Assembly (NCBI GenBank): GCA_944323255.1
Contig: CALURU010000009.1
Coordinates: 1 to 64,000 of the forward strand
From: Candidatus Gastranaerophilales bacterium
GTDB taxonomy: Bacteria > Cyanobacteriota > Vampirovibrionia > Gastranaerophilales > Gastranaerophilaceae
Reading direction: 5' to 3'
Length of the DNA stretch: 64,000 nucleotides
Below are positions 1 to 64,000 of the stretch, piece after piece. The notes under the pieces are model-generated. The model was given only the letters and a program-made list of their open reading frames with translations. It made no database searches and had not been told where the DNA came from. Position 1 is the first letter of the stretch. Every line of letters starts with the position of its first letter. The translations under genes and the position numbers were made by a program.

Positions 1-177
1 ACAAGTTCAAAAGGGAGACAGTGAGTTATAAGACAATTTAGGAATTGAATCCAATGTCTCCCGTCCAAAAGGTTAAACTCGGCAAACCGACCGGCAAGGA
101 ACAAGTTCAAAAGGGAGACAGTGAGTTATAAGACAATTTAGGAATTGAATCCAATGTCTCCCGTCCAAAAGGTTAAA
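1..177 (+). repeat. tandem ~100-bp variable-stem repeat, array 1 (two copies)
   Basis: Bases 1-77 recur exactly at 101-177, a period of 100; the 23 bases between (78-100) complete the unit. Within each copy GGGAGACA (13-20) can pair with TGTCTCCC (55-62) across a 34-base loop. The array touches the window edge and may continue upstream. It is followed by a plus-strand terminator, so it probably lies in the 3' part of a plus-strand transcript. Read on the opposite strand it resembles the arrays at 33050, 55108 and 58598. Confidence 0.9.
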
Positions 178-213
178 AAAACAAAACATAAAATTTCAGT
201 ATTACGACTCAGT

Positions 214-249
214 GGCGGCATGATCTCTCGTCAATGCCGTCTTTTTTTT
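214..249 (+). terminator. Rho-independent terminator
   Basis: GGCGGCAT (214-221) pairs with ATGCCGTC (234-241, one G-T pair) and is followed directly by eight T residues. It reads on the plus strand, so it ends a transcript entering from upstream of the window and carrying repeat array 1, not the minus-strand permease gene next to it. Confidence 0.8.
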
Positions 250-272
250 ACTGAAAAATTATAACACAAAAA

Positions 273-1079
273 CTATTCTTTTATAGCTCCGCTCAAAGGA
301 TTATTTATTAAATATTTTTTACCGAAAACAAAAATCAATATAACCGGAATAGAGCAAATGCAAGAACACGCCATCAGCTCTCCCCACATTGTAATTTCTC
401 TAAAAGAGCTTTTAAAAATTGTAAGCCCGACAGCTAAAGTCCGCATGCTTTCTGTATTTGTAACAATCAATGGCCACATAAAACTATTCCATGTTGTTAC
501 AAAAGTGAATATACTCAAAGTTGCAACGGCAGGAAGAGCACAAGGAAGAGCTACTTTATAAAATGTCTGGAAAACATTGCAGCCGTCGAGTTTTGAAGCA
601 TCTTCAAGTTCTTTTGAGAATCCGAGAAAATACTGTCTCATCATAAAAACACCGAAGCCGCCGAAAATTCCCGGAACTATCATCGCCTGATAAGTATTTA
701 TCCAGCCTAATTTACTCATTATAAAAAATAAAGGCACAATATTTACCTGCGGCGGCACCATCATTGTAAGAATTATTATAAAAAATAAAACTTCACGCCC
801 TTTAAAGGCGGTTCTTGCAAACCCGTATCCTGCAAGTGCTGCAATCGCAACCTGTCCGAGAGTAGTAAAAAAAGCGACAATCAGGCTGTTTAAAAAATAC
901 TTCACAACGGGAATTGAATGAAATACATTTTTGTAAGCAAATATAGAAAGATTTATGTTTTTGTAATCCGCAAAAACATTTTCATTTCCGCTCAGCGAGA
1001 TTAGAAACATGAGAAAAAAAGGCAGCGCCATTGAAATTGCGATAAAAATTAAAATAGCATGCAAAAAAAATTTTTTCAT
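273..1079 (-). CDS. carbohydrate ABC transporter permease (MalG/UgpE type)
   Basis: Inner-membrane permease subunit of a sugar-importing ABC transporter. The 268 residues contain about six hydrophobic segments starting at residue 5, and the cytoplasmic EAA-type loop (ELEDASKLDGCNVFQTFYKV) that contacts the ATPase. Length and motif fit the MalG side of the binding-protein-dependent permease family. The partner permease, binding protein and ATPase are not in the window; they would lie elsewhere, since the gene ends beside the left edge and is followed by a plus-strand terminator. The substrate cannot be told from the sequence. Confidence 0.9.
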   Translation of the reverse strand: MKKFFLHAILIFIAISMALPFFLMFLISLSGNENVFADYKNINLSIFAYKNVFHSIPVVKYFLNSLIVAFFTTLGQVAIAALAGYGFARTAFKGREVLFFIIILTMMVPPQVNIVPLFFIMSKLGWINTYQAMIVPGIFGGFGVFMMRQYFLGFSKELEDASKLDGCNVFQTFYKVALPCALPAVATLSIFTFVTTWNSFMWPLIVTNTESMRTLAVGLTIFKSSFREITMWGELMACSCICSIPVILIFVFGKKYLINNPLSGAIKE

Positions 1080-1124
1080 ACTTTTATTTTATTATAAAAC
1101 TAGTTTTATGATTAGATATTTATT

Positions 1125-1922
1125 ATGAAGTCAACAGCTTTAATAAACAAAATACTGGATTCCTCTACACTTGCATCCGGAATGTTCATTGCAAGCGGGA
1201 GTTATAAGACATACAAAGATTATAAAACCGCAAGTCCCGAATACAAAGACCGCTTTCTTGCCAAAGACTGCGTAATATTATCGGGCGCAGCGCTCGGCAT
1301 GTTTGCCCATCAGGCTGCTTCAAATAAAATTGCAGCCTCCAAAAGCTACAACAAAGTTATTAATATGTTGTCTAAGAAAGTTAATGAATCCGGTTTAAAA
1401 AACGGCTTTAAGATTTCACTTCAGTACACAACAGATATCATAAAAGATTTGTCCTCAGGCTTTATTTCAACAGCAGCAGGTATTCTGGGGGCACTGTCTG
1501 CGGATTATCTTCTGTCTAAAACTTCATTTGAACAGCCTAAATTTGTTGAATATGAGATAGAAAAAGATAAATTCTCGCAATATTTAGAAGATAATCTTTC
1601 CAAATTTACGGATGAAAATACCAGAAATATATTATATACAAGCGTTTCCGACCTGCCAAAGATACGTATTTTTGCCTCCGGCATGTTGGGAGCGGATGCA
1701 ATAGAACTTGCAAAAAACAGAGAACTGGATAAGAAATTGCAGCATACAACCGAATACCTTGTAAATGATACGCTCGTTCCATTAATATTCCTCTCAACTT
1801 CCAGCTCTTTGACAAAACATATGAAAGCAAAATACAGAGTTCCGATAATATTTTTATCCTTGTTCAGCGGAATGTTTATCACGCAAAAAATTATGGATAA
1901 AATTGTAAAAAACCAAAATTAA
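1125..1922 (+). CDS. hypothetical protein with hydrophobic segments
   Basis: A 265-residue protein I cannot assign to a known family. It alternates hydrophobic, Ala/Gly-rich stretches (around residues 50-65, 115-130 and 240-255) with Lys-rich polar parts, and has no clear signal peptide. Its style (small-residue helices, Lys-rich loops, C-terminal hydrophobic segment before a short basic tail) resembles the protein at 42023-43030, and the two may be distant relatives. It is divergent from the ABC permease with a 45-base AT-rich gap, and no good ribosome-binding site precedes its ATG. Confidence 0.65.
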   Translation: MKSTALINKILDSSTLASGMFIASGSYKTYKDYKTASPEYKDRFLAKDCVILSGAALGMFAHQAASNKIAASKSYNKVINMLSKKVNESGLKNGFKISLQYTTDIIKDLSSGFISTAAGILGALSADYLLSKTSFEQPKFVEYEIEKDKFSQYLEDNLSKFTDENTRNILYTSVSDLPKIRIFASGMLGADAIELAKNRELDKKLQHTTEYLVNDTLVPLIFLSTSSSLTKHMKAKYRVPIIFLSLFSGMFITQKIMDKIVKNQN

Positions 1923-1995
1923 TGTAAATTTTTATAAAAATCGTATATACTTTTATTGCGCAACTCGCAACATATGCTAAAATCATGTTTAAGAT

Positions 1996-2211
1996 ATGAA
2001 TATGTGCAGTGTAAATACAGTTAATTTTGGCGCAAGACTCCAATTCGACAACAAGTTGGCAGAACAAAAATTGACTTTACCTCAAAAAGGAAGAAAAATC
2101 TGCCGCAGAACTTATACCACTGCACGCCGTATATTCATAGTTCCGGTATTTTTTTCTGCAATATTATCAAAGGTTATAAAGGTAAGGAAAAGTATAAAAC
2201 TACCATCCTAA
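1996..2211 (+). CDS. small basic protein with N-terminal FG motif
   Basis: Seventy-one residues, strongly basic in the middle and C-terminal half (GRKICRRTYTTARR), with a hydrophobic stretch IFIVPVFFSAIL near residues 47-58. The N-terminus carries VNFGARLQ, one of the FG/FK motifs seen on several unrelated proteins in the window. It is immediately followed by the Cys-rich gene at 2236. A -10-like TAAAAT lies at about 1976-1981. Function unknown; a short ORF, so coding status is probable rather than certain. Confidence 0.5.
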   Translation: MNMCSVNTVNFGARLQFDNKLAEQKLTLPQKGRKICRRTYTTARRIFIVPVFFSAILSKVIKVRKSIKLPS

Positions 2212-2235
2212 ATGGAAGAAAGGAAAAAGGGAAAG

Positions 2236-2496
2236 ATGAAAATTAATGCTATTGGTGTAACAACGTTCGGCAGCAAACAACAAATTATTAAAAAAGCTGC
2301 AGCGGGTTTAATGACAGCAGCAGGTGCAGGTTTAGCAGCTGATACGTTTGTAAAAGGTATTTCAAAACCTGATAAATCGGTTGAAAATGAGCTTCTTATC
2401 GGTAATGATGAAGGATGGAATCCTGTGGATTCCTGCTGTGACTGTGCTCTTGGCACACCGGAAGAACAGCGTGAAGATCCTGGCTGTGATTGTTAA
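2236..2496 (+). CDS. small Cys-rich protein with N-terminal FG motif
   Basis: Start chosen at 2236 because AGGAAAAAGGG lies just before it; an in-frame ATG at 2212 has no ribosome-binding site. The 86 residues fall into three parts: an N-terminus with VTTFGSKQ, an Ala/Gly-rich amphipathic stretch (AAAGLMTAAGAGLAAD), and an acidic tail with five cysteines (DSCCDC and PGCDC). The tail suggests metal binding, disulfides or modification. It is followed within a few bases by the acyltransferase-like gene at 2502, so the two are probably co-transcribed. No known family recognised; a modified-peptide precursor is possible but only a guess. Confidence 0.6.
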   Translation: MKINAIGVTTFGSKQQIIKKAAAGLMTAAGAGLAADTFVKGISKPDKSVENELLIGNDEGWNPVDSCCDCALGTPEEQREDPGCDC

Positions 2497-2501
2497 TTAA
2501 A

Positions 2502-3455
2502 ATGATTTTACCGGTTTCTATCACTGAAAATAAGAATTATACGAGAGGGCTGAACTTTAAAAGTTCCGCCCTTTTGCCTAATCAAACACCTGCTTATAAA
2601 AAGCTGGGTGTAGATTCTGCTGATTATATCAAGTATATTTATCAGAGAGTAAAAAAAGTGTGCAAAGAAGTCGTTGAGATTAATATAGAAACCGGCAAGC
2701 TCATGAATATTGTAAAATCTGATGAGCCAAGAATTTTTATTATGAACCATACGAGTAATCAGGTTAAAGATATTAATGCTGCAAAATTTTTTAATACGCT
2801 TTTGTACAGAGAATATCTTTATCAGTCTAAAGGTGCGACATGCCCGAGAAGCAGGATTTTGGCAAATAATGGCGTGCTTGAGAGGACAAAAGACAGGGGC
2901 GAAGAATTAAAATGGATGGGGGCAGTTCCTATAAATGCGGGAATTGGCGAACGGGGTAAAAAAAATGAGAATGCTGTTGTTATTAAAAACCTTACGCAGG
3001 GTTTAATCGACGGGAAAATTAATTTGTTTATTTTTCCGGAAGGTGCGCTTGCCTCGCTGGTATTTCTGCCGCTAAAGTACAAATTCCAGCCGGGAGTTTC
3101 GGCTATAATCAAGCGGGTACTGGAAGAAAGAGAGTATATTAAAGTTATTCCGCTCGGGTTTGCGCATAACAAAAAAGAAAGCGCTATACATATAGGCGAT
3201 GAAATAGTTTTTTCTAAAACAGAGGGACGGTATTACGCCACAAGAGGGAATGCGGATTCTAAATATTTTGATAAAAATTTGTCAGAGTTTTATGGAAACA
3301 ATGACAAAATTGCTATTACTGAAAACGGGAAAGATGTTGATATAAATAAAATAGTTCCGTTTATTTCCGGTATTTTAATGAGAAATATGGAATGCTGCAG
3401 CAAAGAAGCAAAATATGATTTGAAAAACAGCAAAGGAGAGATTTTTAAGTTATGA
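2502..3455 (+). CDS. PlsC-like acyltransferase-related protein (divergent)
   Basis: Likely member of the glycerolphosphate/lysophospholipid acyltransferase superfamily. Visible are an MNHTSNQVKD block, resembling the catalytic His-Asp block but with six residues between His and Asp instead of four, and FIFPEGALA, matching the FPEG substrate-binding block without the usual Thr-Arg. An LNFKSS motif is near the N-terminus. ATG 2502 is preferred to an upstream TTG at 2490; the gene begins just after the Cys-rich gene ends and shares four bases (ATGA) with the next gene, indicating an operon. The acyl acceptor is unknown, and the altered spacing makes activity uncertain. Confidence 0.65.
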   Translation: MILPVSITENKNYTRGLNFKSSALLPNQTPAYKKLGVDSADYIKYIYQRVKKVCKEVVEINIETGKLMNIVKSDEPRIFIMNHTSNQVKDINAAKFFNTLLYREYLYQSKGATCPRSRILANNGVLERTKDRGEELKWMGAVPINAGIGERGKKNENAVVIKNLTQGLIDGKINLFIFPEGALASLVFLPLKYKFQPGVSAIIKRVLEEREYIKVIPLGFAHNKKESAIHIGDEIVFSKTEGRYYATRGNADSKYFDKNLSEFYGNNDKIAITENGKDVDINKIVPFISGILMRNMECCSKEAKYDLKNSKGEIFKL

Positions 3456-4003
3456 AAATCAGCTCCAGATTAATAGCTTTGAAATATAAATGTGCCTATA
3501 ATTCACTTTTATACATAAACAGAAACAATCCTAAAACACGACAATATCAGGAAGAAGGATTAAAACTGCTTGAAGGAAGGGTTGAGAGGCTGCCAGATAA
3601 GATAGCATTCCGCCCGAAATTTATTACACAATCGAGCTGTGTAAAAATTTTTGATAAATTATACCTTTTTATCTCCAAGGCAAACCTTAAAAAACCTGCG
3701 GAAGAAAAATATGATGCATTGTTTCACGAAATCGGTCACTGGCTGCATTTTCCGCAAATGCCTCCGGTAAGCGAGTGTATTGAAATCTGGAAAGGTGCAG
3801 ATATTGCCAAAATAGAAAAAGAAGTTTCAACACGTGCAATTGCAAAAAACGACGGCAGAGAATTCATTGCAGAAGTTTTTAAGGGGCTTGCAAAAGGTAA
3901 AAAGTTTGATGATTATATCATGAATTTGTACCGTTCTTTAAAAGGACCTAAGATTAAACCGGCGGGAAATGCTTATTCTTCACCAAAAGGAGTCAGTTTG
4001 TAG
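3452..4003 (+). CDS. putative zinc metallopeptidase (HExxH protein)
   Basis: A 183-residue protein with HEIGHWLH, the zinc-binding HExxH core of gluzincin-type peptidases, near residues 91-98. GREFIAEVF about 45 residues later offers a plausible third ligand Glu. There is no signal peptide, so it is probably cytoplasmic or released by other means. It overlaps the acyltransferase-like gene by four bases and overlaps the 3' end of the convergent response regulator by 31 bases. Substrate unknown; proteolysis of a neighbouring small protein is conceivable but not shown. Confidence 0.7.
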   Translation: MKISSRLIALKYKCAYNSLLYINRNNPKTRQYQEEGLKLLEGRVERLPDKIAFRPKFITQSSCVKIFDKLYLFISKANLKKPAEEKYDALFHEIGHWLHFPQMPPVSECIEIWKGADIAKIEKEVSTRAIAKNDGREFIAEVFKGLAKGKKFDDYIMNLYRSLKGPKIKPAGNAYSSPKGVSL

Positions 4004-4683
4004 CCGACATTGGTTACGGTATGCAAATATTTTGGTTTTTTAGAATCCGGTTCAATTTTGTTTCTCAAAGCTCCAACGTGAACCCTTAGCATTCTGACAT
4101 CCTCGTCGCTGCTGTAGCCCCAGACTTCTTCAAGAAGAGTTGCAAGAGTGACCGGCTTATTAAAATGCTGCATTAAGCAGTACAAAATCTCAAACTCTGT
4201 AGGTGTAAGTTTCATCTTTTTATTCAGAATAACCGCTTCTAAAGTATCCGGCAGTATTTCAATTTCTCCGGCTTCAAGAATTTCGTTGGACATTATATTT
4301 TCTTCCTGCGGCTGGTTGCGCCTTAAAAGAACACGTATTCTTAAAAGTACTTCCTGAATATCAAACGGTTTTACGAGATAATCATCGGCTCCGCTGTCAA
4401 ATCCGCTTGTTTTGTCGCCAATTGTACCCTTTGCAGTAAGCATTAAAATTGGAACGTTTATCTTTGCCTGACGAATATTTTTGCAGACGTCAAACCCGTT
4501 CATTTTTGGCATCATAACATCAAGCAGAATAATATCATATTTGTTATTAAGCGCCTTGTTAAGTCCTTCCATTCCATCAGTTGCAATATCAACAAAATAA
4601 CCGCTTGAAGATATGTCAAACTCCAGCAAATCACGGATTTCCGGATCATCATCAACTATTAATATTCTTTTTTTCTCAACCAT
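3973..4683 (-). CDS. OmpR-family response regulator (RpaA/RpaB-like)
   Basis: Two-component response regulator that binds DNA when phosphorylated. The receiver domain (residues 5-118) has the acidic pair at 11-13, phospho-acceptor Asp55 in IILLDVMMPK, the switch Thr in MLTAKG and the Lys of LVKPFD. The winged-helix output domain (about 140-235) has KLTPTEFEILYCLMQ and RVHVGALRNKIE. Its pattern resembles cyanobacterial RpaA/RpaB-type regulators, an inference from similarity only. No kinase is adjacent; the hybrid-free sensor kinase at 12498 is a candidate partner. Upstream, AGGGTTT precedes the ATG. Confidence 0.92.
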   Translation of the reverse strand: MVEKKRILIVDDDPEIRDLLEFDISSSGYFVDIATDGMEGLNKALNNKYDIILLDVMMPKMNGFDVCKNIRQAKINVPILMLTAKGTIGDKTSGFDSGADDYLVKPFDIQEVLLRIRVLLRRNQPQEENIMSNEILEAGEIEILPDTLEAVILNKKMKLTPTEFEILYCLMQHFNKPVTLATLLEEVWGYSSDEDVRMLRVHVGALRNKIEPDSKKPKYLHTVTNVGYKLTPFGEE

Positions 4684-4773
4684 TGTTTCAAACCCTATTT
4701 ATCAGATAACACTGGCATAATATTTGTCTACGTTAATTTTATCATGATTTATACGAAACTGCCAGAGTTCTAT

Positions 4774-5391
4774 TTATGCCTTTTTAAATACGGGTGGCGG
4801 CTGAATATACAATGGCTTCAAGCTTCGCCAATCAGAAGGTTCTTTTTCTAAAGCAAGTTTCGATAGAATTTCACCTAACGGATACTCTCCGCCCTCGTAT
4901 GAAACTGCGGAAACAGCATTTTGGCTTACACGTTCAAGCAAACTGTTGTCCGTAATAACATTTCTTCCCTTAATCATCTCATCAACTTCTTCCAGCTCAA
5001 CAGCGCCCAAGATTTTACCATCATAAACGTAAGCTTTATTTTTTCTTGCATCAAGAACAACCATGTCATCCCTGCCGAGAATTTTTGACAAAATTTCAAG
5101 AGAACTTACTCCGACAGTTTTTATATCAAGCTGCTGTGCAAAAACCCTTGCAACTGTTGTACAGGCTCTTATCCCCGTAAAACTCCCCGGTCCGATATCA
5201 GTTGCAATCAAGTTTATATCCTGCGGAGTTAAATCCGCCTCTTTCAAAACCTCTGTAATTGTTGAGATTAAATAAGCAGAATGATAATTTTTGCCATCAG
5301 ACAAAATCGTTTTGCTTTTCAATACTTTTTCGTTTTCGCTTAATATAATATACGTTTTATCAAGACAGGTGTCAAATCCCAGTATTTTCAA
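4774..5391 (-). CDS. tsaB: tRNA N6-threonylcarbamoyladenosine (t6A37) synthesis protein TsaB
   Basis: TsaB partners TsaD and TsaE in transferring threonylcarbamoyl to A37 of ANN-decoding tRNAs. The ASKHA-fold N-terminus (MKILGFDTCLDKTYI) and the signature DIGPGSFTGIR near residue 66 are clear; 205 residues is normal. It overlaps tsaE by four bases, and tsaE itself overlaps the GGDEF gene, so the three are one minus-strand transcription unit. Confidence 0.95.
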   Translation of the reverse strand: MKILGFDTCLDKTYIILSENEKVLKSKTILSDGKNYHSAYLISTITEVLKEADLTPQDINLIATDIGPGSFTGIRACTTVARVFAQQLDIKTVGVSSLEILSKILGRDDMVVLDARKNKAYVYDGKILGAVELEEVDEMIKGRNVITDNSLLERVSQNAVSAVSYEGGEYPLGEILSKLALEKEPSDWRSLKPLYIQPPPVFKKA

Positions 5392-5855
5392 TTCTTTAAT
5401 CCTTCTATTACCTTTTTATATTTTTCGCCTACAACTTCAAATTCATAAATCCTACTATCGTCTGTATCATCATATTTAACATTCATTTCAATTCTTTCAA
5501 ACGGCAGTTCACCCTCAGAAAATTCTGCCCACTCAACAAATGTAATCTTTTTCCCCTCGCTGTATTCCCTAAGTTCATCCGTAATAGTTTTGATTCCAAC
5601 ATTTTCTAACCTGTACAAATCAAAGTGATACACGGGAATTGAGGCACTATGATATTCATTAAGTATTACAAAACTCGGACTTGTAACTTTTTCTTTAATT
5701 CCGAGAGCCTCTGCAGCAAGTTTTACAAACGCTGTTTTGCCCGCTCCTATTTCACCAAATAAGTTTACAAAACAGCCTTCATCTTTGACGAGGTTTGCAA
5801 ACTTGTACGCAAGAGCTTTTGTATCTTCTAAACTTACACATTTTTGCCTATACAT
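5388..5855 (-). CDS. tsaE: t6A37 synthesis ATPase TsaE
   Basis: P-loop ATPase that drives turnover of the TsaBD complex. The Walker A GEIGAGKTAFVK near residues 35-46, SPSFVILNEY and the Walker-B-like VYHFDLYRL and FVEWAE segments are those of the family; 155 residues is typical. The start codon lies 22 bases inside the end of the upstream diguanylate cyclase gene, so translation is probably coupled to it. Confidence 0.95.
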   Translation of the reverse strand: MYRQKCVSLEDTKALAYKFANLVKDEGCFVNLFGEIGAGKTAFVKLAAEALGIKEKVTSPSFVILNEYHSASIPVYHFDLYRLENVGIKTITDELREYSEGKKITFVEWAEFSEGELPFERIEMNVKYDDTDDSRIYEFEVVGEKYKKVIEGLKN

Positions 5856-7219
5856 ACCCTATTCCTTCCGCCCTCTTTTGCTTCATACAATGCCTTATCC
5901 GCACGCGCGAACAATTCTTCTCCGGTCTCTTCCTGCGTAAACTCGGCAAGCCCCATACTTATTGTTACATTGATAGTTAAATCATCAAGCTGAACCGTAG
6001 TTTCCTCAACCGCTTTTCTTAAACGCTCGCCGACAATCTTTGCCTCGTCAATATGAGTATATGGCAAAAGCACTGCAAATTCTTCACCGCCATATCTTGC
6101 AGGAATATCAGATTCACGAAGCTGCGCTTTTATTACAGAAGCAACAGTACGCAAAACCTCATCCCCGCTTGCATGCCCGTAAGTATCATTAACTTTTTTG
6201 AAAAAGTCAATATCAATCATCATGGCGCAAAGAGGGTTATTTTGACGCTTTGTAATCGCAATCTCCTGCTTGAGCCGTGTCTCAAACTGACGCCTGTTAT
6301 TGAGATTTGTAAGCGCATCTAAAGTAGCATACTGAAGAACTTTCGAATACGTATTTGCCCTGTTTATTGTAATTGCCGACTGTCTTGTAAGCTGCTCCAG
6401 ATAACTTATATCACGCTTTGATAATTTATCCAGCGTACTTCTTGCAACAATACAACCTGTAATCTCACCTTCGGAAGTTAAAGGAAAAGCTCCGATTTTA
6501 TCGTTATTTGTCAAAATATATTCAGTTTCAGGCGTTAATTCTCTTAAAACCTCATAAATTCTCTCATCCTTGCAAGCTTTAGGCCAAACAAGTTTGAATT
6601 CGCCGTCCTGTTTTAAGAAAACATAAATCAAATGATCGGAAATAAATCTGTCCAGCATTTCTCCGATAAGCGGTACAATATAATTTAACTCATATTGAGT
6701 TTCAATGATCTTTGCAATATTTTTCATTGAATCATGAAAATCAACATTAATTTTTGACTGTTCATTAAGTACGATATTTTGAAGTTTTAAAGAAATTTGA
6801 GAGGATAAAATTTTCATCAAAGCCAAAAATTCCATATTAACAGTCGTTCCGTCCTCAAATTCCATCTCTATAAGTCCGAAATCCTGTCCGTCTTTTGTTG
6901 TCGGAATAAAAAGTGATTGAAGCTTAAAACTTATATCCCCTACGTATGCAGGCATTTTGTAAGCCTTGGAATTTATAATAAAATCTTCACCCTTTATATT
7001 TTCAAAAGCTTGATAAGCGTTAGAATCATCAGAAATAATATTCCAATTTTCTGCACAATTTCTTATTGTATTTGTAACACTATCAAAAACATAAATATAC
7101 AAATTTTTAACCGGAGCTGTTTCCTGCAAAATATGTTTTACGCCATCCGCAAGCTCCGTTGCATCTATTTGTTTTGCAAGTAAATTTGAAATTTTCATCA
7201 AAAACTGAATGCTGTCCAT
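5834..7219 (-). CDS. GAF-like sensor and GGDEF diguanylate cyclase
   Basis: Predicted to make cyclic di-GMP from two GTP. The N-terminal ~290 residues have no membrane segment and look like one or two GAF-type sensor regions. The C-terminal GGDEF domain begins near LDALTNLNNRRQFETRL, and its active-site loop is RYGGEEF near residue 376, the catalytically competent GGEEF form. MMIDIDFFKKVNDTYGH and the C-terminal ISMGLAEF and ADKALYEAKEGGRN also fit. No RxxD inhibitory site was seen just before the GGEEF. With flagellar genes in the same genome, motility control is a reasonable guess. Confidence 0.93.
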   Translation of the reverse strand: MDSIQFLMKISNLLAKQIDATELADGVKHILQETAPVKNLYIYVFDSVTNTIRNCAENWNIISDDSNAYQAFENIKGEDFIINSKAYKMPAYVGDISFKLQSLFIPTTKDGQDFGLIEMEFEDGTTVNMEFLALMKILSSQISLKLQNIVLNEQSKINVDFHDSMKNIAKIIETQYELNYIVPLIGEMLDRFISDHLIYVFLKQDGEFKLVWPKACKDERIYEVLRELTPETEYILTNNDKIGAFPLTSEGEITGCIVARSTLDKLSKRDISYLEQLTRQSAITINRANTYSKVLQYATLDALTNLNNRRQFETRLKQEIAITKRQNNPLCAMMIDIDFFKKVNDTYGHASGDEVLRTVASVIKAQLRESDIPARYGGEEFAVLLPYTHIDEAKIVGERLRKAVEETTVQLDDLTINVTISMGLAEFTQEETGEELFARADKALYEAKEGGRNRVCIGKNV

Positions 7220-7259
7220 TTTTATTTTGACCTATCTTGTAACATAAACAAGCTTAACA

Positions 7260-7440
7260 CAATTCTGCAAAAACTACCAGAAGCGCCGGGAGGGGTACGC
7301 CAAATGTGCCACGTCATTCTGAGTCCAACATTTATTTAGGGACGAAGAATCTCTTTAACTTCAGTTGAAAAGTTGAAGAGTTGAAAGGTTGAAAAGTAGT
7401 TTTTGTCGGCTTAGTAAAGCCGACCTACAAATCTACAAAT
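7260..7440. repeat. intergenic cluster of dispersed repeats
   Basis: The 260-base gap upstream of the GGDEF gene holds three repeat types: a GTCATTCTGAG...GAAGAATCTC element (about 7312-7354), four imperfect AGTTGAAA octamers (about 7363-7396), and the hairpin GTCGGCTTAGTAAAGCCGAC (7406-7425), a member of the GTAGGTCGGCTTT family also found near bioA and fliI. No gene is evident. Confidence 0.75.
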
Positions 7441-7482
7441 CTTAGTCACCTAGTCACTATAACTACCCTTCACCTCAACTAC

Positions 7483-8538
7483 CTACTCTTCATTAAAAAA
7501 TTCAAACCCTGCACAGGTCTTAAAATTTTTCAAAATAGCTTTGTCCAGCTCTTCATCAGGAACAATACGCCCGTTTACATAGGTGTAGCCGATATTTCCA
7601 AGAGGCTCATCAGTTAATTTCTGCGCATAGTATTCGTCGCTTGTTATAAATTTTCTTGTAGCATCATTTAATAAATTAAAAATATATGTTGATTCAAGCG
7701 GTGAAGAATCAGGTTCTTCCAGTATAAGCATAGCAGCTTTATGCAGTTCGTTTATAGAATCTCTATGGCGGTTCAACTGTCTTAAAAGTACAGCAAGATT
7801 ATAATGCGCTTCAAACTTCATCGGCTCAAGTTGAATTGCCTCACAGTACTCCAGCCCTGCTTCCCTAAATTCGCCCCGCAGGTGGTGTGCAACTGCTTTA
7901 TTGTAATGAACATCATAATTCTTTTTGATGAATTTCAACGCTTTTTTATAAGCCTCAATTGCTTCGCCAAGATACTTGTAAACCAGGTATCTTTTATCAA
8001 GCGGAAGATACATGGCTTTTTGTTTGTAAGCTACACCTTTGTTATAATAAGCAAGCCCCCTGTTTGTTTTAACACTCTTTACATTACTGTAAACAAACGG
8101 TATCCATAATTTAAACAGTCTTAACTGTGCAACATAATCAAACTGGTCAATAGCCTCATCAAAGAACCCGAGATCTTCTGAATAAACTATTCCGAGGTTC
8201 ATTCTTGCAAGTACAAACTTAGGATTATGTTTGATTGCATTCTCATACGCATCAACAGCAGAGAAATAATCCTCATAAACTGCATAAATATTTCCCAGAT
8301 TGAACCACGCTTCATAATGTTCAGGATATAAATCAAGCCCCTTATGATAATATTCCAGCGTTTTAGCCATATTATCCTGTGAATACGCCTGATCACCTTT
8401 ATAAATATAATACACACCCTTTGCTTTCATAAATTGTTTTTCTATCCAGCCCCAGAAAAAGAAAGCCAAAAGCGCAAGGATGCAAATAAAAATAATCAGC
8501 GTAACTTTCGAAAATAATTTGCGTAAAAAACGTTTCAT
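7483..8538 (-). CDS. membrane-anchored TPR protein
   Basis: A single N-terminal membrane segment (VTLIIFICILALLAFFFWGW, about residues 12-31) is followed by at least five tetratricopeptide repeats; for example GDQAYSQDNMAKTLEYYHKG and YEAWFNLGNIYAVYEDYFSA are typical. Such proteins are scaffolds for complexes at the inner face of an envelope. ATG 8538 is preferred to GTG 8547: TATAAT ends at about 8548, and no ribosome-binding site is visible. The specific partner is unknown. Confidence 0.8.
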   Translation of the reverse strand: MKRFLRKLFSKVTLIIFICILALLAFFFWGWIEKQFMKAKGVYYIYKGDQAYSQDNMAKTLEYYHKGLDLYPEHYEAWFNLGNIYAVYEDYFSAVDAYENAIKHNPKFVLARMNLGIVYSEDLGFFDEAIDQFDYVAQLRLFKLWIPFVYSNVKSVKTNRGLAYYNKGVAYKQKAMYLPLDKRYLVYKYLGEAIEAYKKALKFIKKNYDVHYNKAVAHHLRGEFREAGLEYCEAIQLEPMKFEAHYNLAVLLRQLNRHRDSINELHKAAMLILEEPDSSPLESTYIFNLLNDATRKFITSDEYYAQKLTDEPLGNIGYTYVNGRIVPDEELDKAILKNFKTCAGFEFFNEE

Positions 8539-8713
8539 ACCCCACACATTATACCATAAAACTTATTTCAAAACAGAATAAATTAAATAACTATTACTAT
8601 TAACAAAATGTAACAATTTCTTTACGAACTAGCAAATAATACTTTTAGGGGTTATATTATGCTATGAGGGTATTATAATGTGGAAGATATACCCTTAACA
8701 TGAGGTCTATGAA

Positions 8714-9103
8714 GTGGTAGATAACAGATCGGCGGGTTTTTATGGAATCGGTGGGGCATTCAATTTCAAAAGCGGTGACCCTTCCGGCACTGCTGCAAAA
8801 ATGAGTCAGGAAAAATACGGATCCGAAGCCATGTATCTTCCTCCGGCAGAAGGCGAAGAGGAAGACGGCAACTTTTATAACGACCAATTTGTAGACAGGA
8901 GTGCCCTGCTGCGTGCCACTCTCAATTCGCTTGCAATGACAAATGTTGCTTCGGTACTTAATGCAAAAAAACACAAAAAATCTATAAAAGATTTGCTGGA
9001 AGAAGAAAAAGAGAAAGAAAAAGAAGAGATTAAACGTTTTGAAGCAGAGGCAGAAGAAGAGTATCGGGAAGCGGAAGAAGATGAAAAAGATAATCAGGAA
9101 TAA
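8714..9103 (+). CDS. hypothetical acidic protein with FNFKS motif
   Basis: A 129-residue protein starting at GTG, with GAGG eight bases before it. The N-terminal part is Gly-rich and includes GIGGAFNFKSGD, one of the FG/FK motifs. The C-terminal third is a highly charged Glu/Lys helix, probably coiled coil, beginning near residue 85. A -10-like TATAAT lies at 8671-8676. The opposite strand has an open frame here, but the start signal and composition favour this strand. Function unknown. Confidence 0.65.
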   Translation: MVDNRSAGFYGIGGAFNFKSGDPSGTAAKMSQEKYGSEAMYLPPAEGEEEDGNFYNDQFVDRSALLRATLNSLAMTNVASVLNAKKHKKSIKDLLEEEKEKEKEEIKRFEAEAEEEYREAEEDEKDNQE

Positions 9104-9179
9104 TTAAAACTGCTCGATTGTACTATTTTATTACCGTAATTTGTAGTATAATGCTGCATGAGACAAGGGGTATTTAATA

Positions 9180-9854
9180 ATGTCACATGATAAAAAAATA
9201 AACGGTAATAACCACGCTTTGAGAGAAGTAAAATTTTATAACAAATGGCGCAGAATGTTTTTATTCATTATTACGCACATTTTTTATATGATCCGCTTCA
9301 AGCTGGTATATAGACTAGAAGTTTACGGCAGAGAAAATATACCGGACAATAATGATTTCATAATTGCAGCAAACCACCTATCAACACTTGATCCTCCGCT
9401 TGTATGTGCAGTAATGGACAGAGGTGTTGCATATATGGCAAAAAAAGAACTCTTTGAAAATCCGTTTATGTGCTGGTGGCTTAACTGGCTGGGTGCATTT
9501 GCGGTTGACAGAGAAAAGTTAAGCGTATCTACCATCAAAACCGTTAAGAATCTAAAGCAGACTGATTGGGTTTTAGGTATTTTCCCACAGGGAACCCGGC
9601 AGGAAGCAGGAGAAATAAGCCATGTCGCAAAAGGTTTTGCAACCCTTGCCAAAAGCACAAAATGCGGCATACTGCCTATTGGTATAACAGGTACTCAAGA
9701 AGTAAAAAGACTGCCTTTTACAGGAAAAATTATTGTAAGAATAGGCAAAGTTATACCGTACTCAGACGACGTTATGGATATGGTTAAACAATGGGAAAAA
9801 TCTATAGAAGATTTGACAGGATTTAAATATGTAGAAGATAAAGTTAGTGTGTAA
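9180..9854 (+). CDS. plsC: 1-acyl-sn-glycerol-3-phosphate acyltransferase
   Basis: Transfers an acyl group to lysophosphatidic acid in phospholipid synthesis. The HX4D catalytic block is ANHLSTLDPPL (near residues 60-70), followed by FPQGTRQE, the substrate-binding block, and the later PIGITGTQE. One hydrophobic segment near the N-terminus (FLFIITHIFYMIRF) anchors it to the membrane. A second homologue begins 27 bases downstream, suggesting an operon. A TATAAT and AAGGGG precede the start. The gene symbol is by family; which of the two copies is the main PlsC is not known. Confidence 0.85.
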   Translation: MSHDKKINGNNHALREVKFYNKWRRMFLFIITHIFYMIRFKLVYRLEVYGRENIPDNNDFIIAANHLSTLDPPLVCAVMDRGVAYMAKKELFENPFMCWWLNWLGAFAVDREKLSVSTIKTVKNLKQTDWVLGIFPQGTRQEAGEISHVAKGFATLAKSTKCGILPIGITGTQEVKRLPFTGKIIVRIGKVIPYSDDVMDMVKQWEKSIEDLTGFKYVEDKVSV

Positions 9855-9880
9855 AACGTGATTGCAACTGGAAGGACAAA

Positions 9881-10552
9881 ATGGTAAAGGAAAAAAATTA
9901 TAACAGAAGAACAGAAAAAGATTACGGCTGGTTCAGAACATCTTATTATATGTTGTTTCTTTTTCTGGTTGTCTGGCCTGTTACAAAACTAATGTACAAT
10001 CTTAAAGTTGAAGGTCGTGAAAATGTTCCCCAAAACCCTCACGTAATCTTCGCCGCAAACCACGTTTCATATATTGATCCTCCGCTTATTGCAATAGCTG
10101 CGTGGAGAACCATTGCATATATGGCTAAACAGGAGCTTTTCCATGACAAAGATAAACTACTTCGTTTTCTTGTTCACGCCCTCGGGGGCTTTGCCGTAAA
10201 CAGAGATAAACCGGAAATTGCTACTTTTAAAACGGTTAAGTCTGTATTTAACACCTCCTGGTCTCTGGGTATTTTCCCGCAGGGTAAAATCGTTAAAGAA
10301 CCGGTGCTAAGCCAGTTCCACAAAGGTTTTATTCTCTTTGCCAAAAAGTTTAAAGCAGACATTATTCCGGTTGGAATCTGCGGTTTTGACGGATATGCAA
10401 AAAAGCTCTTTGAAAAACATATTACGGTTAAAATAGGAAAGCCTATATCTTATACGCTTAGCGAAGATGATATTGCAAAAGAATGGGCAAGACAAATTTG
10501 CGAGTTTACCGGATATGAAAACAAAACAGCAGAAGAAAAAACGCCGGTTTAA
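9881..10552 (+). CDS. PlsC-family acyltransferase (second copy)
   Basis: Paralogue of the gene just upstream, 223 residues, with ANHVSYIDPPL (HX4D intact) and FPQGKIVKE in place of FPEGTR. The usual Thr-Arg is replaced by Lys-Ile, which may change the acceptor phosphate pocket. An N-terminal hydrophobic segment (SYYMLFLFLVVWPVTKLMY) is present. It probably acylates a related lipid; whether it is redundant or specialised cannot be judged. Confidence 0.8.
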   Translation: MVKEKNYNRRTEKDYGWFRTSYYMLFLFLVVWPVTKLMYNLKVEGRENVPQNPHVIFAANHVSYIDPPLIAIAAWRTIAYMAKQELFHDKDKLLRFLVHALGGFAVNRDKPEIATFKTVKSVFNTSWSLGIFPQGKIVKEPVLSQFHKGFILFAKKFKADIIPVGICGFDGYAKKLFEKHITVKIGKPISYTLSEDDIAKEWARQICEFTGYENKTAEEKTPV

Positions 10553-10643
10553 TATTAGAAAGTTACAAATCTTAATAAACACGCAAAATTAAAAATTTAC
10601 AGGTTTTAAAAAGTTAATGGCAATATAAATAAAGAAGGTTAAA

Positions 10644-11723
10644 ATGAATATCCCGCAGATTATGGGGCTGAGGTTTACTACCCCGCTTACAGAGCAAAAA
10701 ACTCAAAACAACACTCCAAGATTTGGTTTAAAGATGACTAAACCTTTGAGTCAAGATACAGTATCTTTCGGTGCTACAGCAAAAATGCTTACTTCAAGGA
10801 CAGAGGGAATATCCTTACAGGTTGCAAGAGGAGTAAACAAGGCAGCTGAACCTATGCAGGAAAAAATTAAGAAGTTTTTAAACGGTCTTATAGGAGATAT
10901 GGTTGCAACAGATTTGAACCCTAAAAATCCAATATGGAAGATTTGCGATCGAGTCAAAACTCCAAGATCTATTGTAGAAAAAAGCGCTACAAGACAGTAT
11001 AACTGCAGATCCGAAGTTTTAGATTTTATGACAGACTTGAACGGTGCAAAGATCGTTATGAGAGATGGCAGAAAAAAATATGTGGAAAAAGTTCTCACAA
11101 GATTCCTAAAACCGATTGAAAAAGGTGAAATTGAACTTATTGAAATAGAAAACAAAAGACCAATGACAACTGCCAAAATGAAGCGTTCCGCAAAAGAACA
11201 ATACGATTATGCCTCTATCGATTTTCTTGAAAAAATGCAGCGGACACAAGAAGAAAAATGGGAAACTTTAAACCTGAAAGAAAGAAGAACAGTCCGCTTT
11301 GATATGAATGATCTTACGGATATGAACTATTCCGCTATACATTTTCTGTTCAAATTCCCTGAAGAGCCGAGACCTTTTGAACTTACGCTTATGGGAAAAG
11401 ACGTTAACGAACTCAAAGATCTTGACGATAAATTATTTAAAATCTTAAACAATAAGGAAGTTGACAGAAAATATAAACCATTAAAAGATCTCGTTGCTCC
11501 GCTTATGGAGCCGGGTAACAAGGAGTACCTGGAAAAATTTAACCAGTACAGAGGCGAAGCATTCTTATACCAGAGAGAAAAAGAACCGAATGCCTTCATC
11601 GGAAATTCAAACGTTCCGTCATATTTCTTACCACTTAGAGCAAATATCCCGCCGGAATTTGATTTGAACAATTTAAACAGAATAATGCTTGAATGCGAAA
11701 AACCGGCTAAGAAGAAAAAATAA
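10644..11723 (+). CDS. RelA/SpoT-fold protein with N-terminal FG motifs
   Basis: The 359 residues begin with two motifs of the FG class (PRFGLK at 25-30; VSFGATAK at 40-47). Residues about 100-275 look like a (p)ppGpp-synthetase fold: RVKTPRSIVEK (103-113) matches the R-x-K...S...K substrate block, TDLNGAKIV has the aligned Asp131, MNYSAIHFLFKF matches G-Y-x-S-x-H (Tyr229, His233), and PFELTLMG matches the EIQIRT strand with Glu246 but without the Gln and Arg. This is my own alignment by eye; no search was run. No hydrolase, TGS or ACT domain is present. RBS GAAGG precedes the start. A product other than ppGpp or loss of activity are both possible. Confidence 0.65.
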   Translation: MNIPQIMGLRFTTPLTEQKTQNNTPRFGLKMTKPLSQDTVSFGATAKMLTSRTEGISLQVARGVNKAAEPMQEKIKKFLNGLIGDMVATDLNPKNPIWKICDRVKTPRSIVEKSATRQYNCRSEVLDFMTDLNGAKIVMRDGRKKYVEKVLTRFLKPIEKGEIELIEIENKRPMTTAKMKRSAKEQYDYASIDFLEKMQRTQEEKWETLNLKERRTVRFDMNDLTDMNYSAIHFLFKFPEEPRPFELTLMGKDVNELKDLDDKLFKILNNKEVDRKYKPLKDLVAPLMEPGNKEYLEKFNQYRGEAFLYQREKEPNAFIGNSNVPSYFLPLRANIPPEFDLNNLNRIMLECEKPAKKKK

Positions 11724-12032
11724 CTTAGCACAGATAAGATATGCTTGAAATGTAGCTATAATGCCATTTAGAACTTGTCTCAAAATCTTGCCGGTGATAA
11801 GCCCCTGAAACCAATCTCAGTACTGTCCAAGATAAATTTTAGGAGTAAAAACACCAGTTCAATATTTGTTATAAAACCCCTCCCCGCAGTCAAAGATTTC
11901 GACCGCTCCCGCAAGGAGCGTGTAAGTTCCACGCCAAGCGTAGTGTTCCCCTCGGCTTACGTTAGATTTGGAAACTTACATCAGACTTTGTTACATTTAC
12001 CCCGGGAGAGGGCAGAATTTATTAGTTATAAA
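11724..12032. repeat. gene-free stretch with imperfect inverted repeat
   Basis: No convincing gene in this 309-base gap between convergent genes. From about 11878 to 12012 the ends mirror each other imperfectly: CCCCTCCCCG near the left and CCCCGGGAGAGGG near the right, with GTAAGTTCC (about 11921) facing GGAAACTTAC (about 11970). Its base composition is richer in G+C than the flanks. It looks like an inserted intergenic repeat. Confidence 0.55.
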
Positions 12033-12464
12033 TTATCTGAACTCATTTGGCTGAAAGCGTGTAAAGTTGTTTAAATACCCGCCGATTGGAAGCATTGTAT
12101 CTGTTCTGTCAAACATTTCCTGCGGACCCATTCTTGCCTGCTCCTGCGCTTCTATCTTAGCGTTGTAATCACTGTTTTGCTGATACTGTAAGACTTTAAG
12201 CTGTTGATAGCAGCTCAACTTCTCATCATTAGCTTCTTTTGCCCTGCACTCTTCAATCCCGTTTTCAAACTCCACTCTTCTTTTATACCAGTAAGCAGCC
12301 GTTTCATTCAATTTTCCAAGCCCTTTCGGCTCTTCTACATCCACATAAGCAGGCGGTACAAAATCTTTCCATTCCGGCTCCATAAGTCCGTCAAGCCTCA
12401 CAGTCTCTTCTGCAAAAACACAGACAGGTACTAACAAAGCTAATAAAACAAGTATCTTTTTCAT
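12033..12464 (-). CDS. hypothetical exported protein
   Basis: A 143-residue protein with a clean signal peptide (MKKILVLLALLVPVCVFA, cleavage likely after VFA). The mature part is polar with two cysteines (ECRAKEAN, LSCYQQL) that could form a disulfide, and a Gln/Asn-rich C-terminus. The second ATG (12464) is chosen because AGGGAA is better spaced from it than from the ATG two codons earlier. It is 28 bases downstream of the sensor kinase gene, so possibly co-transcribed. No family recognised. Confidence 0.7.
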   Translation of the reverse strand: MKKILVLLALLVPVCVFAEETVRLDGLMEPEWKDFVPPAYVDVEEPKGLGKLNETAAYWYKRRVEFENGIEECRAKEANDEKLSCYQQLKVLQYQQNSDYNAKIEAQEQARMGPQEMFDRTDTMLPIGGYLNNFTRFQPNEFR

Positions 12465-12497
12465 CCGCATTTCCCTTTTTTAAAAATTATATCATAT

Positions 12498-14171
12498 TTA
12501 TGAAAAATCAGCTATAGGCATAAACACCTTAACGCAGAACCCGCATTCTTCGTTGGAATACAATCTGATTTTGCCGTTCATTGCCTCTACAAGACCTTTT
12601 ACAATAAACAGCCCCAGCCCTGTTCCTCTCGTCGTTCTTGTAGTAGTATCGTCCACCCTTGTAAACTTGTCAAACAAAGTTTTCAATTTTTCTCTCGGAA
12701 TAATGTCATAGTCATTTTTTACACTTATAACCAGTTGATCGTTTGCAATCTCATAATCCAGAGTAATCTGCGACTCATCCTTTGAATACTTGATAGCGTT
12801 TTCTATCAAATTAACAAACACCTGTTCAATTCTGTCGGTATCGGCAAGAATTTCTATATTACAGTTCTCAATATTATTGACAATTTCCTTGTTTGTTTCA
12901 TTTCTAACTAGCATAATAGAATTTTCAATTACCGTATTTACAGGAACAGGCACAATATTAACATTAAGCCTTGCGCCTTCAATATCAGGAATGACCAGCA
13001 AATCCTCTATCATGCGCTTGAGTCTCTCTGATTGCTTCTTAATTATCTTCAATGACTTTTGTCTTGTTTCTTCGTCTATCGTTATATCCTGTCTTAAAAG
13101 TCTTGAAGTATAGCCCAATATACTTGTCAAAGGCGTCCTAAATTCATGGCTTACGGTATCTATCATATTAGAGCGGAATTCGTTAACCTGTTTGAGTTCT
13201 TTGTTCTTTTTCTTTAGCTGAATATAAGACTTATGAATCTGGTTAACCATTCTGTTGAACTCGTTTCCTAGAAAAATAAGTTCAAAAGGCGTGAAAATAT
13301 TAGTCAATAGCCGAATTCTTCTTTCGTAGTTTCCTTTTGATATTGCAATGATTGCCTTGAAAAGCTGACGAATATTGATATACAAATAATATGTATACAA
13401 TCCTACAACAAAAAATACAGTAAGTATTGTAATAAGAATAGAAAGTACAATTTTATTGCGGTTATAGTCTATGGCATGCCTTGTAACAGCTTCTGTAGTA
13501 TTTACTATGATTAATACATCGGGGTCGGTCTTTTTAAGATAGACAAGCGGTTGATTTTTCGTATCGCCATAAATAGTTGCAACATTATTTTCAAGCTTAT
13601 CCGGAAGTTCTTCAATACTTTTTTCATAACCGTCCTGCGTGTAATTGCTGGAGGCGACCAGATCATCTTCCACAACAACGTAAATCTGGCGCTTATCATC
13701 AGTAAGGGTTTTGAATAAATTTGTTTTCAAATTATTCATATCCATAACTGCCACAAGATAACGCCCGTCTTTCATTTTGCGATCAAAAACGGCATAATCA
13801 TCCTGAATGCGATAAGCTTTATATTTTTCAAGTTCGCTTTTATTAATAACGGCAAGTTCTGTATAGAAATGAAGGTTTTCTCTGATTTCATCCAGATATT
13901 TTTGTTCTTGTTCTCTTGATTTATAATACTCAAGAGTCGTTATAATTTGAGTCAATTCGTTATCGGTTGAATGTACAAATACGTCTACTTCTTCAGATAC
14001 AATGTTCGCAATCATTACAGCCGCTGAGCGAAGCTGTGCACGGTTAGACTGCTGGTTAATATTGCTTATAATAACTCCGCTTACCGTCATCGGAATAAGC
14101 ACTGCAAAAAAGATTACAATAATAATCTGTTCGGCAATTTTTAAATGTCTTTTGCTAAAAAACTGCGCCAT
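12498..14171 (-). CDS. membrane sensor histidine kinase
   Basis: Two-component kinase. Two membrane segments (about residues 15-36 and 241-265) bracket a ~200-residue extracytoplasmic sensing domain. A HAMP-like linker (267-318) leads to the HisKA box with His342 in SHEFRTPLTSILGY, then the ATPase domain with VFVNLIENAIKYS (N box), RGTGLGLFIVKGL (G2 box) and the more divergent DYDIIPREKLKTLFDKF. No receiver domain. No adjacent regulator; the OmpR-type regulator at 3973 is a candidate partner. The signal sensed is unknown. Confidence 0.93.
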   Translation of the reverse strand: MAQFFSKRHLKIAEQIIIVIFFAVLIPMTVSGVIISNINQQSNRAQLRSAAVMIANIVSEEVDVFVHSTDNELTQIITTLEYYKSREQEQKYLDEIRENLHFYTELAVINKSELEKYKAYRIQDDYAVFDRKMKDGRYLVAVMDMNNLKTNLFKTLTDDKRQIYVVVEDDLVASSNYTQDGYEKSIEELPDKLENNVATIYGDTKNQPLVYLKKTDPDVLIIVNTTEAVTRHAIDYNRNKIVLSILITILTVFFVVGLYTYYLYINIRQLFKAIIAISKGNYERRIRLLTNIFTPFELIFLGNEFNRMVNQIHKSYIQLKKKNKELKQVNEFRSNMIDTVSHEFRTPLTSILGYTSRLLRQDITIDEETRQKSLKIIKKQSERLKRMIEDLLVIPDIEGARLNVNIVPVPVNTVIENSIMLVRNETNKEIVNNIENCNIEILADTDRIEQVFVNLIENAIKYSKDESQITLDYEIANDQLVISVKNDYDIIPREKLKTLFDKFTRVDDTTTRTTRGTGLGLFIVKGLVEAMNGKIRLYSNEECGFCVKVFMPIADFS

Positions 14172-14240
14172 CGTGATTTTATTTTACAATAAAAATTTCA
14201 ACATCACCAGTCGAAAATCAGTCGCAAAATAGATACAAAA

Positions 14241-14278
14241 AATAAAGGCTTTAGAGATTTTCTGAAGCCTTTATTTTT
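14241..14278 (-). terminator. terminator downstream of tRNA-Pro
   Basis: AATAAAGGCTT (14241-14251) is complementary to AAGCCTTTATT (14265-14275). Read on the minus strand, the hairpin is followed by a T-rich run, and it starts four bases after the tRNA 3' end. Confidence 0.8.
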
Positions 14279-14281
14279 AAA

Positions 14282-14358
14282 TGGTCGGGATGACACGATT
14301 CGAACGTGCGACCCCCTCGTCCCAAGCGAGGTGCGCTACCAAACTGCGCTACATCCCG
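14282..14358 (-). tRNA. tRNA-Pro (anticodon UGG)
   Basis: On the minus strand the acceptor arm CGGGATG (14352-14358) pairs with CATCCCG at the 3' end (14286-14292). The anticodon stem is CCTCG/CGAGG with loop CTTGGGA, giving anticodon UGG. The T-arm GTTCGAATC is standard, the discriminator is A, and CCA is encoded (14282-14284). Total length 77. Confidence 0.96.
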
Positions 14359-14739
14359 ATATTTAGTTTTCAATTTTTTTTCAGGAAGCGCAGTTTGGTA
14401 TATTTTCTAAACAGCTCACCGGAGCTGACGCTGCCGGACTCGCCTGCCCCATTGTCAACGTGCCACCGGCACCTTGCCAACGGGCGACCCTGCTACATCC
14501 CGATTATTCTATTAAACTGTCAAACTTTGTAGCGTGCTATACGGCTCAAAGTGCATGATTATTCTACGTTAAACAAAATTATAAATCAACCCTTTTATTT
14601 TGAGATTTATTTTTAAACTTTGTCAAAATGATTAAAATACTTGTTTTTAAGCCATAATAAGTTATTACATATAAATCGCCTTATTTTATCAACGGTACTA
14701 TTTACCACAAATAGAAATTTGGTGTATAATAGCCGTAAT
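14359..14739. other. gene-free region with tRNA fragments and a GC-rich block
   Basis: Upstream of tRNA-Pro. AGCGCAGTTTGGTA (14387-14400) is an exact inverted copy of the tRNA D-arm region (14337-14350). GCTACATCCCGAT (14492-14504) directly repeats 14348-14360, the tRNA 5' end. Between them, about 14405-14490 is markedly GC-rich compared with its surroundings. It looks like a remnant of an insertion at the tRNA. The rest (14505-14720) is AT-rich and holds the ilvB promoter at its right edge. Confidence 0.6.
14725..14730 (+). promoter_or_regulatory. -10 box of ilvB, close to the start codon
   Basis: TATAAT at 14725-14730, nine bases before the ATG at 14740; TTTACC at 14701-14706 is a possible -35 with an 18-base spacer. 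No ribosome-binding site fits between, so transcription would begin at or next to the start codon. Confidence 0.55.
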
Positions 14740-16350
14740 ATGACAAATCTTTTGCAAGTTAAAACTTCAGCATCCGCTCTTGTAGATACGTTATTGGAAC
14801 TCAAAGTAGACAGTATTTTTGGCTACCCGGGGGCTTCCGTACTGAGTATCTATAATGAATTATCCAAAGTTTCAGACAAAATTAAACATTATCTGGTGAG
14901 ACATGAACAGGCTGCTGTACATGCCGCAGAAGGTTATGCAAGAGTAAGCGGAAAAACAGGAGTAGTTCTTGTAACTTCAGGACCCGGATTCACAAATACG
15001 GTTACGGGTATAGCAAACGCTTACGCTGATTCAACCCCGCTGGTTATATTAGCGGGAGAAGTTACGAACGTAAATCATTCTGACAAAGTTTTTCAGAAAG
15101 TTGATATTAAAGCAATTGCAAAACCTTGCTCCAAAAAAGTTTTGACACTTTCAGCAAATGACGACATTTCCGCATTAATTAAAGAAGCATTCAAGGAAGC
15201 AGAATCCGGAGTAAAAGGTCCTGTAGTTGTAGTCCTGCCAAGAAATGTACTTGAAACTTCTGTAAAATATACAGAATCTGCTCTGACAGAGCCGGAAATT
15301 CTCCAGCAGGATACTAAAGAGTACGTTGATAAATTTATTTCTTTGGTTAATTCAGCAAAACACCCGCTTTTTCTCGTTGGCGGAGGGTGCATAGATGCTG
15401 CGCAGGAGTTTGAGCAGCTTGCATCTATACTGCAAATTCCAATTGTTTCAACACTTATGGGAATCGGAATTTATCCGTCAGAAAATAATCTTTATCTTGG
15501 AATGATAGGAATAAACGGTGTTGATTCCGCTAATGAAGCTCTAATGCAGTGCGACCTGTTGATTGCACTTGGAGCAGCATTCTCCGACCGCTCGACCTGC
15601 AAGAAAAACGATTTTGCAAAAAATTGCAAAGTTATATCAGTAAACCTCAAGCCTTCTAAAAAAGATTACGAACTTCAGATTATCTCTGACGTAAAAGAGT
15701 TTTTGCAAGAGTGTTTAAAGCTGAAACACAAATTCCGGATTCAGACAAAGTGGAGAATGGAAGCTGATATCTTCAAGGACGAAGCTATTGCGCAGGAAGA
15801 TCCGCCGCACTGCCTGCATTCATCTTTTGTTCTGGAAACATTATCGGAATACACAAAATATTATGAACCTATTGTTGTAACCGACGTCGGGCAGCATCAA
15901 ATGCTTACCGCACAATTTTTCAACTTTAACAAACCGAGAAAATTTATTACATCCGGAGGGCTTGGCACAATGGGGTTCGGGCTGCCTGCTGCAATCGGAG
16001 CGCATATTGCAAACCCTGCTAATCTTATTTTGAATATTACGGGTGATGGCTCTTTTCAGATGAATCTTCAAGAACTTGCAACCTGTAGAGAACACCATAT
16101 TCCTGTTAAAATTATCATCATGAACAACAGTTATCTGGGTATGGTGCGTGAATTGCAGGAAAAAATCTATCAAACCAGATATCAGGTAGAAATGATTAAT
16201 CCGGATTTTACAAAGATTGCAGAAGCTTATGATTTGTATGCGGTGCGTGTAAAAAATAAGAGTGAACTTATTCCGGCTCTGGAAAAAGCTATTAAGCACC
16301 CGGGTACGGCAATTGTAGATATTGTTATACATTCTTTTGAAAATATATAA
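14740..16350 (+). CDS. ilvB: acetolactate synthase large subunit-like ThDP enzyme
   Basis: Condenses two pyruvates (or pyruvate and 2-oxobutyrate) in branched-chain amino acid synthesis. The N-terminal domain has FGYPGASVL and the catalytic Glu in RHEQAAVHAAEGYAR; the central domain is present; the C-terminal ThDP motif GDGSFQMNLQELAT followed by MNNSYLGMVRE is the family pattern. Length 536, slightly short of the ~560 usual. ATG 14740 is chosen because conserved sequence starts there and the promoter TATAAT ends ten bases earlier. No ilvN regulatory subunit follows, so it could be an alternative ThDP decarboxylase/synthase of the same family. Confidence 0.87.
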   Translation: MTNLLQVKTSASALVDTLLELKVDSIFGYPGASVLSIYNELSKVSDKIKHYLVRHEQAAVHAAEGYARVSGKTGVVLVTSGPGFTNTVTGIANAYADSTPLVILAGEVTNVNHSDKVFQKVDIKAIAKPCSKKVLTLSANDDISALIKEAFKEAESGVKGPVVVVLPRNVLETSVKYTESALTEPEILQQDTKEYVDKFISLVNSAKHPLFLVGGGCIDAAQEFEQLASILQIPIVSTLMGIGIYPSENNLYLGMIGINGVDSANEALMQCDLLIALGAAFSDRSTCKKNDFAKNCKVISVNLKPSKKDYELQIISDVKEFLQECLKLKHKFRIQTKWRMEADIFKDEAIAQEDPPHCLHSSFVLETLSEYTKYYEPIVVTDVGQHQMLTAQFFNFNKPRKFITSGGLGTMGFGLPAAIGAHIANPANLILNITGDGSFQMNLQELATCREHHIPVKIIIMNNSYLGMVRELQEKIYQTRYQVEMINPDFTKIAEAYDLYAVRVKNKSELIPALEKAIKHPGTAIVDIVIHSFENI

Positions 16351-16362
16351 TTAGCTGATAAA

Positions 16363-16400
16363 AAAACACTCCCATTAAGTAATTTTAACGGGAGTGTTTT
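16363..16400. terminator. bidirectional terminator between convergent genes
   Basis: AACACTCCC (16365-16373) and GGGAGTGTT (16390-16398) form a nine-pair stem, with A-rich sequence on the left and T on the right. It sits between ilvB and the SLH protein gene and can serve both. Confidence 0.85.
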
Positions 16401-16416
16401 CAACTTTGATTAATTC

Positions 16417-17841
16417 TTAGTAAAGAATAGTCAAAACTTCATCCGGATTCAAGCTTGAATCGTTAGTTGTGTTAGGAACGAAGATATATTTAGCTTCGTC
16501 AACAAATTCATAGCAAATACCGAATACGCCGCTTCCTGTAGCTTTAACTACATTGTATACACCTTTACCAATTGTGATAAAGCTGCTTCCAACGCTCTTC
16601 AAGCCTTTGAGCGGGTGAAGTGAAGCTGTATCAGAGAATGCATCAGACCAGTTGTCGCCGTATTCTTCAAGACCGTTACCGATAACTTCTACGTCAGTAG
16701 AAACTGTTCTGCCTGCAACGCCTACGATTCTGCCTGCCATTGAGAATGGAGCAGCAAGAACTCTGGAGACAATGTTAGGATTTTTAGCTACATCAACTGA
16801 TGCATTAGACATCAATTTCGGGAATTCTGCACAGTTATCGCCGTTTGTAATTGTTTTGAATTCAATAGCTACATAGCCAGGGTTCTTAACGCCAGGTCTT
16901 GAAACGGAAGATACAATACCTTTAACTGTTGAACCTGCAGGGTAGCAAACTCCGCCAATTGTTACATCTTCAACTGTTTTAGCAGTGAATGTGTCACCTA
17001 CGTTAGAAGTTCTTGCGCTGATTCTTTCAGACAATTTAATCTTCATAGTAATAGGTTCGCTCTTTGTTGCGCAGTTTAAGATACCATTTTTGGTGTTAAT
17101 ATTAAATGTTGCCTTCATAGCGCCTAACATGTCAGCAACCTGTTCTTTTGAAAGATATTCGTCGTTAACAACTTTGTCTTTGTCAGCAAGTTTGTCTAAA
17201 ATTCCTGATGCAACAACTTCGTTTGTAGCGCCGTAAGCCCATACAGGAACATGTTTTACTGCCTGACCTTCAAATGTCGGAGCTGCATTTTTGTCTGCTG
17301 ATACATCCATTAATTTAGCGAAAGTTGCAAAAACTTCTGCTTTTGTAATTGGTTGATCCGGTTTGAAAGTTGCATCCGGATAACCGATCATAACGTCAGC
17401 GCTTAATGCTCTGTCGATTTGATCTTTTGCCCAGTAATCAGTTGTTACGTCAGTATAGTTGTTTGCCTTAACTTCCTTTAAATCCAAACCGTCTGAAAGG
17501 ATGAATGCAAGTTCTGAACGCAATACAGGCATTTTAGGGTTAAACAAGTTAGCTCTTTTCGGATCCATTTTGCTTTTCATTTTGTCAAGCAGTTCTTTTG
17601 AAAAACGAGCTATAACAACGTTTTGTTTCTGCTCCATTGTCTTAGCAGTGCAAGGTTTGTAAATCTTGCCGCCGATAATTACATTACTATCGGTATTTAC
17701 AAGTGTTTGAGCTTGTGTACCGAATAATGTAGGATGAGCGTAAGCCTGAACATCAGCCGGCTCAGGAGCGCCTGCCATTGCGACACCTGCGGTCACACAT
17801 ACAGCACCGAATGCTGCAAGAATTTGTTTTGATAGTTTCAT
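16417..17841 (-). CDS. SLH-domain envelope protein
   Basis: Exported protein of 474 residues with a signal peptide (first ~23 residues, ending AMA). S-layer-homology repeats occupy about 105-250: YTDVTTDYWAKDQIDRAL with GYPDATFKPDQPITKAEVF is a textbook unit, and WAYGATNEVVASGIL begins a second. In Cyanobacteria and relatives such domains tie outer-membrane proteins to peptidoglycan. The C-terminal half (LSERISARTSNVGDTFTAKT onward) is beta-rich with a Gly-rich tail. The strong RBS AAGGAG and preferred codons suggest high expression. It does not show a full OprB porin barrel to me. Confidence 0.88.
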   Translation of the reverse strand: MKLSKQILAAFGAVCVTAGVAMAGAPEPADVQAYAHPTLFGTQAQTLVNTDSNVIIGGKIYKPCTAKTMEQKQNVVIARFSKELLDKMKSKMDPKRANLFNPKMPVLRSELAFILSDGLDLKEVKANNYTDVTTDYWAKDQIDRALSADVMIGYPDATFKPDQPITKAEVFATFAKLMDVSADKNAAPTFEGQAVKHVPVWAYGATNEVVASGILDKLADKDKVVNDEYLSKEQVADMLGAMKATFNINTKNGILNCATKSEPITMKIKLSERISARTSNVGDTFTAKTVEDVTIGGVCYPAGSTVKGIVSSVSRPGVKNPGYVAIEFKTITNGDNCAEFPKLMSNASVDVAKNPNIVSRVLAAPFSMAGRIVGVAGRTVSTDVEVIGNGLEEYGDNWSDAFSDTASLHPLKGLKSVGSSFITIGKGVYNVVKATGSGVFGICYEFVDEAKYIFVPNTTNDSSLNPDEVLTILY

Positions 17842-17912
17842 ACTTCTCCTTTCTCTTTCTCAGAATATTTTACTTGAAAGTAAAATATAAGTATTTAAAC
17901 CATTTAGTGTAT

Positions 17913-18905
17913 TTATTTTTTCTTAGGTAAAAGATACGCCTGAGGGTAACAAAAATCTTCTCTAAATCCGATTTTACGGTACATTTTCAACGCTTTATAA
18001 TTGTTAGTCTCAGTCGTAACATTTACTTCGCTAAAAACTCTTCTTCCTAATTTTGTCCAATCAACAATGGTTTTGATTGAACGGTTTAATAAATGTTCTG
18101 AAAATCCATGCCCTCTGTGCTCCTTTTCAATTGCAACAAGAGGAATATTTGCAATATCACCTCCTGTTACGTTTGCAAACGCAAATCCAACAGGAGAATC
18201 CTTATATAAAAGTACAGAAGTAACATCCGGCAAAAATTCGCCATAAACATTTTCAACAATTTTATTAAGTATATCTTCCGTACCTTCCATTGACTTAAAC
18301 CTTGTATCAAACAAGGCATCTTGTGTGTCCTGAAAAGACTCATGGATAACTCTTATCGCATCTTCTCTAAAAGAATCATCATAGCTTACAATTTTATATC
18401 CGTCAGGTCTCGGAGTTAGTTTCATGTTTTCAAGTGTTCTTTCTGAAGAAGCATTACCCAACATGAATCTTAAAATTGCCTGACCAATATATTTAAACCC
18501 AAATTTTGCAATCTCAGCCGTAAAAACTGATTGATGCCCTATCATCGGATAGGAAACAACCTTATTCCGGCGCTCTTCTTCTGTTAATTCAAGAAATTTT
18601 TCTATAAGAAGTTTAACCTTTATTATTTCATCTTCTGTTCCAAGACAGTGAATAAGATTTAATTCAACCGCTTCCGATATTGAAGTTGTATAAACAAGAA
18701 ATGCAGTCGGAATATCATTTTCTTTAAGGACAACACACTGCATATATTTTTTTTCAACAGCATCGATAAATTCTTCGTATGAAAGCGGTTCAAGTTCAAA
18801 TTTGTATTCACTTACAGCTTTTGCTTTAAAATCATTGTACACACCTGCAAAGATTTTTGAAATATTGCCGTTTAATAATTCTGTTTCATACGTCATGTCT
18901 GTCAT
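17913..18905 (-). CDS. GNAT-family N-acetyltransferase
   Basis: The C-terminal half (about 170-330) has the acetyl-CoA-binding pattern VAIEKEHRGHGFSEHLL (R-x-x-G-x-G/S) and NYKALKMYRKIGFRED, standard for the GNAT superfamily. The N-terminal half resembles a degenerate second GNAT domain. It starts 13 bases after the end of ribBA and may be co-transcribed with it. Substrate unknown. Confidence 0.82.
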   Translation of the reverse strand: MTDMTYETELLNGNISKIFAGVYNDFKAKAVSEYKFELEPLSYEEFIDAVEKKYMQCVVLKENDIPTAFLVYTTSISEAVELNLIHCLGTEDEIIKVKLLIEKFLELTEEERRNKVVSYPMIGHQSVFTAEIAKFGFKYIGQAILRFMLGNASSERTLENMKLTPRPDGYKIVSYDDSFREDAIRVIHESFQDTQDALFDTRFKSMEGTEDILNKIVENVYGEFLPDVTSVLLYKDSPVGFAFANVTGGDIANIPLVAIEKEHRGHGFSEHLLNRSIKTIVDWTKLGRRVFSEVNVTTETNNYKALKMYRKIGFREDFCYPQAYLLPKKK

Positions 18906-18917
18906 AAATAGTCCTTT

Positions 18918-20123
18918 TTACATTAGATGATGCATTTTCTCACGCTTTGTATTTATATAGCGTTCATTATACTTATTAACTTCTGATTTCAGGTTAATAT
19001 TTTCGTGTATTGTAAGCCCATATCCCTTGAGACCTATAATTTTTTTCGGGTTATTTGTTATAAGATTAAAGTTATTGAACCCGAGATCAAGAATAATTTG
19101 CGCACCAACTCCGTAATTTCTTAAATCCGGTGCAAATCCGAGCGATACATTGGCTTCTACTGTATCCTGCCCCTGTTCTTGAAGCTTATATGTTTTAAGT
19201 TTATTAATCAAGCCTATTCCCCTGCCCTCGTGGTCTCTGATATAAATCAAAGCGCCTTTTCCGTATTCGTTAATCATTTTAAGAGCAGTATGCAGCTGCC
19301 AATTGCAGTCGCATTTGAGGCTGTGAAAAATATCACCCGTTAGGCATTCACTGTGGACACGAATCAGCGGAATTTTATCCGAGCCGTCGTCCTTAACAAG
19401 CGCAACGTGTTCGCAGCCTGTAATCGTATCAGTGTAACCTACTATATTAAAATCCCCGAACTGTGTCGGAAGGAAAACTTCGACCTCACGTTTTACAAAT
19501 GTTTCACGCTTAATTCTGTAAGCAATTAAATCTGCAACCGTGATAAATTTCAGATTATGTTTCTCGGCAAACTTATGTAAATCGTCCCTGCGAGCCATCT
19601 CGCCGTTGTCTTTCATAATCTCGCACATAATTCCGGCTTCTCTGTGCCCGCAAAGTCTTGCCAGATCAACAACAGCTTCCGTGTGACCGCATCTTTTTAA
19701 AACGCCGCCTTTTCTTGCAACACACGGGAACAAATGCCCCGGTCTGCGAAGATCGGAAGGCTGCGCATCAGGTGCTATTGCAACTTCTATTGTTTTTGCC
19801 CTGTCAAACGCTGAAACTCCGGTAGTTACACCGTACTTAGGGTGCGCATCTATACTTAGAGAAAATGCTGTCTGCATGCTTTCGGTATTTTTTTCAACCA
19901 TTTGCGGCAAATCAAGCTGTTTTGCTATTTCCTGTGAAATTGCAAGGCACACAATTCCGCGGCATTCTTTTGTTATAAAGTTTACAAGTTCAGGTGTGAC
20001 AAACTGGGCGGAGCAAATTAAATCGCCTTCGTTTTCTCTGTCCTCATCATCAGCAACAATAATAGGTTTGCCAGCTTTGAAATCCTCTAATGCTTCTTCT
20101 ATTGTGTTAAATTGATTTGTCAT
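18918..20123 (-). CDS. ribBA: bifunctional DHBP synthase / GTP cyclohydrolase II
   Basis: Makes both precursors of riboflavin. The N-terminal RibB domain has VADDEDRENEGDLI and RRPGHLFPCVARKGG plus GHTEAVVDLARLCG; the C-terminal RibA domain has RVHSECLTGDIFHSLKCDC (zinc cysteines) and IRDHEGRGIGL. The 401 residues from the ATG at 20123 fit the fused form. It lies two bases after the ribE stop codon. No FMN riboswitch was recognised upstream of ribE, and ribD and ribH are not in the window. Confidence 0.96.
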   Translation of the reverse strand: MTNQFNTIEEALEDFKAGKPIIVADDEDRENEGDLICSAQFVTPELVNFITKECRGIVCLAISQEIAKQLDLPQMVEKNTESMQTAFSLSIDAHPKYGVTTGVSAFDRAKTIEVAIAPDAQPSDLRRPGHLFPCVARKGGVLKRCGHTEAVVDLARLCGHREAGIMCEIMKDNGEMARRDDLHKFAEKHNLKFITVADLIAYRIKRETFVKREVEVFLPTQFGDFNIVGYTDTITGCEHVALVKDDGSDKIPLIRVHSECLTGDIFHSLKCDCNWQLHTALKMINEYGKGALIYIRDHEGRGIGLINKLKTYKLQEQGQDTVEANVSLGFAPDLRNYGVGAQIILDLGFNNFNLITNNPKKIIGLKGYGLTIHENINLKSEVNKYNERYINTKREKMHHLM

Positions 20124-20125
20124 AA

Positions 20126-20755
20126 TTAGCAAAACCCGTTTCTTTCAAGAAAATCCATGCTTATACCTGACTTATTATCACTCGTTGATAAAAATTTTTC
20201 AACATATTTAGCCAGAATATCAACCTCAATATTTACAAAATCTCCCGATTTTAAATTTGAGAGATTCGTATTCTCAAATGTATGCGGAATAATCGCCATC
20301 TTTACTCTTTCACCCGTTATTTCAGCTACCGTAAGGCTGATACCGTTTACGGTAATTGAACCTTTTCTGACTATATAACGAATTTCATCGGGATTTAGTT
20401 CAATTATTAAATCAAAAAATTCACGATTTTTTACAATTGAAACAATTTTTGCGACTCCGTCAACATGCCCGAGTACAATATGACCGCCAAATCTGCCATC
20501 TGCCGGCATTGCCCGTTCCAGATTTACGAAACCACCGTTTCTTAGAGTTCCAAGTGCCGTCACTTTAAAAGTTTCAGGAGAAACATCAGCCCTGAAGAAA
20601 TCTTTTCCTAATTCGGTTACAGTAAGACAAACCCCGTTAACGGCAATACTGTCGCCGATTTTGCTTCCTTCTAAGACCTTGCAGCACTTAACAATAATAT
20701 AGTCATCTCCGATAGATTGGATTAAACCTTTTTCTTCTGAAATTCCCGTGAACAT
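20126..20755 (-). CDS. ribE: riboflavin synthase, alpha chain
   Basis: Last step of riboflavin synthesis: dismutation of two 6,7-dimethyl-8-ribityllumazines. The two repeated lumazine-binding domains are visible (MFTGISEEKG...SIAVNGVCLTV and GHVDGVAKIV...SITVNGISLTV). 209 residues is typical. First gene of the ribE-ribBA unit; a TATAAT lies six bases upstream of the ATG. Confidence 0.96.
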   Translation of the reverse strand: MFTGISEEKGLIQSIGDDYIIVKCCKVLEGSKIGDSIAVNGVCLTVTELGKDFFRADVSPETFKVTALGTLRNGGFVNLERAMPADGRFGGHIVLGHVDGVAKIVSIVKNREFFDLIIELNPDEIRYIVRKGSITVNGISLTVAEITGERVKMAIIPHTFENTNLSNLKSGDFVNIEVDILAKYVEKFLSTSDNKSGISMDFLERNGFC

Positions 20756-20761
20756 GCGCCT

Positions 20762-20767
20762 ATTATA
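20762..20767 (-). promoter_or_regulatory. -10 box of ribE
   Basis: On the minus strand TATAAT is separated from the ribE ATG by only AGGCGC. No ribosome-binding site is present, so the mRNA would start at about the initiating A. Confidence 0.55.
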
Positions 20768-20816
20768 CCATGTTCAAGGGGAAAAGTATATAGTGCATGA
20801 AAGACAAAACTTAGAA

Positions 20817-23015
20817 TTAGTGCGAATTTTTCTTATGCTTTGATTTATTAGTCTTTTTAGTAAATTGCTGCGGAGTTTTGGAATATGAAGTTTGAATTCT
20901 TTTAACGCTAAAAACATCAGGCATAGATTGAAGTGCAGTCATTACTTTCCTTAAAGTATCAATATTATCAAGCTCAATACCAAGTTCAATTATACCAACC
21001 TTGCCTTTAGACTTAACATTTGCAGAACTGATATTAGTATTGTTATCCGAAACAATACCTATTACGTCTTTCAAAAGTCCCATTTTTTCTGCAGTTTCTA
21101 TGCGGATAGTTGTACTGTAAGTCTTATTGGTGTTATTTCCTGACCAGTGAATATCTATTAATCTTTCGACCGGAATATTTTCAAGCGTTTTGCAATCGAG
21201 CCTGTGTACGGTAACTCCCTTAGAGCGTGTGACAACCCCGACAATTGGCTCTCCCGGAATCGGGGAACAGCATCTTGCAAAAGAATACAAAAGCCCCTCC
21301 AGACCAACAATATCTTTTTCAGAAGCCTTGCGAGGCTTGTGCAAATTAGGATTTTCCTGTTTAGGAGGTTTTCTCAAACGGTTAATGATTTTGTTAACCG
21401 TAGTTTCACCGTAACCCAGTGCAGCAAATAAATCATCCGCACTAACATAGTTCATCTGTTTGGCAACTTTATCAAACTCACCATTTTTAACATAATCGTC
21501 AAAAACTGTTTTTGTAAGTTCGTGTTCAAGATTAGCTTTTCCAATTTCAATGTGGTCTTCTCTTTTGTTCCTCTTATACCACTGGCGAATCCTTGATGCT
21601 GCCTGTTTTGTTACGACAAAGTTCAGCCAATCAAGACGCGGAGCTGCAACTTTGGAGGTCATAATCTCAACAATATCACCGTTTTTCAGTTTAGTATCAA
21701 GTTGGGCAATGCGTCCGTTGATTAATGCACCTACAGTTTTGTGCCCGACATCGGAGTGAATACGATATGCAAAGTCCACCGGAGTTGCGCCTTGCGGCAA
21801 ATCTATAACATCCCCGCCCGGAGTGAATGCAAAAACCTGATCGGAAAATAAATCAAGCTTAACCGAATTAACAAAGTCCTCGGCATTTTTTGTTTCTTTA
21901 TTGTATTCTACAAGTTTTCTCATCCACGAAAATTTTATATCGCTTGCAGAATCTGCCTTCTTAGAGCCTTTTTCTTTATAACGCCAGTGGGCGGCAATAC
22001 CATATTCTGCGATTTCGTGCATTTCCCACGTTCTAATCTGGACTTCGAGCGGTTTTTGTCTAGGACCGATAACAGAAGTGTGCAATGACTGATACATATT
22101 GCCCTTTGGCATTGCAATATAATCCTTGAACCGTCCGGGTATCGGCTTAAACTGGGAGTGTATAAGACCGAGAACCTCGTAGCATTCTTTTTCCGTATCA
22201 ACAATTACACGGACTGCGGTTATATCGTACAAATCGTGAAACGCTACATTCAGGCGCTGCATTTTGTTATAAATACTGTAGTAATGCTTTGCCCTGCCTG
22301 TAATCTGTGCGTTTATCCCGCTTGCTTTAACATCTTTAGAAATCTTGTCTATCAATAGCTTAACCGTCATTTCACGTTCAGCTTTCTTTTGAGACACAAG
22401 CTGCGCAATTTCGTAGTATTTATCGGGATGAAGATATTTTAGCGCCAAATCTTCAAGTTCAGCCTTAATCTTACCGACACCGAGGCGGTTTGCCAGCGGC
22501 GCAAATATATCCAGAGTTTCCTGTGCAATTTTTTGCTGCTTAACCGGTGTCATGTAATTCAAAGTCCGCATGTTATGAAGCCTGTCAGCAAGTTTTAGAA
22601 GAATAATCCTGACATCGCTTGCCATTGCTATCAGCATTCTGCGGAAATTCTCTGCCTGACGCTCTTCTGTAGATTTAAACTGTAATTTCCCCAGCTTTGT
22701 AACACCCTGAACAAGGTTGAGAACATCGTCGCCAAAAAGCTCCTTAATTTCTTCCGGCTTTGTATCCGTATCCTCCAGAATATCGTGCAAAAAACCTGCC
22801 ATAAGCGTGTGCTTATCGGCTCTTAGTCCGATTAATATTTTCACAACTTCCATCGGGTGAATTATGTATGGTTCTTCCGAAACCCTGTATTGACCTGAAT
22901 GCAGCTTTTTCGCAAATTCAAAAGCTTTTTCTAACTCTTCTATGTCTGAATCGGGATACTGCTGCTCTGCAAGAAGCCCTCTTATCTCATCAAATGTTAT
23001 TACGAACTGTTCCAT
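20817..23015 (-). CDS. relA/spoT: bifunctional (p)ppGpp synthetase/hydrolase
   Basis: Long RelA-SpoT homologue controlling the stringent response. Domains in order: HD hydrolase with HDILED intact (His77-Asp78); synthetase with RAKHYYSIYNKMQ, GNMYQSLHTSV and LEVQIRTWEMHEIAEYG; TGS (VFAFTPGGDVIDLP); a Cys-containing region (ARCCSPIPGEPIVG); C-terminal ACT. ATG 23015 is preferred over an upstream GTG because conserved sequence begins there. A small hairpin (GCCTG/CAGGC) is in the leader. Confidence 0.96.
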   Translation of the reverse strand: MEQFVITFDEIRGLLAEQQYPDSDIEELEKAFEFAKKLHSGQYRVSEEPYIIHPMEVVKILIGLRADKHTLMAGFLHDILEDTDTKPEEIKELFGDDVLNLVQGVTKLGKLQFKSTEERQAENFRRMLIAMASDVRIILLKLADRLHNMRTLNYMTPVKQQKIAQETLDIFAPLANRLGVGKIKAELEDLALKYLHPDKYYEIAQLVSQKKAEREMTVKLLIDKISKDVKASGINAQITGRAKHYYSIYNKMQRLNVAFHDLYDITAVRVIVDTEKECYEVLGLIHSQFKPIPGRFKDYIAMPKGNMYQSLHTSVIGPRQKPLEVQIRTWEMHEIAEYGIAAHWRYKEKGSKKADSASDIKFSWMRKLVEYNKETKNAEDFVNSVKLDLFSDQVFAFTPGGDVIDLPQGATPVDFAYRIHSDVGHKTVGALINGRIAQLDTKLKNGDIVEIMTSKVAAPRLDWLNFVVTKQAASRIRQWYKRNKREDHIEIGKANLEHELTKTVFDDYVKNGEFDKVAKQMNYVSADDLFAALGYGETTVNKIINRLRKPPKQENPNLHKPRKASEKDIVGLEGLLYSFARCCSPIPGEPIVGVVTRSKGVTVHRLDCKTLENIPVERLIDIHWSGNNTNKTYSTTIRIETAEKMGLLKDVIGIVSDNNTNISSANVKSKGKVGIIELGIELDNIDTLRKVMTALQSMPDVFSVKRIQTSYSKTPQQFTKKTNKSKHKKNSH

Positions 23016-23090
23016 TATTTTCACTGTTTCTTGGGAAATATGTGCCTGACTTACAGGCAGAATCACTATATTGTTATAATAGTAGTTTTT

Positions 23091-23477
23091 TTACTTTTTT
23101 GCAAGTGTGCACTCTTTTATATGTTTTTCCAGCTTCTTTAAAATCCTGTTATCAATAATATGTTCTATCTTGCAGGCAGTTTCTTCCGCAAGTTCGTGTT
23201 CCACTCCTAGAATATTCTCAAAAAATTCTGCAAGTGTTATGTGCTTCTTAATAACTTCCTTTGCTTTTTTAACTCCTTCTTCTGTTATAGAAATTGTTCC
23301 GTAATGCCCGTAATTTATCAATCCTAATTGTTCAAGTTTCTGCAATGCTTCTGTTACGGATGCCCGTGAAACATTTAGCAGCCTTGCAACTTCCACCGCT
23401 TTAACCTTATTTTCACGAATGTAAATATTATAAACAGCCTCTATGTAATCTTCTAAACTGGAAGAGATTTCAGCCAT
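23091..23477 (-). CDS. DtxR/MntR-family metal-dependent repressor
   Basis: A 128-residue winged-helix regulator starting after a strong AGGAGG. Helix-turn-helix near VARLLNVSRASVTEALQKLEQLGLI; dimerisation part with HITLAEFFENILGVEHELAEETACKIEH has the His/Glu/Cys metal-ligand arrangement of this family. No C-terminal SH3 domain, as in MntR. The start lies inside the end of folC. It may control manganese or iron uptake genes, none of which is in the window. Confidence 0.9.
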   Translation of the reverse strand: MAEISSSLEDYIEAVYNIYIRENKVKAVEVARLLNVSRASVTEALQKLEQLGLINYGHYGTISITEEGVKKAKEVIKKHITLAEFFENILGVEHELAEETACKIEHIIDNRILKKLEKHIKECTLAKK

Positions 23478-24610
23478 CTCATACCTCCTATCATATAAAA
23501 AGATCCGCAGATAATATTCAACCTGTCCGGAGTCAGTATATCTTCTGTTGTATACCTTTTTGCCGGATAAGGACATTTGGAGAACAAATCATCATATTTT
23601 GCGGCATTAGGATAATTAAATTCATTGAAATAAATTTCATCATCAGCCTTAAAAAGAATATGAATCATTTTTTCATAGTCTTTGTTTTTAAGACACCCGA
23701 ATACAAAACGCCTCTTCTCATTCGGGTAAAAGAAATCCAAATTCTCCCTCAAAGCTTGAATTCCGTTCGGATTGTGAGAAGCATCAACAATAAGGTTCTT
23801 TGATTCTATGTACTCAAATCTGCAAGGATTTTTGACCTTTTTCAAACCTTCCGTGATTGTATCGTCATTAATATCTTTGAAAACATAATTAAGCGCAGTA
23901 ATAACAAGCGCAAGATTCTCTATCTGGTGATTCCCCTTGAGCGCAAGTGCGTCAATAAATTCCGGCTTAACATAAGGAGAAGCAAGTATAAAAAGTGAAT
24001 CTTCTTCATCAGCCTTGTCTCTAATCGCTTCATAACCTTCGCTTGCAATAACAGGACAGCCGGCTTTTATAATACCAGCTTTCTCAAAGGCTATTTTATC
24101 TTTAGTATTCCCGAGCCTCTCCGTGTGATCCAAATCTATATGTGTAATTATAGAACAGAGATTTTTCCTGATGACATTTGTCGCATCAAACCTTCCGCCA
24201 AGCCCTGTTTCAAGAATTACAATATCGACATTCCTGCTTGTAAAGTACAAAAACATTACTACAGTAAGTATTTCAAACTCTGTAAGATGAATTCCGAGTC
24301 TGGAGACTTCTTCCACATATTCTGCAAAAACCTGGTGCGGAATCTCTTCGCCATTCACCTTAATTCTCTCCGTGTATTCAAAAATATGCGGACTTGTGTA
24401 TAAGCCCGTTTTATATCCGGCTTGCCGGAGAATAGATTCCAGCATTGTACAAACAGATCCTTTACCATTTGTACCGGCAACATGAATATATTTCAAACGG
24501 CTCTGCGGATTGCCGAGACGCTCCAGTGCTGAAGAAATTCTATCCAGACTTAAATCTATATAAAAATTGCTCTTTCCTGTAATAAATTTTATTGAATCAG
24601 CATATTCCAT
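23453..24610 (-). CDS. folC: folylpolyglutamate/dihydrofolate synthase
   Basis: Mur-ligase-type enzyme that adds glutamate to folates. P-loop HVAGTNGKGSVCTML near residues 43-57, then SIITHIDLDHTERLGNT and KGNHQIENLALVITAL, with VDASHNPNG near the C-terminus. 385 residues is on the short side but complete. First gene of a probable minus-strand run with the MntR-like regulator and relA/spoT. Confidence 0.95.
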   Translation of the reverse strand: MEYADSIKFITGKSNFYIDLSLDRISSALERLGNPQSRLKYIHVAGTNGKGSVCTMLESILRQAGYKTGLYTSPHIFEYTERIKVNGEEIPHQVFAEYVEEVSRLGIHLTEFEILTVVMFLYFTSRNVDIVILETGLGGRFDATNVIRKNLCSIITHIDLDHTERLGNTKDKIAFEKAGIIKAGCPVIASEGYEAIRDKADEEDSLFILASPYVKPEFIDALALKGNHQIENLALVITALNYVFKDINDDTITEGLKKVKNPCRFEYIESKNLIVDASHNPNGIQALRENLDFFYPNEKRRFVFGCLKNKDYEKMIHILFKADDEIYFNEFNYPNAAKYDDLFSKCPYPAKRYTTEDILTPDRLNIICGSFYMIGGMRWLKSLPV

Positions 24611-24818
24611 AGAACATTATTATATCACATATTTTAGTTTAAAGACCGGTAGAGCATAAATATTTATTTACTCTTAACTTTTGTAAAAAATTTAGAAATT
24701 TTTATAAAATTCTGTTACAATTCTTAATAAAAAGCATCAAAAAAGGCAATTTTTAAAATATTAAATACTTTATATATACATAAGAGATATTTAAACAACT
24801 AACGTGAGGCTTTCGATT

Positions 24819-24998
24819 ATGGTAAAAGATAACAGAAAGAGATTTACAGTTATTACAAATGAAAATTTTGAAAACGAAGTCGGGTTCAAAGAGAAACATA
24901 AGTCGTATCAGACAAATCCGCTGAAAGAAAAGTTGATGAAATTTGTCAATGAAGAAGCGGGACATAAGTTTGGCGTGGAGGATTTACTCAAGTGGTAA
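24819..24998 (+). CDS. small hypothetical protein
   Basis: Fifty-nine residues, charged, no hydrophobic segment, ending in KFGVEDLLKW. GTGAGG is suitably placed before ATG 24819; an in-frame ATG at 24804 is less well served. A good terminator follows at 25070, which supports a real transcription unit. A minus-strand open frame overlaps but has no start signal. Function unknown. Confidence 0.55.
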   Translation: MVKDNRKRFTVITNENFENEVGFKEKHKSYQTNPLKEKLMKFVNEEAGHKFGVEDLLKW

Positions 24999-25069
24999 GT
25001 TGACACTCCGGCATAGAAGCGGAAAAAGGAAAAGAAGAAGAAAAGGAAAAGGAAGAGGAAATAGGTATT

Positions 25070-25098
25070 GGCATACAAGACAGATTGTATGCCTTTTT
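25070..25098 (+). terminator. Rho-independent terminator
   Basis: GGCATACAA (25070-25078) pairs perfectly with TTGTATGCC (25085-25093), followed by a T-run. Between the small gene and this hairpin is a purine-rich A/G stretch (25018-25060). Confidence 0.88.
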
Positions 25099-25122
25099 AA
25101 TTTTATATTACAATAGTTGTGT

Positions 25123-25629
25123 ATGTATCAAATAAAAAATCGAATTTATTTAAATTTTGACAAAACGCAAAAAAGCGGCGTTTGTAATTTTCTAAGAGCG
25201 CTTGTAAAACAAAATTTGAGCTTGAGTGCTGCAGAGATTATGGACAAATTTCTTGAGGATGAAAAATATTATCTGGAGCTTAATGCCTCAAGATTTCCTT
25301 TTCTTAAAGAGGTCATTGATGATAGTGTTTTTCTTAAAGACACCGAGGATTATATCAAAGAGTGTATAAAATATTATGAGTACAAAGAAAAACAGCGTCC
25401 GATAATTGAAGCAAACAGAGAGTTTGAGAAAAAGAAGCGCAAATTTTTGCAGGAAGTTAAGATGTCAAAAGAGAAGCCTACAAAAAAACAGCTTTATTAT
25501 TATGACAGGCTTTGCAAAAAGTATTCTATAGAGAAAAAAGATGTAAATAATTTATCCAAACTGGATTTGAGAGACGAAATAGAGAAGATTATAAATGAAC
25601 ATTCAGAAGATTACAAAAATATTAACTGA
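25123..25629 (+). CDS. hypothetical protein upstream of prmC
   Basis: A 168-residue Lys/Glu-rich protein, mostly predicted helical. The C-terminal 45 residues (KPTKKQLYYYDRLCKKYSIE then a short helix) resemble small helical modules found at the ends of several bacterial proteins, but I cannot name a family. TACAAT lies at 25109-25114, eight bases before ATG 25123. It overlaps prmC by 35 bases, so the two are translated from one message. Confidence 0.65.
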   Translation: MYQIKNRIYLNFDKTQKSGVCNFLRALVKQNLSLSAAEIMDKFLEDEKYYLELNASRFPFLKEVIDDSVFLKDTEDYIKECIKYYEYKEKQRPIIEANREFEKKKRKFLQEVKMSKEKPTKKQLYYYDRLCKKYSIEKKDVNNLSKLDLRDEIEKIINEHSEDYKNIN

Positions 25630-26464
25630 AGCAGGCATTGAAGAAAATGAAGCAAAGATTGAAGTGAAGATGCTTTTTGAGCATTTTTGCAATTATACAG
25701 AAAAGGATTTTATACTTGGCAAACCTTTACGGGATGAACTGGTTGAACTTGTGGAAGAAAAGGCAAGAGAGCGGGCAATAACAAGGATTCCGATACAATA
25801 TATAACAGGAAAAGCCTATTTTATGGGCGAATATTTCAAAGTAACTCCGGATGTTCTGATTCCGAGGGATGAGACAGAAATTCTTGTAAGAAAAGCTATA
25901 GAAATCATAAACGAAAACTGTTTGACACCTCACCCTAACCCTCTCCTCAAGGAGAGTGAATGCACCGTTCTTGATATCGGAACAGGCTCAGGCTGTATTG
26001 CCTGCACAATTGCAAAGCAAACAGATGCAACGGTTTTGGGAGTTGATATATCTTCTGACGCATTAAGGATTGCGCTGGATAATGTTACACAGCTTGGGAT
26101 TAATAACCGTGCGGTTTTTAGAAAATCTGATTTATTCAGTAAAGTAAGAGAAGAGGAAAAATTTGATATAATAATCTCTAATCCGCCATATATCCCGTAT
26201 CACGTGGAATTGGAGCCAGAGGTCATGCAGGAACCGCAGCTTGCTTTGAGAGCAAACGAGAATGGACTTGAGTTTTACAGAAAAATAGTAGATCTGGCTC
26301 CACAATTTTTGAAATCTGGTGGCTGGCTTATGTTTGAACTCGGACTCGGAGAAGCAGAAGCCGTAAAGAGTTTTATGGAAAAAGAGTTTACTAATATAAC
26401 GATTGAAAAAGATCTTGCCGGAATCGACAGAATAATTTACGGACAGTATAAAACACAAATATAA
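25595..26464 (+). CDS. prmC: peptide chain release factor methyltransferase
   Basis: Methylates the Gln of the GGQ motif in RF1/RF2. SAM site VLDIGTGSGCIACTIAK, catalytic NPPYIP motif in IIISNPPYIPYHVELEPEV, and a helical N-terminal RF-binding domain. About residues 110-121 (LTPHPNPLLKE) are encoded by a dispersed repeat inserted between the two domains; the rest of the protein is intact. 289 residues is normal with this insertion. Confidence 0.95.
   Translation: MNIQKITKILTEAGIEENEAKIEVKMLFEHFCNYTEKDFILGKPLRDELVELVEEKARERAITRIPIQYITGKAYFMGEYFKVTPDVLIPRDETEILVRKAIEIINENCLTPHPNPLLKESECTVLDIGTGSGCIACTIAKQTDATVLGVDISSDALRIALDNVTQLGINNRAVFRKSDLFSKVREEEKFDIIISNPPYIPYHVELEPEVMQEPQLALRANENGLEFYRKIVDLAPQFLKSGGWLMFELGLGEAEAVKSFMEKEFTNITIEKDLAGIDRIIYGQYKTQI
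25926..25956 (+). repeat. dispersed CTCACCCTAACCCTCTCC repeat inside prmC
   Basis: The 31 bases contain CCTCTCCTCAAGGAGAG, a small palindrome, and match the repeat inside bioA at 44579-44613 (opposite strand) with few differences. It is in frame in the interdomain linker of PrmC. This kind of element is widespread between bacterial genes; within a coding sequence it is unusual. Confidence 0.85.
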
Positions 26465-26492
26465 AAAAGAGCAGGCACTAACCCGCTCTTTT
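26465..26492. terminator. bidirectional terminator after prmC
   Basis: AAAAGAGC (26465-26472) pairs with GCTCTTTT (26485-26492), with one inner mismatch before GG/CC. It lies between convergent prmC and the oadG-like gene. Confidence 0.75.
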
Positions 26493-26513
26493 AAAACTAA
26501 AAATTAAGCCGTT

Positions 26514-26768
26514 TTATACAGCATGCTTTCCTGCTTTAGCCATAGCGCAGGCAATTGCAAGCGCAACTCCTTCATCATCAGAGGTTTGAGCGGCTCTTCT
26601 TGCAGGCTTTGCCGCTTCCGGAACTTCTTCCGGCCATATTTTATTTACAAACTGTAAAACTTTTCCGTTAAAATCCATTGCCCAAATCATAACAGTTAAA
26701 AATACAAAAACAGTTCCCATACCGATAATCATTACCAGCAGAGCATCATTCCATAATGTAGCGTTCAT
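26514..26768 (-). CDS. OadG-like sodium pump decarboxylase small subunit
   Basis: Eighty-four residues with one N-terminal membrane helix (LLVMIIGMGTVFVFLTVMIW) followed by a Pro/Ala-rich linker and a short conserved tail (DEGVALAIACAMAK), as in gamma subunits of oxaloacetate decarboxylase-type pumps. The gamma subunit joins alpha and beta in a membrane complex that exports sodium. Neither partner is nearby, so it is an orphan here. Confidence 0.8.
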   Translation of the reverse strand: MNATLWNDALLVMIIGMGTVFVFLTVMIWAMDFNGKVLQFVNKIWPEEVPEAAKPARRAAQTSDDEGVALAIACAMAKAGKHAV

Positions 26769-26818
26769 AATTTTCTCCTTTAAATTTGTTATTCTTCAAT
26801 TAACTATAAGAAAGAAAT

Positions 26819-27157
26819 TTAAGGGGCACGTATTGCACTGCCCGATTTTAAACGCTCTGAACTATATGTTCCGTATTTATTAATATCTTGATAACTTTCT
26901 GTTCCGTCAAAAACCGGAATAATATTGCTGTTTGCGATATCCTGATTTTTACCGGAAAGAACTGACAGTTCATTTTTATCATTTGTAGTAATAACTTCCG
27001 AATGTTCTCCTCCGCTATTGGAAATTGTTGTGTTTTGCGAAGTTGAAAAAACAAAATCAGAAGATAAATAATTGTTACAGGAAATGTTCTGATTGTAAGC
27101 TCCCTGCAAAAATACAAAACTTAAAAATATAAATAATATTCTTAAAAATATATTCAC
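26819..27157 (-). CDS. small hypothetical exported protein
   Basis: A 112-residue Ser/Asn/Thr-rich polypeptide with an N-terminal hydrophobic segment (FLRILFIFLSFVFLQGAY) fitting a signal peptide. One cysteine in the mature part. It lies upstream of the oadG-like gene on the same strand with a 50-base gap. No family recognised. Confidence 0.5.
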   Translation of the reverse strand: MNIFLRILFIFLSFVFLQGAYNQNISCNNYLSSDFVFSTSQNTTISNSGGEHSEVITTNDKNELSVLSGKNQDIANSNIIPVFDGTESYQDINKYGTYSSERLKSGSAIRAP

Positions 27158-27294
27158 ATATGTATTTTACTACAAAAAATTTTAAAAATTCCATCCCCCT
27201 GTATTAACCGCTATTACTAAACCTCTGACTCTTGAAAAAATTATTGTTAATAGTACAATTGAATTAAGGGTATTAAAATTAGAAAGGTCGGGGA

Positions 27295-28683
27295 ATGCTT
27301 AAATTAAACATTAAAAACACTGATTCCAAAATAATTGGTGAAGCTAACGGGTTAAACTTGGAAGAGGAATTTAATAATTACCAACAAAAAATTTCCGATA
27401 TAATAAAAAGTTTAAACCAGCGAAAAGATAAACCGGGTCAGTGGCTTCAGTGGATGAATTTGGGCTACAATGAAGAAACTGTTTGGTATGTTAAAGAATT
27501 TGCTTCAATGGTAGAAGGTCGTTTTGATAATATTCTTGTTTTAGGAATAGGCGGCTCTGCACTCGGGGGGCTGGCTGTTACAGAAGCTCTTCTGAAACCT
27601 TACTGGAATCTGCTTACCCCGGAGCAAAGAAATGGTTTCCCGCGAATTTTCTTTCTTGACAATATTGACCCTGATTCTATGAACGGACTTTTAGATATCC
27701 TTGATCTTAAGAAAACTCTTGTTAACGTGATTACAAAATCAGGCTCTACAGCAGAAACCATGTCTCAATATATGATTATCAAAGACCGTCTTGAAAGAGA
27801 GCTTGGGGATAATTACAGACGCAACATTGTTGCGACGACTGATAAAAAAGTAGGGGTTTTAAGGCAGCTTGCGGATCAGGAAGGGTATAAAACTTTTGTT
27901 GTTCCTGATGATGTTGGCGGAAGGTTTTCTGTTTTCTCTGCAGTAGGGCTTGTTCCGTTTGCTCTTGTCGGGTTAGATATCGACCAGATTATGAATGGTA
28001 TAAAAGATATGGATCTTGCTCTCAAAAATACCAATATCCACCAGAATATTGCAGCACAGGGAGCTTTGGTGCAGTATCTTCTTGATACCAGAAAAGGTAA
28101 AAATATTTCTGTTATGATGCCTTATTCCAGCAGACTAAAATATGTGTCAGACTGGTTTGTGCAGCTCTGGGCAGAGTCGCTGGGAAAAGAATTTAATAAC
28201 AACGGAGAAAGAATTAATAATGGTCCTACTCCGCTCAAGGCTTTGGGAGCTACTGATCAGCATTCACAAATACAGCTTTACAACGAAGGACCTAATAATA
28301 AAGTTATTACGTTTATTCGTGTGGAAAACTTTGATACGACTCTTGAAATTCCTAAAATTCTCGAATATACAGGAATTGGATACCTTGGCGGTAAAACAAT
28401 AAATGATTTGATTAATGCAGAAGCTGATTCTACAAGAGTTGCGCTTGCAGATTATTCAAGACCTACTATGACAATTTCACTTGAAAGAATTGATGAATAT
28501 AATATTGCCCAGCTTCTTTATATGCTTGAGGTTCAAACTGCAATAGCCGGAGAGTTATATAATATAGATACGTTTAGCCAGCCCGGAGTTGAACAGGCTA
28601 AGAATTATACTTATGCGCTTATGGGTAGAGCAGGATATGAAGAATCTGCCCATACGCTTCAGGAAAAAATGGCAACTGTTTAG
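27295..28683 (+). CDS. pgi: glucose-6-phosphate isomerase
   Basis: Interconverts glucose-6-phosphate and fructose-6-phosphate. GIGGSALGGLAVTEAL, TKSGSTAETMSQYM, the signature GATDQHSQIQLYNEGP with catalytic His, and GELYNIDTFSQPGVEQAKNY are present. 462 residues matches the shorter bacterial form. GAAAGGTCGGGG precedes the ATG. A membrane protein gene follows after nine bases. Confidence 0.96.
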   Translation: MLKLNIKNTDSKIIGEANGLNLEEEFNNYQQKISDIIKSLNQRKDKPGQWLQWMNLGYNEETVWYVKEFASMVEGRFDNILVLGIGGSALGGLAVTEALLKPYWNLLTPEQRNGFPRIFFLDNIDPDSMNGLLDILDLKKTLVNVITKSGSTAETMSQYMIIKDRLERELGDNYRRNIVATTDKKVGVLRQLADQEGYKTFVVPDDVGGRFSVFSAVGLVPFALVGLDIDQIMNGIKDMDLALKNTNIHQNIAAQGALVQYLLDTRKGKNISVMMPYSSRLKYVSDWFVQLWAESLGKEFNNNGERINNGPTPLKALGATDQHSQIQLYNEGPNNKVITFIRVENFDTTLEIPKILEYTGIGYLGGKTINDLINAEADSTRVALADYSRPTMTISLERIDEYNIAQLLYMLEVQTAIAGELYNIDTFSQPGVEQAKNYTYALMGRAGYEESAHTLQEKMATV

Positions 28684-28692
28684 GAGAAAGAG

Positions 28693-29040
28693 ATGAACAA
28701 TCTGGTTCCGGTAATCAGGTGTTTAAATAATTTTAGAATGCATTCAAATTCTTATAAATACCTGTCTTTTGGTGCACTGATTTTTCTTATCTGGCAGGTT
28801 ACTTTTAATGTTCTTGTAAGAATTTACGGCGGCGGTATTGTTAATAACAAAATCCTTATAACTTTTGCATTTATTGTTTTTATTGCAGGTGCCATTATTT
28901 TGTTGAAGGCGTTTTGGGATTTTTACCAAGTAGTGATAAGGAATATTTTTTCACCGGAAAAAATTAATAAACCCATTTGGCTTTATGATAGTTTTTTAGT
29001 TTTATATATTTTAACCTGCCTGATTCTTTCATTTTGCTAA
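28693..29040 (+). CDS. small integral membrane protein
   Basis: A 115-residue protein with three hydrophobic segments (about 28-45, 53-75 and 95-115). It starts nine bases after pgi with AGGAGAAAG before its ATG, so it is the second gene of that unit. No family recognised. Confidence 0.7.
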   Translation: MNNLVPVIRCLNNFRMHSNSYKYLSFGALIFLIWQVTFNVLVRIYGGGIVNNKILITFAFIVFIAGAIILLKAFWDFYQVVIRNIFSPEKINKPIWLYDSFLVLYILTCLILSFC

Positions 29041-29058
29041 ACAATTGAAATTAAAAAA

Positions 29059-29428
29059 GAATAAAGCAGCTCATAAGCCGTGTTCTGTTCGGGAAAATTC
29101 CTTGATAATCATCTATCTTGTCTTGAGATTACTCTCAAGCTCCAGCGATTTTTCAGGCATCGGCGGACACCTCAAACGCCTGTTTCAATCTTGCATCCGA
29201 CCGGGGTTTAGCTGGCCGGTATCTTCCGATACCGCCGGTGATGCTCTTACCTCACCGTTGCACCCTCGCTCCTGCCACTATAGGGTGGTTAGCAGTATAT
29301 TTTCTGTGCCACTATCCGCCAGCTTGCGCTGCCCGGAGTTTCTCCGGCGGTCTGTCCTTGGATGCACGGACTTTCCTCACCCTTATAGACAATTCTTCTA
29401 AAGGCGCGATTATCCGGCTGCTTTATTC
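29059..29428 (-). ncRNA. rnpB: RNase P RNA (bacterial type A)
   Basis: The catalytic RNA that trims tRNA 5' leaders. Read on the minus strand, P1 is GAATAAAGCAGC (29417-29428) pairing with 29059-29070. Conserved segments occur in order: GAGGAAAGTCCGTGC, GGCAGGAGCGAGGGTGCAAC, the AGGTAAGAGCATCACC-type core, and near the end AGAACACGGCTTA. Length about 370. Open frames on either strand here are accidental. Confidence 0.96.
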
Positions 29429-29436
29429 TACAATAA

Positions 29437-30456
29437 TTATAACACAAGCTCTTCTACATCTATAACCGTTTTCAATTTAAGAGCATATATATTTATATGA
29501 TTTAGCAGCGCAAGCTTTACAGCATCCTTTTCTGTTGTCACAATATTACCTTCAATATCTTTAATATCTTCAAGACTATACCGGTGATGATCATCAAATG
29601 TAATCTTATTTTTTACCCTATAATCCTTTTCCAGAAAACCGTAAAACTGTTCCGGCTGCCCGATAGCAGAAATCGCACTAACTTCTGCCCCTTTCTCAAG
29701 ATGCTTGCCTGACACTATATTATAAACGTAATCCGGCTCCACTTTTGCAACCAAAGACTTTATTCCCTGTTTTTTAGTCATAATCTTTGCAAGTTTTTCT
29801 GCCCTTGTATGGTCAACATTTTTACTTACAATAACAAGTTTGTCTATTCTTTTAAACCCTTCCAGCCCTTCTCTCAGAGGTCCTGCTGGGAGCAGATTCT
29901 CATTTCCGAACATTTTTTCCGAATCCACAAGCACAATATTTAAATCACGATAAATTTTTCTATGCTGAAAAGCATCATCAAGAATAATCTTTGTCGCTCC
30001 AAGTTCTTTTATCGCATACTCTGCAGCCTTAACTCTGTTGGCACAGGTTAAAACCGCACACATATTGAGATTAACCGCAAGCCAGTAAGGCTCATCACCT
30101 GCCATATCAGCCTTGTAGTACAAATTTATACCATCAGAAATTACATTCACTTTCTTGTTATTCAGTTTTCCGCCATAACCGCGTGAAATTATACAAACCT
30201 TTTCGCCCTTTTCGACAAAATATTTTGCAATTTCAGCCACAACAGGCGTTTTACCGACCCCGCCCGTTGTAAAGTTCCCGACAGAAATCACATAAGCATT
30301 AACCCTTTGGGGCTTTAAAATACCTCTGTCATACAAAAGATTTTTTAATCCGCTCCCTGCGCCGTAAAAAAGCGAACAAAACTTGAGCAGCTTAAATAAA
30401 ATCCCCCCGGGCTCTTTTGTGTAATGTAATTTTGTTATCTCTGTTTTTATATTCAT
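29437..30456 (-). CDS. lpxK: tetraacyldisaccharide 4'-kinase
   Basis: Phosphorylates the lipid A precursor at the inner membrane. P-loop VGNFTTGGVGKTPVVAE near residues 61-77, then CIISRGYGGKLN and ILDDAFQHRK, all hallmark LpxK motifs; 339 residues. Last gene of a run with kdsB and a methyltransferase. With kdsB it indicates a Kdo-lipid A outer membrane. Confidence 0.96.
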   Translation of the reverse strand: MNIKTEITKLHYTKEPGGILFKLLKFCSLFYGAGSGLKNLLYDRGILKPQRVNAYVISVGNFTTGGVGKTPVVAEIAKYFVEKGEKVCIISRGYGGKLNNKKVNVISDGINLYYKADMAGDEPYWLAVNLNMCAVLTCANRVKAAEYAIKELGATKIILDDAFQHRKIYRDLNIVLVDSEKMFGNENLLPAGPLREGLEGFKRIDKLVIVSKNVDHTRAEKLAKIMTKKQGIKSLVAKVEPDYVYNIVSGKHLEKGAEVSAISAIGQPEQFYGFLEKDYRVKNKITFDDHHRYSLEDIKDIEGNIVTTEKDAVKLALLNHINIYALKLKTVIDVEELVL

Positions 30457-30480
30457 TAATTTTCTTTTCTCAGGTATAAC

Positions 30481-31212
30481 TTATCCCTCTACAATTGCCT
30501 TGAAGTGTTCAAAATCCTCCATTGTATCAACCCCTACAGGGACATTATCAACAACGGCAACCTTGATCTTCATTCCGTTTTGAAGTGCCCTCAACTGCTC
30601 CAAACTCTCCGCCATCTCGCAAGTTGTTTGAGCAAGCTCTGTCATCCTAAATAACGCTTCCCGCTTATATCCGTAAATCCCAAGATGACCGTAAAATTTT
30701 GCCTTGCCCTTATTTCTTTCATATGGAATTTTTGAGCGTGAAAAATACATCGCATAATTATTTACATCAAAAACACATTTTACAAGATTCGGATTATTAA
30801 TCTCATGTTCTTCTTTTATCTCCCTAACAAGCGTAGAAATATCCGTTTTTTCATCCTCTTTAATATCTCTTATAACAAGCTCAATATTGGACTGCTCAAT
30901 CAAAGGCTCATCACCTTGCAAATTGATAATATATCCGATTTCAGGATGCCTGCGTGCAACTTCCGCAATTCTGTCGCTCCCGCTCTTGTGATCGCTCGAA
31001 GTCATTTCCACCTCAGCCCCAAATTCCTTGCAAGCATTAAATATTAAATCATTATCAGTTGCAACAATAACTCGCTCAGCATCAGAACAGGCAGAAGCTT
31101 TTTCCCAAACCCATTGGATTATAGGCTTATTATTTGCCTTCAAGAGCGGCTTGCCTTCCAGTCTTGATGAACCATATCTTGCCGGTATTATAATAGCTGT
31201 TTGTTTTTCCAT
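30481..31212 (-). CDS. kdsB: CMP-Kdo synthetase
   Basis: Activates Kdo for LPS core. IIPARYGSSRLEGKPLL at the N-terminus, IINLQGDEPLIEQ with the metal-binding Asp, and KFYGHLGIYGYKREAL are family blocks; 243 residues. The order methyltransferase, kdsB, lpxK with gaps of about 25-35 bases suggests an operon. Confidence 0.96.
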   Translation of the reverse strand: MEKQTAIIIPARYGSSRLEGKPLLKANNKPIIQWVWEKASACSDAERVIVATDNDLIFNACKEFGAEVEMTSSDHKSGSDRIAEVARRHPEIGYIINLQGDEPLIEQSNIELVIRDIKEDEKTDISTLVREIKEEHEINNPNLVKCVFDVNNYAMYFSRSKIPYERNKGKAKFYGHLGIYGYKREALFRMTELAQTTCEMAESLEQLRALQNGMKIKVAVVDNVPVGVDTMEDFEHFKAIVEG

Positions 31213-31248
31213 CTTTTTCTTCCTCCCTCTGACTGCTGCAACTCTATC

Positions 31249-32115
31249 TTACTTTGTCGCATTAATAAACACTGCATTTGTTTTTAAACTTATTTCCCTG
31301 CCCGTGAGATAATTTTCAACCTCCTGCATATACTTGTCCACAGTTGCCTCATCAAAATACCTCAAATACCTCTCTCTTGTTGAAGGCTGATCCGGTGACG
31401 GCGGATTTACGAACCATTCTTTTACCATATTCGGCTGCACTACATACCTTGAACGTACTTCCTGAACCTTTACCTCCGGTACAGAAAATCCGGCTATCTC
31501 AAGATTTGTTTTCAATGTAATGTCATCAAAATTACACAATGAATCAGCAGGATTCTCCATTATTTCGTTTTCCACACGCTTGAAATCTTCATATTTTTCA
31601 ATATAATGAGGGTCTAAAATCTCCCAATATCTCGTATTTGAACGAATTATCGGCTCAAATGCACACAACTTGCCGCCAGGTTTCAAAACTCTGTAAATCT
31701 CATTAATCGCAGGCTGTTTATTAATAACATGCACAAGCACCGAACGCATCAAAGCTTTATGTACGCTGCTTTCCGGAAGCGCAATATGCTCAACAGGACA
31801 TTTCAACAACTCATACCCGCTCGTTACTCCGGCATCATCAAGAATCCTTTTGCAATCGTCAAGGCAGTCCTGAAACATGTCAGAAAAGATTACTCTACCC
31901 TTACACTCCTGTAATTCCAGAGCCTTAAACGCTAAGAGCCCAGTTCCTGTACCTATATCAAGAACTACATCATACGGTTTAATTTCCGCATACACCAGAA
32001 TAACATCCCGCACTGCCTCAAGCCAACGCATCGTCTGCTCTTGCATCTCCGGAGTCTGACCGGCAAATCTCGTCTGTTTTAACCACTGCGTCCAATTTTT
32101 ACAAATCTCACTCAT
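31249..32115 (-). CDS. SAM-dependent methyltransferase (class I)
   Basis: A 288-residue protein with the class I SAM site VVLDIGTGTGLLAFKAL and the later EIYRVLKPGGKLCAFEPI, resembling UbiE/COQ5-type enzymes. The N-terminal 45 residues and the C-terminal part have an unusual Trp-containing sequence. Substrate unknown; its position before kdsB and lpxK does not prove a role in LPS. Confidence 0.85.
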   Translation of the reverse strand: MSEICKNWTQWLKQTRFAGQTPEMQEQTMRWLEAVRDVILVYAEIKPYDVVLDIGTGTGLLAFKALELQECKGRVIFSDMFQDCLDDCKRILDDAGVTSGYELLKCPVEHIALPESSVHKALMRSVLVHVINKQPAINEIYRVLKPGGKLCAFEPIIRSNTRYWEILDPHYIEKYEDFKRVENEIMENPADSLCNFDDITLKTNLEIAGFSVPEVKVQEVRSRYVVQPNMVKEWFVNPPSPDQPSTRERYLRYFDEATVDKYMQEVENYLTGREISLKTNAVFINATK

Positions 32116-32256
32116 ATTTCCATCCTATATAACTTTGCCGGCAAAAAAATTCCGCCTTGCCTTTTCACACCACTTTTTTAACCCGAGAATACTCGTAAAT
32201 ATTACTCTGCTTATCGATTATACTATATTTTACAATTCTTAGCAATCTTATAAAAC

Positions 32257-32296
32257 AAAAAACAGGACACACAACTTTGTGTCTGCCCTGTTTTCT
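32257..32296 (-). terminator. terminator of the gene at 32320
   Basis: AAAACAGG (32259-32266) pairs with CCTGTTTT (32287-32294), continued by GACACA and TGTGTC inside. On the minus strand the hairpin ends in a T-rich tail. Confidence 0.8.
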
Positions 32297-32319
32297 TTAT
32301 TTAAACATTATAACCTTAA

Positions 32320-32616
32320 TTATGACATTATTGCGCCGGTAAATTCCTTGAAAAAATCAACTCCGCTTTTTACATGCTGCTGCACTTTTTCAAATGAGCT
32401 CCATACATCCTTAGAAGTGATTCCCTTAGAAGAATACTTTCCGTTGCCTTCAATAACTTTATTGCCCTTTGTAATCAAGCATTCCATATAATTATCAGCT
32501 ACCATGAAATTGGCTGTTGAACCGTTTTTCAATGGTACGCTTAATTCTTTAAGATTTTTTAAATTTTTAGTGAAATTAGATTTGCATGATACCGGGGATA
32601 CGCTATTTATATTCAT
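32320..32616 (-). CDS. small hypothetical protein
   Basis: A 98-residue protein without a signal peptide. The N-terminus (NINSVSPVSCKSNFTKNL) resembles those of the FG/FK-motif proteins in style, though the motif itself is imperfect. A beta-like middle is followed by a helical C-terminus. GAAAGGAAG lies before the ATG and a terminator follows. Function unknown. Confidence 0.65.
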   Translation of the reverse strand: MNINSVSPVSCKSNFTKNLKNLKELSVPLKNGSTANFMVADNYMECLITKGNKVIEGNGKYSSKGITSKDVWSSFEKVQQHVKSGVDFFKEFTGAIMS

Positions 32617-32712
32617 ACTTTCCTTCCTTTCTGTGAGTTATAAAAACTCCTAAAAATTTTTTTTGCTATTCTTTTTTTATTCTTTTGTAAATTATTACTA
32701 CTATTTTTGAAC

Positions 32713-32742
32713 TAAAAAAGCTCCCTGAAAACAGGAAGCTTT
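32713..32742 (-). terminator. terminator of the rplU-rpmA unit
   Basis: AAAGCTCCCTG (32717-32727) pairs with CAGGAAGCTTT (32732-32742) with one mismatch; on the minus strand it is followed by six T residues, just after the rpmA stop. Confidence 0.75.
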
Positions 32743-32754
32743 AAAGTCTATTTT

Positions 32755-33009
32755 TTACACTGCATAAACGCTAACTTGTTTTCTGTCACGTCTGTGCGGC
32801 TCAAATTTCACCTGCCCGTCAATTAAAGCAAATAAAGTATCATCTGAACCAATACCCACATTGTTGCCAGGGTGAATTTTCGTTCCTCTCTGACGAACAA
32901 GGATATTGCCGGCTTTAACAACTTCGCCGCCAAATTTCTTTACGCCTAATCGCTTGGCTTCCGAATCACGACCGTTACGGGTTGATCCCATACCTTTCTT
33001 ATGTGCCAT
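32755..33009 (-). CDS. rpmA: 50S ribosomal protein L27
   Basis: L27 sits by the peptidyl-transferase centre. [20 protein letters not shown] and [15 protein letters not shown] are unmistakable. It begins directly with MAHKKG, so no N-terminal extension needing cleavage is present. It normally follows rplU closely; here 710 bases of repeats lie between them. Confidence 0.98.
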
Positions 33010-33049
33010 TTTTATTCTCCTTTTTTCTTTTTTTTTTAACTATACTTAT

Positions 33050-33719
33050 CGGATGACATTTCGCAATATTACTAATTTAATTTTATTTTTCCCTGTCATC
33101 CTCTGCTGACTTTGCTACCAGCTGGCTGCATTTGGTGTTTTGCCTCTTGGCGGATGACATTTCGCTATATTACTAATTTAATTTTACTTTTTCCTGTCAT
33201 CCTCTGCTGACCTTGTTACCAGCTGGCTGCATTTGGTGTTTTGCCTCTTGGCGGATGACATTATGCTATATTACTAATTTAATTTTACTTTTTCCTGTCA
33301 TCCTCTGCTGACCTTGTTACTGGCTGGCTGCATTTGGTGTTTTGCCTCTTGGCGGATGACATTATGCTATATTACTAATTTAATTTTACTTTTTCCTGTC
33401 ATCCTCTGCTGACCTTGTTACTGGCTGGCTGCATTTGGCGTTTTGCCTCTTGGCGGATGACATTTCGCAATATTACTAATTTAATTTTATTTTTTCCTGT
33501 CATCCTCTGCTGACTTTGCTACCAGCTGGCTGCATTTGGTGTTTTGCCTCTTGGCAGGTGATATAGATATCTCGAATTATTTTTATTTTCCCGATCACCC
33601 TTTGTAAACCCAGCCTGCATATCTATGCTTGTCAGTTAACCTCGGCATCATTACCAATTTAATTTATTTTGCCCGGTCAACCCCTGCAGCACCGCAGCCA
33701 AAGGAAAGCAGTCAATGGC
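33050..33719 (-). repeat. tandem ~101-bp variable-stem repeat, array 2
   Basis: Five near-identical copies begin at 33050, 33151, 33252, 33353 and 33454 (period 101). Two degenerate copies follow from 33555 and about 33633. In each good copy GGATGACA (33051-33058 in the first) can pair with TGTCATCC (33094-33101) across about 35 bases containing ACTAATTTAATTTT; the right arm is followed by CTCTGCTGACTTTGCTAC. In the degenerate copies the arms differ but still pair: GGTGAT/ATCACC (33557/33594), then GTTAACC/GGTCAAC with one mismatch (33635/33675). The array fills the whole gap between rplU and rpmA. No open frame of note. Confidence 0.95.
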
Positions 33720-34073
33720 TTATTCAGCTGATTCAACACCTTCTGCTTTAGCCTTAGCAGCTGTTGTTCTGATTTTATTAATCATTACACGTGCAAAGCC
33801 TTGTCTGTGACCTTGTTTCTTTCTGTAACCCTTTTTAGGTCTCTGTTTGAAAACGATAATCTTTTTAGCTTTGTCAGTCTTAATAATAGTACCTTCTACT
33901 TTAGCATTAGCAACATAAGGCTGACCTACTTTTGACTTTTTGCCGTTTACTATCATAACGACTTTATCAAAAACAACTTTTGCGTCCTTTTCTTCGCCTA
34001 ACAATTCGACGTCTACATAACGTCCTTCTTCTACCTGGTATTGTTTACCACCTGTTTCGACTATTGCGTACAT
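33720..34073 (-). CDS. rplU: 50S ribosomal protein L21
   Basis: MYAIVETGGKQYQVEEG and the C-terminal KKGYRKKQGHRQGF are typical; a short acidic/Ala tail follows (117 residues). Start set at 34073 because AAAGGAAG precedes it and the family begins with MYAIV; the frame is open further upstream. Confidence 0.98.
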   Translation of the reverse strand: MYAIVETGGKQYQVEEGRYVDVELLGEEKDAKVVFDKVVMIVNGKKSKVGQPYVANAKVEGTIIKTDKAKKIIVFKQRPKKGYRKKQGHRQGFARVMINKIRTTAAKAKAEGVESAE

Positions 34074-34344
34074 TGTACTTCCTTTCTTTTTGAGGAATCG
34101 TAGGGGAATGCGGTTTTTCAGAGAATTATTAATTCCTCTTCCAATGTCCGAAATCACCCGTTTAGATACGATTAACCTATCTTTACACTATTTATACTTT
34201 ATACATGTAACACAAGCCTTGAGAGACTGTCAAGAGAGCAGGTTCAAATTTGTTACATTAAATTAAGTATTGTTGTGTGTAGATGATAAAACTGTCATAC
34301 CGGCAATATTTCGTATATATCAAAATAGCCACCGGCAAACTCAC

Positions 34345-35715
34345 CTAGCCTAATTTTGATTTCAAAATCCTTGCAGCAGAAATCAATATATCAATACTTG
34401 TTGAAAATGGCGGCGCATAAGTTAAATCCACATCCAGAAGATCTTCAACCTTCATAGCACTAATTAACCCCATTGATATCGTATTTACTCTCTTATCCGC
34501 ATCGCCGCATCCGATTGCCTGCGCACCCAGAATTTTATGCGAGCGCCTGTCCGCAACAATTTTCAAGGTCACGTTCTGAACTTCCGGCATGTAACCTGCT
34601 TTATCACGCTTTGTTGTAACTACTGATACTGTGTCAAATCCCAATTTTTGCGCAGCTTTTTCTGTCAATCCTGTCATGGAAATATTTAACGTTCTGTACC
34701 TTAAAACTGCCGAACCTAAAATCCCTTCAAAATCCTCTGCTCCTCCACAGGCATTAATAGCGGCAATACGACCTTCTTTATTTGCAGTAGAACCAAGAGG
34801 CACCCAGACAGGTGTGTGAGAAATCATGTTTATTTTTTCAGCGCAGTCGCCGCAGGCATAAATATCAGGAATATTTGTCTGCATCCTGCTGTTAACCTTA
34901 ATTGCACCTGTAACTCCAAGCTGAATTCCCGCTTCTTGAGCTATATCTACAACCGGAGAAACTCCAGCTGCTATTACAACCATATCCGTTTCGAAACCTG
35001 AGCCCTTTGCGGTCAGCACCCCTTTTACAAAACCGGCAGATTCGGTGTTAACTCCGCCTTCTACAAACTCGCTTACCGTATCTTCATTAATAATTTTAAC
35101 CAATCCGTTGGAATTTTCGAGAATGAAAGTTTGTATAAGTGACGATATATCTTCGTCAAAAACCGAAAGAATAAACGGTGCTCGCTCAACCAGTGTAACA
35201 TTTTTTCCGTTCTTTACAAACGATTCAATAAGTTCAATACTAATATAGCCTCCGCCAATAAGAGTAATATTTTGGGCTTTATCCATTGCATTTCGGATAT
35301 TAATTCCGTCCTCTAAAGTTCTTACGGTAAAAATATTTTTTAAGTCTTTATTTTTTATGTCAGGAATAATCGGTACAGAGCCGGTTGCAATAATTAGTTT
35401 ATCATATTCCACAAACTCGCATGTATTCAGGTGTAAATCTTTTACTAGAATCTTTTTATCCGCAGGGAGTATTTTTGTAACTCTATGTTCCGTAAAAATA
35501 TCGATTCCGCTTTTTTCGAACTCCTCTTTTGTTCTGACGACAAGCTTATGCCAGTCCTCAAAATCTTTTGCAATATAATAAGGAAGTCCGCAGGATGAAT
35601 AAGATACATGAGTATCCTGTGTATAAACTTTAACCTCCGCATCCGGAAGCTCTCTTTTTGATTTAGCTGCAGCCTTAGCCCCTGCCGCAACACCGCCTAC
35701 AATAATTATTTTCAT
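34345..35715 (-). CDS. FAD-dependent NADH oxidase / CoA-disulfide reductase-like
   Basis: Pyridine nucleotide-disulfide oxidoreductase of 456 residues. FAD site IIIVGGVAAGAKAAAK; the single redox Cys42 in HVSYSSCGLPYYI, as in NADH oxidases, CoA-disulfide and polysulfide reductases; NAD site ITLIGGGYISIELIES; second FAD motif IYACGDCAE. It probably reduces oxygen, CoA-disulfide or persulfides as protection in an anaerobe; the sequence does not decide which. Confidence 0.9.
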   Translation of the reverse strand: MKIIIVGGVAAGAKAAAKSKRELPDAEVKVYTQDTHVSYSSCGLPYYIAKDFEDWHKLVVRTKEEFEKSGIDIFTEHRVTKILPADKKILVKDLHLNTCEFVEYDKLIIATGSVPIIPDIKNKDLKNIFTVRTLEDGINIRNAMDKAQNITLIGGGYISIELIESFVKNGKNVTLVERAPFILSVFDEDISSLIQTFILENSNGLVKIINEDTVSEFVEGGVNTESAGFVKGVLTAKGSGFETDMVVIAAGVSPVVDIAQEAGIQLGVTGAIKVNSRMQTNIPDIYACGDCAEKINMISHTPVWVPLGSTANKEGRIAAINACGGAEDFEGILGSAVLRYRTLNISMTGLTEKAAQKLGFDTVSVVTTKRDKAGYMPEVQNVTLKIVADRRSHKILGAQAIGCGDADKRVNTISMGLISAMKVEDLLDVDLTYAPPFSTSIDILISAARILKSKLG

Positions 35716-35892
35716 AACAGGATTATGACTATATGGAACATTTTATGCAATTAGACAGGAGGGGAAAAATAGGTAAAAACTCATAATTTAACATGCAATG
35801 TAAATTTTTGTAACAAATCTATTCATTTTTCTAAAGTTTTTTCGAATACAGCCGTAAATACATGTATAAATTATTTTAAGGAGAATGCTTTA

Positions 35893-38800
35893 ATGTTTGA
35901 ATTTTCATTAAATCTTACTTCAAGAGATTTGGTCTTGAAGGACAAAAAAGGGGTTAGTGCGGAGTCAGATAAGGTTTCAGAAGAGGATACGAGTAAAACT
36001 GCGGACTCGCCCGCTGGCGGTGATACTGTAGATAATGAAGAAAATACGAATTTTTCACAAAATTCGCACAATGTAATATCTGATTATTGCGATATGATGG
36101 AGCAATTTGCTGCATCTGCAAGTTCAGCAAATGGTACCGGAAATACAGAAAGTACACAGGGTGCAGAAGGTGCAGAGGGTGTTGATGCAGCTTCAGACGT
36201 TTCAGAGTCAAGAAGTGTTTCCGATACTTCTCCTCTGGATGAGTTGTCAGAGGAGGTTATAGAGCAGTTACAAACAGCCGAAACTATTTATGATGAAGTA
36301 GTGAGCGGCGTCCAGACTTTATTTCCGGATAATGAAGAATTATTTGTAAATTATGATTATGAATCTATAAAAGAGCATTTAGCCCAATATATTGATGAAA
36401 GTCCGGTTGCACAGGATTTGTATGTAAAAAATGAAAATGCGAGATTGTTATATCTTTCAGCAATGGGAGAATTAACAGAAACAGAGTATGAGAAATCTGC
36501 ACGCAGCACGCTTTATGCTATCTATCCGGATACTGCGGAACTGTCTGAAGCAGAGAGACGTGATATTCAGACAAAAATTGATAATATGTCGGCAGAAGAT
36601 GCAATTAAGCTTCAAGATTTAATACTGGAGCTGCCGGCAAAAGACAGTGAAGAATATGAGGCAAAGCTTACAGAATTTAAAACAGAGTTTGAAGAAGTAG
36701 CCTCTAACAGTCGGTCTAATTCAGGAGTTTTATCAAGAAGCAGTTATTCTGATGTAAACTCTTCAACAGGCGGAACTGTTACAATTGATACTCCTCTTGA
36801 TGATAATAATGCCCAGCAGTCAGGCGGGCTGGAAACTTATGTTTCTTTTGAGGATGTATTTAAAAACTGTTACGGTATAGAATACGATGCTGATAAAATG
36901 TCAGCATATCAGGAGGCTAAAGCTCTTTATGAAGTTCAACTTGCAACAGAAACCTCACGGCTTCAAATTCACAATATTTTGGACAATGCTGAAACCGATG
37001 AAGAAATAGAATCCGGTATTTTGGAATCCATATCCGGCATGGCAGTCTCAACTTCTGATGAAGATTTAACGACTTTGCTGCAGAATATGACCCAAATGTC
37101 CAATGTGTCAGTCAAGGACGGCAAAATAGTTGCCGATGACTTGAGCAAGGTAAAAGAACAGTTATTAAACACAATAGATGAGCGTGCAGAGGAATTGTAT
37201 TCCGAAGGTTCTGCCGCTCCGCTTTCACGCTCCGGCTCATCTGCGGATTTCAATGCCGCAACCTCCAAGTACGAATCAAGTTACAGAGAAGCATTTGGTG
37301 ACAAAGCCGCAGACAGAACGCAGGCTGCAATTGAAAATGACAGTTCGGGATTTGTACAAAATTTAAGAAAAAGTATAGAAGCTGCCGGTCTTACCTGCGG
37401 CATTGGTGCGATGATGACCTGCAATCCGGTACTTCTGGGTGTAAGTATCGGCTGTAGTGTAATGGCACCCGGAGTTGAACTGATTGCAGAACTTACAAGC
37501 GGCAATCCTTCTAAAGCAAAAATAGATAAACTTCTGGGTGAGATGGGACTAAACGCAGCACTTGCGGGATTTGGTATGGCAGCAGGTGTTGCAGGTTCTT
37601 ATGCCGGTAAAGTTGTTTCATCTCTTGTAAATAAGGGTTCACAAGTATTTGGATTCCTTGCAGATAAAGCTACTGATGTGCTTGCAAGTGTTATGGGCAA
37701 TATGGTGTTGACAGGCAGCGGAAATCTTAGCGGTGAACTGATAAACCAGGCTATATCGTCAGTTTTCGGTTCAAAAACTGCCAGAAACTTTACTAAGAAT
37801 ATGTTTGAAAAATTTGGTTTTTCAGCAGGAGATATAAAAGCTGACATAAATCAGGCAAAAGGTGCACTTAGCGACGATGAAGTCAAATGGGCAGAAAAGA
37901 ACTTTAAACATCTTGCAGAGCCTACAATGGAAGTCTACGGTGAAGTTATCAATAAGGTAATGGACGGTGAAATTATTGATAAAAAAGGGTTAAATCAAAT
38001 TATCAAAGATGCTTGTGAAAAACATGATATTGACGATGCCGATGATCTCAACTATTGCCTGGAAGAATTGATGGGTAAGACCGGCATGGAAGAGTTATAT
38101 GATTGTATGAGCAACATGACCCCTTCTCAAAGAGAAGCTTTAGAAGATGATTATCGGGATTACGCTAAAGATTGTATAGATAAAATAAATGAAAAATTAG
38201 GAATAGAGCCGCCGCATAATGATAATACAACCGGCGAGGCAGTCGATTCTGACCGGGGTGATATCGGCAATGGAGGCAGTGCTGCCACTTCGGGCGAAGG
38301 AAATAACGGCACTAAACCCGTTACAGGTGATGACGTTAATACTGAAAACAAAACAGATGACGCAGCTGAAACCGGTGGCGTAAAAAATCCTGATGACGAG
38401 CCGGCTGCAAACAATTCCAATACGTCATACGAACAGTACTGTAATGATGTTATAAGCAAGTACAAATTCTCTGACGAAAATTGTGTTCAATATACAGATG
38501 ATATTCTTGGCAGTATAAAAGATAAGTTTGAAAGCGGAGAGTATAAACTTTCAGATATCGAAAAGGCTATGCACGATTATCTTGATGATAAATCTGTTCT
38601 TGCTTCCGATGTAAGAAAAATGGCGCAGCGTATTGCCGACGAACTTAATTTGGAACGCAACGATGAATTTATGGAAGATTTTAACCAGTCCGATATTCCG
38701 GAATATCAGGATGAACTGCAAGAAATACTCGGTGAAGCTTTATCAAGCAGCATAAGAAATAATCGCCGAGAATATGAAAGTGCGATGAAACAAGAATACG

Positions 38801-40002
38801 GTATGCGTGACTTTTCATCTTATGAACTTTCGGAAAGTATAATAAATGACTTAAAAGGCAAAATTGAAGATAATCCTGAATGGGTAAATATGAATAATCT
38901 TCAGGACTACCTGTACGATTCTATTGATCCAAATAGCGTCGATTTCCGTGATGTTGAAGCAATCACAAAACGTGTAATGGACGAGCTTAACCTCGGAGAC
39001 AATGCAACGCTTCAGGGTGAATTTCTTGCCAATAAAGATAATATGTTAAACTCCGGTAATACAACTCAAAGAGTAATAAACAAAGTAATATTTGACCAAA
39101 TCCAGGAGGCAATGGAAAAAGGCGAGGAGGCAGATCCTGACAGAGACAAAGATGATAAGAATGAAGAAACTAAGCCACCACTGGACTATTCTGATTTCAA
39201 CCGCTCATCAGGTGGTACAACTTCGTCATCAGGAGGTGGTTCTGGAAGTGTCGATGATAAAAATGATTACAGCGACCACAACTCCTCTATGCCTCGAATG
39301 CCGGAGGACTACGGCGATAGCAGCGGTATGGATATTCCGGAAGATAATTTCAACGACTCCGAGCCGGATAATATTCCGCCGGAACCTGAAACACCACAGG
39401 ATTCTTCACCTTCAGGAGGCGGTTCTGGAGGCGGAGGCTTCGATCCGTCATCTTCCGCTTCAACGGATGCAAATAATTCAGGGTTAGAAGCCTCTCCGGA
39501 AAGTGACAGTGCTAATTTTGGCGAAAGTGCAATCGTAGGAGATGACGGAAGCGTATATCTTCCAAACGAAGCAACAAGCGATACCTGGACTAGCAATATT
39601 GAATCAGGAAGTGCAGAAGCTACACGTGACCAGCTTACACCTGAACAACAGGATGAAAAGTGGGAAGAGCTTCAAGATAAATACGGTGACAAATATGATA
39701 TTCAAATGAACGAATATGGCGATGCTCTATTAATACCGAAAAATCAGGATGAAGAATCTCCAAAACCTGATGACAGAGATAATAACAATGATAACGGCTG
39801 GGGAGACCTGAACGGCAGCGTCGGAGGTGCCGACTTGAGCGGCTGGGATTACGACTGGACACAAGGTATGGACTGGTGGTTTGATGAATTTTCCGATAAC
39901 GATGAATATTTTGAAGATACTTCCGAAGAAGACTGGGGCTGGGACGGCTCCGGCGGATACGAACAAAATGACTGGAATGATTACGACAGATATATGGCAT
40001 AA
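35893..40002 (+). CDS. giant acidic repeat protein, function unknown
   Basis: A 1369-residue, strongly acidic protein. A Ser/Glu-rich N-terminus; helical region about 75-480; hydrophobic Ala/Gly-rich stretch about 495-600 (for example NAALAGFGMAAGVAGSYAGK) that could form membrane hairpins; helical region to about 800; two related ~65-residue helical modules (about 870-920 and 975-1040, sharing LNL-type ends such as RIADELNLERND and RVMDELNLGDN); Ser/Gly/Pro-rich linkers; a Trp/Asp-rich C-terminus ending NDWNDYDRYMA. No signal peptide or known motif. AAGGAG precedes the ATG. It may be a surface, secreted or toxin-like protein, but this is a guess from architecture. Confidence 0.8.
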   Translation: MFEFSLNLTSRDLVLKDKKGVSAESDKVSEEDTSKTADSPAGGDTVDNEENTNFSQNSHNVISDYCDMMEQFAASASSANGTGNTESTQGAEGAEGVDAASDVSESRSVSDTSPLDELSEEVIEQLQTAETIYDEVVSGVQTLFPDNEELFVNYDYESIKEHLAQYIDESPVAQDLYVKNENARLLYLSAMGELTETEYEKSARSTLYAIYPDTAELSEAERRDIQTKIDNMSAEDAIKLQDLILELPAKDSEEYEAKLTEFKTEFEEVASNSRSNSGVLSRSSYSDVNSSTGGTVTIDTPLDDNNAQQSGGLETYVSFEDVFKNCYGIEYDADKMSAYQEAKALYEVQLATETSRLQIHNILDNAETDEEIESGILESISGMAVSTSDEDLTTLLQNMTQMSNVSVKDGKIVADDLSKVKEQLLNTIDERAEELYSEGSAAPLSRSGSSADFNAATSKYESSYREAFGDKAADRTQAAIENDSSGFVQNLRKSIEAAGLTCGIGAMMTCNPVLLGVSIGCSVMAPGVELIAELTSGNPSKAKIDKLLGEMGLNAALAGFGMAAGVAGSYAGKVVSSLVNKGSQVFGFLADKATDVLASVMGNMVLTGSGNLSGELINQAISSVFGSKTARNFTKNMFEKFGFSAGDIKADINQAKGALSDDEVKWAEKNFKHLAEPTMEVYGEVINKVMDGEIIDKKGLNQIIKDACEKHDIDDADDLNYCLEELMGKTGMEELYDCMSNMTPSQREALEDDYRDYAKDCIDKINEKLGIEPPHNDNTTGEAVDSDRGDIGNGGSAATSGEGNNGTKPVTGDDVNTENKTDDAAETGGVKNPDDEPAANNSNTSYEQYCNDVISKYKFSDENCVQYTDDILGSIKDKFESGEYKLSDIEKAMHDYLDDKSVLASDVRKMAQRIADELNLERNDEFMEDFNQSDIPEYQDELQEILGEALSSSIRNNRREYESAMKQEYGMRDFSSYELSESIINDLKGKIEDNPEWVNMNNLQDYLYDSIDPNSVDFRDVEAITKRVMDELNLGDNATLQGEFLANKDNMLNSGNTTQRVINKVIFDQIQEAMEKGEEADPDRDKDDKNEETKPPLDYSDFNRSSGGTTSSSGGGSGSVDDKNDYSDHNSSMPRMPEDYGDSSGMDIPEDNFNDSEPDNIPPEPETPQDSSPSGGGSGGGGFDPSSSASTDANNSGLEASPESDSANFGESAIVGDDGSVYLPNEATSDTWTSNIESGSAEATRDQLTPEQQDEKWEELQDKYGDKYDIQMNEYGDALLIPKNQDEESPKPDDRDNNNDNGWGDLNGSVGGADLSGWDYDWTQGMDWWFDEFSDNDEYFEDTSEEDWGWDGSGGYEQNDWNDYDRYMA

Positions 40003-40010
40003 AGTCAATA

Positions 40011-40041
40011 AAAAAACAGGTTAAAAATAACCTGTTTTTTA
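40011..40041. terminator. bidirectional terminator
   Basis: AAAAAACAGGTTA (40011-40023) and TAACCTGTTTTTT (40028-40040) form a 13-pair stem with a four-base loop. It serves the giant gene and the convergent nucleotidyltransferase gene. Confidence 0.92.
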
Positions 40042-40818
40042 TTATACAAAATCTTTTCTGTCAAAAAACGGAATACTGTTTGCCAAACTTACTTCCACAT
40101 ACGATTTCTTTTGTTCCGTACTTATATCATTGACATTTGTAACGTCAAGCATATAAGGATGCTTGAGCGATTTAAGCTCTCTGTCAATCTGCGTAAACTC
40201 TTCGTCAGAAAAATTTCCGCTGATTAGAAAATCTATGTCGCTTGCCCTTCTATAACCATATCCGGCACGTGAACCGTATATTCTTACATAATCTATTTTT
40301 TTATTTTTCAAAAAATAGTTTATAAATAAACAAAAGCTATAACTGTCTAAAACCGAATGGTTTGGATATTGAGGCTTAAATTTCTTGGACAGAGCTTCAA
40401 AATCCTTTTGAATTTCTTTGTCAAAAAATTCGCAAAATTGTTCAAATAATTTTTTGTAGCTCAAAAAATAATTCTTTATAACAATATCAAGATGCTCTTC
40501 TTCATTAGTTAAAATATAAGTATTAATATCCTCCAGCATTGAAATCCACCCATCAGCAGAAATATAGTCCTGCATTTTGCGGATAATTTTTCTTGGCAAG
40601 AAACTATTAATGCCCTTTTCCCTTAAATAATCCTTCATTGTTTTCCAGCCAAATTCATAAGTGTGTTTTATCTCTTTTCCAAATTCGTGTTTTGCCTGTC
40701 TTGAAGGATTTTCCTCATGCTTTAAGTACTCTTCTTCTGCCTTATTTAAAATTGAATACTGACCAAGAAAACTGTCTCTGTATCTATATTTGAATCTCTC
40801 TAATTTTTTGCTGCTCAT
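40042..40818 (-). CDS. HI0074-like domain fused to minimal nucleotidyltransferase (MNT)
   Basis: The N-terminal ~130 residues resemble the HI0074 (HEPN-like, nucleotidyltransferase substrate-binding) domain: YEFGWKTMKDYLREKGI and PRKIIRKMQDYISADGWISML. The C-terminal part has the MNT active site IYGSRAGYGYRRASDIDFLI with a third acidic residue in MLDVTN. Separate HI0073/HI0074 partners are usual; here they are fused. No R-x4-6-H RNase motif of toxic HEPNs is seen in the N-terminal domain. It shares four bases with the next gene, another HI0074-like protein. Possible nucleotidylating toxin-antitoxin-like or tRNA-modifying module. Confidence 0.8.
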   Translation of the reverse strand: MSSKKLERFKYRYRDSFLGQYSILNKAEEEYLKHEENPSRQAKHEFGKEIKHTYEFGWKTMKDYLREKGINSFLPRKIIRKMQDYISADGWISMLEDINTYILTNEEEHLDIVIKNYFLSYKKLFEQFCEFFDKEIQKDFEALSKKFKPQYPNHSVLDSYSFCLFINYFLKNKKIDYVRIYGSRAGYGYRRASDIDFLISGNFSDEEFTQIDRELKSLKHPYMLDVTNVNDISTEQKKSYVEVSLANSIPFFDRKDFV

Positions 40819-41261
40819 ATTAAATCATCAATCTCCGGCTTTATATAAGAATCGAGCTGTTTATACAGCATAAAATATTCTTCATTTATATAATTTATCA
40901 AATCTTTTTCCGTTTCTTCATTCCTGTTTCTGTCATAATTTTTGAACAAGAAAAATAAATTAATCCACCTTTGACCGTCAGTTAGAATTTCTGAATAATA
41001 AGCCTGTTTTAGTGTCAAAAGAGTATTCGGCTGCGTAATTCCGCTGTAAATTAAATATTCCTGAAGAAGTTTGCAGGAAATCCTGAACATTTCATAATAT
41101 TTATTACACAATATAGTGCGTTTTTCCGGCAATAATTTGTCAAGATTTTTAAACTTTGTTTTTTCTTCCAGAATACAAAAAGTTGAAAAGATTTTTGCAA
41201 AATCTTTCTTGTAAGTTTGTATCCATCTCTTCAAAACGGTTGAACCGGCAGCATTAGCCAT
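40815..41261 (-). CDS. HI0074-like nucleotidyltransferase substrate-binding protein
   Basis: A 148-residue helical protein matching the same HI0074 pattern as the N-terminal part of its neighbour: CKLLQEYLIYSGI, KQAYYSEILTDGQRWINLFF, and a C-terminal EEYFMLYKQLDSYI. It overlaps the fused gene by four bases and comes first in transcription, so the two are produced together and may form a complex. The R-x4-6-H catalytic motif of HEPN RNases is absent. Confidence 0.72.
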   Translation of the reverse strand: MANAAGSTVLKRWIQTYKKDFAKIFSTFCILEEKTKFKNLDKLLPEKRTILCNKYYEMFRISCKLLQEYLIYSGITQPNTLLTLKQAYYSEILTDGQRWINLFFLFKNYDRNRNEETEKDLINYINEEYFMLYKQLDSYIKPEIDDLI

Positions 41262-41284
41262 AATAAATTCCTTTTTTATAAAAA

Positions 41285-41998
41285 TTATACTTCACAATCT
41301 TTATCTTTGCAATTTGGTTGTATCTCTCTGCGATGAATTTCTTGTCTCCAGCAAATATAAAAATATATAGCAAGAATAAAATATACACTCCACATAATAA
41401 CTGTTGAATAAACTTTTTCACCGCTTTGCGCAATCAACAACCACATTATGACAGATAACCCGTTAACAACCATCCAGACTACCCATTGTTCTATTGCACG
41501 CCTTACTGTAAGATACATTCCGGCAATAGAAAAAATTGCTGTTATACCATCTATAACAGGGTTTTTGTCATGTAAAAAATAAAGAAAAATAATAGCAGCA
41601 GCCATTAAAAAAAGCGTTATTAGACTTAGTATAATTCTGTCTTTGAAAGAAATAAATGTTTTTATAATCTCGTTTTTCCCGTCCTTTAAATGCTGTCTCC
41701 ATTTGAAAAATCCCAGGATTTGCATAGGAATATAATAACCGGCATACAAAATAAGGTTTCCCCACAAAGCATTATGAAACGTCAAATATACATAAAAACT
41801 TGATCCGGAAAGTCCAAATAAATAACAAATAGGATTCCCCTTGCCTGCCAGAAATGTGTAAGTTATACCAAAAAATGCCGACAAAATCGCCACCGGACTA
41901 TCTTTAAACCAGAAAAAATTAATAATCAGCAGAAAATAAACAAATGCAAGTGCCAGAACTTCCGAAAATTTTAAATTTATATATTTAATAATTTTCAT
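41285..41998 (-). CDS. pnuC: PnuC-like nicotinamide riboside transporter
   Basis: An integral membrane protein of 237 residues with about seven segments. NLILYAGYYIPMQILGFFKW and EQWVVWMVVNGLSVIMW, with the WxxW pattern, are typical of PnuC, which takes up nicotinamide riboside or related vitamins for NAD synthesis. A His/Arg/Cys tail ends the protein. Related members carry thiamine or riboflavin, so the substrate is inferred. Confidence 0.85.
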   Translation of the reverse strand: MKIIKYINLKFSEVLALAFVYFLLIINFFWFKDSPVAILSAFFGITYTFLAGKGNPICYLFGLSGSSFYVYLTFHNALWGNLILYAGYYIPMQILGFFKWRQHLKDGKNEIIKTFISFKDRIILSLITLFLMAAAIIFLYFLHDKNPVIDGITAIFSIAGMYLTVRRAIEQWVVWMVVNGLSVIMWLLIAQSGEKVYSTVIMWSVYFILAIYFYICWRQEIHRREIQPNCKDKDCEV

Positions 41999-42022
41999 AT
42001 TTATGTTATCTAATAAAAATAG

Positions 42023-43030
42023 ATGAAAGTAAATTCAGACAGGGATATCTCATTCAAAAGTATATATACAAGTAACGCTCTAAAGAGGGGATTAGAGTTT
42101 GCAGCAGACAACGGGGCTTTGTTTGCGGCGACAACAACGTTGCTGCTTTCAGCCGGAGCGAGACCTGCCGCAATCTGGCTTGCCCCGCACACGGATAAGG
42201 AAAATAAAAAAGTTGCCTGCGCAAAATCAATATCCTCGAGCGGAGCTGGTTACCTGCTAACGCTCGGAGTTTCTGGACCGTTTGCAGGTGCGATAAAAAA
42301 AATTGACAATAACCCAAAGAAATACCTTAAACCTGAAACTATAAAATTCTTAAAAAACGGCAGCGAAAAATTATACCAATCTAAAAGTTATACACTTGCG
42401 ACTCAGCTTTTTAAACTCGGGCTGGGTCTTGTTGTTGCTGTTCCAAAAGCTATTCTAACATGTGCCGGCATGCCTGTTATAATGCAAAAACTTTTTCATA
42501 CTCCAAAGCCGCAAAAGCCTCAAGAAAAAGACAACATAGCTTTTAAAGGTAAATCACCCTCTGAGAGTTTTACAAAAGGTATTGGCAAACTTCTTGACAC
42601 AAATTGTATGCAAAAGTTTGCAGATAAATTTAAAGACTCAAATTTCCCAATGCATATTGTTGCTGCAACAGATGCTCTAACCACTGCAACTTTCATTCAC
42701 GAAACAAACAGAAGTGATAAAATTGAAGAGAGAAGGAAAAAAGCTTTAATTTATAATGCAGGAATCTCAACTGCTTTGAGTATTGCAAGCAGTTATATTC
42801 TTGACAAATTAACAGAAAAACCTACACAAAAATTTATCAACAGATTTAAAGAAGCAAATAAGGGTCTGACAAACCTTGATAAACAGGTAGAAGGAATAAA
42901 AATTGCCAAGCCTATACTTCTGGTCGGATGCGTATATTATATGCTTATTCCGTTTATTTCAACCTTCCTTGCAGATATTGCCGATCACAATCCTAAACTT
43001 GATATTCCGCATAAAGGGAAAAAACGGTAA
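42023..43030 (+). CDS. hypothetical membrane-associated protein with FK motifs
   Basis: A 335-residue protein with several hydrophobic Ala/Leu-rich segments (about 33-60, 75-95, 130-155, 290-320). DISFKSIYTSN lies at the N-terminus and NIAFKGKSPSE near residue 173, two members of the FG/FK motif class. The C-terminus is basic. It resembles the protein at 1125 in style. No known family. TATCTAAT (42007-42014) lies eight bases before the ATG and no ribosome-binding site is seen. Confidence 0.65.
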   Translation: MKVNSDRDISFKSIYTSNALKRGLEFAADNGALFAATTTLLLSAGARPAAIWLAPHTDKENKKVACAKSISSSGAGYLLTLGVSGPFAGAIKKIDNNPKKYLKPETIKFLKNGSEKLYQSKSYTLATQLFKLGLGLVVAVPKAILTCAGMPVIMQKLFHTPKPQKPQEKDNIAFKGKSPSESFTKGIGKLLDTNCMQKFADKFKDSNFPMHIVAATDALTTATFIHETNRSDKIEERRKKALIYNAGISTALSIASSYILDKLTEKPTQKFINRFKEANKGLTNLDKQVEGIKIAKPILLVGCVYYMLIPFISTFLADIADHNPKLDIPHKGKKR

Positions 43031-43062
43031 TATTTATATCATGCATACCAGTATATTTACCT

Positions 43063-43590
43063 CTAAGGACGGATTTTTTTACTGACTTCATCACATTTAT
43101 CGGCAATGCTATCATTCATAATTCCGATTTTTGAAAAGAATTTTCTATAAGCCCAGTCATCCGCATAATGCTGGCGGGTAAGAACCCTTTTCTGGTCTGT
43201 CTTAAACATACTGTCTTTATCCTTAATTTCCTCCAGCTCTTTTATGGAAATACCTTCTTTCACCATTCGGATATTGATTGCAGCAATTTTATCCCACATA
43301 TCACCTTTAACTTTCGAACGCATTGTTGCTGCTATTTTATTAAATTCCGCAACGTGTGCCGAATCTTTTGCTGCTTGGGTAGAATTAAATATATCACGAT
43401 ATGCAAGAGAATCAAGTCTTGACTGAACAGTATTTTCATCTTCTCCCTGAGTGAGTTCTTCTAATTCCAGCTGTGTGCGATTTGTCTCTGACATATATTT
43501 TTGTGCTCTGTCGTTTACTGTTTCACAGGAGGCAAGAGAGAGCATTCCTACAGCTGCCAGAGGCATAAATGTTTTAAATGATACTTTCAT
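43063..43590 (-). CDS. putative lipoprotein
   Basis: A 175-residue protein with a type II signal: MLSLASC gives a lipobox with the acylated Cys at residue 23. The mature part is polar and helical, rich in Asp/Lys. Probably tethered to a membrane facing the periplasm. No family recognised. AAGGAGTATTAT precedes the start. Confidence 0.75.
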   Translation of the reverse strand: MKVSFKTFMPLAAVGMLSLASCETVNDRAQKYMSETNRTQLELEELTQGEDENTVQSRLDSLAYRDIFNSTQAAKDSAHVAEFNKIAATMRSKVKGDMWDKIAAINIRMVKEGISIKELEEIKDKDSMFKTDQKRVLTRQHYADDWAYRKFFSKIGIMNDSIADKCDEVSKKIRP

Positions 43591-43671
43591 ATAATACTCC
43601 TTATATTAGGTTTTAGTGTATCATATAAAACCTTTTATGTAAAATTTGAAAGGAATTAAGTTAAGATTGAA

Positions 43672-43804
43672 GTTAATGTCGGCTTGGTAAAGCCGACCTA
43701 CAATTGTTATTCGTTAAACAAGCAAATTAATATTATATATTTTTTAGATAGACAAAATAAACTTTATCAATGTAGTAGGTCGGCTTTACCAAGCCGACAT
43801 TAAC
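43672..43804. repeat. element with 30-bp perfect inverted ends
   Basis: The 30 bases 43672-43701 are the exact reverse complement of 43775-43804. Each end is itself a hairpin of the GTAGGTCGGCTTTACCAAGC family. The 73-base interior is AT-rich and has no gene. It abuts the bioA stop codon and may act as a terminator. It looks like a small non-coding mobile element or a pair of palindromic repeats. Confidence 0.9.
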
Positions 43805-43805
43805 T

Positions 43806-45203
43806 CTACACTAAAACTTCTTTCGTACATTCTAAAGCAACATCCGTCACAAAATCCATATCATTTTTTTCTATTATCAAAGGCGGATTGAAATAAATCA
43901 CATCCCCGAGAGGTCGCAAAATAACACCTTTTTTTAGAGCTTTTTTATAAATCTGATAGCCTGTTCTTTTTCTGTAATCCAGCGGCTCTTTTGTATTCCT
44001 GTCTTTTACAAGTTCAATTGCATTGATTAAACCAATTGAGCGAACCTCTCCCACATTTTCGAGCGGAAGAAATTTTTCTCTTATTATTTTATTAAAATAA
44101 ACAGCCTTCTCATTTGCTTTTGCAATAATATTTTCGTCTTTCAAAATCTTCAAGACCTCAATTGCAGCAGAGCAGGCAAGAGGATTTCCGGCATAAGTAT
44201 GCGAATGCATAAATGCCTTGCCCTTGAGATAATCATCATAAAACGCATCATAAATTTTTTGAGTGGTAACTGCAATTGCCATAGGCATATATCCTCCGGT
44301 TAACCCCTTTGAGAGACACATTATGTCAGGACTTACACCTGCGTGATTAAATGCAAACATTTTTCCGGTTCTTCCGTAACCCGTTGCAATCTCATCCGCA
44401 ATCAGATGAACATTGTATTTGTCACAAAGTTCTCTTAATTTTTTCAAATACAAAGGCGGATATACTTTCATGCCGGCAGAGCCCTGCAAAAGCGGCTCTA
44501 CAATAATTGCAGCAGTCTCATCTGCATATTCTTTAAACGCTTCTTCAGCTTTTTCAAAACATTCGCAATGACAGGTTTCCCCCTCTCCTTGAGGAGAGGA
44601 CTGGGGTGAGGTGTTATTAATTGAACAATGTCCGTCGCAATGTTTACCCCAAGGGCATCTATAACAATCAGGACCATCAATTCTTATAACATCCAGAAGC
44701 AGCGGTTTGTATAATTCAGAATACAAATCCACACCGCCGACAGCAAGTGCTCCCAGGGTTTCACCATGATAAGCGTCCGTTAATGCCATGAATCTTTTTT
44801 TCTGCGGATTTCCCGTTTGGTAATGGTATTGAAAACTCATTTTTAATGCCATCTCAATCGCTGCCGAACCGTTATCCGCAAAATTAAATTTGCACAAACC
44901 TTCCGGCACAACTTTTGCAAGCTCCTGACAAAGTGTTATCGCAGGTTTGTGTGAAAAATTGGCAAAAATTACATGCTCAAGAGAATCTATCTGTTTTTTT
45001 ACAGCAGCATTAATCCTCTGATTGCAATGACCAAGAAGGTTGCACCACCACGAACTTATTACATCTTTATAACATTTTCCGTTAACATCATAAAGGTTAA
45101 TTCCCTCGCCACGTTCAATTACAATCGGAGGCAATGTCTCATAATCTTTCATCTGCGAACACGGATGCCATATATATTTCACATCCTCTTCCTGCCAGTT
45201 CAT
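43806..45203 (-). CDS. bioA: adenosylmethionine-8-amino-7-oxononanoate aminotransferase
   Basis: Biotin synthesis, KAPA to DAPA. PLP lysine Lys299 in CLSKGLTGGYMP; NGSAAIEMALKM and ALTDAYHGETLGAL also typical. Unusual is a Cys-rich insertion around residues 180-215 (CYRCPWGKHC and CHCECF), which could bind metal. Within it, residues about 198-209 (TSPQSSPQGEGE) come from a dispersed repeat. 465 residues, slightly long because of this. It follows bioD by four bases in one operon. Confidence 0.95.
   Translation of the reverse strand: MNWQEEDVKYIWHPCSQMKDYETLPPIVIERGEGINLYDVNGKCYKDVISSWWCNLLGHCNQRINAAVKKQIDSLEHVIFANFSHKPAITLCQELAKVVPEGLCKFNFADNGSAAIEMALKMSFQYHYQTGNPQKKRFMALTDAYHGETLGALAVGGVDLYSELYKPLLLDVIRIDGPDCYRCPWGKHCDGHCSINNTSPQSSPQGEGETCHCECFEKAEEAFKEYADETAAIIVEPLLQGSAGMKVYPPLYLKKLRELCDKYNVHLIADEIATGYGRTGKMFAFNHAGVSPDIMCLSKGLTGGYMPMAIAVTTQKIYDAFYDDYLKGKAFMHSHTYAGNPLACSAAIEVLKILKDENIIAKANEKAVYFNKIIREKFLPLENVGEVRSIGLINAIELVKDRNTKEPLDYRKRTGYQIYKKALKKGVILRPLGDVIYFNPPLIIEKNDMDFVTDVALECTKEVLV
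44579..44613 (-). repeat. dispersed repeat inside bioA
   Basis: On the coding strand CCTCACCCCAGTCCTCTCC, followed by TCAAGGAGAGGGGG, matches the prmC element at 25926-25956. Here it is read in a different frame, giving SPQSSPQGEG. It sits in the Cys-rich surface insertion. Confidence 0.85.
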
Positions 45204-45207
45204 TTTA

Positions 45208-45882
45208 TTACTCCTTAAACAAATCTTTCAAAAGAGTTATATCTTTTTGCTCTTTCTCTACTGTTGCAACTACTTTAATTCCGCTCAAATACTCAACCTG
45301 TTTTAAATTATCCTGGTGCATAAAACTATCAGGATTAAAATTATTTAAAATAATTCCCTCTATTTTTATTCCGTTATTTCTTGCATATTCTACAGTCAAA
45401 ATAGTGGAATTAATCGTTCCCAGCCCCGCATCAGCTACTATAATAACACCCGTTTTGAACTCCTTAATCAAATCCTTAATTAAATACTTTTCGCCGTTTT
45501 CCAATCTTAAAGGACATGTAATTCCGCCCGCTCCTTCTATTAAAAGATAATCGTATTTTTTAGAAGCTTCTTCAAAATCTTTTCGGATTTTTGCAATCTT
45601 AATTTCTTCACTCTGGCGCTGTGCCGCAAGATGAGGTGAAACCGCCTCCTTCCACCAATAAGAAACACACTCATCCGCCGTTACAGGAATTTCAGCCGTA
45701 TCAACAACATAATTGCAGTCACTTGACGTAAGTTTACCACCCACTTCTTCAACTCCGCTTAATACCGGCTTAAAATACCCGCAATTATAACCTGCCTCTC
45801 TCATCTTTTTTACTATCAAAGCTGAAACATAAGTCTTGCCGACATCTGTTCCCGTCGCTGTTATAAAAATATTCTTTGACAT
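45208..45882 (-). CDS. bioD: dethiobiotin synthetase
   Basis: ATP-dependent ring closure of DAPA. Walker A ITATGTDVGKTYVSALIVKK, YLLIEGAGGITCPL and IIVADAGLGTINS are the family motifs; 224 residues. First gene of bioD-bioA. CAGGTAA precedes the ATG. The other biotin genes (bioB, bioF) are not in the window. Confidence 0.96.
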   Translation of the reverse strand: MSKNIFITATGTDVGKTYVSALIVKKMREAGYNCGYFKPVLSGVEEVGGKLTSSDCNYVVDTAEIPVTADECVSYWWKEAVSPHLAAQRQSEEIKIAKIRKDFEEASKKYDYLLIEGAGGITCPLRLENGEKYLIKDLIKEFKTGVIIVADAGLGTINSTILTVEYARNNGIKIEGIILNNFNPDSFMHQDNLKQVEYLSGIKVVATVEKEQKDITLLKDLFKE

Positions 45883-46007
45883 AATTTACCTGTATTTCTC
45901 CCCCTAGAATACAACTTAAACAAATTAATTCAAGCCATTAAATAACCCGTTCGGAATACCCAACCGTATAATGTTGCCAGCCGATTTTGCAAGCTATTCT
46001 GTAAAGT

Positions 46008-46715
46008 ATGAAAAAACTTTGGTTTTTATTAACTCTAATTATAATTCCCGTTTTCGCATATGAAGTCTACAGCCCTGATAATTACAACTACAAAGAAAGT
46101 GGTGACAAACTTCTGTTTGTAGTTGATTACTCAAACAGCATGGGCGAATATCTGGAGCACAAAACCAAAGCAAATCACGTAAAAGAAATGATGAATTTTA
46201 TTATTCCGCAGATCTCACCATCAACAAAAGTCGGACTGCGGGTCTATGGTCATACCTGTAACCTTTTTGCATATAACGCTTGCAGAAGCTCAGAACTTAT
46301 TGTCCCATTAGGCTTTGCAAACAGCAATTCAATTTTATCCGGCATATCACGTCTACGCCCGAGAGGAATGACTCCGATTACTTACTCGCTCAAACAGGCT
46401 GTAAATAAAGACTTTGAAGGTTATGACGGAGTTAAGCACATAATATTACTGACAGACGGCGGAGAAAACTGCGACGAAAGCCCGTGTGATTATGCAATAG
46501 AGCTTGTTAAGGAAAGAAGAGATATAAAAATTGACGTAATAGCGTTCAATGTTCACGACGAAGATGATCTTGCACAGCTAAAATGTACCGCAGACGTAAC
46601 AGGCGGAAGATTCAGCGAAACGGATACAAGTGCGCAGCTTTTCAGAACCATGCAGGATTTTACAACTCCTCATACGCACAAAGACGTAGAAGCAACAATT
46701 TACAGCAAAAATTAA
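46008..46715 (+). CDS. exported von Willebrand factor A-domain protein
   Basis: A 235-residue protein with a short signal peptide (MKKLWFLLTLIIIPVFA) and one vWA domain. The MIDAS metal site is visible as LLFVVDYSNSMGEYL (D-x-S-x-S), with Thr in RPRGMTPITYSL and Asp in IILLTDGGENCD. Such domains bind proteins through Mg2+. No protease or secretion genes accompany it; role unknown. TATAAT at 45966-45971 gives a 30-base leader. Confidence 0.88.
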   Translation: MKKLWFLLTLIIIPVFAYEVYSPDNYNYKESGDKLLFVVDYSNSMGEYLEHKTKANHVKEMMNFIIPQISPSTKVGLRVYGHTCNLFAYNACRSSELIVPLGFANSNSILSGISRLRPRGMTPITYSLKQAVNKDFEGYDGVKHIILLTDGGENCDESPCDYAIELVKERRDIKIDVIAFNVHDEDDLAQLKCTADVTGGRFSETDTSAQLFRTMQDFTTPHTHKDVEATIYSKN

Positions 46716-46728
46716 ATCAGTGGATATT

Positions 46729-48378
46729 TTAGTTTATCAAAGTTCTTGCAAATTTGAGCGATTCATCAGTAATTTCACCGCCTGCAAGTTCTGCAACGGC
46801 TTTAAGTTTAGCCTCACCGTCCAGGATTGAAATATCGACACTTGTACGCCCTTCCTGCGTCTTTTTGACATAAAAATGTCTGTCGGATTTTGACGCAATA
46901 ATCGCCTGATGGGTAATCATTATAATTTGCATGTATTTTGCAAGCTCTTTAACTTCATCTGCCACTGCCTGCGAAGTTTTGCCGGAAATTCCCGTATCAA
47001 TTTCATCAAATATAACCGTTTCAATATTATCGCTCTGCGCAAAAATTGTTTTGATAGCAAGCATTACACGTGAAATTTCGCCGCCTGAAGCTACTTTGGC
47101 AAGAGGTTTCAAATCTTCTGATATATTAGTCGAAATTAAAAATTCAACCCTGTCAAACCCGTTTGCAGAAAGTTCGCCTCGCTCAAAGTGAATATCAAAC
47201 CTTACTTTCGGAAGCTCCAATTTCTCAAGTTTTTCTACAATTAAATCAGAAAGCACCGCCGCATAATTCTTTCTTTCTTCAGAAATCTTTTCCGCAAGAA
47301 CCTCAAGTTCTTTCTTTCGTTCCTCAATTTCTGCTTCAAGTTCTTCTATATGCTGTGTCGAAAATTCTATACTCTCTAACTCTTTGCGCAGTGCATCACC
47401 CTGAATCATAACCTGTTCAAGCGTGCCGCCGTATTTTCTTTTAAGCTTCTCCAGCAAAAACAGACGTTCCTGTATTGAATTTATTCGTTCTTCGTCGTTG
47501 TCCAGCGAACTTGAGTACTCTCTTAGAGACGAAGAAAGATCTTTCAAAATCTCAATTGCATCAATGAGCCTGTTTTCCTGCTCTTCAAGAGAACTATCCA
47601 TGCCGGAAGCTTTTGAAAGATTCATCTTAATTTGGATAAGCGCATCCATAATTGCACCGTCGTCACCTGATATTGACCAGTAAGAAGATGCAGTTAGTTC
47701 TTTTAACTTCTCAACATTTTCAAGTACCGCAAGTTCTTTTTCTAATTCTTCATCCTCATTAGCGGATTTTATCTGCGCCTCATCAATCTCATTAACTTCA
47801 AATTTAAGAAAATCTACCTGTTCGGCAGTTTTGTCAGCAGAATTTTTCAGATCTTCGAGCCTTGATATCATATCCTTGTATTCGCCAAACTTCTGTCTGT
47901 AATTCTCAAGCATTTCCCCACAAGTATTTTTTGCATAAGCATCCAGAAGCATTATATGGTATTTTGGCTGTAAAAATGAATAAGTTTGGTGTTGGGAATG
48001 TATGTCAATAAAAAGTTCCCGAAAATGTTTCATAAAATCCTGATTAACTAGACAGCCGTTAATTCTTGAGCGTGAGCCGCTCCTTGTAATTTCTCTGGAT
48101 AAAACAATTTCTTCACCGCAGTTATCAATTCCGTTTTCTTCAAACAATTTTGACACATCCTGCTTTTTATTAACAAGCGTTAATTCTATGATTGCTTTTT
48201 CAGCATCGCCTTTTATAACTTCCTTACCGGCTTTTGAGGCAAACGCTATATCAATTGCATTTATTAATATACTCTTACCCGCACCGGTCTCGCCTGTTAT
48301 AATATTTAAACCGTCTGCAAATTCAAGTTCCAGCTCATCAATTAATATATAATTTTTTATAAAAATCTTTGATAACAT
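46729..48378 (-). CDS. recN: DNA repair protein RecN
   Basis: SMC-like ATPase for double-strand-break repair. P-loop IITGETGAGKSILINAID near residue 27, a long coiled-coil middle, and the signature KVASGGEISRVMLAIK with Walker B ETVIFDEIDTGISGKT. 549 residues is typical. Begins four bases after the upstream TPR gene ends. Confidence 0.96.
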   Translation of the reverse strand: MLSKIFIKNYILIDELELEFADGLNIITGETGAGKSILINAIDIAFASKAGKEVIKGDAEKAIIELTLVNKKQDVSKLFEENGIDNCGEEIVLSREITRSGSRSRINGCLVNQDFMKHFRELFIDIHSQHQTYSFLQPKYHIMLLDAYAKNTCGEMLENYRQKFGEYKDMISRLEDLKNSADKTAEQVDFLKFEVNEIDEAQIKSANEDEELEKELAVLENVEKLKELTASSYWSISGDDGAIMDALIQIKMNLSKASGMDSSLEEQENRLIDAIEILKDLSSSLREYSSSLDNDEERINSIQERLFLLEKLKRKYGGTLEQVMIQGDALRKELESIEFSTQHIEELEAEIEERKKELEVLAEKISEERKNYAAVLSDLIVEKLEKLELPKVRFDIHFERGELSANGFDRVEFLISTNISEDLKPLAKVASGGEISRVMLAIKTIFAQSDNIETVIFDEIDTGISGKTSQAVADEVKELAKYMQIIMITHQAIIASKSDRHFYVKKTQEGRTSVDISILDGEAKLKAVAELAGGEITDESLKFARTLIN

Positions 48379-48381
48379 ACC

Positions 48382-49524
48382 CTATTCGTCTTGTTCCTCC
48401 GAACCATCATCATCTGAATCTTCTTCTAAAATTTCTTCCTCCGGATATTCCGAATCCTCATCATCTTCTTCATCTTCAAATTCATCAATATCTGAGTATT
48501 CGCCGCTTTCACTATCTTCGTCTTTCGCTTCCAAATCCTCATTTTGCGTATCTTCCGAAGAGTACTCTTCGACTTCCGCCTGCGGTTCAATTTTTTCTTT
48601 GCGGTCCAGTTTTCCTTCTATATACTCCAACTCCTGATTAACAATTTTTTTCGGGAAAGTCAGCGTATAAGGATTATTAAGAGCAAGTTCCAAATTATTG
48701 CAATATTTTTCGGAATCACCAATATATTTGTATACACGTGCAAGACAATAATACAAATCGCCATTATCTTCATCCTGCAATTTTGTATGCAGAATCTCCA
48801 GAATTTCTTCTGTATCCCCTGCCTTCAAACAAATTTTGGTCAAAAGTTTATAAGCCTCAATGTCCATTGAATTATACCTGATAGTTTTAAGCAAATAATC
48901 TTTTGCTTCCTCCAGATTTCCGTTTTTGAACGCAATTGAGCCAAGATTAAAATACGCCCAGCTGTAATCCGGCGAAATTTCCAATACCTTATTATAACTG
49001 TCCACAGCAAAGTTTGTAAGACCATCATTTTGATAAATGTATCCGAGATAAAAATATGCATAAACATCTCTCGGGTTAATTGATACAGCTTTCTGAAAAT
49101 TATCCAGTGCAAGATTTTTTTCATCCTTATTAAAATAACAAACCCCGAGATTAAAATAACAGTTTCCATCCTCCGGATCTGTTTCAAGAACTTTTCTAAA
49201 AGCTGCTATTGCTTCATCCCACTCTTTTAATTCTACAAGCACATCGCCCAGATTGTAATAAAAATCCTCCTGCGGCGAAAGTTCTACAGCTTTCTGGTAA
49301 TAATTACGTGCATCCGTAAACTTTTTTAATTTTTCACTTACAATACCGAGGTTATAATAAATTTCCGCATCATCAGGAAAATATTTTAACAAATACAGCA
49401 AATTTCCTTCGGCTTCTTCATTAAAACCTTCGTTTACAAGAAGTATCGAGAGTTCTCTTCTTGCCTGGAAATTCGACGGATCATTTTTTAAAATATTTTG
49501 CAGTGACTCAATATCATTACCCAT
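48382..49524 (-). CDS. TPR protein with acidic tail
   Basis: A 380-residue protein of about seven tetratricopeptide repeats (for example DFYYNLGDVLVELKEWDEA, GNCYFNLGVCYFNKDEKNLA), then from about residue 310 a tail almost entirely of Glu, Asp and Ser. No signal or membrane segment. Probably a cytoplasmic scaffold; the acidic tail may mimic nucleic acid or bind basic proteins. Co-transcribed with recN by position. Confidence 0.85.
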   Translation of the reverse strand: MGNDIESLQNILKNDPSNFQARRELSILLVNEGFNEEAEGNLLYLLKYFPDDAEIYYNLGIVSEKLKKFTDARNYYQKAVELSPQEDFYYNLGDVLVELKEWDEAIAAFRKVLETDPEDGNCYFNLGVCYFNKDEKNLALDNFQKAVSINPRDVYAYFYLGYIYQNDGLTNFAVDSYNKVLEISPDYSWAYFNLGSIAFKNGNLEEAKDYLLKTIRYNSMDIEAYKLLTKICLKAGDTEEILEILHTKLQDEDNGDLYYCLARVYKYIGDSEKYCNNLELALNNPYTLTFPKKIVNQELEYIEGKLDRKEKIEPQAEVEEYSSEDTQNEDLEAKDEDSESGEYSDIDEFEDEEDDEDSEYPEEEILEEDSDDDGSEEQDE

Positions 49525-49624
49525 AAAATAATTATAACATAACAGACAATGAAAGATTATACCGTCTTTTGAGAAATAAAGTAGTTACAGGTTTATCTAA
49601 GCTCCGGCTTTAGATTAAAAAAAT

Positions 49625-50380
49625 CTAGAAATGTCTTTCTTCCGGATTCAAAAGCATGCCGGCAAGCTTGTCTGCTCCATTAAAATCTCTTGCCGCAAGT
49701 TTTTTTGCCGCACGTTCTCTGTCATAATCCACGAACCTGTGTTCATAAACACATTTGCCATTCTGAACATCAATAATTAAATAACACGCTTTTACAACGC
49801 CATCCTGTGGTATAAAAAACGGTCTGCCAATACTTCCGTCATTCACAACAGTTTTTTTGCTTTCAGTTTGGAATCCGCACGGGATATGTGTGTGACCGCA
49901 CAAAACCACATCAGCCTCCACGTTTTCCAGCATTTTTTCAACTTCTTCTATAGGAGTATCCGGAAGAATATCTTCATTATTTTTTCTTGGAGAGCCGTGT
50001 ACAAGGAGGAACTTAACTCCTTCAACCTCAACCTCTTTTTGAATAGGCAAATTTTTCAAAAACTTTTTCTCCAGAGGATCCAGTATGCTGACATCATTCT
50101 TCAAAGCCTCTGCCATAATCGGAGCTTTCTCTTTTAATGAATTATAAAGCTCTTCGGAATAATCTGCTATCATCAAATCCGTATTACCCTGAATCAGAGT
50201 GAATTTAGGATTTTCTCTTCTGTTTAAGAAATACTGGACTGCATAATCAGGTTCAGGACCCGCCATAGCGTAATCTCCGAGAACGAAAATCTTTTCGCAT
50301 TCATTTTGCTCAATATCCGCCATAACTGCTTCTATCGCTTCCATATTACCGTGAATATCAGAAATTACTGCTATTTTCAT
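49625..50380 (-). CDS. metallophosphoesterase (YfcE/MJ0936-like)
   Basis: Calcineurin-like phosphoesterase of 251 residues with the metal motifs AVISDIHGNMEAIEAV (D-x-H), LGDYAMAGPEPD (GD), GNTDLM (GN-D), VHGSPR and CGHTHIPCGF. Likely hydrolyses phosphodiesters in small substrates; the substrate is unknown. ATG 50380 chosen because AAGGAGAA precedes it; the open frame extends 13 codons further. Confidence 0.92.
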   Translation of the reverse strand: MKIAVISDIHGNMEAIEAVMADIEQNECEKIFVLGDYAMAGPEPDYAVQYFLNRRENPKFTLIQGNTDLMIADYSEELYNSLKEKAPIMAEALKNDVSILDPLEKKFLKNLPIQKEVEVEGVKFLLVHGSPRKNNEDILPDTPIEEVEKMLENVEADVVLCGHTHIPCGFQTESKKTVVNDGSIGRPFFIPQDGVVKACYLIIDVQNGKCVYEHRFVDYDRERAAKKLAARDFNGADKLAGMLLNPEERHF

Positions 50381-50412
50381 ATAAATTCTCCTTAAAAAAT
50401 TTTCTTGTTTGA

Positions 50413-50420
50413 TATACAAT
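50413..50420 (+). promoter_or_regulatory. -10 box of ispG
   Basis: TATACAAT is six bases before the ispG ATG at 50427. No ribosome-binding site lies between them. Confidence 0.5.
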
Positions 50421-50426
50421 TATCTT

Positions 50427-51491
50427 ATGATAAACAGACGGAAATCAAAACAAATTTCTATAGGTAATGTAAAAATCGGAGGCGATGCGCCAATTTCGGT
50501 TCAGTCAATGTGCAACACAGATACACGTAATATTGATGCGACTTTAGACCAGATTAGTGAATTGGCTTCTGCAGGGTGCGAAATCGTAAGACTTGCGGTA
50601 TTAAATAAAGATGCCGCTGCTGCAATCAAGGAAATAGTAAAAAAATCGCCAGTACCTCTGGTTGCGGATATTCATTTTGACTACAGATTAGCTTTAACCT
50701 GCATAGAAAACGGTATTCACGCTCTTAGAATTAATCCGGGAAATATCGGAAAAAAAGAACATACAATCAAAGTTGTAGAAGCAGCCAAAGCGCATAATGT
50801 TCCTATAAGAATAGGAATTAATGCAGGATCTCTGGAGAAAGAATTCGCAGAAAAAGATATCCCGCTTTCAGAAAAAATGGTTTTATCAGCTATGAGACAT
50901 TTGGAAATTCTGGAAGATTTAAATTTTTATGATACGAAAATTTCACTTAAATCCTCTGATGTCATGACCACAATAGAAGCCTACAGGCTTATCGCAAAAA
51001 AGGTTGACTACCCTCTGCACCTTGGCGTTACTGAAGCAGGGACATTAAAATCAGGTCTAATAAAGTCCTCAATAGGTCTTGGAACTCTTTTGAGTGAAGG
51101 AATAGGAGATACAATAAGGGTTTCGCTTACTGAAAATCCTGTAGAAGAGGTTCATGCCGGATTTGGTATATTAAAAGCTCTTAATTTAAGGCAAAAAGGT
51201 GTTAATTTTATTTCTTGCCCGACCTGCGGAAGAACACAAATTGATTTAATAGGACTTGCAAAACAGGTAGAAGAACGGTTCAAAAATCTGGATTTGCCGA
51301 TCACAATTGCTGTAATGGGCTGCCCGGTTAATGGTCCGGGAGAAGCCAGACACGCAGATTTTGGTATCGCAGGAGCAATCAAAGAAGGTTATATATTTAA
51401 AAAAGGAGAAATTATTGCAAGAGTTCCAGAATCCGACTTGATTAATTCTTTAGAAAATATTATAATGGAATCATATAGTTCAGTTAAATAA
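50427..51491 (+). CDS. ispG: 4-hydroxy-3-methylbut-2-en-1-yl diphosphate synthase
   Basis: Iron-sulfur enzyme of the MEP isoprenoid pathway. The TIM barrel starts with GGDAPISVQSMCNTDTRN and PVPLVADIHFDYRLAL; the C-terminal cluster domain has FISCPTCGRTQ and VMGCPVNGPGEAR, giving three Cys for the [4Fe-4S] cluster. 354 residues matches the short bacterial form. ATG 50427 is preferred to TTG 50409. Confidence 0.96.
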   Translation: MINRRKSKQISIGNVKIGGDAPISVQSMCNTDTRNIDATLDQISELASAGCEIVRLAVLNKDAAAAIKEIVKKSPVPLVADIHFDYRLALTCIENGIHALRINPGNIGKKEHTIKVVEAAKAHNVPIRIGINAGSLEKEFAEKDIPLSEKMVLSAMRHLEILEDLNFYDTKISLKSSDVMTTIEAYRLIAKKVDYPLHLGVTEAGTLKSGLIKSSIGLGTLLSEGIGDTIRVSLTENPVEEVHAGFGILKALNLRQKGVNFISCPTCGRTQIDLIGLAKQVEERFKNLDLPITIAVMGCPVNGPGEARHADFGIAGAIKEGYIFKKGEIIARVPESDLINSLENIIMESYSSVK

Positions 51492-51502
51492 GAATGGGTG
51501 TT

Positions 51503-51817
51503 ATGAGAAGAAATTTATTTTTAGTATTAGCTTTATTTACAGCTTTATGCCTTGGTGCAAGAGCAGACATTACTCCTGCTCAACAAACAGATGCAGAGTA
51601 CATGATTAATAACGGGTATTCAGAAGCAGTAGCCGAGCAGGTTTTGATTCAAAAAAACCGTTACGCCGGTGAGCCTTGCGAACCTTTGTACGAAAAGAAA
51701 CATAATAAGTTCGTAAGATTCCTGCGCAACTGCTATTCATACTTGGATCCTGCAATAGATAATGATGAAAGATATCATCACGATATTCATCAATCTCCTA
51801 ACGTAAGAGATTTATAA
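51503..51817 (+). CDS. small hypothetical exported protein
   Basis: A 104-residue protein with signal peptide MRRNLFLVLALFTALCLGARA and a mature part containing two Cys (EPCEPLYE, RNCYSY) and a His-rich C-terminus (DERYHHDIHQ), which could bind metal. It follows ispG by 11 bases (an in-frame ATG lies at 51494) and is closed by a terminator. No family recognised. Confidence 0.72.
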   Translation: MRRNLFLVLALFTALCLGARADITPAQQTDAEYMINNGYSEAVAEQVLIQKNRYAGEPCEPLYEKKHNKFVRFLRNCYSYLDPAIDNDERYHHDIHQSPNVRDL

Positions 51818-51833
51818 TTTTTCTTTACAAAAA

Positions 51834-51860
51834 GGTGCCCCGTACGGGGTGTCTTTTTTT
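51834..51860 (+). terminator. terminator ahead of aroC
   Basis: GGTGCCCC (51834-51841) pairs with GGGGTGTC (51846-51853), including G-T pairs, then seven T residues. It overlaps the upstream flank of the aroC promoter. Confidence 0.8.
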
Positions 51861-51864
51861 GTTG

Positions 51865-51870
51865 TATAAT
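51865..51870 (+). promoter_or_regulatory. -10 box of aroC
   Basis: TATAAT ends six bases before ATG 51877. No ribosome-binding site; the predicted transcript would start at the initiation codon. No clear -35 box. Confidence 0.6.
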
Positions 51871-51876
51871 GTTGGC

Positions 51877-53040
51877 ATGGAAAAATTTAGATTCTTAACA
51901 TCAGGAGAAAGCCACGGGAAATGTCTGAATGCCATTATTGAAGGCGTTCCGGCGGGTTTTCGCATTAAAGCTTCTGTTATTAACGAAGATCTGGCCAGGC
52001 GTCAGGTCGGATACGGCAGGGGCGGAAGGATGAAAATAGAACAAGACACGGTCGAAATTAAATCCGGCGTAAGATTTGGCAAATCTACCGGAGCACCAAT
52101 TTGTCTCGAAATTAAAAACAAAGATTTCGAAAACTGGCAGGACGTTATGAACGTGGAACATCAGGATTATCCTGCACAGGAAACTGTAAAAAAAATCGAA
52201 TCAAAGGCGTTTACCAAAATCCGTCCGGGACATGCCGATTACGCAGGCTCTGTAAAATATAATTTAACAGATTTAAGAGACGTACTGGAACGCTCCAGTG
52301 CCAGAAAAACCGCTATTGAGGTTGCCGTCGGATCTGTTGCTAAACAAATTCTAAAAGAATTTGGAATTGTTGGATTCTCACACGTTGTACAAATCGGAAA
52401 CGTAAAACTGGATTTCTACCCGAAAACTTACACCTTGATTAAGGAAAAAGCTGAAAAATCAGACGTGAGATGCGCAGATGATCTGACATCTGACAGAATG
52501 CGCAACGCTATTGACGAAGCAGCTCAGGCAGGTGATACACTCGGCGGCAAGTTTGAAGTTATTTTCGGGAATCTTCCTGTCGGGCTAGGCTCTTATGTGC
52601 ACTGGGATAGAGCATTAGATGGCAGATTGGCGCAAGCAGTTATGAGTATTCCGGCTGTTAAGGCAGTTGAAATCGGGGCAGGAGTTGATGCGGCATCTCT
52701 TCGAGGCTCACAAATGCACGACGAGATTTTCGTTAAAAATAAAACAATATACAGGCATACAAACAATGCAGGCGGACTTGAAGGCGGCATGACTAACGGA
52801 GAAGCACTGGTTATAAAAGGTACAATGAAGGCAATTCCTACAATGCGAAAAGCTCTTGCAACAGTGGATATCAAAGACATGAGCCCTGCAAGTGCGCACT
52901 TTGAACGCTCTGATACCTGCGCTGTACCTGCATGTGCAGTTGTCGCAGAAGCAAGAGTTGCTATTATACTTGTAGATGAACTTCTCTCTAAAATCGGAGG
53001 AGATAATTTCGTGGAGATGAAAGCCCATTATGGTGACTAA
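51877..53040 (+). CDS. aroC: chorismate synthase
   Basis: Last step of the shikimate pathway, FMN-dependent. FLTSGESHGKCLNAIIEG at the N-terminus, GRGGRMKIEQD, RPGHADYAGSVKY, SSARKTAIEVAVG and DTLGGKFEVI are typical. 387 residues. ATG 51877 is chosen over an upstream in-frame TTG because MEKFRFLTSGESHG is where the family begins. Overlaps aroK by 11 bases. Confidence 0.96.
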   Translation: MEKFRFLTSGESHGKCLNAIIEGVPAGFRIKASVINEDLARRQVGYGRGGRMKIEQDTVEIKSGVRFGKSTGAPICLEIKNKDFENWQDVMNVEHQDYPAQETVKKIESKAFTKIRPGHADYAGSVKYNLTDLRDVLERSSARKTAIEVAVGSVAKQILKEFGIVGFSHVVQIGNVKLDFYPKTYTLIKEKAEKSDVRCADDLTSDRMRNAIDEAAQAGDTLGGKFEVIFGNLPVGLGSYVHWDRALDGRLAQAVMSIPAVKAVEIGAGVDAASLRGSQMHDEIFVKNKTIYRHTNNAGGLEGGMTNGEALVIKGTMKAIPTMRKALATVDIKDMSPASAHFERSDTCAVPACAVVAEARVAIILVDELLSKIGGDNFVEMKAHYGD

Positions 53041-53539
53041 TATTATTCTCGTCGGAATGCCCGGGTGCGGAAAGACCACTATTGGCGCTCTTCTTGCAGA
53101 AAAACTTCCGGATTATGTGCATATCGACCTCGATAGTGTAATCGAAAGAACTGCCGGAATGAAAATCAGCGATATTTTTGAAAAATATTCCGAAGATTAT
53201 TTTAGAAAACTGGAATACGATACCATAAAATTGTGCTGTGCAGGTTCAAAACGCATTATATCAACAGGCGGAGGCGCTTTCGAAAACCCTGACAACAGAG
53301 CTACTCTCTTGAAATTCGGAAAAGTATTTTATTTAAAAACAAATCCTGATATACTGTATGACAGATTAAAAGAAGATTCTGCAAGACCTCTTCTGCAAAA
53401 GGAAAATCCAAAAGAAATTCTGAATAATATGCTCAAAAAAAGAGAGCAAAATTATATAAAAGCACACTATATTATAGATACAGACCTGCTGGATTTAAAT
53501 GAAATTATAGGGTTAATACTGGATGAAACAAGTTCTTAA
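53030..53539 (+). CDS. aroK: shikimate kinase
   Basis: P-loop ILVGMPGCGKTTIGALLAEK, shikimate-binding HIDLDSVIERT, FRKLEYD and STGGGAF motifs; 169 residues. Middle gene of the aroC-aroK-aroB run, overlapping both neighbours, which points to coupled translation. Confidence 0.96.
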   Translation: MVTNIILVGMPGCGKTTIGALLAEKLPDYVHIDLDSVIERTAGMKISDIFEKYSEDYFRKLEYDTIKLCCAGSKRIISTGGGAFENPDNRATLLKFGKVFYLKTNPDILYDRLKEDSARPLLQKENPKEILNNMLKKREQNYIKAHYIIDTDLLDLNEIIGLILDETSS

Positions 53540-54602
53540 TGTAAAAACTGATAATAGCGAATACGCAATAGAAATTTCCGATAACAGTTTCGAAAAACTT
53601 AATAAAGAAATAAACGAAGCTACAAAAGGACAAAAAAGGCTTATAGTTATTTCCCAAAAGGTTTACAATTTATATTATGACAGATTCGGGTTTTCAAAAG
53701 ACGAACTCTTTGTTCTTAAAGACGGGGAAAAAGAAAAAAATTACAAAAACTACCTCAAAATTATTAACCGTGCGCTGGAGCTCGGACTTACACGCAAAGA
53801 CGTTATGGTAGCACTCGGAGGCGGAGTCGTCGGCGATATCACCGGGTTTGCAGCATCTACTTATATGAGAGGAATTGATTATATTCAAGTACCAACTACA
53901 CTGCTCTCTGCAGTAGACTCTTCGGTCGGAGGAAAAACCGCCATAGATCTCGATGAAGCCAAAAATATTATTGGTACTTTTTATCAGCCTAAAGCCGTTT
54001 TTATTAATATTAACTTTTTAAACACACTTGATAAAAGGCAATTCCTGTCAGGTCTCGGGGAAGTTTTAAAATATGCATTCATTGAAGAAAACTGCGACTA
54101 CGATTCTGCTTTGTATCTGTTTGAATTCCTAACCCTCGCCTGCGAAAAAATTCTACAAAAAGAACCAATTACAATTATCAGGATGATTGAATACTGTCTT
54201 AATCTGAAAACAACAGTAGTAAATCAGGATGAAAAAGAAAGCGGACTTAGAAAAGTGCTGAACTTCGGGCATACATTTGCTCACGCATTAGAAACTATTA
54301 CAAAATACAAAAAATATACCCACGGTGAAGCTGTTGTATATGGAATGTTTTTTATCCTAAACTGGGCTTATAAAAAAGAATTCATTACATATTCTTACTA
54401 CCGACTGTCTATAGAACTCCTTGAAAAATACGGATTCAAACCTCTGGATAAAGATTTTCTGCCGGATAAAATATTTAGTATTATGAAAAAAGATAAAAAA
54501 GCCGTAGGAGATAACATAACATTTATTGTTCCATGTGCAAAAAAACGGGTCAAAGAAGTCAAACTCTCACCCGCCGAAGTTATGTCAATGCTCAATTCCT
54601 AA
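53523..54602 (+). CDS. aroB: 3-dehydroquinate synthase
   Basis: NAD- and metal-dependent. VALGGGVVGDITGFAAS, PTTLLSAVDSSVGGKTAIDL, LGEVLKYAFIE and metal-site NFGHTFAHALE are the family blocks; 359 residues. Overlaps aroK by 17 bases. Confidence 0.96.
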   Translation: MKQVLNVKTDNSEYAIEISDNSFEKLNKEINEATKGQKRLIVISQKVYNLYYDRFGFSKDELFVLKDGEKEKNYKNYLKIINRALELGLTRKDVMVALGGGVVGDITGFAASTYMRGIDYIQVPTTLLSAVDSSVGGKTAIDLDEAKNIIGTFYQPKAVFININFLNTLDKRQFLSGLGEVLKYAFIEENCDYDSALYLFEFLTLACEKILQKEPITIIRMIEYCLNLKTTVVNQDEKESGLRKVLNFGHTFAHALETITKYKKYTHGEAVVYGMFFILNWAYKKEFITYSYYRLSIELLEKYGFKPLDKDFLPDKIFSIMKKDKKAVGDNITFIVPCAKKRVKEVKLSPAEVMSMLNS

Positions 54603-54647
54603 TAATTAAGCACTTTACCGATTAAACCCGATTAACTCAAAGACTTA

Positions 54648-54980
54648 TTACATAGCGCCGGTTGCAAAAGATGCTGCCGCTTCATAAGGATTTTCAACTC
54701 CGGCATCAACAGCAGCTTTAAACGCTGTTTCAAACGCCTTGTCTGAATTTTCTGCAATTTGAGGTGATTCTAACAATGCTTTCAGGTCGTGCTTAGTATC
54801 ATCTGCACCTTTAAACAACATTGAGCGACCAATTACTTCTGCTTTAGGGTCAGAAAAATCGCTTAGCTGAGGTGATTCGGTCGGCTCAGAGGCATCATTC
54901 GAAACTTCCTGCGGCTGCTTAGATATACCGCTGTAGTTTATTTGATTAACACTAAATTTTGGACCATTTACTTCACTCAT
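54648..54980 (-). CDS. hypothetical protein with FK motif
   Basis: A 110-residue protein without a signal peptide; N-terminus Ser/Pro/Glu-rich (GPKFSVNQINYSG), then SMLFKGADDTKH, a member of the FG/FK class, and an Ala-rich helical C-terminus ending in ATGAM. It lies downstream of the flagellar genes, separated by a repeat region. Its C-terminus shows some likeness of style to the protein at 60728. Function unknown. Confidence 0.65.
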   Translation of the reverse strand: MSEVNGPKFSVNQINYSGISKQPQEVSNDASEPTESPQLSDFSDPKAEVIGRSMLFKGADDTKHDLKALLESPQIAENSDKAFETAFKAAVDAGVENPYEAAASFATGAM

Positions 54981-55483
54981 GTAGTTACCTCGCTAGTTTA
55001 TTAAATTATATCATATTCAGTTTTTAATCAACCATCCATTAGTACTAAAACGTTAGATTAATTTTTTTTGCTAGCTGAAGCCTAAATTTTTACAAAAATT
55101 TACTTTTTTAACCCTTTGGGCGGGGGACATTAACTTCTATATTGTAGGTCAGCTTTACTAAGTTATTGTTATTGTGAAGGGTGAAGGGTGAGGTGTGAAG
55201 GGAGCTTTTAAAAATATGTAGGTCAGGTTTTACCTGACAATAACTACAAGTCTATTTTAATACTCCAAGTCCCCCTTTAAAACATAACTCCTAGTTAAAA
55301 ATCAGCTTGTTAACCCTTTGGGCGGGGGACATTAACTTCTATATTGTAGGTCGGCTTTACTAAGCCGACAAAAACTTTTTTCGGGTGAAGTGTTAGGCGT
55401 GAAGTGTGAAGGGAGCTTTTAAAAATATGTAGGTCAGGTTTTACCTGACAATAACTTTTGTGAAGGGTGAAGTTAAAATCAAA
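54981..55483 (-). repeat. repeat region, array 4 of variable-stem repeats with insertions
   Basis: A 503-base stretch without a gene. Two blocks (55108-55248 and 55310-55457, offset 202) share TTAACCCTTTGGGCGGGGGA, then an AT stretch, GTAGGTC hairpins, GTGAAGG heptamers and GTAGGTCAGGTTTTACCTG. GGGGGAC (55122-55128) can pair with GTCCCCC (55269-55275); the flanks of both arms resemble array 1 read on the other strand (TTAACCTTTTGGACGGGAGA there). So it looks like a variable-stem repeat whose loop was invaded by palindromic repeats. Confidence 0.75.
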
Positions 55484-56800
55484 TTACACACCGCCAAGCT
55501 GTATAAGTTGATTTACAGTATTTTCGTATTCAACTTTCTCATCAGTAGACTGCCTTAAAAACCCGTTAATTTCATCCATCATAGCAATAGCCTTATCGCA
55601 AACAGGGTCAGAACCTTTCACGTAAGCACCGATATTAATTAAATCCTCATTTTTTCTGTGTACTGCAAGCAGATTCCTTAAATTTCCCGCAGCAGCACGG
55701 TGTTCTTTTGTTGTAACATCACCCATAACCCTGCTTAATGACTGCAGCACATCAATTGCAGGATAATGGTTTTTGTGCGCCAAATCTCTCGATAACATAA
55801 TGTGACCATCCAGAATACTTCTTGCAGTATCAGAAATAGGCTCATTAAAATCATCACCCTCTACAAGTACTGTATAAAGTCCCGTTATTGTTCCGAATTC
55901 ATTTGTACCTGCTCTTTCCATAAGCTTTGGCATTAGAGCAAAAACAGATGGAGTATAACCTCTTGTTGCAGGAGGTTCACCGATTGCAAGCCCGACTTCC
56001 CTCTGTGCCATTGCAATACGGGTAATACTATCCAGCATAAACAAAACATCCAGACCTTTGTCTCTAAAATATTCAGCAATAGAAGTTGCAACAAATGCTG
56101 CCTTAATTTTTACTAATGACGGCTGGTCAGAAGTTGCCGCAACAACTATTGAACGCTTCATACCTTCTGCGCCCAGAATTTCTTCTATAAATTCCTTAAC
56201 CTCACGCCCGCGTTCACCTATCAAGGCGATAACGTTTAAATCCGCATAAGTATTTTTAGCCATCATACCGATAGTTGTGCTTTTCCCAACGCCTGAACCG
56301 GCAAAAATGCCCATTCTCTGCCCCTTGCCGACCGTCATAAAACCATCTACAGATTTAATCCCCAAAGAAAGCGGCTCGGATATGCGCTTACGTTTGAGAG
56401 GATTTATAGTATCTGCATGGGTTGAGCGATATTCACTAAACCTTATTTCTCCAAGCGTATCAATCGGACGTCCAAGTCCATCCAATACCCTTCCTATAAG
56501 CTGCGTTCCAACACCAATCTTCATTGGAGCACCAGTATTCACTACAAGAGCCCCGGGGTGGATTCCATCCGGAGAAGCCAAAGGCATCAAAAGTATCTTG
56601 TCTTTCTTAAAACCAACAACCTCCGCCATTGTCGGAGTGTCATTGTAATTATTATATATATAGCACAAATCGCCTATTGAAGATTTTGGACCGTCAGATT
56701 CTATTGTAAGACCGATAATCTCTGTTATCTTGCCGATTTCTTTTATAGTTTCCGTATTCTTAATTATTTCCAGATATTTATTTTTGTCCCATTCCATCAT
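55484..56800 (-). CDS. fliI: flagellar export ATPase FliI
   Basis: ATPase powering type III export for the flagellum. Walker A GIFAGSGVGKSTTIGMMAKN, Walker B LDVLFMLDSITRIAMAQREV and GYTPSVFALMPKLMERAG. 438 residues, complete. Overlaps fliH by 23 bases. Related type III secretion ATPases are close, but fliF, fliG and fliH upstream favour flagella. Confidence 0.95.
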   Translation of the reverse strand: MMEWDKNKYLEIIKNTETIKEIGKITEIIGLTIESDGPKSSIGDLCYIYNNYNDTPTMAEVVGFKKDKILLMPLASPDGIHPGALVVNTGAPMKIGVGTQLIGRVLDGLGRPIDTLGEIRFSEYRSTHADTINPLKRKRISEPLSLGIKSVDGFMTVGKGQRMGIFAGSGVGKSTTIGMMAKNTYADLNVIALIGERGREVKEFIEEILGAEGMKRSIVVAATSDQPSLVKIKAAFVATSIAEYFRDKGLDVLFMLDSITRIAMAQREVGLAIGEPPATRGYTPSVFALMPKLMERAGTNEFGTITGLYTVLVEGDDFNEPISDTARSILDGHIMLSRDLAHKNHYPAIDVLQSLSRVMGDVTTKEHRAAAGNLRNLLAVHRKNEDLINIGAYVKGSDPVCDKAIAMMDEINGFLRQSTDEKVEYENTVNQLIQLGGV

Positions 56801-57536
56801 CCGTACCCGTCAGCATCTTTTCTGCTATTTCCGCTATCTGGACAGAAACTCTTGAATCAAGTCTTGTACTCAAAGTCTCAACAATTACACCGTCAGCCGA
56901 AAGTGAATTGTCCTCCAGTATCTTTAATGACTGAAGTTTTGGTATTTCCTCTCTAAATTTTGAAGTAAGATTGTTAATATTATCAACCAGTACAGGATTG
57001 ACAATAATAGTAATATTTTCTTTATCATTCAATTTTTTTATAGCATCAAGAGTTATTTTATACAAAACTTTTTCATTAAACTTCTGATGGCAAACCTTGT
57101 CTGCAATTGCAATAACTAAATCTACAATATCACGTGAGGCAGAATCTATTATATTTTTCTTTAATTCAAATGAACTTGCGGCAAGTGTATCCAGCGATTT
57201 TAAGCCTTCAGAAGCGTCATTTTGGAACTTGTAAAGTCCGTCTTGCTCGCCTTTTTTAAAACCTTCTTCATATGCCTGTTTTTTTATCGTTTCATACTCT
57301 TTTTCTGCCTTTTTCTTTGCGTTTTCGATTATTGCCTCTGCCTCGGTATTGGCAGTCTGAATAACTACCTGAGATTTGTTCTCGGCATTTGCAATAATCT
57401 GCTGTGCTTTTGCGTCAGTCTCATCTATAATCTGCTGAACCTTTGCCTGCTGACGGGTTACACTGGACTGCTCTATCGGCAAAACATAGTTATCGCCTAC
57501 TTGAATTTCTTCAGATTTTATCCTGTTGCTACTCAA
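56778..57536 (-). CDS. fliH: FliH-like flagellar export regulator
   Basis: A 252-residue protein with a long coiled-coil N-terminal half rich in Gln/Ala/Lys (AKAQQIIANAENKSQ, AEAIIENAKKKAEKEYE) and the C-terminal domain VDLVIAIADKVCHQKF, as in FliH and V/A-type ATPase E subunits. It controls FliI. It overlaps fliG by 8 bases and fliI by 23, so translation is coupled. Sequence identity of this family is low; the context decides. Confidence 0.88.
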   Translation of the reverse strand: MSSNRIKSEEIQVGDNYVLPIEQSSVTRQQAKVQQIIDETDAKAQQIIANAENKSQVVIQTANTEAEAIIENAKKKAEKEYETIKKQAYEEGFKKGEQDGLYKFQNDASEGLKSLDTLAASSFELKKNIIDSASRDIVDLVIAIADKVCHQKFNEKVLYKITLDAIKKLNDKENITIIVNPVLVDNINNLTSKFREEIPKLQSLKILEDNSLSADGVIVETLSTRLDSRVSVQIAEIAEKMLTGTDDGMGQK

Positions 57537-58578
57537 TTAATTCATCCTCTACACTTGCACGGGTTATTGTAATTTCACCGGTTGCTTCAAGATTTCTGAT
57601 AGAATTTACAATACTTGTTTGAGCCTCCTGAACCTCTTTTGCTCTTACCGGTCCTAAGTATTCCATATCATCAGTAAGCATTTGTCTTGCACGCTCTGAC
57701 ATGTTCTTAAAGATTTTCTCTTTTATTTCGTCCTTAGTTCCCTTGAGTGCGAGAGCCAGCTGCTTAGTATCAATTTCTCTAAGCAGTCTCTGAATAGCTC
57801 TGTCATCAAGTATAATAATATCTTCAAATACGAACATAAGATCTCGTACTTCCTGCGCCATTTTCTGATTCTCAATATCAAGCCATTCCATAATATTCTT
57901 TTCTGTACCTCTATCGCAACAGTTAAGAATATTAGCAAGCGATTCGACACCGCCGGCATTCGAAAAATCCTGAACAAGAAGGGCTGAAAATTTACGTTCT
58001 ACAATATCTTCAATAGTAGATAAGATCTCCGGATTCGTCGGAGTCATATCAGCAATTTTCATTGATACTACAGCCTGAATATCCGGAGGTAAAAATGCTA
58101 AGACCTGTGCCGCAAGCTCCGGACGCAAATATGCAAGAATTAACGCTAAAAGCTGCGGATTCTCTGATGCAAATGTGTTTGCAAGCTGGGAAGGATCTGC
58201 ATCATTAAGAAAATAAAACGGGTTGGTATTAACCATCGAATTTACTTTTTCCAGCAACTTAGATGCTTCCGCTTCGCCGTATGTTTGCGCCAAAAGCTGT
58301 TTAGCGTAGCTTACACCACCCTGAGCTATATAATTTCTTGCCTGAAATACTGATTTGAATTCCAACAATACTTCGTTCAAATCCTCATCAGATATTTTAC
58401 CTAAATTCGCAATATCCAGAGTAATTTGCTCCAATAAATCTTCATCTTTTATATTCTTTAATATCTCAGAAGCTGTTGTCGGTCCAAGCGCAATTAAAAG
58501 CGCAGCAACCTTCTGGCTCGGTCGAGTCAGTGTTTTCTTCGCTTCTTCTTTCGCTTTTTTTATCTCTTCTATACCCAT
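57529..58578 (-). CDS. fliG: flagellar motor switch protein FliG
   Basis: Rotor protein between the MS ring and C ring. All three domains visible over 349 residues: N-terminal LTRPSQKVAALLIALGPTTA, middle NPQLLALILAYLRPELAAQV, C-terminal MFVFEDIIILDDRAIQRLLREID with charged torque helix KGTKDEIKEKIFKNMSERA. It is separated from fliF by repeat array 3. Confidence 0.96.
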   Translation of the reverse strand: MGIEEIKKAKEEAKKTLTRPSQKVAALLIALGPTTASEILKNIKDEDLLEQITLDIANLGKISDEDLNEVLLEFKSVFQARNYIAQGGVSYAKQLLAQTYGEAEASKLLEKVNSMVNTNPFYFLNDADPSQLANTFASENPQLLALILAYLRPELAAQVLAFLPPDIQAVVSMKIADMTPTNPEILSTIEDIVERKFSALLVQDFSNAGGVESLANILNCCDRGTEKNIMEWLDIENQKMAQEVRDLMFVFEDIIILDDRAIQRLLREIDTKQLALALKGTKDEIKEKIFKNMSERARQMLTDDMEYLGPVRAKEVQEAQTSIVNSIRNLEATGEITITRASVEDELIE

Positions 58579-58597
58579 TTTTTTTACCTATACTTTT

Positions 58598-58870
58598 CGG
58601 TTGACATCGGTCAAGATTACTAATTTATTTTGTTCCGCCAGGTCAACCTCTGCTGACTTTGCTACTAACCGGCTGCACTTGGCACTCTTTTCACCACCGG
58701 TTGACATTGGTCAAGACTACTAATTATTTTGTTCCGCCAGGTCAACCTCTGCTGACTTTGCTACTAACCGGCTGCACTTGGCACTCTTTTCACCACCGGT
58801 TGACATTGGTCAAGACTACTAATTTGTTTTATCCCGCCGGGTCAACCTCTGCTGACTTTGCTACTAACCC
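58598..58870 (-). repeat. variable-stem repeat, array 3 (three copies)
   Basis: Copies begin at 58598, 58698 and 58797 (period 100/99). GGTTGAC (58599-58605) can pair with GTCAACC (58642-58648); then CTCTGCTGACTTTGCTAC as in array 2. The third copy is cut short at about 58870 where AACCCAACATTAAC joins it; the same string ends a GTAGGTTGGGTTTACC hairpin at about 58962-58987. The 441-base gap between fliF and fliG holds only these repeats and AT-rich filler. Confidence 0.93.
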
Positions 58871-59019
58871 AACATTAACCTTGTTCAAGTGCCTTTTGTT
58901 AAACCTAGCTCTTCATTCTACAAACTCTATTCAATTTTCAATGTATTCTTTTTCACTTGTAGGTTGGGTTTACCAACCCAACATTAACTTTTGCAGGGTG
59001 AGTACGCTTACCCGCATTC

Positions 59020-60570
59020 TTAATCTCTTATAAAGGAAGTGATGAGTTTTGCAGCCTCCTCTGGTGATGCCATTACTGCCTCATTTAATTCGTTTATATT
59101 TTGTTCCTTCTGAGATTTTATCTCCTTTTTGTTTAATTCAACACGAGGCAGATCCTCTTCTTCCTCAATTTCTTCAGGACGTTCCGGCACTATTTCTTCC
59201 TGTTGAATTATATGTTCCTGTCTGCGTTTTGCGGAAGGCATTTTGGATACAAAATTCTTTAAAATATACAATGCAAAACATCCTAAAATCAATACTACCA
59301 GCAATGGTATTACAGATGAAGTTATGAAATAGAACATTTGTTCTTTCTGATACTGTTCCGTAAACGCTTCATTAGCCTTCTTATCAATTGTTGCACCTTC
59401 AAACTGAAGTCCTGAAACAGAAACCACATCGCCACGTGAAAAATCTACACCGGCTGCAGATAAAATCAGATTTCTAAGCTCTTCTTTCTCTGCATCAGTC
59501 AAAATCTTATTTACCGCAACAGCTATTGATAACCTTTTTACCGTGCCAGGTGCATAAATTACCTGTTTAACTTCCTTTGAAACACTGTAATTTACTGCTG
59601 TTTTCTGTTTTGAATAATTTAAATTTCTCTGATTGACATTATTAGGATTTGGCACATTATTCGGGTTCTCATATGTTTCAACCTCTGTTTGCGAACTTGT
59701 TATAACACCTTCACCCTTGTCATTTACAGGTATGTAGCTTTCTATTGTAGCTTTTGCGGAATTAAAATCAATATCCGCATTAACCTGAACGGACACATTT
59801 CCTTTTCCGACAATTTTTTCCAGAACATCAGAAACTTTTTTTGCCGTGTCTTTTTCCAAATTTGATTTAAAACTCTCCATATCTGTTGAATTTTTGGAAG
59901 TTTCATCAGACAGACTGTTGCCGTTTTGATCTGTAATAAAAACCTGATCTGCAGTCATGCGGGGAACTGCATAAGCAACCAGATTTTTTATAGCTTTAAC
60001 CTGTGAACTTTTTATTTTATACCCCGGCTCCAGCACCAGAACAACTGATGCCGTAGGCTTTTCATCATTATCATCAAAAATTGAACGTTCAGGTTCAGCA
60101 AGCTGCACACGTGCATACTTTACCCCCTGAATTTTTTCTATTGAACGGGTTAATTCTCCCTGAAAAATTCTCTGTTTTGTTAATTTGTTCTTAAAATCGG
60201 TAGAGCCGAGCTGCATATCATCCAAAAGCTCAAACCCTGTATCACCATCTTTTATTAAGTCATTTTCCGCAACAAACAACCGCATATCATCACGAACATT
60301 TGATGGTACAAGAATGGTTTTATGATCCTCGGAAACCTTGTATTGATAACCGTTTTTCTTCATACCTTCAACTATGCTCATTGCATTTACTTCATTGAGG
60401 TCTGAATATAATACTACCCAATCCGGCTCCAGTGCTTTTGATAAGAAAAAAGTCGCTGCAACAATTGTCAGTACTATCAAAGCAAGCATTCCAAGCTTTT
60501 GATTTCCGTCCAACCCATTCCATAACTTTTTTACATCATTAGCCAGTAGTGCAAAATAATTATTTTCCAT
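59020..60570 (-). CDS. fliF: flagellar MS-ring protein FliF
   Basis: Two membrane segments (LGMLALIVLTIVAATFFLS near residue 25, and VIPLLVVLILGCFALYIL near 425), the YscJ/FliF ring-building domains between (ALEPDWVVLYSDLNEVNA, EGELTRSIEKIQGVKYARVQLAEPERSIF) and a C-terminal FliG-binding tail. 516 residues from ATG 60570, which GGGGAG precedes. Confidence 0.95.
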   Translation of the reverse strand: MENNYFALLANDVKKLWNGLDGNQKLGMLALIVLTIVAATFFLSKALEPDWVVLYSDLNEVNAMSIVEGMKKNGYQYKVSEDHKTILVPSNVRDDMRLFVAENDLIKDGDTGFELLDDMQLGSTDFKNKLTKQRIFQGELTRSIEKIQGVKYARVQLAEPERSIFDDNDEKPTASVVLVLEPGYKIKSSQVKAIKNLVAYAVPRMTADQVFITDQNGNSLSDETSKNSTDMESFKSNLEKDTAKKVSDVLEKIVGKGNVSVQVNADIDFNSAKATIESYIPVNDKGEGVITSSQTEVETYENPNNVPNPNNVNQRNLNYSKQKTAVNYSVSKEVKQVIYAPGTVKRLSIAVAVNKILTDAEKEELRNLILSAAGVDFSRGDVVSVSGLQFEGATIDKKANEAFTEQYQKEQMFYFITSSVIPLLVVLILGCFALYILKNFVSKMPSAKRRQEHIIQQEEIVPERPEEIEEEEDLPRVELNKKEIKSQKEQNINELNEAVMASPEEAAKLITSFIRD

Positions 60571-60727
60571 GTACTCCCCGCGCACAATTATTCAATATAA
60601 TAATATCCTATCAAAAAAATCTTTTCAACTTGTAAATATTTATGAAGTACAGATTATTGCAGAGCAGCCACAGTAAATTGTTCGGCACTCAATGCTCTTG
60701 TATTTTATGATATATCCGGCTTAAAAA

Positions 60728-61225
60728 CTAAAAAACTTTATAAGAACATGTACTCAAAGTTTCAGGAGCATTTCTTGTCATTAATGCACTTCTTTGATAA
60801 GCATTATATGCATTTTGAATAACAACAGATTCATCAACAGAATATCCATGAGTTAAAGCTCCTCTTAAAATACTGTTGTCTGAATATGATGATGCAGAGA
60901 AAGATGACAACTCCGTATTTGACTGCGGCTTAGCTGTTGAATTTACATCTGTATTTACGTTTGGTACATTTTTCTTAATGTCCGAAATATCCGGCGGAAA
61001 ATCTTCATACAAAGGTTCATATTGAGAAATATCATGATAAGCTATTCTTGCCTGCGGCTTACCTTCAAAAAATGCACGACTGTACACCTCTGACTCTTCT
61101 GTTGTCTCATCAACTTTGTCATAAGGCGTATGTGCATTTATTGTGATTGTTTTCGGTGTAAACGGCGACGTCAGTTGACCATATATAGTCGTCGGCGAAT
61201 ACGGTGCCAAATTCTCAATACTCAT
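60728..61225 (-). CDS. hypothetical protein upstream of fliF
   Basis: A 165-residue protein, Ser/Thr/Pro/Asn-rich with low predicted structure for the first 110 residues and a helical C-terminal part (GYSVDESVVIQNAYNAYQRS). No signal peptide. It lies 158 bases upstream of fliF in the same orientation and may belong to the flagellar unit. No family recognised. Confidence 0.6.
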   Translation of the reverse strand: MSIENLAPYSPTTIYGQLTSPFTPKTITINAHTPYDKVDETTEESEVYSRAFFEGKPQARIAYHDISQYEPLYEDFPPDISDIKKNVPNVNTDVNSTAKPQSNTELSSFSASSYSDNSILRGALTHGYSVDESVVIQNAYNAYQRSALMTRNAPETLSTCSYKVF

Positions 61226-61384
61226 ATACTTACTCTTTTGCGATTGAAAATTAATATACTTATATACACTTATTATATAATATTTTATATTATTTCTAAA
61301 GTCTGATTTTTATCAAAATTTACATTTCTTAATATATCAAAAAAGTAAAGTACTATCATATTTTTAATTATAACAGCTCTTTAT

Positions 61385-61612
61385 TTATCTCTTTTCATTT
61401 GCTCTATGAGTGACAAGCGATAATAACTTATATACTTTCTCATTATTTACAACTGTAATTTGAGCTTTATCTTTTAACAGGGTTACGTCAACTGACGGCT
61501 TGTGCTCAAAAATGTTGCCGGTCTGAATACTTACAATTTGTATAAAGTTATCCCTCAATATACTAAGGGGTTCTTTTAAAAATATCTCGAAAGTCTTAAA
61601 AATGTTCATCAT
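61385..61612 (-). CDS. small hypothetical protein
   Basis: Seventy-five residues, mixed alpha/beta in appearance, with no hydrophobic segment and a basic C-terminus. It diverges from xerC across 54 bases. Coding status moderate: reasonable composition, but no strong ribosome-binding site. Confidence 0.45.
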   Translation of the reverse strand: MMNIFKTFEIFLKEPLSILRDNFIQIVSIQTGNIFEHKPSVDVTLLKDKAQITVVNNEKVYKLLSLVTHRANEKR

Positions 61613-61666
61613 AATGCTTCAAACTTTAATACGAGTATTGTATAATATTCGCAGGTAAATGTAAAC

Positions 61667-62590
61667 ATGGATAACAGAGAAAAAGAATACATAGAAGCTT
61701 TTAAAACATATTTAAGCGTAGAAAAGAACTTTTCTTCACACACCTTGAGCGCATACGAATCAGATATTGTAAGCTACATTTTGTGGCTTAACGGTACAAG
61801 CTGCGTTAATGTTGATTTTAACAAGCTTAGAGAATACCTGCATTTTATCCAGAGATTTGATTACAAAAAAACAACTATTGCAAGAAAAGTCGCTGCAATA
61901 AGAACATTTTACAAATTTTTATTCAGAGAAAGATACATGGAATCAGATCCCGCTATATCTCTTTCAGCTCCGAAACGCCCAAAATCTTTGCCAAAGTTTT
62001 TGACGCCGGAAGAAGTAGAACAAATTTTGAATAATGTCAAAATAGAAACACCGGCAGGTTTTAGAAACAGAGTAATACTTGAACTTCTCTGGGCTACGGG
62101 CATGCGTGTTTCGGAATTAAGCAATCTCAATTTTGGCGATTTAAACCTTGATGAAAATGAAATAAGAGTATTTGGTAAAGGTTCTAAAGAAAGAATCGTA
62201 CTTATGTCAGAGCGGGCAAAAAAATATCTTATTCAGTACATAAAATCAGCAAGAAGCCTTCTTGCACCGGGATATGACATAGGAGAAGTTACTGACGATT
62301 CGCCTCTATTCATTAATAATACGGGTTACAGACTACAAAACAAAACCATAAGAAAAGTTATAAATGAGACTGTTGAGAAAATAGAATTACCGAAAAAAGT
62401 TACTCCTCACGTTTTTAGGCATAGTTTTGCAACAAAACTTATCGAAAACGGAGCGGATTTGAGAGTTGTGCAGGAACTTCTCGGGCACGCAGGAATTTCT
62501 AATACACAGATTTACACCCACATATCAATGAAACATATGAAAGACGTATATGAAAATGCCCACCCGCACGGGAACAGCAATAATCAATAA
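61667..62590 (+). CDS. xerC: tyrosine recombinase XerC/XerD
   Basis: Site-specific recombinase resolving chromosome dimers. N-terminal SAM-like domain (residues about 5-90); catalytic Arg in WATGMRVSELSNL, Lys in KGSKERIV, H-x-x-R in HVFRHSFATKL, then His in LLGHAGISNTQIYTH with the nucleophilic Tyr. 307 residues. A TATAAT lies at 61640-61645. Being chromosomal and complete, it is probably the housekeeping enzyme rather than a phage integrase. Confidence 0.93.
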   Translation: MDNREKEYIEAFKTYLSVEKNFSSHTLSAYESDIVSYILWLNGTSCVNVDFNKLREYLHFIQRFDYKKTTIARKVAAIRTFYKFLFRERYMESDPAISLSAPKRPKSLPKFLTPEEVEQILNNVKIETPAGFRNRVILELLWATGMRVSELSNLNFGDLNLDENEIRVFGKGSKERIVLMSERAKKYLIQYIKSARSLLAPGYDIGEVTDDSPLFINNTGYRLQNKTIRKVINETVEKIELPKKVTPHVFRHSFATKLIENGADLRVVQELLGHAGISNTQIYTHISMKHMKDVYENAHPHGNSNNQ

Positions 62591-62630
62591 ATAGGCAGTA
62601 AACATAATTTAAATTAATAAGGATAAAAAA

Positions 62631-63806
62631 ATGAACATTAACAAAAACTACGAAAATCTTGAGCAAAGCTACCTGTTTTCTACCGTAGCAAAAAAAGTAA
62701 GCGAATTTGTAACAAAAAACCCTGATAAAAAAATTATACGCCTTGGAATAGGTGACGTTACTCTTCCTTTGTGCAAAAAAGTTATTGAAGCCATGCACAA
62801 AGCCGTTGATGAGATGGGAGTTCAGGAAACTTTCAGGGGGTACGGTCCTGAACAGGGATATGATTTCTTGAGAAAGGCTGTAAAAAAATATTATCAGACC
62901 CGCAATGTTAATCTGGAATTGGATGAAATTTTTATTTCAGATGGCGCAAAGAGTGATTTAGGCAACATTCTGGATCTTTTCAGCCAGGATAATACCGTTT
63001 TAGTACCTGACCCTGTTTATCCTGTATATGTTGACACAAACATTATGGCAGGGAGAAAGGTTATTTATGCAGATGCAAACGGGGAAAATTGTTTTCTTCC
63101 TCTTCCTGACAAAAGTATTAAAGCGGATTTGATTTATATCTGCTCCCCAAATAACCCTACCGGTGCGGCTTATAACAGAAAACAGTTAAAAGAATGGGTA
63201 GATTATGCAAAATCCGTAAATGCAGTTATTCTTTTTGATGCGGCTTACGAATGCTTTATTTCAGAATCTGAAATTCCGCATAGTATATACGAAATAGAAG
63301 GTGCAAAGGAATGCGCAATAGAATTTTGTTCGCTTTCCAAAATGGCAGGTTTTACCGGCACAAGATGCGGCTACACAATAGTGCCTCTTGAACTTGGAAA
63401 ACTCAATAAAATGTGGTTAAGACGACAGACAACAAAGTTTAACGGTGTGCCATATATTGTACAACGTGGTGCAGAAGCTGTTTTTACAGAAGAAGGACAA
63501 AAAGAAATTAAAGAAAACATTAATTACTATAAGGAAAACGCAAAAATAATTTCAGAGACTTTAAATCGCTGCAAAATCTGGCATGTGGGCGGAAAATATT
63601 CGCCTTATATCTGGCTCAAGTGCCCTAATGACATGAAATCGTGGGAATTTTTCGACTACCTGCTTGAAAATGCACAAGTAGTAGGAACACCCGGTTCAGG
63701 TTTCGGCAAAAACGGGGAAGGGTATTTCAGGCTTACTTCTTTCGGTTCACGGGAAAATACGACAGAAGCTATGCAAAGATTTGAAAAACTTTTTATCGAC
63801 AAGTAA
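62631..63806 (+). CDS. dapL: LL-diaminopimelate aminotransferase
   Basis: One-step conversion of tetrahydrodipicolinate to LL-DAP for lysine and peptidoglycan; the route used by Cyanobacteria, plants and Chlamydia. GIGDVTLPLCKKV, GPEQGYDFLRKAV, CSPNNPTGAAYNR, and PLP Lys in FCSLSKMAGFTGTRCGYT. 391 residues. RBS AAGGATAA; 40 bases after xerC. Confidence 0.95.
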   Translation: MNINKNYENLEQSYLFSTVAKKVSEFVTKNPDKKIIRLGIGDVTLPLCKKVIEAMHKAVDEMGVQETFRGYGPEQGYDFLRKAVKKYYQTRNVNLELDEIFISDGAKSDLGNILDLFSQDNTVLVPDPVYPVYVDTNIMAGRKVIYADANGENCFLPLPDKSIKADLIYICSPNNPTGAAYNRKQLKEWVDYAKSVNAVILFDAAYECFISESEIPHSIYEIEGAKECAIEFCSLSKMAGFTGTRCGYTIVPLELGKLNKMWLRRQTTKFNGVPYIVQRGAEAVFTEEGQKEIKENINYYKENAKIISETLNRCKIWHVGGKYSPYIWLKCPNDMKSWEFFDYLLENAQVVGTPGSGFGKNGEGYFRLTSFGSRENTTEAMQRFEKLFIDK

Positions 63807-63878
63807 TTAAATCTTTACTTTTCAATATGACATAACTATTAAAATATGATAGAATATAAAAAAGTTATCGGGTAAAAA

Positions 63879-64000
63879 ATGAAAAAAATATTATCAACTT
63901 TATTAATTATTACAGGAATTGTTATTTCAGTTTATGCAGAGGGTACAAAATTTACTGATGCTTTCAGAAATTGTACACCATTTAGTGATACCGGTTCTGT
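63879..64000 (+). CDS. exported protein, partial
   Basis: Starts at ATG 63879 and runs off the right edge. The 40 visible residues begin with a signal peptide (MKKILSTLLIITGIVISVYA) followed by EGTKFTDAFRNC. Too short to assign. Confidence 0.7.
   Translation, partial: MKKILSTLLIITGIVISVYAEGTKFTDAFRNCTPFSDTGS

What the first reader, a model, noticed from the sequence alone, without database searches (positions are those of the whole stretch)
33050..33719. Variable-stem repeat family: arms change between arrays but keep pairing
Four arrays of ~100-bp units share layout (short arm, ~35-base loop, complementary arm, ~50-base linker), and within arrays 2 and 3 also text (TACTAATTTAATTTT-like loop and CTCTGCTGACTTTGCTAC). 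The arms differ: GGGAGACA/TGTCTCCC at 1, GGATGACA/TGTCATCC at 33050, GGTGAT/ATCACC at 33557, GTTAACC/GGTCAAC (one mismatch) at 33635, GGTTGAC/GTCAACC at 58598, GGGGGAC/GTCCCCC at 55122. Changes on both sides that restore pairing are what selection on a hairpin looks like, in RNA or single-stranded DNA. Arrays 1 and 4 resemble arrays 2 and 3 only loosely by eye.
Basis: seen in the sequence. Interest (0 to 1): 0.85.

Follow-up and report, generated by a model that had tools for sequence, protein, structure and literature searches.

The report
Gut-bacterium repeats with self-repairing hairpin stems
A family of ~100-base repeats scattered in front of genes of one genus of uncultured gut bacteria (Gastranaerophilales) keeps a base-paired stem while the letters of the stem change on both sides, which shows that the folded hairpin, not the sequence, is what evolution has preserved.

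Summary
Each ~100-bp unit carries an 8-bp stem (7 pairs scored) around a ~35-nt A/T-rich loop. In 135 units from the genome and its congeners, 96.3% of stem cells pair (shuffled 81.7 ± 0.7%), and 120 cells are changed on both sides (shuffled 23.4). A structure-blind alignment gives 88 of 120 units with 7/7 Watson-Crick pairs and 14 different stem sequences. On a tree built without the arms, 31 pair changes are Watson-Crick to Watson-Crick on a single branch. Arrays 1 and 4 belong to the family: array 1 is inverted, and array 4 is interrupted by a REP.

The units form a genus-level family of small interspersed repeats, absent from Rfam and from the viral, phage and plasmid collections searched. 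They sit mostly between co-oriented genes in sense orientation, with an oligo-A end 18-45 nt before start codons. They are mostly inherited vertically, and no mobilising enzyme was found.

Best reading: a new member of the BOX/ERIC/REPIN kind whose hairpin is kept in single-stranded form, more likely as leader or intercistronic RNA than only as transposition ssDNA. The covariation is shown; the mechanism is inferred.

The parts
33031..33555 (-). Array 2: five 101-bp units (hairpins 33051-33101, 33152-33202, 33253-33303, 33354-33404, 33455-33505; stem GGATGACA/TGTCATCC), in the rplU-rpmA spacer; the oligo-A end faces the rpmA start codon (33009)
33557..33599 (-). Decayed unit, arms GGTGAT/ATCACC (one pair changed C-G to T-A)
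33614..33706 (-). Decayed unit, arms AGTTAACC (33634-33641) / GTCAACC (33676-33682)
58579..58872 (-). Array 3: three units (stem GGTTGAC/GTCAACC; 5' arms at 58599, 58699, 58798; 3' arms at 58642, 58741, 58841) in the fliF-fliG spacer, ending 21 nt before fliG ATG (58578)
1..182 (+). Array 1: two units in opposite orientation (hairpins 13-62 and 113-162; stem GGGAGACA/TGTCTCCC); the array runs to the contig end
55103..55290 (-). Array 4: unit with arms GGGGGAC (55122-55128) / GTCCCCC (55269-55275), its loop interrupted by a REP-like element
55303..55352 (-). Partial unit: 5' arm GGGGGAC at 55324-55330 followed by a REP-like element; no 3' arm seen
32755..33009 (-). rpmA (ribosomal protein L27), gene downstream of array 2
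   Evidence: TIGR00062
33720..34157 (-). rplU (ribosomal protein L21), gene upstream of array 2
   Evidence: TIGR00061
57529..58578 (-). fliG, gene downstream of array 3
   Evidence: TIGR00207
59020..60585 (-). fliF, gene upstream of array 3
   Evidence: TIGR00206

Best explanation
The units are a genus-level family of small, non-coding interspersed repeats of the BOX/ERIC/REPIN kind. Read along the transcribed strand, a unit is CGCCCGATGCAGCC-NGC-NNGTAGCAAAGTCAGCAGAGG, then the hairpin GGNNNAC...A-rich loop...GTNNNCC, then CGATAAGTNNAGTTAAAAAA. Units spread in the past into transcribed spacers, with their oligo-A end just before ribosome-binding sites or start codons, and then multiplied head to tail within a spacer. 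Today they are inherited mainly in place. What is preserved is the ability of a single strand to close the stem. Because they lie in sense orientation inside operons and leaders, I infer that selection acts mostly on the RNA, where the units serve as (or pass as harmless) leader or intercistronic hairpins that shield or punctuate the transcript. Shown: the family, the covariation, the gained spacers, the orientation and vertical inheritance. Inferred: past mobility and the RNA-level role.
For: Covariation. Presence: 39 of 65 congeners carry the unit, against 1 genome outside the genus in family-wide and order-wide samples. Gain of spacer: most congeners whose fliG upstream was read have a short fliF-fliG gap with a native ribosome-binding site, others have unrelated repeats there, and G000, G044, G038 and G062 have unit arrays, with G043 a truncated unit; rpmA is similar. 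Orientation: in 30 co-oriented gene pairs the array lies in sense, in 4 antisense (orthologues not removed); about 16 different genes have the oligo-A end within 50 nt of the start codon. Vertical inheritance: the nearest relative is the same locus in another genome for 55 of 74 units. RNA folding z = -2.1 to -4.4 for single hairpins, -6.4 for two tandem units. At the fdx leader most of the ~21 congeners read without units there show some other predicted stem-loop after the -10 box, of different sequence, while seven have units. Broken pairs are G-U on the transcribed strand 11 times, on the other strand 6 times (a lean, not significant).
Against: No transcript data exist here. The strand bias could follow from a preference for A-rich sites near ribosome-binding sites instead of RNA function. 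The downstream genes (rpmA, fliG, fliP, fliQ-like, a pilB-like ATPase, tsaE, fdx, secG and others; most named from sequence by eye) share no regulon. The loop is long and weakly structured. Many congeners lack the units at the same genes. G-U asymmetry is not significant. The fdx leader hairpin is a separate observation and was not tested for covariation.
Confidence: 0.55

Rival explanations
1. The hairpin is kept only because a mobilising enzyme (for example an HUH transposase such as a RAYT) recognises it in single-stranded DNA; at its resident sites it has no role.
For: Interspersed, tandem-prone, genus-restricted distribution. Internal branches show mostly compensated changes and terminal branches mostly breaks, as expected if only propagating copies need the stem. 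REPINs, thought to be mobilised this way, also show compensatory changes and tandem arrays (PMC3116915).
Against: No Y1 transposase in the window's genome. The RAYT-like proteins of congeners have no unit within the ~1.5-kb flanks searched; at the two loci read in full (L217, L219) a different REP, GTAGGTTGGG, lies there instead. Most units are vertically inherited. The 35-nt open loop is unlike compact REP stems.
Confidence: 0.3
2. A specific cis-regulatory RNA (riboswitch, protein-binding leader or thermometer) that has been copied to several genes.
For: Units form leaders and intercistronic RNA at conserved positions.
Against: No common function among the genes, variable copy number, presence and absence between close species, no conserved structured core beyond one stem, no Rfam match.
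Confidence: 0.07
3. A SINE-like element copied through an RNA with a 3' oligo-A end that is primed at A/T tracts.
For: Units end in A5-A8 directly before unrelated sequence; first units of arrays start at varying points at the other end, like 5' truncation.
Against: Exact target sites and duplications could not be defined; A-rich ribosome-binding regions explain the oligo-A without it; no reverse transcriptase was searched for.
Confidence: 0.04
4. attC-like recombination sites or another ssDNA recombination array.
For: Tandem folded sites with arms that vary but pair.
Against: No conserved RYYYAAC/GTTRRRY ends, no gene cassettes between units.
Confidence: 0.02
5. Chance pairing or one recent duplication.
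For: Units within one array are 93-100% identical.
Confidence: 0.01

Closest known systems
REPINs / REP elements with RAYT transposases
   Same: Small extragenic repeats, hairpin in ssDNA or RNA, compensatory changes common, tandem clusters of near-identical copies (PMC3116915)
   Different: Unit is a single stem with a ~35-nt loop, not two inverted GTAG-REPs; no RAYT in this genome and no unit within the searched flanks of RAYT genes in congeners. A true REP family coexists in the same spacers.
BOX, RUP and SPRITE elements of Streptococcus pneumoniae
   Same: Species-group-restricted repeats that form stem-loops when transcribed, present in modular or multiple copies, nested with other repeats (PMC3049150)
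   Different: No boxA/B/C modules or terminal inverted repeats; BOX elements are over-represented between convergent genes, whereas these lie mostly between co-oriented genes in sense.
ERIC/IRU and other enterobacterial MITE-like repeats
   Same: About 100-130 bp, co-transcribed, orientation matters, effect on mRNA stability shown for ERIC in Yersinia (reviewed in PMC2229807)
   Different: ERIC is one long stem-loop with short terminal inverted repeats and TA at its ends; here one short stem, no terminal repeats seen, oligo-A at one end, head-to-tail arrays.

Membership tests
REP/REPIN (RAYT-mobilised) | Y1 transposase (RAYT) in the genome, flanked by the repeat | tested here: not met
   No PF01797 in G000; 14 of 23 congeners have one, but no unit lies in the ~1.5-kb flanks of the 12 loci fetched
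REP/REPIN (RAYT-mobilised) | GTAG at the foot of a short palindrome, pairs of inverted copies | tested here: not met
   GTAG occurs ~15 nt from the stem on one side only; no inverted doublets as a rule
REP/REPIN (RAYT-mobilised) | Compensatory changes in the hairpin | tested here: met
Classical MITE | Terminal inverted repeats and target-site duplication | tested here: inconclusive
   No terminal repeats seen by eye; exact target site not resolved
Small interspersed hairpin repeats (broad kind: BOX/ERIC/RUP) | Short, non-coding, many copies at unrelated intergenic sites, stem-loop when single-stranded, present or absent between relatives | tested here: met
Known structured RNA family | Match to an Rfam model | tested here: not met
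attC / integron array | Conserved RYYYAAC and GTTRRRY ends and cassettes | tested here: not met
   ~100-bp units without genes between them
IS91-like rolling-circle elements | Y2 transposase in the genome | tested here: inconclusive
   No PF04986 match in 8 genomes, but the control set gave none either

The most novel reading that the evidence does not exclude
The units are portable mRNA hairpins. In this genus a stem-loop of almost any sequence is needed in certain leaders and intercistronic gaps (for example the fdx leader), and repeats of several families, this one foremost, supply and replace it, so that the hairpin's presence is conserved while its sequence is free to turn over.
Probability: 0.2. 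Interest if true: 0.7.

Novelty: new member of a known kind. Interest (0 to 1): 0.5.

Why it matters
It is a clean case, apparently undescribed, of strong covariation in a bacterial interspersed repeat: 14 interchangeable, fully paired stems within one genus, with copies at orthologous sites in many species. That lets one ask whether such repeats are preserved as transposition substrates or as RNA parts, a question that is open for most repeats of this kind. It also adds to the annotation of Gastranaerophilales genomes, where contigs often end at these arrays.

Tried and rejected
A mobilising Y1 transposase was searched for: absent in G000, present in 14 of 23 congeners tested but with no unit in its fetched flanks. 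Y2 transposases: nothing, but the control was empty too. Rfam, IMG/VR, phage and plasmid collections: no match (one sub-threshold WsnRNA46 hit in L009 lies outside the units). An ORF flanked by inverted units in G044 (L065) looked like a possible autonomous element, but it is a DJ-1/PfpI-like gene (judged from its sequence, not searched) between nested repeats. The inner hairpin (ATTGGT...ACCAAT) is present only in some stems and is not supported across the family. G-U asymmetry, which could tell the RNA strand, leans to the transcribed strand but is not significant (11 vs 6). Exact insertion points could not be fixed, because spacers differ too much between species. Literature searches for repeats in Melainabacteria returned nothing relevant.

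Full report
1. What is there. The window (37% G+C) belongs to a 2.23-Mb genome in 49 contigs. Its L27 and flagellar genes, and the organisms that carry the same repeat, place it in Candidatus Gastranaerophilales, the gut Melainabacteria. The named sites check out. Array 2 lies between rplU and rpmA, and array 3 between fliF and fliG. The genome holds more copies outside the window, among them an array on contig C26 in which units with GGGCAACA/TGTTGCCC and GGTTGACA/TGTCAACC alternate while sharing linker text. Arrays 1 and 4 belong to the same family: array 1 is inverted, and array 4 has a REP-like element in its loop.

2. Covariation. A covariance model was built from 16 of the genome's own units. 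It finds the unit in 39 of 65 congeners. From fetched regions, 135 units were aligned. The seven stem pairs are standard in 96.3% of cells (shuffled 81.7 ± 0.7), with 120 cells changed on both sides (shuffled 23.4 ± 4.0) and a covariation score of 0.386 (shuffled 0.129; slid structures at most 0.101). Because that alignment was fitted to the structure, I repeated the count on a structure-blind MAFFT alignment: 116 double-changed cells against 23 expected, 88 of 120 units fully Watson-Crick over seven pairs, 14 distinct stems. An unguided scan of all column pairs puts the stem pairs at z = 23.9, 20.8, 6.8 and 6.5; only one other pair, neighbouring columns in the left flank, reaches 7.6. On a tree inferred without the arm columns, changes on the two sides of a pair fall on the same branch far more than expected (p = 1e-15, 5e-11, 2e-8, 9e-5 for four pairs), and 31 of them go from one Watson-Crick pair to another.

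3. Where selection acts. Double changes dominate internal branches (19 against 6 breaks), while breaks dominate terminal branches (18 against 12; Fisher p = 0.013). This fits either purifying selection that has not yet removed recent breaks, or selection only on copies that propagate. Units at the same locus in different species are usually each other's nearest relatives (55 of 74), so most copies are inherited in place. Locus by locus, arms differ between species: fliG TTG, GTG or AGG; a pilB-like gene TTG, GCA or GAG; rpmA ATG, GTG or TTG (middle three letters of the 5' arm). Some loci show ongoing breaks; at fdx several are G-U pairs on the transcribed strand. Over the whole tree the G-U asymmetry is 11 to 6, which is not significant.

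4. Anatomy and position. On the transcribed strand the unit begins near CGCCCGATGCAGCC, passes a conserved GTAGCAAAGTCAGCAGAGG, forms the stem, and ends CCGATAAGTNNAGTTAAAAAA. The oligo-A end lies 18-45 nt before the start codon of about 16 different genes. Of arrays between co-oriented genes, 30 are in sense and 4 antisense (counted with a simple ORF caller and without removing orthologues). Most congeners whose fliG upstream was read have only a short fliF-fliG gap with a ribosome-binding site, some have other repeats there, and the arrays appear in one group of close species. The rpmA spacer shows the same contrast. In G044 many units sit inside the spacer of another repeat, GTCATTGCGAGG...GCAATCC.

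5. Distribution. In samples of the family and the order, only one genome outside the genus has a match. None in IMG/VR, phage or plasmid records. No Rfam family. The model rests mostly on sequence, so distant relatives could be missed.

6. Mobiliser. The genome has no Y1 transposase. Fourteen of 23 congeners tested have a RAYT-like one. Within the flanks searched none has a unit beside it; the L217 and L219 loci, read in full, are preceded by copies of the REP family GTAGGTTGGG...CCCAAC, which also occurs in the window. So this family is not shown to be RAYT-driven.

7. An unexpected parallel. At the ferredoxin gene fdx (58 aa), most of the congeners read that lack units there have a predicted stem-loop of differing sequence directly after a TATAAT box, several with z from -2 to -6.8, some weak (G011 z = -0.2), while seven species (G034, G046, G050, G051, G042, G063, G064) have units of this family (in four of these the -10 box was not found by the script in the stretch it examined). 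This suggests that some leaders need a hairpin of any origin. It was not tested for covariation and is kept as an inference.

8. Verdict. The covariation is real and strong. The kind is known: REPINs show compensatory changes and tandem clusters (PMC3116915), BOX elements form stem-loops in transcripts (PMC3049150), and ERIC affects mRNA stability in an orientation-dependent way (PMC2229807). This family is new to Rfam and to the papers I could search. Its mechanism is not settled; I favour RNA-level retention of once-mobile repeats (0.55) over retention as a transposition substrate only (0.30).

Noticed in passing
window 55144-55456, 58959; L217, L219: A second hairpin repeat with variable but paired arms, GTAGGT-YRGG...CCYRAC-A, looks like a REP: copies lie just before the RAYT-like gene in L217 and L219. 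It nests inside units of the 33050 family at 55122 and 55324.
   Followed up: partly
L233-L261 (fdx upstream regions): Most congeners read have a leader stem-loop of unrelated sequence right after a TATAAT box in front of a 58-aa ferredoxin gene; in seven species the 33050-type repeat takes its place.
   Followed up: partly
L057, L058, L065, L095, L097, L101 (G044): A MITE-like repeat GTCATTGCGAGG...GCAATCC / TGGACTGCC...CTCGCAGTGAC carries 33050-type units in its spacer, which may explain the high unit count in G044.
   Followed up: partly
L153, L154, L157, L158, L159, L167 (fliF-fliG gap): Several congeners have other long repeats (AGTGACTAAGTG..., CTTATAAACCCCTAAAC...) in the fliF-fliG gap, so this gap seems to collect different repeats.
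   Followed up: no
window 29058-29425: RNase P RNA (class A) on the minus strand, overlapping the mechanical ORF 29045-29401 on the plus strand, which is therefore probably not a gene.
   Followed up: no
L118 (G034), L121 (G046), upstream of rpmA: Where the array is absent or decayed, a different short stem (GGGTAGCT/AGCTATCC; GTTGAT/ATCAAC) lies at the same place before rpmA.
   Followed up: no
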